From positions 1 through 26,902 of IMG/VR virus record IMGVR_UViG_3300047557_004134: DNA of 26,902 nucleotides. The stretch is one strand, 5' to 3'. Position 1 is the first letter of the stretch. Every line of letters begins with the position of its first letter. Below the pieces are notes generated by a model that was not told the origin of the DNA, made no database searches, and was given only the letters and a program-made list of their open reading frames with translations. Shown in pieces: positions 1 to 26,902 of the stretch. Origin of the DNA: a virus. Both the position numbers and the translations under genes were made by a program.

Positions 1-51
1 ATTTTCAACTTTGGTTTCTACAACACCAAGTCTTTCGGCTTGAGAAGGCAT
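1..51 (-). CDS. Small phage protein, N-terminal fragment (runs off left edge)
   Basis: Reading leftward from an ATG at 51 gives MPSQAERLGVVETKVEN before the window ends, so only 17 residues are visible. The start overlaps the stop of the upstream gene as TAATG, and a GGAG ribosome site lies about nine bases before it. The spacing of hydrophobic residues (L, V, V, V) fits the start of a coiled coil. From memory, similar N-termini open short coiled-coil proteins in marine T4-like phages. The function is unknown. Confidence 0.6.
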   Translation of the reverse strand, partial: MPSQAERLGVVETKVEN

Positions 52-275
52 TATTTTTTCTCCGGTACCTTTGTTCCTTCGAGCTTCTTATGAACTTTCA
101 TTTCTTTGCAGCTCTGTTTAACTTTACCAGTTTTTGCGTCTTTAACTGGCTTACCTTCTTTATCTTTTACATCAACACAAACTGTTTTGGTTTCTTTTTT
201 TTCTTCTGCTTGTGTGGTTGCAACGAAACCTAATGATGTGAGTGCAATGACTGTTGAAATTAAAATGTTTTTCAT
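51..275 (-). CDS. Small secreted lysine-rich protein
   Basis: This 74-aa protein has a clear Sec signal peptide: MKN, a hydrophobic core (ILISTVIALTSLGFVA) and a likely signal peptidase I site after TTQA. The mature part of about 50 residues is rich in Lys and Glu. It holds two cysteines (in TVCVDV and QSCKEM) that could form a disulfide in the periplasm. The start overlaps the previous stop as ATGA and is preceded by a strong AAAGGGG ribosome site (281-287). A TATAAATA element sits just upstream (298-305), so it may also be made late from its own promoter. It lies beside lysis genes; a role at the cell envelope is inference only. Confidence 0.7.
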   Translation of the reverse strand: MKNILISTVIALTSLGFVATTQAEEKKETKTVCVDVKDKEGKPVKDAKTGKVKQSCKEMKVHKKLEGTKVPEKK

Positions 276-508
276 AGTAACCCCTTTTTGTTTTCTTTAT
301 TTATAGGCGCGAATTTTTCCGCTACAGTTACGCCCAAACCAACCATAGCAAGATAAATCATACTTTCATACATGAATTGCTTAACCTCAAAACCCCAAAA
401 CAAGTTTGCAATGAATGCAATAGCACATAATAGGAAAGCGATAAAGGTAACTACTCTCCTACTACTAAGTGTGCCATTATGGCCATCGTTTAACAATCCG
501 TACATCAT
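272..508 (-). CDS. Two-helix membrane protein, holin candidate
   Basis: The protein is 78 aa with two hydrophobic segments, about residues 19-40 (VVTFIAFLLCAIAFIANLFWGF) and 48-66 (SMIYLAMVGLGVTVAEKF). A short polar N-terminus and a charged Lys/Glu-rich tail flank them. Size, two-helix topology and charged C-terminus match class II holins, and it sits a few genes from the endolysin and spanins. It shows no similarity I can recognise to T4 holin gpt, which has one helix and a periplasmic domain. The start is one of two adjacent ATGs (508 or 505), overlapping the preceding stop as ATGA. The holin role is inferred from topology and context; the 159-aa neighbour is an alternative. Confidence 0.6.
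   Translation of the reverse strand: MMYGLLNDGHNGTLSSRRVVTFIAFLLCAIAFIANLFWGFEVKQFMYESMIYLAMVGLGVTVAEKFAPINKENKKGLL
298..305 (-). promoter_or_regulatory. T4-late-like promoter (TATAAATA)
   Basis: The minus strand reads exactly TATAAATA, the consensus -10 element of T4 late promoters, which need no -35 element. It lies inside the end of the 78-aa gene. It is about 22 bases before the ATG at 275 and about 11 bases upstream of that gene's AAAGGGG site, which fits the short leaders of T4 late transcripts. In AT-rich DNA an eight-base match can arise by chance. Confidence 0.5.
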
Positions 509-984
509 AGTAATGGTTGTGGTGCTTGTGCAGGTGCGGGTTTGCCACCAAATCCTGTTACAACCTGTGGCATAGGATCAAGTGTTGGTGTGCTTGCAAC
601 TCCTCCCATAGGTCCCATAGGTGGCATAGAAATATCTAAAGTTGGTTCTTTTCTAGGAGGAGCTGTCATTGCTTTCTTTGTTTCAGCAAAGGTTTCATTT
701 GCTTGTTTTTGTGCAGCCAACATTGCTTCTTGGTCTTCTTTTTTTGCACCGGAAAGCATTATGCCAGACAATGTACCAGTCAAGAATGTTGCAATAGGAA
801 CAATCAACTCAAAGAATTTTTGGTCAATTGGTGACATTGCATTCAATGGCTGTGTCACAAATATGATTGAGTATAAAACAACAAAAACAATTCCTGTTAG
901 TGTAAGTGCAAGACAAACACCAATGAAAAATTTCAGTCGAGCCATCAACTGTTCTTCGGTATAAATTAATGTATTATTTTCCAC
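505..984 (-). CDS. Two-helix membrane protein with Pro-rich tail
   Basis: This is a 159-aa protein. Residues about 17-43 and 58-79 are hydrophobic and likely membrane helices. They are followed by an Ala/Gln/Lys/Glu stretch that could form a helix, then a low-complexity tail rich in Pro, Met and Gly ending APAQAPQPLL. The start codon is GTG at 984, chosen because a near-perfect AAGGAG ribosome site lies six bases upstream. It overlaps the previous gene by 11 bases and the next by four (ATGA). The setting in a run of lysis and envelope genes suggests a membrane role during lysis, and it competes with the 78-aa protein as holin. I recognise no domain. Confidence 0.65.
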   Translation of the reverse strand: MENNTLIYTEEQLMARLKFFIGVCLALTLTGIVFVVLYSIIFVTQPLNAMSPIDQKFFELIVPIATFLTGTLSGIMLSGAKKEDQEAMLAAQKQANETFAETKKAMTAPPRKEPTLDISMPPMGPMGGVASTPTLDPMPQVVTGFGGKPAPAQAPQPLL

Positions 985-1273
985 AATTTGCTCCTTGTAC
1001 TGGCGCTGGACATTGAGCTGGCGCTGCGCTTTGTATTGGTACTTCTGTTCTTGAGTTTGGTGGTGGTCCTAATCTTGGATCACGCTGACCTTTGAATATG
1101 TGTTCTGGACATGTCCGAGTCACATCACACTTTGGCATTTTGCAAAAATCTTTTTCCCAATTATCGGGGTCTTGGCAAGGATATCTAAATCTATCTCCAC
1201 CAAATACTGCAAGGCCTAAAGGCAAAATCAATAAAACTAATAATGATAAGAATAGTTTTCTATCATTAAACAT
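974..1273 (-). CDS. Membrane-anchored or secreted Cys-rich protein
   Basis: This 99-aa protein starts with a hydrophobic stretch (about residues 7-24, LFLSLLVLLILPLGLAVF). That stretch would act as signal anchor or signal peptide; there is no lipobox. The rest holds six cysteines, including the CQDPDNWEKDFCKMPKCD region and CPEHIF, and ends in a Pro/Ala-rich tail with two more cysteines. The even number and extracytoplasmic prediction suggest disulfides in the periplasm. From memory, proteins with RYPCQDP and CPEHIFK motifs recur in marine T4-like phages without an assigned function. AGGAG lies six bases before the ATG, inside the end of the endolysin gene, so translation is probably coupled to it. 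Confidence 0.65.
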   Translation of the reverse strand: MFNDRKLFLSLLVLLILPLGLAVFGGDRFRYPCQDPDNWEKDFCKMPKCDVTRTCPEHIFKGQRDPRLGPPPNSRTEVPIQSAAPAQCPAPVQGANCGK

Positions 1274-1274
1274 A

Positions 1275-1898
1275 TTAAACTCCTAGAACATGTAGTGCGT
1301 GTTCATAATGTTTAATACGATCATCAAGTCCAATGGTACCACCATTGATACGCTTTGTTAATGTAACGATATCGCCTTTGTCAGCCCATTGATTTAATTT
1401 ATTTGTTTCCCAAAACCAACATGCTGATTGTGCGGCACCTTCGAATGTTCCCATGTATTCTGCGGCTTCTTCAACAGAAATACTCAAAGAACCCGCAAAG
1501 AATGTGTAATTATCTTTACCTGTCAATTGAATAAGTCCACGGCCACGATAACGATAACCATCACCAGAAGCCTCATCACCATTACCCATGCGATTTGCAT
1601 ATACTTTGTTTGCAATTGCTTCTTGTTTGTTTGGTCTTGAACAATATTCGTTTGCTAGTTCATCGGTTGGAAAATACTTTGGAAATATTTTTCTCAATGT
1701 AGCTGGTCTATAATTTAAATTCTCTTGTAGAATCATAAAATTACCGGATTCATGAGCGCATTGTGCAATAAATGCAGCAATTCGTTGTGGTGTGTTTATC
1801 TCATAGTCAGGTAGTAATTGAGACAATGCGTTGTACCAATAATCAATATATGGATTTTTTGGCAACAACTTTTTTAATTGTTCTTTTGTTAGTTGCAT
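1275..1898 (-). CDS. Endolysin, glycoside hydrolase family 19 (chitinase-like)
   Basis: This 207-aa protein is a single-domain GH19 enzyme, expected to cut the sugar backbone of peptidoglycan during lysis. Visible family signatures are AAFIAQCAHESGNF, with E50 as likely catalytic acid and E59 as possible second carboxylate, and the YRGRGLIQLTGKDNY block at 117-131 that lines the substrate cleft. A C-terminal WADKGD...TKRINGG region is typical of phage GH19 lysozymes. There is no signal peptide, so it needs a holin to reach the wall. T4 itself uses an unrelated lysozyme (gpe). The start ATG overlaps the o-spanin stop as TAATG, and the spanin genes directly precede it. Confidence 0.92.
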   Translation of the reverse strand: MQLTKEQLKKLLPKNPYIDYWYNALSQLLPDYEINTPQRIAAFIAQCAHESGNFMILQENLNYRPATLRKIFPKYFPTDELANEYCSRPNKQEAIANKVYANRMGNGDEASGDGYRYRGRGLIQLTGKDNYTFFAGSLSISVEEAAEYMGTFEGAAQSACWFWETNKLNQWADKGDIVTLTKRINGGTIGLDDRIKHYEHALHVLGV

Positions 1899-2164
1899 TA
1901 TTTTACACTTTCATAAATTGTTTTTTGAATTTTATACCATTCAACAATCGCATCATGTTTTACCGCGCAATCATAATAAGTTGTATAGTTTTTTGCAATT
2001 ACTTTACTTATGTCACTTAGTTTTGCATCTTCTGGTGTTTGATCCAATTGTGGACATTTTACCAACAATGTTTCTGGCATTACAGGAAATTTAGCTTTGA
2101 CTGGTACAGAAATTGATGCACAACCAGTTAAAAGAATTGCTGATAAAATAATTATATATTTCAT
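1898..2164 (-). CDS. Outer-membrane spanin subunit candidate (lipoprotein, Rz1-like)
   Basis: Starting at the ATG at 2164 gives 88 aa. A seven-codon longer start at 2185 is possible, but only 2164 has a well-placed GGAG site (about eight bases away) and forms the ATGA overlap with the i-spanin. The N-terminus is a lipoprotein signal, MKYIIILSAILLTGC, with the lipobox LTGC giving an acylated Cys. The mature protein has a PVMPETLLVKCPQ segment and a C-terminal helix. Gene order (i-spanin, o-spanin, endolysin) and the lipobox support an o-spanin that fuses inner and outer membranes at lysis. It is longer and less Pro-rich than lambda Rz1, so the function is likely rather than proven. Confidence 0.75.
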   Translation of the reverse strand: MKYIIILSAILLTGCASISVPVKAKFPVMPETLLVKCPQLDQTPEDAKLSDISKVIAKNYTTYYDCAVKHDAIVEWYKIQKTIYESVK

Positions 2165-2643
2165 TTCTTTTTCTCCGTACCCCACACACCACCTTCTGGT
2201 GGTTTCGCAGCAGTATTTAGAGCTTTTAAGAATTCTTTAGGTATTTCACATTCACCACCAGGCAAAAATTTTGTGTCAAATTTAACAACTTCGCGGTCAA
2301 CATATCTAATAACTTCTTCACCCTTTTCTTTTATGACCTGTTGTTTTGTGACTACCTTCTCGACTATCTTCACTGTTTCTTTTGCGCCTTCTGCTTCTGC
2401 TGCTGCGAGTTTTACTTCCAATTCTTTCACTCGCGCCTGCCAGACTTGTTCATTTGATATTGCACCAGACATGTAAACACCAACCACAATAAAAATTAAA
2501 GACACTATTTGAATCGGTGTCTTGTACATGTATATTCCGGGAATTGGTATGAATTTTAGTAGATAGGTTACTAAAAAGCCTATTAAACCTATTACTAATA
2601 CTGCGTAAAAAATCCAATCAGGCAACCAATTTAATATCCACAT
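2161..2643 (-). CDS. Inner-membrane spanin subunit candidate (Rz-like)
   Basis: This protein has 160 aa. Two hydrophobic segments near the N-terminus (about residues 11-33 and 43-60) are followed by a long charged helix (about 64-120, EVKLAAAEAEGAKETVKIVEKVV and on) with coiled-coil spacing. A short Pro/Gly tail ends in EKKK. A membrane anchor plus periplasmic coiled coil is the usual i-spanin layout. Two helices rather than one is a departure and would put both ends on the same side, so the first segment may be a signal or the topology may differ. The stop overlaps the o-spanin start as ATGA, the classic coupling of the pair. AGGAG precedes the ATG at 2643. Confidence 0.72.
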   Translation of the reverse strand: MWILNWLPDWIFYAVLVIGLIGFLVTYLLKFIPIPGIYMYKTPIQIVSLIFIVVGVYMSGAISNEQVWQARVKELEVKLAAAEAEGAKETVKIVEKVVTKQQVIKEKGEEVIRYVDREVVKFDTKFLPGGECEIPKEFLKALNTAAKPPEGGVWGTEKKK

Positions 2644-2644
2644 A

Positions 2645-2896
2645 TTATGTTTTTCTCCTGTATACGGAGAACATCACTGGACTTTTTCTTTTTCTACTGA
2701 CTCCAGGTTCTCCTGATTTGCTTCCTGGAGGTTGTCCTAGGCCAGCCACATTACCTCCACCAGAAGTATTTGTTGGTGCTACGGCGACTGCGCCGTCTTC
2801 TTTTACACAACTTCCTTTGGAATAGGCTTTTTTGCCTGGAGCTGGCCTGTAACCTGGCCAACATCTTTCGTCAAAATATTCCCTAAACTTTTTCAT
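2645..2896 (-). CDS. Small conserved phage protein with capsid-targeting-like N-terminus
   Basis: This 83-aa protein begins MKKFREYFDE, which fits M-x-x-[FY]-x-x-[FY]-hydrophobic-x-E, the layout of the T4 internal-protein capsid-targeting peptide. A CWPGYRPAPGKKAYSKGSC segment (about residues 12-30) with two cysteines follows. After it come an EDGAVAVAPTN stretch, a Gly-rich linker and a basic C-terminus (RKRKSPVMFSVYRRK). From memory, these segments recur in small proteins of marine T4-like phages. The start overlaps the stop of the 128-aa gene as ATGA. The function is unknown; a small basic virion protein is a reasonable guess. Confidence 0.65.
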   Translation of the reverse strand: MKKFREYFDERCWPGYRPAPGKKAYSKGSCVKEDGAVAVAPTNTSGGGNVAGLGQPPGSKSGEPGVSRKRKSPVMFSVYRRKT

Positions 2897-3279
2897 ATTT
2901 TTCTTAATATTTCTGCTACATTGGTATCGATTGGTATATCAGCGGTAAAGATATTTTTTCCTCTGATTCCATAAACAGTATCAGGCATTATATTCAAATA
3001 ACAAAGAAAAGTTTTTAAAATATCATAATCACGTTCATCTGTTCTATAAAACAATATTCTTGCTGTTGCTTCTGTTCCAAAAACATTGTTTAATAAAATG
3101 ATGTGATTTAATATTAAACGCTCTTTCAATAATTTTGTAACTTTATATCTTCTGAATAATCTCTTTAGATATTTTGTTCGTTTAATATCTCCTTCAAATT
3201 CAGACATGATACAATGTGGCGAAGTATATGCTTTCACCGCATACATCATAAAATTATCTTCATTCAAATCATCAAACAT
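2893..3279 (-). CDS. Conserved small phage protein (DUF7207-like), unknown function
   Basis: This is a soluble 128-aa protein opening MFDDLNEDNFMMYAVKAY and containing KRTKYLKRLFRRYK and LILNHIILLNNVFGTEATARILF. I recall this pattern from small proteins next to structural genes in many T4-like marine phages, possibly the family named DUF7207, but I cannot verify the number. It is mainly helical by appearance, with no membrane segment. It is the first gene after a strong terminator (3283-3312), and no clear ribosome site precedes its ATG. Its transcription probably relies on read-through or on a promoter I could not see. Confidence 0.7.
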   Translation of the reverse strand: MFDDLNEDNFMMYAVKAYTSPHCIMSEFEGDIKRTKYLKRLFRRYKVTKLLKERLILNHIILLNNVFGTEATARILFYRTDERDYDILKTFLCYLNIMPDTVYGIRGKNIFTADIPIDTNVAEILRKI

Positions 3280-3282
3280 CTA

Positions 3283-3312
3283 CGAAAAGAGGGGGTGACT
3301 TTCGCCACCCCC
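3283..3312 (-). terminator. Rho-independent terminator after the virion protein gene
   Basis: In minus-strand RNA the sequence is GGGGGUGGC-GAAA-GUCACCCCC followed by UCUUUU. This makes a nine-pair stem with one G-U wobble, closed by a C(GAAA)G tetraloop, and a short U-rich tail. On the plus strand the wobble becomes an A-C mismatch, so the hairpin favours minus-strand transcripts. It begins six bases past the stop of the Ig-like virion protein gene and just before the ATG of the 128-aa gene. Confidence 0.85.
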
Positions 3313-3318
3313 ATCCGA

Positions 3319-4008
3319 TTACATAATTGTAATTGTTGCGTTTGCAGATGTTGCGGAAACGCCTTGGTCTGCGGCAGTAACAACTGCACGGAACACATAT
3401 GCGTTTGCTGCGGCTGTCTTTGGATAGACAAGCAATGTGTCTGTTGTTCCGCCAACATAACCTGTGTTGGTTGGTGTGCTGTTTGCAACATTTGTCCAAC
3501 CAAGAGCACCTGTGTTGCTGTTGACTTGCCACTGATAAGACAGTGTTGCAGATGTATTGCCAACCAGTGCTGGAGATACAGTGAATGTTGCAGAGTTTGC
3601 ATTAGAAGTGTTCGCAACAACTGTAGCGTTAGATGGACCAGTTAGTGTAATTTGAACGTTAGCATAAACTTGTGCGTCACCATCTGGACCTTTCATTTCA
3701 GAAAGTGCGACTAACACTTCTTGCTGAACCCGACCAGCACGACCACCGGAACCAGTTGTTTTTAATACCCAACCTGTGTGTACTGTTCCGTTTCCAGCCA
3801 CATCAGCTTCTTGGCCATCAACACCAAAAAGACCAATTGTTTCACCTGCGGTGTAAACATCGGCGGTTGTGTTTCCATACAAAAGTGCAACATTAGCTGC
3901 GGTTGGTGCTGCAGCTGAAGCCTTTACGCCAGCTGCATTTACAATTGTTGAGTTAACGGCCCAATATGGAGCGTTAGCTGCGTTATCGTTATTTCCCCAA
4001 GATGACAT
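3319..4008 (-). CDS. Virion structural protein with C-terminal Ig-like domain
   Basis: This 229-aa protein is rich in Ala, Thr, Asn, Val and Gly, with few charged residues. The N-terminus MSSWGNNDNAANAPYW resembles a W-G-x-x-D-x-A-x-A-P-x-W opening that I remember from structural proteins of marine T4-like phages. Residues about 115-229 look like one Ig-like beta-sandwich: ATFTVSPAL, SATLSYQWQV, a W in GWTNVAN, then YVFRAVVTA and ATITIM strands. Such domains decorate phage heads, necks or tails and may bind host surface sugars. It has a strong AAGGAG site eight bases before the ATG, a late-promoter-like element and its own terminator, which fit high, separate late expression. Head decoration versus neck or tail location cannot be decided. 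Confidence 0.75.
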   Translation of the reverse strand: MSSWGNNDNAANAPYWAVNSTIVNAAGVKASAAAPTAANVALLYGNTTADVYTAGETIGLFGVDGQEADVAGNGTVHTGWVLKTTGSGGRAGRVQQEVLVALSEMKGPDGDAQVYANVQITLTGPSNATVVANTSNANSATFTVSPALVGNTSATLSYQWQVNSNTGALGWTNVANSTPTNTGYVGGTTDTLLVYPKTAAANAYVFRAVVTAADQGVSATSANATITIM

Positions 4009-4041
4009 TTATATTCTCCTTTTAACCGAAGGTTATGGTGG

Positions 4042-4049
4042 TATTTATT
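4042..4049 (-). promoter_or_regulatory. T4-late-like promoter (AATAAATA, one mismatch)
   Basis: The minus strand reads TAATAAATAC, one base from the TATAAATA late consensus. It overlaps the stop of the 581-aa gene and precedes the virion protein ATG (4008) by about 33 bases. The gene it would drive has an excellent ribosome site and a terminator, so a private late transcription unit is plausible. The mismatch and AT-richness keep this uncertain. Confidence 0.4.
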
Positions 4050-5793
4050 ATTTCTTTAATTGGTCTACTTGACCTGGTCTTAGTCTCATTATCGGATCGA
4101 TTTCAATTGTATCACGCTTTTCACCTGTCATGGTTTTTCCACCAGAAAGAACTGCGGCAGCTTTGATTCCACTACCATCGGCCGATACATTTCCATTCTT
4201 CTGCATTTTTGTTTTTCCATAAGAAGCTACGGATTTATCGTCTTTCTCATGGTCATACAAATCTTCTTTAATACCTTTTTTCTTGTATATAGATTTGATA
4301 ATTCTAGCTGATTTTGTTTTTTCGTTTTTCATTTTAGGTGTAGAATCGGTATCAACTTCCATTCCTACTGTTTGTGTTGCTGCATATGGATCCTGAAATT
4401 TATCTTCTTTTATTTCAGTTTCTTCTTTTGTGGCTCTCCATCCACCACCCTTTGATTTGTACCACTTTGATGCCCATCCATTTGCGTATGCGGAAGGATA
4501 AACATCAAATTTGGAACGAGCCATAGATTTTGCTCTAGCCCAAAGCTTTGGATTTGTTGGACTATTTTTTTCATCCAACTGTTCTTCGCTTATCTTACCT
4601 TTACCGAAATTTGAAACATTAACAGGTTTTCCGCCTTTGCCACTTCTATCAGCAACAGGATCATGTTTGCGTTTTGCAGCAACGGCAGAAGCTCTTTCTT
4701 TTTTACTTAGTTTAGCTCTTTTTTCATTTGACATACACTTTGGCTTTGGTTCACCTGGTTCTCTAGCGCAAGGACCAATTGCTTCACCTTTGCTGTTAAT
4801 TCTTTTCCAACCACCCTCTGGATGTGTTTTACTGAACCATTTGCGTAAATCTTCTTCAACTGATTCAATTTCTTCTTTTATTCTCGCTTTGGATTCTGCA
4901 CTAGCGGCACCCATGTGTCTTTTTGTTGCTTTTCTAAATTTATCTAAAGCAGTTTGCATGGACTTGGCTGAAGTTCTTTTTGATGCTGCATCACCCTGTT
5001 TTGTCAATTTTTCAGCGTCTGCTCTGGCTTTTGTTGCATAACTGGTCAAAGTTGATTTTTGCAATTCATCAAGTTGTTCAACTTCTTCTTTAACTCTAGC
5101 CAAACCTTTTTCTCTGCGTTGTATCATGCGTTTAACAATATCACCATATTCACCTTTTGTGTGTGGCTTTAATTCTTTAACTTGTGCAGTTGCTTTTTCT
5201 TTATAACTATCTTTGGTCTGTTGTGAAACTTCATCAATCTTCAATCTCTTTCTTCTCCAAATTTCAGATCGTTTTTGACCGAGGGTTTGCCATGCTCTTT
5301 TGGCTGGATCTTTTTCCATTTGTTCAATCATCAAATCTGTAATTTCAAGTTCTTCTTTTAATTTTACAACAAAATCATAATCGTCCATGGTTAATACTCC
5401 TTTATTTCTTATAGAGATTAACTTCTGAACAACTTTGTGTAATTCCATATCCGTTTTTGCATCTTCTCTAGCAAATTCTAATAAACGAATTAGAAAAGGA
5501 ATATCTAACATCACTCTATCAGCTTTATCAACTTCTTCTTTCATTCCACGAACAGAATCATCAATATGTGATTGCAACCAATTTTTGAATTGACTGGTTT
5601 TAGAGTGAGCCACTTTCATATCTTTGGTTGCATATTTTGGATTTATACCTCTAGAAGAAAGATATCTGTCCAGTAAAGCAGTTTCATTAATGTTGGATTT
5701 AACAGACCAAGGATCTCTAGGATCAGTTCCAAATTTCGGTGTCATATCAACCGTTTTTTTCACTATTGATTTGATCAATTTTGATTTGTCCAT
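4048..5793 (-). CDS. Multi-module basic phage protein with EEVEQLDE repeats
   Basis: This protein has 581 aa, strongly charged. Visible modules: an N-terminal region (1-80) with DPRDPWS and LLDRYLSSRGINPK; a helical region to about 180; two related repeats, IDEVSQQTKDSYKEKA (186-201) and EEVEQLDELQKSTLTSYATK (236-255); a GGWKRINSKGEAIGPCA segment with two cysteines (327-353); and EEQLDEKN (403-410). A KFDVYPSAYANGWASKWYK block (428-446) followed by GGGW resembles modules of phages and algal viruses, possibly DUF5872. I recognise no enzyme. The repeat is shared with the 320-aa gene. AAGG lies six bases before the ATG and overlaps the stop of the upstream -1 frame extension. An internal head or scaffold-associated role is inferred. 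Confidence 0.75.
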   Translation of the reverse strand: MDKSKLIKSIVKKTVDMTPKFGTDPRDPWSVKSNINETALLDRYLSSRGINPKYATKDMKVAHSKTSQFKNWLQSHIDDSVRGMKEEVDKADRVMLDIPFLIRLLEFAREDAKTDMELHKVVQKLISIRNKGVLTMDDYDFVVKLKEELEITDLMIEQMEKDPAKRAWQTLGQKRSEIWRRKRLKIDEVSQQTKDSYKEKATAQVKELKPHTKGEYGDIVKRMIQRREKGLARVKEEVEQLDELQKSTLTSYATKARADAEKLTKQGDAASKRTSAKSMQTALDKFRKATKRHMGAASAESKARIKEEIESVEEDLRKWFSKTHPEGGWKRINSKGEAIGPCAREPGEPKPKCMSNEKRAKLSKKERASAVAAKRKHDPVADRSGKGGKPVNVSNFGKGKISEEQLDEKNSPTNPKLWARAKSMARSKFDVYPSAYANGWASKWYKSKGGGWRATKEETEIKEDKFQDPYAATQTVGMEVDTDSTPKMKNEKTKSARIIKSIYKKKGIKEDLYDHEKDDKSVASYGKTKMQKNGNVSADGSGIKAAAVLSGGKTMTGEKRDTIEIDPIMRLRPGQVDQLKK

Positions 5794-5801
5794 TTTTTAC
5801 C

Positions 5802-5942
5802 TTAATTCGAAATTTTTCCCAACATTTCGTTTTTTATTCTTTTCATTGAGTTTTTGGCCAGTTGTTTAACATGTTTCATTGGTTTTGTTTCATTTGTAAT
5901 AAATGGAACAACATCACTTTCTGGCCTTTTTGCCTCATTTAC
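5802..5942 (-). CDS. Out-of-frame C-terminal extension of the EF-hand/repeat protein
   Basis: Between the stop at 5939 and the next ATG at 5793, the -1 frame is open for 46 codons. It reads VNEAKRPESDVVPFITNE then TKPMKHVKQLAKNSMK then RIKNEMLGKISN and stops at 5802. The sequence looks protein-like, and from memory MKxxxxLAKxSMxRIKxEMLGK motifs recur at C-termini of marine T4-like phage proteins. The -1 frame has a stop shortly upstream and no start with a ribosome site; the first in-frame ATG, 5879, has none. It is therefore best explained as the tail of the preceding protein, reached by frameshifting or by a one-base error in the A10 run. Confidence 0.6.
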   Translation of the reverse strand, partial: VNEAKRPESDVVPFITNETKPMKHVKQLAKNSMKRIKNEMLGKISN

Positions 5943-6901
5943 TTTTTTTTTTCTTCGTTCTTTGCTGATTTGGTCGCTGTTGCATACATCACTGATTTAG
6001 CTCTCTCACCATAACGAGCTTTAAAACCAGCAAGATTCTTTTTCATACCTTTTACGATACGCTCTTTTTCAGCAGTCTCACCTTTGGTTAGAGTGCGTTC
6101 ATCAACCTGTTCAATTTCTTCTTTTGTTAATCGTTCAACTGCTTTGCCGATGCCTGCGTGACGCTTTTGAGCAACGGCATTAAATCTGTCAGATAGTCTA
6201 GATGACGCTGCTTTTGCGCTAGGTTTTCTAGATTTTTCTGCCTTATTCTTAAAGTCGGCTCCAAGTGAACGAGAAGCACCAACATCTCTTGCTGCACTTT
6301 TCACATAAGAACCCAGTGTTGATTTTGACAATTCATCAATCTGCTCAACTTCTTCTGGAAGTTTAGGTTTTTTGGCATGAATGGATTTGTCATGTGGATA
6401 GAATGGGTTTTTGCCTATTCTATCTTTAATTTTATCTTTAAGAATATCTTGTGTTACTTTTTTGGTCGTTGGCTGACTTAGGAGTCTATGTCTTTCTCTT
6501 GTCTGAGCAGAGGGTTCGTCCAAAAAATCACCTTGACCTGCTTCATCAACCTGTTCAACTTCTTCTTTTTTCATTGGCTCATCTTTAACAGGTTTTCTGT
6601 TATAAACAGTTCCTGTTGAAATTTTCTTAGAATCAAATCCGGCCTTTTCACCTGGTTTAGTAGGTAATTGACTTTTATAGTTTTTAAGATCGAATGGATT
6701 GTTATGTGATGTTTCGTCAACTTTTTCAACTTCTTCTTTTTTAACTTCTGGCTTTTCACCACGAAGAATCTTGAAATCGTGAGCATCAATCTTGTTGTTC
6801 TTGTTTTTATCGATTTTGTGTTGGTCGCCTTTTAAAGCTTCTTGTTGAAGAACATTTTTGATGGTGTCGGCAACTGCATCAAATTTTTTTATATTAATCA
6901 T
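5939..6901 (-). CDS. EF-hand-like, repeat-rich phage protein with RYGERAKSVMYATATK motif
   Basis: This is a 320-aa Lys/Glu-rich protein. Residues 31-42, DKNKNNKIDAHD, match an EF-hand calcium loop, with acidic or Asn ligands at positions 1, 3, 5, 9 and 12 and Ile at 8; the Gly usual at 6 is Asn. Four acidic motifs follow: KEEVEKVDE (55-63), KEEVEQVDE (112-120), PEEVEQIDELSKSTLGSY (182-199) and KEEIEQVDE (260-268). The C-terminus has MKKNLAGFKARYGERAK then SVMYATATKSAK, a motif I recall from many marine phage proteins. The annotated end is NEEKKK on an A10 run, and a 46-codon -1 extension follows. GAGG lies six bases before the ATG. The function is unknown; an internal virion protein is the working guess. 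Confidence 0.75.
   Translation of the reverse strand: MINIKKFDAVADTIKNVLQQEALKGDQHKIDKNKNNKIDAHDFKILRGEKPEVKKEEVEKVDETSHNNPFDLKNYKSQLPTKPGEKAGFDSKKISTGTVYNRKPVKDEPMKKEEVEQVDEAGQGDFLDEPSAQTRERHRLLSQPTTKKVTQDILKDKIKDRIGKNPFYPHDKSIHAKKPKLPEEVEQIDELSKSTLGSYVKSAARDVGASRSLGADFKNKAEKSRKPSAKAASSRLSDRFNAVAQKRHAGIGKAVERLTKEEIEQVDERTLTKGETAEKERIVKGMKKNLAGFKARYGERAKSVMYATATKSAKNEEKKK
5942..5952 (-). other. Candidate -1 ribosomal frameshift site (A10-G)
   Basis: The gene ends GAA GAA AAA AAA AAG TAA. It contains A-AAA-AAG, the heptamer used for -1 frameshifting in E. coli dnaX, immediately before the stop codon. Slipping back one base reads GTA AAT GAG and joins the 46-codon extension. I saw no strong downstream hairpin (only a weak GGC/GCC stem) and no strong internal Shine-Dalgarno. 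A sequencing or assembly error in the homopolymer (A11) would give the same joined product. Confidence 0.5.
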
Positions 6902-6928
6902 TTTTTCCTCGCTTTTTGGTGAAACTGT

Positions 6929-7603
6929 TTAACAATTCCATTTTCTTAGTGATTTGTTTATTCTAGAATTTGGATCTCTTGCTGTTTTTGCTGAAGTTAA
7001 TTTAGCCTTCATGCCACTCATTCTTCTACAAAAGCTCAGTCTGCGTTTTGCTGCTTTTGAACCTTTTTTTAATTTACTTGGCTTAGTTGTAACTGCCATA
7101 GACAATTTTGAACCAGGATTTGCTCTACGATATGATGCAATGCCCTTACGATTTAATCCACCTGATGCAGATTTGCCTTCTTTTCGTTGCCATGCAGGGG
7201 AGGCTTCGTCCAATTCAACTTCTTCTTTTTTCATCGGTTCATTTTTAACGGGTTCATTTTTAACGGGTTCACTTGTTTTTTTCCAAGTATAAGGACGATC
7301 ACCCGGTTCAAATCCTCTTTTTTTCATTTGTTCTCTTGCTTTGGCAGCTCTAACATAATCGAAACCTGACCTCATGGCTTCGGAAATATCATCTTCTTCT
7401 TTGAGGTTGTTTGCAGCCGATACAAAAGCTTTACCTTTAGCTTCTGCTGCACCACCCTGAGAACCTTGCATCTTTTCTCTATCAGCCTGATCTTGATATT
7501 CTTTAGCTTTATCCAACAGATGTTTTTTCTGTCTCTTTATTTCTGCTGCATCCATTCTATTGGTTTCAGCAGTAGACTCTAGAAATTGTTTGAATTTTTT
7601 CAT
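6929..7603 (-). CDS. Basic phage protein, DUF6321-like C-terminal domain, capsid-targeting-like N-terminus
   Basis: This 224-aa protein begins MKKFKQFLES, close to the M-x-x-F-x-x-F-[LI]-x-E peptide. A charged helical region follows. Next come two perfect EPVKN pentapeptides plus EPMKKEEVELDEA (112-134), a repeat shared with the 320-aa neighbour. From 135 the sequence SPAWQRKEGKSASGGLN, SYRRANPGSK, RRLSFCRRMSGMKAKLTSAK and DPNSRIN...LRKWNC is very basic. I recognise it from memory as the DUF6321-type domain of phages and algal viruses. A DNA-binding internal head protein would fit, but this is inference. The ATG overlaps the previous stop as ATGA; only a weak AAGAAG ribosome site is visible. 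Confidence 0.78.
   Translation of the reverse strand: MKKFKQFLESTAETNRMDAAEIKRQKKHLLDKAKEYQDQADREKMQGSQGGAAEAKGKAFVSAANNLKEEDDISEAMRSGFDYVRAAKAREQMKKRGFEPGDRPYTWKKTSEPVKNEPVKNEPMKKEEVELDEASPAWQRKEGKSASGGLNRKGIASYRRANPGSKLSMAVTTKPSKLKKGSKAAKRRLSFCRRMSGMKAKLTSAKTARDPNSRINKSLRKWNC
7236..7270. repeat. 15-bp tandem repeat, 2.3 copies
   Basis: The unit GGTTCATTTTTAACG occurs twice in perfect tandem (7236-7250, 7251-7265), followed by GGTTC. On the minus strand it encodes EPVKN-EPVKN-EP in the linker of the 224-aa protein. A similar single copy (KPVKDEP) occurs in the 320-aa protein. The size keeps frame and suggests slippage or unequal recombination in a linker. Confidence 0.9.
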
Positions 7604-9399
7604 TTTTTCTTCTTCTTTTTTGAAATTTCAACTGTTGGTATTAATTTATCCTTCACATTTTCTAGAGGTTCTTTATTTGAAGAACCACTCAAAACTCCAG
7701 CTAAACCCATTGATGAACTGCTTGGATCATTATAATCTTCTCTAAAAGTTCTAAAAGACCTGAATTCTTTTTGTTCACGATAAGTAACATCACCTAATCC
7801 AGACATAGGATAAACTGTTCCTTGTTGTCTAGTGTCAAATTCTGGACCTATACCTGCCAAATTCCTAAGTCTCTGACTTACTGTTGGCATGTCAACTTTG
7901 CCTTTTCTTTTTATTTTTTCTTTGTCTTTGCTGAAGTTTGTTTCTTTTGGCTGTGGTTGGACTTTGTACGTGGCTTGGTCTTCTTCACTATAGGTTCTGA
8001 AGATGTAACTACCTCTTCTTTTTGGGGCGTCCCATCTGATATCATCGGTGTTGGGGTCACTGGCTCGGTTGTCTGGGGTGTTGTCGGCTGGACCTGGGGC
8101 TGTTCGACTTGAGCTGTTCTTTGTGTAAAGTCCAGTGGATGTTTCTCGCTTGAGTTTGTACCTTTCAACCAATCTAGAATTCGTTTTAACATTTTCATTT
8201 TCCTTCACTGTTATGATTTTATTTTCATTTCCTTTGAACCACAGGTATGCGGATTCGTTAAAATTTTGAGTCTCAATAAATGTATTTATTTTTTGATAGG
8301 TGTCAGTAATTTGTTCTTCTAGCTCATCAAAATTGCCATTATTGTTGAAATGTACAAAATTGGAAAAATTGTTGCGATAATGTGATTTGTATTTTTGTGA
8401 TTGCATCCATTTTTCTTGACGAATTGATTCTGATACCATCTTCGTCAACTTCATGTTTCTTTCTTTGCTTGTTTCGTTTGATGTATCAACGAACACCATC
8501 ATCGTTTCATATCCAAGTTCTTCTAATTCTTCTTTTATGTGTACCATTTTTTCAGCCAAATCAGCTGGTCCATTAATAATCAATGGCATTCTATTTTTGA
8601 TAGAATCTCTACGATAGTCATTTGTTTTTTCAGCCAAAGTCATTTTATCTTGCAGATATTCATAAATTTGGGTAACATTCAGTTCAACTGCTTTGTTTTC
8701 AGAGATAGCTTCTCTCAGAATAATATCTTTACCAGAACCTGGCCCACCAGTTACAAATATGGCTTTAAACATACCACGCGAATAGTTTTCATTTATTCCC
8801 ATACCCTTTCTAACATCACGAAATAGTTCTCTGGCATGGTTTTCTGAAACATGTTTCGGCACACCTTGTTTGAAAGAAACAAAATCATTATTTTTTGCAT
8901 GTTCTCTCATTTTTGAGGCTGACATACCCTCAACACTGTCAGAATCGGGATCTCTTTGACCGGCAGATTTAACTTCAATCTTTTTAAAATTGTATAGTGA
9001 ACCAGAAGATGTTCCGTTGTATTGTTTCAATTTTTGTTCATATTCTGGAACACGGTCTGAACCAGCAACCATAATTAAATGATCATGGCCAATTGCATTG
9101 AGTGCTGCAGCATGTTGTAGGAATGTTGGTTTTTCTTTGTTTGATGAAATTATATTGGTGTTTGGAAAAAATCTTTTTGCATGTTTTAGTTTATCTTTGA
9201 CCATCAGAGGATTCTTTTTTGAATCGACGGAATGTGAAACGACAATAACGTGCGGCGCATGATAATCTTTTGCGATTTCTTTCACTCTGTTGACCAATTT
9301 TTCATGACCCGTTGTTACAGGGTTCATTCTACCAAAAGCCATAACGACAGGTTTTTCTGTCTTGGATTGATCTTGTAATCTTTTCAGAAACGAGTCCAT
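7600..9399 (-). CDS. Nucleotidylyltransferase-P-loop kinase fusion with long tail
   Basis: The protein has 599 aa. Residues 17-200 form a HIGH-superfamily nucleotidylyltransferase: AFGRMNPVTTGH (21-32) carries the (T/H)xGH site and SASKMR (160-165) matches the ISSTxxR-like motif, as in NMN adenylyltransferase and cytidylyltransferases. Residues 210-370 hold a P-loop domain with Walker A GGPGSGKD (218-225), probably a nucleotide or small-molecule kinase. This order resembles NadR (adenylyltransferase plus ribosylnicotinamide kinase), but the substrate is unknown. The remaining 220 residues are polar and unassigned, ending in a Lys run. A second same-strand reading frame overlaps the tail (7911-8192). 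The stop overlaps the next ATG as ATGA, next to an A-AAA-AAG heptamer. The start directly abuts the upstream stop. Confidence 0.85.
   Translation of the reverse strand: MDSFLKRLQDQSKTEKPVVMAFGRMNPVTTGHEKLVNRVKEIAKDYHAPHVIVVSHSVDSKKNPLMVKDKLKHAKRFFPNTNIISSNKEKPTFLQHAAALNAIGHDHLIMVAGSDRVPEYEQKLKQYNGTSSGSLYNFKKIEVKSAGQRDPDSDSVEGMSASKMREHAKNNDFVSFKQGVPKHVSENHARELFRDVRKGMGINENYSRGMFKAIFVTGGPGSGKDIILREAISENKAVELNVTQIYEYLQDKMTLAEKTNDYRRDSIKNRMPLIINGPADLAEKMVHIKEELEELGYETMMVFVDTSNETSKERNMKLTKMVSESIRQEKWMQSQKYKSHYRNNFSNFVHFNNNGNFDELEEQITDTYQKINTFIETQNFNESAYLWFKGNENKIITVKENENVKTNSRLVERYKLKRETSTGLYTKNSSSRTAPGPADNTPDNRASDPNTDDIRWDAPKRRGSYIFRTYSEEDQATYKVQPQPKETNFSKDKEKIKRKGKVDMPTVSQRLRNLAGIGPEFDTRQQGTVYPMSGLGDVTYREQKEFRSFRTFREDYNDPSSSSMGLAGVLSGSSNKEPLENVKDKLIPTVEISKKKKKK
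7911..8192 (-). CDS. Candidate overlapping gene inside the tail of the 599-aa gene
   Basis: A second same-strand frame encodes about 93 aa: an amphipathic start (MLKRILDWLKG), a Pro/Thr/Gln-rich middle, and a Lys-rich end (QTSAKTKKK). The ATG at 8192 has AAGGA about eight bases upstream; the ATG at 8198 is too close to it. The stretch around 8040-8115 is richer in G+C than its surroundings, which could reflect coding in two frames. Both frames look protein-like. I cannot tell whether this one is translated; it may be a chance open frame opposite a low-complexity linker. Confidence 0.35.
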   Translation of the reverse strand: MLKRILDWLKGTNSSEKHPLDFTQRTAQVEQPQVQPTTPQTTEPVTPTPMISDGTPQKEEVVTSSEPIVKKTKPRTKSNHSQKKQTSAKTKKK

Positions 9400-10371
9400 T
9401 TAATCTTTGTGTCCTATTGATTTTTTAAAAGCAAATAAATGCTCATCATTATCTAAATCGACATGGCTTTTATTTAAACCTTTTTTGCCGTCTGGGTGAA
9501 AAGCAACGGTTCTTGCTAATTTATTTCCTTTTTGTTTTTCACGAATTCTCCACATGCCTTTTCCACTTATTCTTGGAAGTCCATGGCCGGTAGCATCGGT
9601 TTTACCAACACTGTATGTTCCATGGCCGCCGACCTGTACTACGTGAACGTGATGATCTTGTAAGTATGCTTCCGCCGGACTTAAATCTGGATGTTTAATT
9701 TCAATAGTTTTTGCTCGACCAGAAGAAGTTGTTTCAGTTTTTTCTGGATCAGGAAAATGTTTGTTCATGTGTTCAATTATGCCAGATTTTTCAATTTGTT
9801 TTGCGTATAACGGACGTTTTTCTCTAGCTTTATCACCAATGTGCCAGCCTTTTCCTTTTGCAAAATGTATCGTCAATTGTCCCATTGCGGCTGTTACGCC
9901 ATCCTTAGTTTCACCATTTAATAGATTTCCATCAACTGTGGCAGGATGAAAGATATTTTTCTTTTTATTTTCAATTGCAAAATCTGTTCCTGCCGTGGAA
10001 CCCGCACCAGATAAATGTGATGGCATAATATTGTGTAATTTCATTCTTTCCACAAATCTAGTTTCATAATCATGGCCTTTGTTTTTTGGTGTTTCGCCTG
10101 GTTTGTATAGCTTTGATATTGGAATAACGTGCTCATTTCCGACTTTATCTTCAGCTTTAACGTGATATTTACCATTAATTTGAGAAACTGATTTCAGTTT
10201 AACTTGTGAACCAGCCGGCAGTTCTTCATGTTCCAATGCTAGTGTATGTGTGTGTTCCTTTGCACCAATATATGGCGTTACGTATTTTTTAACATGGTCT
10301 TCACCAGCTGAACCAGAAGCTGTCATTTTTCCGCGGCCTTCAATCAAAAAACTCTTAAATGATAAAGTCAT
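9400..10371 (-). CDS. Predicted PD-(D/E)XK nuclease with capsid-targeting-like N-terminus
   Basis: This 323-aa protein starts MTLSFKSFLIEG, which (with one extra residue) fits the capsid-targeting-like peptide. The core shows GHDYETRFVERM (99-110), GAGSTAGTDFAI (122-133) with D130, then LNGETKDGVTAAMGQ (151-165) with E154-T-K156 and Q165. A helix Glu, a motif Asp, an E-x-K and a following Gln are the expected order of a PD-(D/E)XK nuclease active site. An N-terminal segment (about 45-95) looks like a small beta domain. DNA cleavage is predicted from these residues only. It stands between a ligase-like and a nucleotidylyltransferase gene. AAGGA is about nine bases before the ATG; one base separates it from the preceding stop. 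Confidence 0.6.
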   Translation of the reverse strand: MTLSFKSFLIEGRGKMTASGSAGEDHVKKYVTPYIGAKEHTHTLALEHEELPAGSQVKLKSVSQINGKYHVKAEDKVGNEHVIPISKLYKPGETPKNKGHDYETRFVERMKLHNIMPSHLSGAGSTAGTDFAIENKKKNIFHPATVDGNLLNGETKDGVTAAMGQLTIHFAKGKGWHIGDKAREKRPLYAKQIEKSGIIEHMNKHFPDPEKTETTSSGRAKTIEIKHPDLSPAEAYLQDHHVHVVQVGGHGTYSVGKTDATGHGLPRISGKGMWRIREKQKGNKLARTVAFHPDGKKGLNKSHVDLDNDEHLFAFKKSIGHKD

Positions 10372-10372
10372 T

Positions 10373-11575
10373 TTATATGTTCCTTATGCCTGCAAAATTT
10401 CTACGAGAGAATTCAGCACGATTGACAAATTTGTCCGTATCATTGTTGTGATGGAATACATATCCTTCGGGGTTAGCATCTTCACCTGCATGTTTGTGTT
10501 GAAAGTCTTGTTGTTGATTCATCACACCAATTAAAACATTTTTAGCGTCTTGCAAATGTTTATGTAATTTGAAAAGATTGTTATAGTGTTTTTTATTTCT
10601 TTCTATTTTACTTAACTCATTTGATAAAGTCAACTGTTTGGCTTCTTTATTTTTTTCAACTTTTAATTTTTCTATATCTTTACTAGCTTTATTTTCAATC
10701 CATTTCTTAAAATTTTCATGATTAGGTTCTTCACCGGATCTCACCGTGTGATTCATATACGATTCTAAGTGTTTACCAACTCCTTGGTGATCTCTTGTTC
10801 CAGGATACATGTCTGTTCCATGTGTGTCGTGTACACTTTTTGCCAGTGTTATATGTTTGTTGAATTCTTTCTTTTCTTTTGAACCAAAGTGTACTTTACT
10901 GGTGTCCATTCTAGGATCAACTGAATAAACATCTGGATGTTGTTTGAACTTTTCGTGATTTACTTCATGTGAAGCGCTCAGACTAGAAGCATCTTCACCA
11001 TGATAGGAGAGATGTGTAACAACACCAATTTTTGCTTTTTTGACTTTATTCGATTCTTCACCGTGAGCCGTGTAGGTTAGTCCAGAAGGATTAGGACGAA
11101 ATGAATGACCGCCATCTTTTTCCTTAACTTTGTCACCTTTAGCTGTGCCGAACATCATATCACCTTGATAAACACCCTCTTTTGGTGAAATTTTTGGCAA
11201 ATGAACAAGTGCGTCTTTTAGTTTACTAACTAATCCAGGTGCATGGCCATGATTTTTTACTATGTCTTCTGGAGTATAGTTGATTTTTGGTGTTTTGTTA
11301 AAAGCTGATTTCGAGGCAACAAAAAATTTACCATTTTTGGGATGGTGTCCATAAACTATTGCCGGCGAACCATCATACTTTGTTGTTAACTCAGAGGTCT
11401 TTTTTCCTTTTGAAATGTGATCCGCGGCTCCCATCAAAGAATTAATTGCGTGGTCAAATCCGGACTCACCTGTCTGCAATGGACGATCTTCAACGTGAGT
11501 CAAATGCTTAATTTGACGGCTTGCACCTTCTTCTGGATCAATTTGTTCTTTTAGGAAACTTTTGAAAGTTAACAT
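10373..11575 (-). CDS. KxDG nucleotidyltransferase (ligase-fold)-like protein, DUF6267-like
   Basis: The ATG at 11575 is chosen over a GTG at 11596 because AGAGG lies five bases upstream; this gives 400 aa. It opens MLTFKSFLKEQ, an exact fit to the capsid-targeting-like pattern. TTKYDGSPAIVYG has K66-x-D-G69, the lysine nucleotidylation motif of DNA/RNA ligases and capping enzymes. YQGDMMFG (136-143) sits where motif III would be, and NPEGYVF (368-374) resembles motif IV (EGxV). Motif V (KxK) is not clear. Lys/His-rich helices (285-365) separate the last two. From memory it resembles a phage family labelled DUF6267. Ligase-fold membership is a strong hint; the substrate is unknown. A late promoter precedes it. 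Confidence 0.65.
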   Translation of the reverse strand: MLTFKSFLKEQIDPEEGASRQIKHLTHVEDRPLQTGESGFDHAINSLMGAADHISKGKKTSELTTKYDGSPAIVYGHHPKNGKFFVASKSAFNKTPKINYTPEDIVKNHGHAPGLVSKLKDALVHLPKISPKEGVYQGDMMFGTAKGDKVKEKDGGHSFRPNPSGLTYTAHGEESNKVKKAKIGVVTHLSYHGEDASSLSASHEVNHEKFKQHPDVYSVDPRMDTSKVHFGSKEKKEFNKHITLAKSVHDTHGTDMYPGTRDHQGVGKHLESYMNHTVRSGEEPNHENFKKWIENKASKDIEKLKVEKNKEAKQLTLSNELSKIERNKKHYNNLFKLHKHLQDAKNVLIGVMNQQQDFQHKHAGEDANPEGYVFHHNNDTDKFVNRAEFSRRNFAGIRNI

Positions 11576-11616
11576 AGTACCTCTAGAATGCAACACACTT
11601 TGGTTGCCCGTGGTTT

Positions 11617-11624
11617 TATTTATA
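11617..11624 (-). promoter_or_regulatory. T4-late-like promoter (TATAAATA)
   Basis: An exact TATAAATA on the minus strand lies in the short gap between the 225-aa gene (stop 11642) and the KxDG protein gene (ATG 11575). Its position at the boundary of the sugar block and the internal-protein block, with a leader of about 35 bases before a good AGAGG site, supports it as the promoter of the late block. Confidence 0.65.
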
Positions 11625-11641
11625 ATATTTTATCACAAGAA

Positions 11642-12319
11642 TCAATAATGTTCAATAGAACCTCCAGATAACCAACCAAAACAATGCAATTTATCAAATT
11701 CCACAAGATGTTGTTTTGGTATATTTACAAAGTGTGCGTGTTCGGTGTCTAAGGAATTCAATAAATTAAAGTTTTTGACAAGCACTTCAAGGTAATTGTC
11801 TAAAAGTGATGGGCAAAAAGAAAACATTCTTGTAATTAATAAATGGCTGGCACCGAACTGTGGTTGGCCCATCCAAGTGGGTATGCGCTTTTTGAAAACA
11901 TATTTTCCGAAAATATTGTGTTCCTCTGCATCGAAATCGGCCTCAAGCATACTTCTTCCAGAAAATTTAAATATTCTCTTGCAATCTTTTATGAAGGGCT
12001 GCATTTTGGCATGAGATAGTGTGTGAAATAGAAGTGCAGTTTCTGCCATGCTGGAGTGGCCAATAGAAGATAGTTTTTTAACATCTTCATTTTGTGTTAA
12101 ATCATAATAAAAGTTGCAAAAACCACTTATTGTCTGTTTATCTGCTTCTGAGACTTCTTTGACTGAGCTGTCTGTTAGTAATATGATTGCTTTACTATCT
12201 TTCTCTCTGATGCTTTGTAAAGTCTTTATTGTTTGTTCAAACCTCTGTTCTGGTGTCCAAACCCCGGTCACAGGTCTTAAAGCTGAAGTAACAATGTACA
12301 AATTCTTATCTGGTATCAT
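11642..12319 (-). CDS. Unknown protein of the sugar block, possibly glycosyltransferase-like
   Basis: This 225-aa soluble protein starts NLYIVTSALRPVTGVWTPEQRFEQTIKTLQSIRE, an alternating strand/helix opening like the first half of a GT-A fold. KRIFKFSGRSMLEADFD sits near the middle. A (K/R)xSGR motif recurs, from memory, in glycosyltransferase-like proteins of aquatic phages and bacteria. A clear DxD pair is missing; E-A-D-F-D is the nearest acidic cluster. It is the last gene of the overlapping sugar run, sharing four bases (ATGA) with the nucleotidyltransferase-HAD gene, which supports a role in the same pathway. The identification is weak. Confidence 0.55.
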   Translation of the reverse strand: MIPDKNLYIVTSALRPVTGVWTPEQRFEQTIKTLQSIREKDSKAIILLTDSSVKEVSEADKQTISGFCNFYYDLTQNEDVKKLSSIGHSSMAETALLFHTLSHAKMQPFIKDCKRIFKFSGRSMLEADFDAEEHNIFGKYVFKKRIPTWMGQPQFGASHLLITRMFSFCPSLLDNYLEVLVKNFNLLNSLDTEHAHFVNIPKQHLVEFDKLHCFGWLSGGSIEHY

Positions 12320-13341
12320 AGAAAATCACTCAGGTTATCAGAATCTCGGTATAAATTGATGGCTTCTGCTCTAGGATATGGATTCGCCTTGTTGTAGTCA
12401 TTGATCAAGATTCTTCTAGAATTCTGTAGACCACAAATCAATCTGAATTTCTTGAATCCCAATTGATTCAACATTCGATGTGTCATTGCTTCATAATCTA
12501 GTTCTCTGGCGGTGGTGAAAATAAACTGTGCGCCATTCTCTTGAAGTTGCAACAACCTTTTTACATTATTATCTAGAGGCACCACAGGACAACCACTTTC
12601 TAGATCCAATCTAGATTGTGCCATGATAATTGTTCCATCAATGTCACAAAAGATTACTGGTTTGTCATTGTATTCAAACCAATCGTTTGCGGTTCCAACA
12701 TCAACATAGTTTGTGACACTTCTCTTAGTGAAAATGTGGCCTTGGTCTAACATGCGTCCAATAATATCAGAAACAAAGATTTCACCATTCATTTGTGAAA
12801 CATATTCGAAAGCCGACTTGTATTGTTCGGCACTTTCAAATTTATAACCACCAACACAGAAAGTATCAGAAACAACCTGTTTCTCTATAATATTGGTCAC
12901 AATGTCTTGATCGTTAACGATAACAAAACTTTTTGATGCCAACTTCTTTAAAATCTCATGTTCGGAGATATTCGAAACACAGATGTAATTACCAGGTGTA
13001 TTTTCGTGGTCAAAGAAACTATCGCAGTCTTTGACCAGAAATTCTCCTTCTACACCAGACTCAACCAGAATACGATACACAGTATCAGCAGGTCCTCTGG
13101 TTGGTTTGTCGATCACAATAAAATTAACATTGTCGGCCCACTCATGTCGTATCTGTTCTATGACAGCATACTTGTCTTGGTGTTCTTTTAAAATGCCAAT
13201 GTTGATTTTCGTGCCGAGTTGTCTATATTTTCTCAGTGCGTTCATCAACATCATTTCACCCTTGTAATCATACAAGAGGTATTTTGGTTTCATGTCAGGA
13301 AATCTTGTGGATAGTCCTGCTGCGGGTACAATTATTTCCAT
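12316..13341 (-). CDS. Fused sugar-type nucleotidyltransferase and HAD phosphatase
   Basis: This 341-aa protein joins two domains. Residues 1-220 match the NTP-transferase family: IIVPAAGLSTRF (3-14), the nucleotide-binding loop, a Lys at 20, and KDCDSFF (104-110) at the metal site. Residues 228-325 form a HAD domain with VIFCDIDGTII (229-239, nucleophile D233), FTTARE (275-280) and ILINDYNK (311-318). In bacterial capsule loci, separate proteins of these kinds activate and dephosphorylate sugar-like precursors; here they are fused. The upstream kinase gene overlaps by ten bases, so kinase, nucleotidyltransferase and phosphatase are probably made together. CTP-dependent activation of a phosphorylated alcohol, as in LicC, is one possibility; the substrate is not determinable. 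Confidence 0.82.
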   Translation of the reverse strand: MEIIVPAAGLSTRFPDMKPKYLLYDYKGEMMLMNALRKYRQLGTKINIGILKEHQDKYAVIEQIRHEWADNVNFIVIDKPTRGPADTVYRILVESGVEGEFLVKDCDSFFDHENTPGNYICVSNISEHEILKKLASKSFVIVNDQDIVTNIIEKQVVSDTFCVGGYKFESAEQYKSAFEYVSQMNGEIFVSDIIGRMLDQGHIFTKRSVTNYVDVGTANDWFEYNDKPVIFCDIDGTIIMAQSRLDLESGCPVVPLDNNVKRLLQLQENGAQFIFTTARELDYEAMTHRMLNQLGFKKFRLICGLQNSRRILINDYNKANPYPRAEAINLYRDSDNLSDFL

Positions 13342-14090
13342 AGTCTGTTTATTTCCTTCATAATGAATTTATGATTGTCATCACCTTGTTTAGTATGTAG
13401 ATAGACTCTCAATAACATCAATATTAGAAGATTATCATCGAAAGCATCTTCATATTGTCTTCTTAGTTTGTTTTGTAGATTCTGTAATTTGACTTCTAAC
13501 TTGACGTTGGTGTTTCTTAAGAACCACTTGCATTCCAGGTCTTGTCTGAGTTTCGCAATATCAAATATGTATGAATCATATTCTATCGTGACGGGATCGA
13601 TCAGGTGAAATCCTGGATCAGTGTACATGATGTTCTCTAGTGTCAAGTCACCATGATAGGTGGATTTTACCAATAATTTAGGTAACTTGGCAATAAGTTC
13701 TTCTTTTGTAAATGGCATTTCATCACAGTCATCCAACCACTTCAACTTATTGTAATAAGTTTCGGTATAGTCTTTAATTTCCGAATCTTCAGAAAAACTA
13801 TCAAGCAATTGACATAAAAAATTAAATAACTGGTGTGTATTGTTGTGTATCAGATAATTTTTCATATCCAATCCATGAATGTATTCCATGGTTATAAAAT
13901 TTTTATCTGACGAGAAAATCTTAGGAACAGGATAACCAGAATCATATAGAAACTTCATTTGATTGAAATTTCTTTCTATGTTGCCAGTTTTTTCTACATA
14001 TAAACCCGATTTATTTTCTTTCAGGAATATTTTGCATCCAGAATGGCCATTAAATTCTTTAATTATTTTTCCACTGTTCATAATCATCAC
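13332..14090 (-). CDS. Choline-kinase/APH-fold small-molecule kinase
   Basis: This 252-aa protein has the fold signature of aminoglycoside phosphotransferase/choline kinase enzymes. It has a hinge-like FITMEYIHGLDM (65-76), the catalytic loop YHGDLTLENIM (145-155) with the metal-binding Asn, and the DFD-like LIDP (163-166). FDIAKLRQDLEC follows, which is typical after the metal site. It should move phosphate from ATP to a small alcohol or sugar. The next gene is a nucleotidyltransferase-HAD fusion, so the pair recalls LicA/LicC-type phosphocholine activation or capsule precursor synthesis. The start is uncertain: GTG 14090, ATG 14087 or ATG 14081; none has a good ribosome site, and all overlap the upstream gene. 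Confidence 0.8.
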   Translation of the reverse strand: MMIMNSGKIIKEFNGHSGCKIFLKENKSGLYVEKTGNIERNFNQMKFLYDSGYPVPKIFSSDKNFITMEYIHGLDMKNYLIHNNTHQLFNFLCQLLDSFSEDSEIKDYTETYYNKLKWLDDCDEMPFTKEELIAKLPKLLVKSTYHGDLTLENIMYTDPGFHLIDPVTIEYDSYIFDIAKLRQDLECKWFLRNTNVKLEVKLQNLQNKLRRQYEDAFDDNLLILMLLRVYLHTKQGDDNHKFIMKEINRLWK

Positions 14091-14733
14091 GAATTAAAGA
14101 ATGCCATGTTCCGTTATGTGGTCCAGGTGGAAAAGGATTTTGCATGTTTACATAAACCAAATTTTCACCGTGAAGATTGTGTTTATGTAGATTAGCTCTC
14201 ATCATGTCTTCACCAATAAATTGATTACCGGCTTTGTAGTACTCATCAATGTACAAGAAGGTTGACATATACTTATTCATTGTACTTTGTGAACCGAATG
14301 CAAATTGATCATTACCAAAATCTCTCTCTGGAACCATCCTGCAATTTGGTATATACAACTTAGAATTGTCAAGTTCTGAAAAGGGTATTTTCACATTCAA
14401 AGCATAATCTGTTCTGCTCTTGATTACCCAATCATATTTTGTTTTTAACATCTTACTCACCATGTACATTGACAATAACATGTTGTATGTGAATTTGGGA
14501 GGATGTTTCTGTGCGTTCGGTGTGTTAGTATAAATGTCGTTGAAATTACCCTCAGGTTGAGAAACGAAACTATGAGAAACCGGTTTATATAAACTTAATA
14601 CTTCTTCATTCTTTGGCAACCAAGAATGAATGTATACATCAACATCATAATGTTCTAAAAGGTTTGATTTGTAATATTCAAATCCTTTTTGAAAAGACCT
14701 TATTTGTCCACAAAAACATAGAGCTATTTTCAT
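14059..14733 (-). CDS. Glycosyltransferase-like protein, paralogue A
   Basis: The protein has 224 aa. The start MKIALCFCGQIRSFQKGFEYY, followed by DVDVYIHSWLPK, matches a family I recall from aquatic phages, algal viruses and bacteria: C-x-x-G-Q-x-R-x-F ... D-V-x-x-H-x-W. The middle has YDWVIKSRTDYALNVKIPF (about 111-129), where R-T-D-Y stands at the place of a GT-A DxD-type metal site. The end has GPHNGTWHSLIRDD. The next gene upstream is a clear relative with the same opening, so the two probably arose by duplication. It shares four bases (ATGA) with that gene. The sugar donor and target are unknown. Confidence 0.65.
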   Translation of the reverse strand: MKIALCFCGQIRSFQKGFEYYKSNLLEHYDVDVYIHSWLPKNEEVLSLYKPVSHSFVSQPEGNFNDIYTNTPNAQKHPPKFTYNMLLSMYMVSKMLKTKYDWVIKSRTDYALNVKIPFSELDNSKLYIPNCRMVPERDFGNDQFAFGSQSTMNKYMSTFLYIDEYYKAGNQFIGEDMMRANLHKHNLHGENLVYVNMQNPFPPGPHNGTWHSLIRDDYEQWKNN

Positions 14734-15419
14734 CGTTGCAAATATACCGGTAAATCTGTTATAACAAAATTGTGATCATTCATGACAATATTACGCATCA
14801 AAAGTAAATGAGGACAATATCTTGTATGTAGGTGAATCTGAACATCTTGTTCTGGATATTTTTTGATGTTTCTCAACCAGTCTAAAAATTTAGGCTCCCA
14901 TTGTGTTGAGTGTAGTCTTTCATAATCGTCATACAAGAAATAACTGTTTGCCATTTCAGCCGGCATAACAGCAAAGATATCTGAAATTAAATTATAAGAT
15001 TCTTCGATTGGCACCACAATTCTATCGATGTTTCCTATTTTGAATAGACCTCTAAATCCTATATCATATCTGCAATAAACAATTGTATCATATGTATCTT
15101 TTGGTACCAAATTAAATGCAGATTTTCGGCTGTAATTCATTGATGCATTTCCAGCCAATTTATCTTGATTTGGACCTTTCGGATTTTTTGAACGGATGTT
15201 GTTTTCTATCGTTTCGAAAACTTCGATGTGATTTTTATTATTTTCAAATAAATATTCTTTTGGATTCAATTTATCCAATACACTATTCATTTCTCTTTCA
15301 TCTGTGGACCACAAATGACAAAAAACATCTGCTTCATTTAAATCAATGAATCTTTTGATGTTTAACCAAGTTTGAGAAAAAGTTCTATATTGTCCAGATA
15401 ATATTACACAAGTTTTCAT
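14730..15419 (-). CDS. Glycosyltransferase-like protein, paralogue B
   Basis: The protein has 229 aa. It opens MKTCVILSGQYRTFSQTWLNI and continues with NEADVFCHLWST, the same G-Q-x-R-x-F and D-V-x-x-H-x-W spacing as the following gene. YDTIVYCRYDIGFRG (about 109-123) holds R-Y-D at the place of R-T-D in the paralogue, and probably marks the nucleotide-sugar or metal site. NPKEYLFENN resembles an E-Y-x-F-E segment of the family. The start overlaps the methyltransferase stop by four bases (ATGA). The two paralogues are diverged enough to act on different acceptors or donors; that is inference. Confidence 0.65.
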   Translation of the reverse strand: MKTCVILSGQYRTFSQTWLNIKRFIDLNEADVFCHLWSTDEREMNSVLDKLNPKEYLFENNKNHIEVFETIENNIRSKNPKGPNQDKLAGNASMNYSRKSAFNLVPKDTYDTIVYCRYDIGFRGLFKIGNIDRIVVPIEESYNLISDIFAVMPAEMANSYFLYDDYERLHSTQWEPKFLDWLRNIKKYPEQDVQIHLHTRYCPHLLLMRNIVMNDHNFVITDLPVYLQR

Positions 15420-15982
15420 TTAATCCAATACCAAACATCACAATCGGTCATCAAAATTTGTTTTTGTTTCAATTCTGCAAATTCATTTGCAGCTTGTTTT
15501 ACACCAGCAATTGCATTGTAATCGTGGCCAGAAAAGATGCCTCCAGTCTTTAATTTACTGTAGTAATTTTGGCAATCTTTGGTGAGTTGTTCGTATGTGT
15601 GTAATCCATCAATAAAGATAACATCAAAATATTCATCTTCAAATTGATTATAGATATTGTCGGAATAGTCTCTATAAAGTTTGAAACGATTGTTGTATTT
15701 TTTCATACGTTTCATAAATCGATCATGAATATAATCACGGTCATCTAGTGGTCTGCCATTCCAATCAACATAGTTCTGATAAGGATCAATGCCTGTCAAC
15801 TGTAAGCCTCTGTTTGAACTCAAAAGAAATTCAGATGTGTCACCAATATCACATCCAATTTCCAATACTTTAGGACCATCCATATTTTGTACCATGGATC
15901 CTAAACCATAACCAGAACATTTGAAATCGGTTTGATGATTAAATGCTTGTGTCTCTGTGTTGATAACAATTGTGTCGCTCAT
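15416..15982 (-). CDS. Class I SAM-dependent methyltransferase
   Basis: The protein has 188 aa with a Rossmann-type methyltransferase core: motif I KVLEIGCDIGDTSEFL (38-53), the acidic end of strand 2 in TGIDPYQNY, and DVIFIDGLHTYEQLTKDC around 120, a motif of the Methyltransf_24-type family. A GGIFSGHDYNAIAGVKQA block follows. Members of this family often modify sugars or their precursors and occur beside glycosyltransferases. It lies between two glycosyltransferase genes, four bases overlapping one and one base from the other, so O-methylation of a sugar is the likely job. The acceptor is unknown. Confidence 0.85.
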   Translation of the reverse strand: MSDTIVINTETQAFNHQTDFKCSGYGLGSMVQNMDGPKVLEIGCDIGDTSEFLLSSNRGLQLTGIDPYQNYVDWNGRPLDDRDYIHDRFMKRMKKYNNRFKLYRDYSDNIYNQFEDEYFDVIFIDGLHTYEQLTKDCQNYYSKLKTGGIFSGHDYNAIAGVKQAANEFAELKQKQILMTDCDVWYWIK

Positions 15983-15983
15983 T

Positions 15984-16835
15984 TTAAATCCTATATGTAA
16001 AGTAATTGTTCGGATCTTCTTGTTTGTATTTCATCATTACAACATTTTTCCAATCAGGAACTCTGTCGTATTGATGAACAATGCAAAATGATTTATTATC
16101 TTTTGTTTTTACTAATCCAGATTCATAATCAAAAACAGGTTCGTCTTCTGTTAAAAATGGCCTAAAAGAATTAATTTTTGAAGGATCACCTGTTGTTCCA
16201 AGTTGAACTGCCCAGCCGTCTTTTTGTTGAGTAAACAAAACCACATCTTTATATGGTTGTGTATTTAACAACACATTATAAACGGCTTGATCTACTATTG
16301 GAATAGGTCTATTAATTCCATTCGTTACAATATTAAAACACAAATCTTTGACATATTCACATTCACCGCCAATGGTTCCAACATTATAAATTTCTTGGTC
16401 TTTAAAAAGGTTATGCACCCAAGGTCCATAGGCTTGCATCAGATTTTCATTTCCCCATGGTTCATCCTTATATCTAATAGATTCTGAGCCAGCAATTAAT
16501 TTTTTATTTCCTATATTATCAAAAATCCATTTACAAGGGTCTTCTTGAAAATATACATCTTTAACATCGGTGGTTACTACAATTTCATATTTGTTTTTAC
16601 TTAAAAAATCATAGATTGATAAAAACCTTGCGACATGTATTGGTGCTTGCATTTTAATCATGTCATGAAGTATGAATCCATGTTTCACAAGTTCTTTTCT
16701 TGTTTCATCAGAACACTCACCAACAACCATAACTTTGTCGCCTTTGAAACCGCAGTTATCAATAGACAAAACCCAAGGCTTTAGTTGATTGAAATTATAA
16801 CCAGTAAAAGCACCAATAATTAAATTTTTGCCCAT
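15984..16835 (-). CDS. Putative glycosyltransferase (GT-A-like)
   Basis: This 283-aa protein starts MGKNLIIGAFTGYNFNQLKPWVLSI and has KVMVVGECSDETRKELVKHG. The key segment is YEIVVTTDVKDVYFQEDP (83-100): a strand ending in T-D-V-K-D, which is a variant DxD metal site, with VYFQ-DP after it, as seen in many uncharacterised GT-A enzymes. Further on, IYNVGTIGGECEYV and VDQAVYN recall acceptor-side motifs (D-Q) of the same group. There is no membrane segment. It overlaps the preceding GT2 gene by 16 bases. The donor sugar and acceptor cannot be read from sequence. Confidence 0.72.
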   Translation of the reverse strand: MGKNLIIGAFTGYNFNQLKPWVLSIDNCGFKGDKVMVVGECSDETRKELVKHGFILHDMIKMQAPIHVARFLSIYDFLSKNKYEIVVTTDVKDVYFQEDPCKWIFDNIGNKKLIAGSESIRYKDEPWGNENLMQAYGPWVHNLFKDQEIYNVGTIGGECEYVKDLCFNIVTNGINRPIPIVDQAVYNVLLNTQPYKDVVLFTQQKDGWAVQLGTTGDPSKINSFRPFLTEDEPVFDYESGLVKTKDNKSFCIVHQYDRVPDWKNVVMMKYKQEDPNNYFTYRI

Positions 16836-17530
16836 GGGTATTCTCCATTATATTTTTGTTTCATTACATTATTTCCATTTATGAAAAATTCTTTTGTCAC
16901 AGAACCTGCATTGCCATCGACACGATAATTCACTGTATATCTATTTGTGCAATCATACTTATTGAATGCGCCTTGCAATATCGAATAGAATACCCTATCT
17001 TGTCCCCAACCTCCATGCCAAACTTGTGCCAATTTTATCGCAACTTCAGTTTTGATACAATAACAATTAGTATCTATGTGATTCACTCCATGATAAGTTT
17101 GCCATTTACCCAAAGATTCACAATTATCTTCACAAAGATAGTTTCCATTTTTATCATATATTTTTCTAAGTGAGTAACACCATTGTAAATCGTTTTTCTC
17201 TATCTTTTCAATACACCTTTCAACATGATCCGGTTCGAACCAACAATCTTGATCCAAATATAAAACATATTTTGTATCAATAAGATGTGTGAATGCTGCA
17301 TATATTCTATGGCCATAGAAACCATTTGCGCCAACATTGAGTGGCAAAAAACACCTTTCAATATTCTTTTTACTCAGAAAATCATCGGTGATAATTCTTG
17401 TTTTTGAATGTGCTTGTACACCATCGGCTACGACATAACACTTCGTTGGAATTGTTTGATTCATAACACTACGAACAGCTTGGCTGAGTTCGGATGAACC
17501 TGTGGTTGGTATGATCACTGTTGCACTCAT
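16820..17530 (-). CDS. Glycosyltransferase family 2
   Basis: The protein has 236 aa. ATVIIPTTGSSELSQAVRSV (3-22) is the standard GT2 nucleotide-sugar opening. The strand KYVLYLDQDCWFEPDHVE (87-104) carries D93-Q-D95, the DxD metal-binding motif. A later WHGGWGQDRVFYSIL probably contains the catalytic-side acidic residues (Q-D-R). It is cytoplasmic, with no membrane helices, so it likely glycosylates a soluble target such as a virion protein or a nucleotide-linked precursor. DNA bases, as in T4, are another possible target. It is the first gene of the sugar block; AGAAAG lies before its ATG. Confidence 0.88.
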   Translation of the reverse strand: MSATVIIPTTGSSELSQAVRSVMNQTIPTKCYVVADGVQAHSKTRIITDDFLSKKNIERCFLPLNVGANGFYGHRIYAAFTHLIDTKYVLYLDQDCWFEPDHVERCIEKIEKNDLQWCYSLRKIYDKNGNYLCEDNCESLGKWQTYHGVNHIDTNCYCIKTEVAIKLAQVWHGGWGQDRVFYSILQGAFNKYDCTNRYTVNYRVDGNAGSVTKEFFINGNNVMKQKYNGEYPWAKI

Positions 17531-17546
17531 GATGTTTCTTTCTAAT

Positions 17547-18839
17547 TTATTTAGCTATTACAAATTTACCGGAGTCTGAACTTCTAGAAGTAATGTATTT
17601 AAATAATTGTTGTAGTAACCTATCTGATGGGGGAACATAATCTTCACTCATTGAATTACTTCTTTTATTTTTTTCAAGCCAATCAATTATAGGCGGAAAA
17701 ATAGTGTTTGTGATCATCATCGCGCTTAAAGCACCTCTTTCTTGATCGAATTGAGCACGAATCATCTTTTTGGCACTTTCGCTTCTCAATCTTTTTAATT
17801 TTGTTTCCATCTCATCTCTCAATTTTTTAGCTTCTTTTTTGTATTTTTCATTTTCTATTCTGTACTCACTTTTTAATTTACTGGCCAATACAGAATCAAA
17901 TTTTGAAAATATCTCACAAAAAATATCCCATGAACCAATTGATCCACCTCTTGCTTCCATATCTTTACTTTCAAATTCAATTTTAACTGACGCAGTAGAC
18001 GCATCATGTCTTATTTTTATATATTCTTGATTTGAATTGGAAAATTTTATTTTCAAATCTCTTGTTTGTGGTTGATCTGGTGTGTACTTTTTCCATTCAC
18101 GTACAAATCCATAAAATTTATATTTTAAGATTTCAGTTTCTTCTTCAACGCGATCAAAATTAACTTTTTTAATAGTTACTGAATTCGTCTGTTTTTTTAA
18201 TGAAATTGGCAACAGATCACCACTATCAATCATTTCACTAATCATGTTGTTTAGAATATCGAAATCATACGTTTGAGCTTTTTTTCCTGTATAAATCGCA
18301 ACCGATGCAGCGATTCTGTCTCTAGCTTTGTCCGTAGCAAAATATATATCAGCCGGCGACCATTTATTAATGTCACCAAAAGATGGTGATGGTTTGTTAT
18401 CATTTGCCGCCTTAAACAATAACTCTATATTTTTCATAACATTTTTATCGCCACGAAAATACCAAATATCATTTGTGCTAGGTTTTTTTCTAAACCCCTC
18501 GGATATTGAGGATATGTCTTCAACTATTTTTTTGCCAATCAAACAAGAAGAAATATACCAGCTAGGTTCATCAATTAAAAAGCCTTCTATTTCACCATAA
18601 GGAATTTTCATTTGACCAACAGAAGCCTCAGTAAACTTATCGTATATTTTTTTTAGAGAATCTATTCTGCCGTCAAATTCACTTTTCCATTTTTTTTCAA
18701 ATTTTATAAACGTATCCAAATCTTTACTTTTATCCTTTGGATTTAAAAAATCATCTATGTTTTTATTTTTAATCCTTAAATAATCAGCGATTGCACAAAA
18801 AAAAGCTTGTGACGATTCGGCAAGTGATGTGGTGTCCAT
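17547..18839 (-). CDS. Large unknown phage protein, possible nuclease-like core
   Basis: The protein has 430 aa with no assigned domain. NKWSPADIYFATDKARD (158-174) is followed by SGDLLPISLKKQTNSVTIKK (206-225). The spacing of an Asp in PADI and a later SLKK resembles the D...(E/S)xK core of PD-(D/E)XK-type folds, but the acidic residue of the second motif is Ser here, so this is weak. I recall KWxPADIW/ISLKK proteins in other T4-like phages. Residues 320-365 form a charged helix (about KSEYRIENEKYKKEAK onward). The C-terminus is polar. A GATAAATA late-like element lies 23-30 bases upstream; the ATG has no clear ribosome site. Confidence 0.7.
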   Translation of the reverse strand: MDTTSLAESSQAFFCAIADYLRIKNKNIDDFLNPKDKSKDLDTFIKFEKKWKSEFDGRIDSLKKIYDKFTEASVGQMKIPYGEIEGFLIDEPSWYISSCLIGKKIVEDISSISEGFRKKPSTNDIWYFRGDKNVMKNIELLFKAANDNKPSPSFGDINKWSPADIYFATDKARDRIAASVAIYTGKKAQTYDFDILNNMISEMIDSGDLLPISLKKQTNSVTIKKVNFDRVEEETEILKYKFYGFVREWKKYTPDQPQTRDLKIKFSNSNQEYIKIRHDASTASVKIEFESKDMEARGGSIGSWDIFCEIFSKFDSVLASKLKSEYRIENEKYKKEAKKLRDEMETKLKRLRSESAKKMIRAQFDQERGALSAMMITNTIFPPIIDWLEKNKRSNSMSEDYVPPSDRLLQQLFKYITSRSSDSGKFVIAK

Positions 18840-18861
18840 GATTCAAGTTTATAAATGAAAA

Positions 18862-18869
18862 TATTTATC
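18862..18869 (-). promoter_or_regulatory. T4-late-like promoter (GATAAATA, one mismatch)
   Basis: The minus strand carries GATAAATA at the end of the DruA-like gene, followed after a 22-base gap by the ATG of the 430-aa gene. It differs from the late consensus at the first base. It is the only promoter-like element near the switch from replication genes to the sugar block. Confidence 0.35.
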
Positions 18870-19974
18870 TTATAATTTGAATCTCTTTACCTGAGGTCCA
18901 AACTTCTAATTCATTACGTAACCTGTTTTCCACTTTCAATGTTTCATAACGATTGATAGCTTTATTTCTCCACCATTCAATTAAGTTTGACATGTGGTGT
19001 TTATCATAGTTTTCACCAGGAATCAGAGTATCTGTTTTGCAATTGATATAATCGTTCGTGTTTTTATAACCATAATCACTAATGTAATATCTTTTCTGTT
19101 CGGTCAAATTCTTAGCCTTTTCAATTACATCACTAAAACTTGCCAAAGCATTTTTGTCGGACTTCAATGCACTTTTAGTCAGTGCAATAATTTTCATAGT
19201 AGTTTTAAGTTTCTTGCTCGAAGCGTCAGGTTCTACAATTTCTCCAACTCTTTGTTCGACAAAGTTTCTTAAATCTTCATAAACTTTTCCGTGCATCAAA
19301 GGAACAAAATCAGAATCAGTTAAACCTTTATAACGAATATAAGGTTTCATACCATCATATTGAGATACTGTTTTCGAACTGCCATATAAACTGGTAGTTT
19401 CAAAAAGGCACAAATTCATGCCATATTTTTTATTAATGATTTCTTTTACTTCATGTGATGTACATATAGCAGCCAGCAATTTACCACCAAGATAATTGTA
19501 TCCAAAAGGTTGTGTTGGAACAATTACAAAACCCATCATTGCAGAATGATTGAAGCGTGTTGCCCACTCTGGTTTTTGTGTAAAAACTTGGCCAAGCATT
19601 TCATTTCTTGGTTTCATATTAATAACTGGTGATCCAAGACGTATAAAACCAACAAATTTTTTTGTGTTTTTTTCTTGAACAGCTAGACGAATTTGTCGGC
19701 CGACAGGAGCAACATTTATATGTGATGATGTAATGTTGAGAAGTGTTTCCCAAGTAGATTGTGGAGGTTCAAACACTTCGAAGTCCATTTCTTTTGGATG
19801 AATTGAAAAATCTTGAAACAGATCATCATCCAAACTAATTAATGGATTAGTTGGCAATTCAGCCAATGAGGCCAATTTTTGATCCCGCATGTAGTCATCT
19901 ATGCGATTAAAATTACCAAAATAATTTTCAAATACTTTTGCACAGTGTAGTGCATCATCAAACGATAGATTCAT
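18865..19974 (-). CDS. DruA/DUF4338-like protein
   Basis: The start at 19974 (369 aa) is preferred over a 36-codon longer frame because it leaves only a 17-base overlap with the cupin gene and has a purine-rich GAGAAAG before it. Visible blocks are KFVGFIRLGSPVINMKPR, then FNHSAMMGFVIVPTQPFGYN, then YLGGKLLAAICTSHEVKEII, then LCLFETTSLYGSSKTVSQYD. From memory these match the DUF4338 group that includes DruA of the Druantia anti-phage system, whose biochemical function is not clear. A phage copy beside replication genes may act in competition between phages, or have an ordinary DNA role. The match is by eye only. Confidence 0.55.
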   Translation of the reverse strand: MNLSFDDALHCAKVFENYFGNFNRIDDYMRDQKLASLAELPTNPLISLDDDLFQDFSIHPKEMDFEVFEPPQSTWETLLNITSSHINVAPVGRQIRLAVQEKNTKKFVGFIRLGSPVINMKPRNEMLGQVFTQKPEWATRFNHSAMMGFVIVPTQPFGYNYLGGKLLAAICTSHEVKEIINKKYGMNLCLFETTSLYGSSKTVSQYDGMKPYIRYKGLTDSDFVPLMHGKVYEDLRNFVEQRVGEIVEPDASSKKLKTTMKIIALTKSALKSDKNALASFSDVIEKAKNLTEQKRYYISDYGYKNTNDYINCKTDTLIPGENYDKHHMSNLIEWWRNKAINRYETLKVENRLRNELEVWTSGKEIQIIR

Positions 19975-20419
19975 TCTTTCTCTTTTCGATATATTTTTCC
20001 CATTGTATCCACTTATTATTAACAAGAAATCCCCACTCTCTTTGTTGTGGACCTGGCATAAACAATGTCCAACAGTCCACATTGGGATTAATTTCTATTC
20101 TATGATACGATGTAGCACTACAAACTCTGAAATGACCAGGACCTCTCCAGTGTCGAATTTCACCTATCTTTTCACCTAGAGAATTGAACTGTGGTACCCA
20201 TTCATAATAACCACCTTTGAGAATCAGTGTGGCATATGGCCATGGATGATCGTGAACATCATCTGGATCCGATTTTAAAAATTTGTGTAGAAACACATTG
20301 AATGGAAACCACTTACGATCTTTCAAAAAAAGGTAATATCTTTCCAAATATGGTTCATTTGATTCTCGGTCCATTACGATTCGTTTACGACCAATTTTAT
20401 CAAGAAATTTTAATATCAT
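19958..20419 (-). CDS. Cupin-like metal-binding protein
   Basis: This 153-aa protein has a core of DDVHDHPWPYATLILKGGYY (53-72) with H56-D-H58, then HFRVCSATSYHRIE (96-109) with H106. This is the H-x-H ... H arrangement of the cupin beta-barrel metal site, although the usual motif-1 Glu is not obvious; E73 is the nearest. MPGPQQREWGFL follows. From memory, such HDHPW proteins are common in T4-like cyanophages, without a tested function. The start overlaps the helicase stop as ATGA and the end overlaps the next gene, so it is co-translated with replication genes. An enzymatic or binding role on a small molecule is possible. Confidence 0.7.
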   Translation of the reverse strand: MILKFLDKIGRKRIVMDRESNEPYLERYYLFLKDRKWFPFNVFLHKFLKSDPDDVHDHPWPYATLILKGGYYEWVPQFNSLGEKIGEIRHWRGPGHFRVCSATSYHRIEINPNVDCWTLFMPGPQQREWGFLVNNKWIQWEKYIEKRKNESIV

Positions 20420-21810
20420 ATTTTAAATCCATTAAATTTGTTTTTCACTTCCCGATTGCCAAATGTGTTCAATGGTTTATCTGATGGACCACCATGACCA
20501 GCATCTGCCAATCCATCTTGAGCTGATTGTTCGATATCATACAATCTCATTTTCGACCTGTCAATACCAACAGTAAATCTCTTATACATTGTTGGGTCTG
20601 AGTAACGATTTTTCAATTGTTTGACCATGATTTGACCGAGTTCTTCCAGTTCTTCGGAAGAAATCAATGCAAACATCAAGTCAGCTGTAGCGGGCAAACC
20701 AAAAGACTCACTTGTGTCTTCAAGTCCGGGGTCGGAAGAAGAATATCCACTTCTTGTTGTTTGTGTCGCAGAAACAATTGGTATTCCGTACTCAACGGCA
20801 AGACCTCGCAATTCTTCAGCGATGGCCTTGACATAGGTGTATGAATTAACATTAGATCCTGTTTTAATCCTACTACTACAACAAATGTTAAGGTAATCAA
20901 CAAAAATGATACTAGGTACAAAAGATTTTTTAAGATTGAGTTCATTTAGAAGTGTTCTGAAGTGGGTTGTTGATGCGGCTGCCGTTGGATATTCTTTGAT
21001 GATTAATTTACCAACTGTTTTTTCTCTGAGTTTGAATATCTTTCTATCGTACAAATCTTTTGGTAAATTCATCAAATCATCAACAGTTACATTCAACAAA
21101 TTTGCATCGATTCTTTCGGCAATCTTTTCTTCAGCCATTTCCATGGTGATATACAAAACATTATATCCTTGTACAAGACAACCAGCAGCAACATGACACA
21201 TGAACAAAGATTTACCAACGCCGGTTCCTGCCAAAGCAATATTCAATGTTTTCTTTGGCAATCCACCTTTAGTGATTCGATTGAAATATTCAAGATCGAA
21301 AGGAATCCTTTCTTCATGTTTGTGATAAAATTCATATCGTTCATCAGAGTTTTCCAAATAATCATGACCAACAGATGCATCAAAACTTACGGCCAAAGCG
21401 TCCGATAATATCTTGGGAATCTGACCTTTCTCATGTGTCTTGTCTTTTCCATCGAGAATGGAGATAGAGGCCAATACAGCATTGTATATAGATTTTTCTT
21501 GGCAAAACTTTTCGGTCTTGTCAATAATCCATTGAATCTGGGATCTTTCGTCTTTAGTTTTTTCAATCTCTTGAAAATAAGTTTCACACTTCTCCACTTC
21601 GTCATCTGTGAGATTACGCCTTTCTTTGACGGCCAATCCAATCGCTTCAATCGACGGCGTGTTATTATAAGTGTTTGTGAATGATGATATTTCATCAAAA
21701 ATTATTCTTTCTGTTCCAGAAAAATATTCTGATTTAAGAAAAGGCAAAACTTTTCGTAAGTATTCCTCATTGTAAATCAGATTTTTCAGAATCGTTTGTT
21801 CCAGTTTCAT
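20416..21810 (-). CDS. 41: Replicative DNA helicase, DnaB/gp41 type
   Basis: This gp41-like helicase forms a hexameric ring at the fork and unwinds DNA 5' to 3'. The ATG at 21810 (464 aa) is chosen over a TTG at 21828 because AGGA lies eight bases before it. The N-terminal region (1-165) is the primase-interacting domain. From 183 it is RecA-like: GLPKKTLNIALAGTGVGKS (183-201) includes Walker A, VLYITMEMAEEKIAERI is the H1a-type Glu block, and SIIFVDYLNICC is Walker B. VSATQTTRSGYSSSDPGLED holds the sensor Gln and DNA-binding loop. It overlaps the preceding 107-aa gene by 44 bases and the cupin gene by four. It would work with the polymerase and a primase outside this window. Confidence 0.95.
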   Translation of the reverse strand: MKLEQTILKNLIYNEEYLRKVLPFLKSEYFSGTERIIFDEISSFTNTYNNTPSIEAIGLAVKERRNLTDDEVEKCETYFQEIEKTKDERSQIQWIIDKTEKFCQEKSIYNAVLASISILDGKDKTHEKGQIPKILSDALAVSFDASVGHDYLENSDERYEFYHKHEERIPFDLEYFNRITKGGLPKKTLNIALAGTGVGKSLFMCHVAAGCLVQGYNVLYITMEMAEEKIAERIDANLLNVTVDDLMNLPKDLYDRKIFKLREKTVGKLIIKEYPTAAASTTHFRTLLNELNLKKSFVPSIIFVDYLNICCSSRIKTGSNVNSYTYVKAIAEELRGLAVEYGIPIVSATQTTRSGYSSSDPGLEDTSESFGLPATADLMFALISSEELEELGQIMVKQLKNRYSDPTMYKRFTVGIDRSKMRLYDIEQSAQDGLADAGHGGPSDKPLNTFGNREVKNKFNGFKI

Positions 21811-22090
21811 CAATAATATCCTGTTCAATGTTTGATGACATTATTTCTACCAATAAATCACCAATATAATTTTTAAAGTCTGTGTCTTTTTCTAATTTTC
21901 TTGGTTTCTTAACAGTAGATTCTAACACATCAAAAGCATATTGTAAATATACTAATTCATTTTCTTCCTTAAAACTGACTTTACCATACTTAAAAACGGT
22001 ATCTTTATAAGGACCATCTAGAAATTTTATATGTACGGAACTTTTATCGTCTTTGGGATAAATGAAACAATAATCTAATCCTTCGATCAT
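21767..22090 (-). CDS. Small unknown protein between uvsX and gene 41
   Basis: This 107-aa acidic protein opens MIEGLDYCFIYPKDDKSSVHIKF, then LDGPYKDTVFKYGKVSFKEE. The strand-rich first half suggests a small beta domain, and the second half (YLQYAFDVLESTV ... IGDLLVEIM) looks helical. The acidic tail (DIIDETGTNDSEKSD) lies in the 44-base overlap with the helicase gene. The position between uvsX and gene 41 in one polycistron suggests a replication or recombination accessory role, but I recognise no family. Confidence 0.7.
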   Translation of the reverse strand: MIEGLDYCFIYPKDDKSSVHIKFLDGPYKDTVFKYGKVSFKEENELVYLQYAFDVLESTVKKPRKLEKDTDFKNYIGDLLVEIMSSNIEQDIIDETGTNDSEKSDLQ

Positions 22091-22091
22091 C

Positions 22092-23141
22092 TTAATCCTC
22101 TATCTCATCGAAATCTGGCTGTATGATATCGCCAGCAGCAACTCTATATTTTTCTTCAATAAATTTCTGAAATGATGCTTGCTTTAAAACTGGCAACCAA
22201 AAGTCGGAAGTGTTTGTATCTTTTTCACGATATTTCTTTTCCTCTACTTCACCAGTACTTTTGTCCACCTTAGAATACCATCCGTTTGATGGTTTAATAA
22301 CGTGTCCTGATTCAAGTGCAAGGTCAAGTAAGCCAGACCACTTACTAATACCACCATCAAAAGATACAGAAACAGGTATTTTAGATTTTTCTTTGACATA
22401 TCTAGATTTTTCTACATTGATAATAAAATTGTAACCGGTTATTTCCGTGCCTTCTTTTTCTTGTTGACGACCAATAATAAAGATATTGTCGGCTGAATAA
22501 TAAGAACCTGTACCGCCACCAACAATATCTTTAGGGAACATTCCAATTTCTTTATATGTGTGATTGACAACAATCATTGGAATGTCTTTCATAGTCAGGT
22601 GTGGTGTGACCATACGAAACAAGGATTTAATTTGTTTTGCTCTTGACATGTCGGCAACTGATTTTTGATCCAGTGCATCTTCAACTTCTTTCTTTGAAGC
22701 CAAATTACCAATTGAATCAACAACAATAATCAAACGATCATTCCGTTCTAGATTTTGAAGTTGATTCATAATATCAAATTTTAATTGCTCAATGTCGGTA
22801 ATAGGAGTATGTAAAACCCTATCTGTATCAATCCCAAAAGAATCAAAGTAAGATTGTGGCGTACCGAATTCAGAATCGTAGAAAAGAAGTGCCGCATCAT
22901 CGTATTTCTCCAAGTAAGATTTGGCCATCAACAATGAGAAGGCCGTTTTAAAATGTTTTGAAGGTCCTGCCCACATGGTAAGACCTGGTGTTAGTCCTCC
23001 ATCCAAACGGCCAGACAATGCAATGTTGACTGCTGGTATGGAGGTTTGAATTATATCTTTTTCTGTAAAGAATTTAGATTTCGATAGAATAGCAGAGTCT
23101 TTGATGCTGCTATTCTTTTTGATTTTTTCCAATATACTCAT
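22092..23141 (-). CDS. uvsX: UvsX-type recombinase (RecA family)
   Basis: This 349-aa protein is the T4-like RecA homologue. It coats single-stranded DNA and drives strand exchange for recombination-dependent replication. Walker A is AGPSKHFKT (58-66), the UvsX variant GPSKxFK(S/T). RLIIVVDSIGNLASKKE (136-152) is Walker B with D142. DKSVADMSRAKQIKSLFRMV, then IVVNHTYKEIGMFPKDIVGGGTGSYYSADNIF, cover the DNA-binding loops and conserved C-core. The acidic tail (QPDFDEIED) is typical of regulation by partner proteins. AAGGA sits five bases before the ATG, and the gene follows the polymerase stop by nine bases, so they share a transcript. Confidence 0.96.
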   Translation of the reverse strand: MSILEKIKKNSSIKDSAILSKSKFFTEKDIIQTSIPAVNIALSGRLDGGLTPGLTMWAGPSKHFKTAFSLLMAKSYLEKYDDAALLFYDSEFGTPQSYFDSFGIDTDRVLHTPITDIEQLKFDIMNQLQNLERNDRLIIVVDSIGNLASKKEVEDALDQKSVADMSRAKQIKSLFRMVTPHLTMKDIPMIVVNHTYKEIGMFPKDIVGGGTGSYYSADNIFIIGRQQEKEGTEITGYNFIINVEKSRYVKEKSKIPVSVSFDGGISKWSGLLDLALESGHVIKPSNGWYSKVDKSTGEVEEKKYREKDTNTSDFWLPVLKQASFQKFIEEKYRVAAGDIIQPDFDEIED

Positions 23142-23150
23142 GTTATTCCT

Positions 23151-25694
23151 TCAACTAAAAAAATCATCAAGTGAATTTGTTTTTTCTGTTTTCCAACCCA
23201 TACAATTTAAAATGACGCGAATGGGTTCCAAAAATGCTTTTTCAAATTGTACATCATAATCAATATATTCGTCAAGCTCAAGTTCTTTTGGCAATCTTGA
23301 CGGGTATGCAATAACATCCTCTTTTAAGGTATTTGGCATTTTCAAATAAGTGAATTTTATTTTTTCGCCTTCTTGAATCAGAGGATATTTTTTCGTCAGA
23401 TTCTTTTGTTTGAGTGTGTGATTGTATGTTATTGCACCTCTCACATGAATTGGTGTCCCTTTTTTATATAGTGTAACCGAATCAGAATAAGTCGCCAATC
23501 CATTGATACCACGAGGAAAAGATATTTCTTCCGCTGGCAATCTTTTGAATTCTTCTTTGAAATCGGCAATAAATTTTTGAACTTGTTCTTCATTGCCAGT
23601 CATCATAATCTTTACCGCATCGATCATTTTTTCTCTGATAGCCGATGGAGTGGAAGATTTAATCATTTCCAAACCCATGATTTTCATCTGAGGTTCTTTA
23701 TATTGAACGCCTTCGTTGTTATACACATTCAGAATATATCTTTTCTTGGCAGTCCAAACACCTCTGTCAGCCAATGCTTCGCGTTTCATTTGCATTTTTT
23801 GTGCATATGCATTTACATAGTTAGCCAATTCTTGATATGACTTGTCGATGAATGGTTGAATTTTATCTTCACAGATTTTATCCATGATCGATATCATCTT
23901 AGTTTTGTCACTCTGATCTTTGAAAAACTTGTCGATAACAGGTCCCAATTTCAAATATATCGAATCTGTATCGGCAGCAATCACATAATCTTCGCCTTCT
24001 GTGGATATCAGTTTATTCATGTATTCATTTATTTTCTTTTCGATCCACCGAATGGATAATTGTCCTGCACTAGTCACACCCAGAGCCATTCTCAAATCAT
24101 AGAACCTGAAATACTGAGAACCCAATGCACCATAAGCTGAATTCAAAGAAACTTTTTTTGCCAACTGAAGATTGTTATATCTTGCAATGCGCTTTTCAAT
24201 CTCATATTTTTTAGAAGAATCTTTTTCGTTTTCTTTTTCTTGCTTTGCGGCAAGCATCATGTTCTTGAATTTCTTACGATCTTCATACATTTCTTCCATC
24301 ATCTTCGGCAAAAAACCTTGTTTGTCTGTTCTAAAGAATTGGCCGTTTGGTGTGATAGTTGCATCTTGTAGACTTGACATGTCAATTTGACATTTCAACA
24401 TTTTATCAACAGAAACTCCTTGAGAAAGAATATTTCTCATATCCTGAGAATAGTTTTCTGGTTCAATTAGTGTTTCTGGAGAAATATTATATTGAATCAT
24501 CAAATGTGGATACAGAGAATTCAAATCAAAAGAAGCCACATATCGATGCGAACCAACTTGTGGATCTTTAACGAATGCACCTTCAAAAGCCGAATCCTTA
24601 TCTTGCACTTCTCTAGGAGGAACAACTATGTTTTGATTCAACAGATAGGAATATGTCATTGAATCCCACATGCGTGTTTGTGCAAAAATGTCTTCATAAT
24701 TACATTTTGTGTCGTATGCAAGAGTAAGACCCAATTCAATGAGTTTTAGTTTGTCTTCCAATCTTTCAATTAGAATTGCATCTTTGATGTTATAGTCAAT
24801 AAACAGTTGATAGTTTCTTTTGTATAGATCGTGCAAATTATCATAATCATCATAAGATAATTTACGATCACCCAACTCAACATTGGCAATATTGTCTAGG
24901 CGATATGATTCTTGTGATTTACCACCGGGCGCATACCATTTGTACAATTCAATATAGTCAAGTTGTTCAACACCAACAAAGCCATATGCAGTCATGGCTT
25001 TGCCGTTGATTACTGTTTTTCTTTCGGAGATATATTTCCAAGGAGATAGAAGACGAGTTTCTTCCTCACCAAGAATTTTTCTGAGGCGATTGACCAAATA
25101 TGGTACATCAAAGAACTTTGTATTCCAACCAGTAAGAACATCTGGTGTTCTAGTTGACCAAGCATTTAGAAATGCTTTGCACAAAGACCACTCATCTTTG
25201 CATTTATGATAAGTAACTTTGTCGGGATTTTCATTTACATAATCACCACAACCATAAACATACATGTGGCCACCAAGATTTTTCCAAGCAATGGCGGTGA
25301 TAGGTTCGTTCGCTTGATAAGGATCAGGAAATCCATTTTCAGAACCAACCTCAATATCGATAATTGCAATATCAATCTTCTCTTTATCCCATTCAATCAT
25401 GTTGGGATGTTGATCTGCAATAAACGCATATTCGAATCTTGAGTTACCATAAATTTTTGGTGTGCCAGGTACACCTTCGAACTTTTTGATATACTCTTTT
25501 GCTTCGTAAATTGAATCAAATCTTTTTTCTAGAAGTGATAAACCATCAAGTGATTTGTAGTTTGAATTTTTTGTGGTTGGCAAATAAAGTTTTGGCTGGT
25601 AATCAATTTTCTCTTTGACTCTTTTTCCGTTTTGAATGCCACGATAGAGAATCTTGCCGCCAAGATTCTGAACATTAGTATAAAAATCTTTCAT
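23151..25694 (-). CDS. 43: Phage DNA polymerase, family B (gp43 type)
   Basis: This 847-aa enzyme carries both exonuclease and polymerase sites. Exo I is IIDIEVGSENG (D113, E115), Exo II is NTKFFDVPYL (D196) and Exo III is YNIKDAIL (Y301, D305). The polymerase palm has motif A FDLNSLYPHLM (D390), motif B AKKVSLNSAYGALGS (K513 to G525) and motif C AADTDSIYL (D575, D577). The thumb-side KKRYIL follows. The C-terminal end, TNSLDDFFS, resembles the sliding-clamp-binding tail of T4 gp43 (hydrophobic DxFF). All catalytic residues are present and the length is near the family's usual 840-900. The start overlaps the upstream stop as TAATG. Confidence 0.98.
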   Translation of the reverse strand: MKDFYTNVQNLGGKILYRGIQNGKRVKEKIDYQPKLYLPTTKNSNYKSLDGLSLLEKRFDSIYEAKEYIKKFEGVPGTPKIYGNSRFEYAFIADQHPNMIEWDKEKIDIAIIDIEVGSENGFPDPYQANEPITAIAWKNLGGHMYVYGCGDYVNENPDKVTYHKCKDEWSLCKAFLNAWSTRTPDVLTGWNTKFFDVPYLVNRLRKILGEEETRLLSPWKYISERKTVINGKAMTAYGFVGVEQLDYIELYKWYAPGGKSQESYRLDNIANVELGDRKLSYDDYDNLHDLYKRNYQLFIDYNIKDAILIERLEDKLKLIELGLTLAYDTKCNYEDIFAQTRMWDSMTYSYLLNQNIVVPPREVQDKDSAFEGAFVKDPQVGSHRYVASFDLNSLYPHLMIQYNISPETLIEPENYSQDMRNILSQGVSVDKMLKCQIDMSSLQDATITPNGQFFRTDKQGFLPKMMEEMYEDRKKFKNMMLAAKQEKENEKDSSKKYEIEKRIARYNNLQLAKKVSLNSAYGALGSQYFRFYDLRMALGVTSAGQLSIRWIEKKINEYMNKLISTEGEDYVIAADTDSIYLKLGPVIDKFFKDQSDKTKMISIMDKICEDKIQPFIDKSYQELANYVNAYAQKMQMKREALADRGVWTAKKRYILNVYNNEGVQYKEPQMKIMGLEMIKSSTPSAIREKMIDAVKIMMTGNEEQVQKFIADFKEEFKRLPAEEISFPRGINGLATYSDSVTLYKKGTPIHVRGAITYNHTLKQKNLTKKYPLIQEGEKIKFTYLKMPNTLKEDVIAYPSRLPKELELDEYIDYDVQFEKAFLEPIRVILNCMGWKTEKTNSLDDFFS

Positions 25695-25999
25695 TATCCC
25701 GTAATAATTTTCTTGTTGGGTAACACAATACCAGAACCAAATATTTGATTATAGTTGTCTATAAAGTCTTGTGCAGGAACATACGAGTATACTATATGCG
25801 TCTTCGATAAGTCAATAGTAGAATCAGATTTTTGTTCTGCATGAAGTGGAAAGGGAGAGAAACCAACATTTGGACCATTTTGGCCACGAACAATTGCAAT
25901 GCCAACTGGATTTTTAAGTGTCATACTATGATCCGTGGTTTTTACCACTTCACCCAAAATTTCTTCTCCGGTAATTAATTTTAAAGCGTAAATTTTCAT
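25694..25999 (-). CDS. Sm-like (LSm/Hfq-fold) small protein
   Basis: This 101-aa protein opens MKIYALKLITGEEILGEV, then SMTLKNPVGIAIVRG. This is the pattern of short proteins with an Sm1-like motif (K-L-x-x-G-x-x-I-x-G) and a strand-turn-strand fold, which T4-like cyanophages carry, from memory. A later part, HIVYSYVPAQDFIDNYNQIFGSG, is helical at its end. Sm-like proteins usually form rings and bind RNA, so control of early or polymerase mRNA is possible but untested. It is the first gene after the sigma70-like promoter and shares TAATG with the polymerase gene, so its translation and that of polymerase are linked. Confidence 0.68.
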   Translation of the reverse strand: MKIYALKLITGEEILGEVVKTTDHSMTLKNPVGIAIVRGQNGPNVGFSPFPLHAEQKSDSTIDLSKTHIVYSYVPAQDFIDNYNQIFGSGIVLPNKKIITG

Positions 26000-26023
26000 A
26001 ATTGCCTTTTAGTTTATTGATGA

Positions 26024-26031
26024 CATAAATA
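26024..26031 (+). promoter_or_regulatory. Possible late promoter (CATAAATA) for the plus-strand gene
   Basis: CATAAATA on the plus strand differs from the late consensus by its first base and lies about 94 bases before the plus-strand ATG at 26125. No sigma70 pair in this direction was found in the 125-base divergent region. The long leader and the mismatch make it weak. Confidence 0.3.
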
Positions 26032-26069
26032 TATGTATGTCAGATAAATTATTCCTACTTGATAATATC

Positions 26070-26097
26070 ATTATACAGTAAAAAAATAATTTGTCAA
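26070..26097 (-). promoter_or_regulatory. Sigma70-type early promoter for the replication operon
   Basis: On the minus strand a perfect TTGACA (26097-26092) and a perfect TATAAT (26075-26070) are separated by 16 bases, one short of the ideal 17. Transcription would start near 26063 and run into the Sm-like gene, leaving a leader of about 60 bases. Recognition by host RNA polymerase early in infection is expected. Confidence 0.85.
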
Positions 26098-26124
26098 ACG
26101 AATTAGTAGGGAAAAGGGAAATAA

Positions 26125-26902
26125 ATGATTAAAAAGTTCACCGCAGCGGTGCTTTTTGTCATGTCTTTATCATCTGTTGCACAAACAGTTTATGATTCGA
26201 GCACACTGGTAGATACGAATAGTACATCAACATCTACAAGTACCGTAAACACCAATAATACCAGCACTGCAACCACAACGAACACTAACAACACAAATGT
26301 GAATAGTGTTTCCACAAATGTCAATACGAGCACCAGTGTAAACACAAATAACAATGTGAACACCGGTACTATGACGTATAACAACAATAATGTCAACACC
26401 AGCACATCATCGAGCACATCTACCACAGTTAATACAAATAACAATGTGAACAGCGGTACGATGAACAACAACAATAACAATGTTAATACAAGCACCAGTA
26501 CAAACGTAAACACAAATAACAATGTGAACAGCGGTACGATGACCAACAATAATAACAATGTTAACACAAATACTAGTGCATCAACAAGCACAAATACAAA
26601 TAACAATGTCAACTCTGGTGACATGACAAATAGAAACATCAATACTTCAGATGTAACACAAAGAATAATTCAACCACCACCAACCGCTGTTGCACCAACA
26701 ATGATGAGTGGCGGTAATAATGATTTGTGTACCACTGGATCCAGCAGTGCAGTTCAAACACAAATTTTTGGTATTTCTACAGGCACAACCGTTCGTGATG
26801 AAAATTGCGAAAGATTAAAATTGTCTAAAACTCTTTATGATATGGGTATGAAAGTGGCTGCTGTTGCTACCATGTGTCAAGACCGCAGAGTTTGGGATGC
26901 AA
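26125..26902 (+). CDS. Secreted Asn/Thr/Ser-repeat protein, 3' end cut by window
   Basis: This is the only plus-strand gene, open from ATG 26125 to the window end (259 codons). AAAAGGG lies about seven bases before it. The N-terminus MIKKFTAAVLFVMSLSSVAQ is a Sec signal peptide with a likely cut after SVA. Residues about 25-175 are almost only Asn, Thr, Ser, Val and Gly, with four imperfect repeats of 26-30 residues built on TNNNVNSGTM. A Pro-rich hinge (QPPPTAVAPTM) leads to NDLCTTGSSSAVQTQIFG, then RDENCERLKLSKTLYDMG and MKVAAVATMCQDRRVW, a Cys-containing domain I recall from secreted proteins of marine phages. It is probably exported to the periplasm or surface; the role is unknown. Confidence 0.75.
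   Translation, partial: MIKKFTAAVLFVMSLSSVAQTVYDSSTLVDTNSTSTSTSTVNTNNTSTATTTNTNNTNVNSVSTNVNTSTSVNTNNNVNTGTMTYNNNNVNTSTSSSTSTTVNTNNNVNSGTMNNNNNNVNTSTSTNVNTNNNVNSGTMTNNNNNVNTNTSASTSTNTNNNVNSGDMTNRNINTSDVTQRIIQPPPTAVAPTMMSGGNNDLCTTGSSSAVQTQIFGISTGTTVRDENCERLKLSKTLYDMGMKVAAVATMCQDRRVWDA
26344..26614 (+). repeat. Imperfect in-frame tandem repeats in the secreted protein
   Basis: The sequence ACAAATAACAATGT recurs at 26344, 26434, 26512 and 26596, spaced by 90, 78 and 84 bases, so every unit keeps the reading frame. Units encode TNNNVN(T/S)G(T/D)M followed by an Asn run and a Ser/Thr run of varying length. The variation suggests ongoing slippage or recombination. Confidence 0.85.

Follow-up and report, generated by a model that had tools for sequence, protein, structure and literature searches.

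Why should proteins that are otherwise unrelated begin with much the same ten residues? The question is raised by the 26,902-nt IMG/VR fragment IMGVR_UViG_3300047557_004134 (the window), from an aquatic T4-like phage whose gp43 is approximately 50% identical to cyanophage polymerases; the fragment stops short of the head genes. The initial annotation had pointed out that four predicted N-termini resemble the capsid-targeting sequence (CTS) of T4: MLTFKSFLKE in a KxDG protein (start at 11575), MTLSFKSFLIE in a nuclease-like protein (start at 10371), MKKFREYFDE in an 83-aa protein (start at 2896) and, less exactly, MKKFKQFLES in a DUF6321 protein (start at 7603). It had also proposed that the peptide is a common sorting signal. 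Here we examine whether the resemblance holds and what it implies.

A T4-like leader on four window proteins

The positions of the four N-termini were found to be right. A strict pattern, ^M.{1,3}[FYW]..[FYW][LIVMF].E (in summary form, M-x(1-3)-[FY]-x-x-[FYW]-[LIVMF]-x-E), matched 3 of the 32 window genes, those for the KxDG, nuclease-like and 2896 proteins, against 0.013 matches expected from shuffled proteins. The DUF6321 protein missed the pattern; it keeps F4, F7 and L8 and has E at position 9 instead of 10. Since its orthologues start with MKKFTEFVKESTPET and carry the canonical E10, the window copy has lost one residue. A search of the window's own record with a narrow MKKF DNA pattern gave no match.

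The CTS of T4 IPII and IPIII (MKTYQEFIAE) has the same length and register: positions 4 and 7 are aromatic, position 8 is L or I and position 10 is E. Mutants of T4 IPIII assign positions 4 and 7 to targeting and positions 8 and 10 to processing, and D at position 10 blocks processing but not targeting (PMC9026906). The aromatic spacing is present in all four window proteins, shifted by one in the nuclease-like protein. The processing positions are met in the KxDG protein (LKE at 8-10) and the nuclease-like protein (LIE at 9-11), whereas neither the 2896 protein (FDE) nor the 7603 protein (LES) has both L/I at position 8 and E at position 10. Orthologues of the 2896 protein have L or I, rather than F, at position 8 (MKNFKDFLNE, MKTFQEYITE). 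Going by these residues, cleavage by gp21 would be doubtful for the 7603 protein and less certain for the 2896 protein; targeting of both could persist nonetheless.

Table 1. Features of the tagged region of the window (all on the minus strand)
Feature	Positions	Strand	Remarks
TATAAATA, T4-type late promoter element	11617..11624	-	41 nt upstream of the KxDG gene, the first tagged gene
KxDG protein, 400 aa; DUF6267 (Pfam E 9e-93), RNA-ligase-fold nucleotidyltransferase-like	10373..11575	-	
KxDG leader MLTFKSFLKE, capsid-targeting-like	11546..11575	-	F4 and E10 invariant in 52 distinct 5' ends
PD-(D/E)XK nuclease-like protein, 323 aa; SH3-like N-terminal part, HhaI-like C-terminal fold	9400..10371	-	
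Leader MTLSFKSFLIE of nuclease-like protein	10339..10371	-	E11 invariant, F5 nearly invariant
Cytidylyltransferase/NMNAT-like protein with P-loop kinase-like part	7600..9399	-	Degenerate leader MDSFLKRLQD
DUF6321 modular basic protein, leader MKKFKQFLES (7574-7603)	6929..7603	-	C-terminal module net +24
Modular polyprotein	5939..6901	-	Four EE[VI]Ex[IV]DE linkers
Linker EEVEKVDE	6713..6736	-	Candidate gp21-type site
Linker EEVEQVDE	6542..6565	-	
Linker EEVEQIDE	6332..6355	-	
Linker EEIEQVDE	6098..6121	-	
Modular polyprotein, 581 aa, basic modules	4048..5793	-	Net +37
Linker EEVEQLDE	5065..5088	-	
Linker EEIESVEE	4852..4875	-	
83-aa basic protein, CWPGY module, leader MKKFREYFDE (2867-2896)	2645..2896	-	

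Predicted folds of the two tagged enzymes

The residues K66, D68, G69, Q137, D139, E370 and G371 are invariant among KxDG homologues. When the predicted model (pLDDT 86) was compared with known structures, all 50 top matches were nucleic-acid ligases, the best being Naegleria RNA ligase (Z 8.6, rmsd 3.7, 188 residues aligned); a Foldseek search with the same model returned no match with E <0.001. On its motif I (KxDG), its motif IV (EG) and its modelled fold, the protein meets the criteria for the covalent nucleotidyltransferase (RNA/DNA ligase) superfamily. DUF6267 is not mentioned in the literature searched, which mostly excluded subscription papers, and earlier notice elsewhere is possible.

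For the nuclease-like protein, D130, E154, K156 and Q165 are invariant in 22 homologues, and the model (pLDDT 79) aligned with HhaI over 181 residues within the interval 97-318 (Z 9.5, rmsd 4.2), the next structural match scoring well below at Z 6.9. Foldseek gave no significant E value for this model, and tblastn against annotated phages found no match. The D...ExK residues together with the fold satisfy the criteria for a PD-(D/E)XK enzyme, as a prediction without activity data. Sequence searches of solved structures disclosed no convincing relative of either protein, and PADLOC found no defence match for them or for the cytidylyltransferase. In both models the leader was of very low confidence (pLDDT <50 for KxDG residues 1-22), as a disordered tail would give.

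The leader is found on virion proteins of cultured relatives

Neither the KxDG nor the nuclease-like protein itself occurs in any accessible virion proteome. The virion protein list published for cyanophage S-CREM2 (PMC10665884) was matched to the S-CREM2 genome. The motif in T4 register was present in 4 of 52 virion proteins versus 0 of 167 others (p 0.003); a looser count gave 4/52 versus 1/167. The four are a SAM lyase (MKDFDSFLEE), a kinase (MKRFDAFLTE), a cytidylyltransferase (MKNFSSFLTE) and gp136 (MQTFSMFFSE). Variant tags were seen on two further virion proteins, gp13 (MKDLHSFLTE) and the Cas9-like gp12 (RFASFMAE near residue 18). The sole match in S-SM1 is the cytidylyltransferase, which its authors named a virion protein (PMC3037559), and the virion NMNAT of S-SCSM1 starts with MKSFLQFLKE. 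Pooling the relatives, with virion status taken from published lists or record annotations, the motif was found on 6 of 141 virion proteins versus 2 of 593 others (p 0.0009; CDS totals approximate). Tagged proteins that went undetected in virions were a 106-aa protein of S-SCSM1 (MKTFKQFMSE) and, by the looser match, gp30 of S-CREM2. The cytidylyltransferase/NMNAT protein, degenerate in the window, carries the full tag in S-SM1, Syn9, S-CREM2, S-SCSM1 and S-CRM01, and has been detected in virions of S-SM1, S-CREM2 and S-SCSM1. The same leader is shared by the virion-associated enzymes (NMNAT/cytidylyltransferase, kinase, SAM lyase and others) of S-CREM2, S-SM1, S-SCSM1 and S-CRM01, the kinase of the last being a virion protein according to a statement in PMC10665884.

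Purified particles can carry contaminants, and the S-CREM2 authors left open whether such virion enzymes are cargo or contaminants (PMC10665884), a point that counts against reading them as cargo.

Detection in virions gives no location inside the particle, so the leader might dock on some other late structure (membrane, portal or tail) instead of the prohead core; T4 proheads do form on the membrane before their release (PMC9026906). We consider this improbable: the conserved positions are those of the T4 head signal, the (L/I)-x-E site suits gp21, a protease of prohead proteins, and the known tail and baseplate proteins of the S-CREM2 virion lack the motif. A signal general to late genes was also considered and was rejected, as the structural tail genes of S-CREM2 are without it.

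One leader, many domains

A related set of 87 viral loci (972 kb) was gathered as relatives of the KxDG and nuclease-like proteins, with genes called by a simple longest-ORF method that makes the counts approximate. The motif begins 138 of 1,214 predicted genes versus 12 of 6,326 internal methionines (Fisher p ~1e-96; 4e-35 without the KxDG family). These p values exaggerate independence because the loci are partly redundant; collapsing leaves 52 different 5' ends for the KxDG gene and 30 different 20-mers for the modular proteins. The strict pattern is specific but not sensitive, since of the T4 genes it picks out just ipII, ipIII and 61.1, while IPI and Alt escape it.

The families bearing the motif are the KxDG proteins, the modular basic proteins, an unknown family of 167 aa (MKTYKHFIVE) and the nuclease family. 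Behind the common leader lie modules as different as DLRKWF, KGRCWTGYKP, VKKPTGDLKKACW, STQATVDQDSAELKRQK and SAAWQRK/DUF6321. Peptides of the type MKTFQEFINE, nearly identical to T4 MKTYQEFIAE, precede differing modules, and MKTFKEFIKE is shared by T4 gp61.1 and contig L073 on different proteins. The initial annotation's view that the start is common to otherwise unrelated proteins is thereby borne out.

Among the 52 distinct KxDG 5' ends, F4 and E10 are fixed, position 7 is F or Y, position 8 is L or I, and positions 2, 3, 5, 6 and 9 vary. Of the KxDG homologues, 85 are complete at the 5' end; in 82 of these the motif occurs at the chosen start, and a later in-frame ATG supplies it in two or three more (L010, L080, L081). 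In most nuclease homologues the leader reads FKSFLLTE or FLITE, with one extra residue and the (L/I)-x-E site shifted by one. Tagged KxDG homologues were found in C48C1 (MLDFKNFITE) and Melnitz-2 (INFSKYITE); because no leader is present on those of S-SM1, Syn9 and S-CRM01, packaging of the family would not be universal.

The shuffling of modules behind the leader is visible enough to suggest that one packaged protein was duplicated and recombined, leaving leaders that are mere relics of common ancestry with no function on the enzymes. The drift of two window leaders at their processing positions would agree with this. We nevertheless think this very unlikely, given that the KxDG and nuclease leaders are strongly constrained among relatives, the former even in homologues only ~30-40% identical.

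Linkers in the modular proteins

The modular proteins contain a second recurrent element. The linker EE[VIL][ED]x[LIVM][DE]E was counted 59 times in 94 modular proteins and never in shuffled versions; other proteins, 160,000 residues in all, had a single occurrence. The linkers lie between mostly basic segments, and most end in (L/I/V)-x-E, like gp21 sites; cutting by gp21 at these places is an inference from this likeness. Of the relevant proteins in relatives, S-CREM2 gp160, with modules similar to those of the 4048..5793 protein, was detected by mass spectrometry in virions, and S-SCSM1_89 (EEVENVDE) and S-SCSM1_92 (EEVELDE) are virion proteins.

A late promoter and a confined genome position

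Of 45 distinct regions upstream of the KxDG gene, 36 have the TATAAATA octamer, with its first base 48-57 nt ahead of the start codon; 0.006 occurrences per 80 nt would be expected by chance. By promoter match alone, with no transcript data, the criterion for late expression of the tagged operon is met. In two near-complete relatives (G001 and G002) every strict match falls in a single block of ~9 kb that has gp41 on one side and the lysis genes on the other; the KxDG gene comes first in it. The initial annotation had named equal frequency of the motif on early proteins as an outcome that would refute its proposal; no strict match fell on the replication or early genes of these two genomes. 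Both encode gp21, gp22 and gp23, and their gp23 has L-N-E at what is, by position only, the likely end of the propeptide.

It is hardly tenable that the leader merely favours translation by being rich in A/T and Lys, or that it arises by coincidence from composition: many leaders do start with MK, but this explanation is contradicted by the synonymous codon variation at fixed residues (TTC/TTT for F4, GAA/GAG for E10) amid free neighbouring positions, by the absence of the motif from replication genes and early genes in these genomes, and by the near absence of matches in shuffled proteins.

Discussion

We conclude, with a probability of about 0.87, that these proteins share at their N-termini a T4-type capsid-targeting sequence, which loads cargo proteins into the phage head. 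A T4-type sorting signal is the best explanation because the conserved positions are the targeting and processing positions of T4, the carriers are not homologous, a late promoter precedes them and tagged proteins of relatives are found in virions by mass spectrometry; the sorting role first suggested for this peptide is thus supported.

The steps that we envisage are as follows. The tagged genes would be expressed as a late operon from the TATAAATA promoter. The leader would bind the scaffold core (gp22 and partners) of the assembling prohead through its aromatic residues 4 and 7, bringing the protein inside. The gp21 head protease would then cut after (L/I)-x-E, releasing the cargo among the DNA, and might also split the modular proteins into DNA-binding peptides at EEVEQ[ILV]DE linkers. 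The cargo, namely the RNA-ligase-fold protein, the HhaI-like nuclease, probably the NMNAT/kinase and the basic modular proteins, would finally accompany the genome into the host. We infer core binding, cleavage, injection and all host functions of the cargo by analogy with T4.

As in T4, the leader stands on otherwise unrelated proteins, and gp21, gp22 and gp23 are conserved in close relatives. In contrast to the CTS of T4, the processing site of several leaders here is shifted or relaxed, and the cargo differs from the small anti-restriction proteins of T4 in comprising ligase-fold, nuclease-like and NMNAT/kinase proteins and modular polyproteins. Polyvalent early-phase effectors (PMC5512222) are likewise multi-domain phage proteins, encoded near late genes and thought to be packaged and injected; they have fused metallopeptidases, whereas the present proteins have a leader that we propose to be removable and predicted gp21-type linkers. 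Head and ejection proteins of phiKZ and SPN3US also have N-terminal propeptides cut after glutamate, although these are mostly >100 residues long and end in A-x-E or S-x-E rather than spanning ten residues and ending in L/I-x-E. The papers on cyanophage virion enzymes give no packaging mechanism. A search for 'capsid targeting' with cyanophages returned only a T4 review in the literature searched, mostly without subscription papers, so that earlier notice is possible.

Since tagged proteins of relatives are present in purified particles, phages of this type probably deliver preformed enzymes together with their DNA, although injection is unproven and there is no proteome of this phage. More tentatively, and with the odds in our judgement against it, the head might be preloaded with a nucleic-acid and NAD toolkit that acts at DNA entry, gp21 cutting the modular polyproteins to yield basic peptides that assist in packing the genome. 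If so, the toolkit would comprise the RNA-ligase-fold protein, the HhaI-like nuclease and the NMNAT-kinase, to which relatives add SAM lyase, protein kinase and a Cas9-like protein; cleaved tRNA could, for example, be repaired or NAD restored before phage genes are expressed. Cyanophage virion proteomes have repeatedly included NMNAT, kinase, SAM hydrolase and Cas9-like proteins, which their authors could not assign to cargo or contamination. A short leader would decide the matter and make cargo predictable from sequence in abundant aquatic phages, including uncultured ones, and enzymes that act before phage gene expression would bear on how phages face host defences.

Different cargo proteins seem to have a second module in common, which directly follows the capsid-targeting-like leader, is about 35 residues long and reads roughly LGL-x-x-x-GHGxYxDPxTxx(V/I)xxTxxGxL. 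The proteins that appear to carry it are the S-SM1 cytidylyltransferase, the S-SCSM1 NMNAT, the kinase and the Cas9-like protein of S-CREM2 and S-CRM01 gp128. SSCSM1_93, a 69-aa protein detected in virions, ends in ...KKRTFKEFLEYIE, a C-terminal sequence that resembles the leader.

Positions of the features described (L, compared viral loci)
Feature	Locus	Coordinates
Cargo with apparent second module	L009	1256-2419
Cargo with apparent second module	L002	7704-12846
Cargo with apparent second module	L123	28820-30001
Cargo with apparent second module	L122	17422-17973
SSCSM1_93	L124	3627-3836
Modular polyprotein	window	5939-6901 (-)
DruA-like gene	window	18865-20082
Gene overlapping it	window	19958-20419
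Repeat ORF	window	26125-26901 (+)
T4 gp61.1	L117 (NC_000866)	complement of 18966-19130

Residues 22-46 of the window polyprotein (HKIDKNKNNKIDAHDFKILR) look like an EF-hand/dockerin-type calcium loop, and this type of segment is kept at the N-terminus of the polyprotein in relatives. Elsewhere in the window, one protein gives a DruA-like match (DUF4338; PADLOC, E 6e-10), the 5′ end of its gene overlapping another gene on the same strand, and an ORF of low-complexity N/T/S/V repeats (NTSTSTNVNTNNNVNSGTM) runs open at the window end.

T4 gp61.1 (54 aa, function unknown) opens with MKTFKEFIKE, a perfect capsid-targeting-like match; this protein is a candidate for an overlooked T4 internal head protein.
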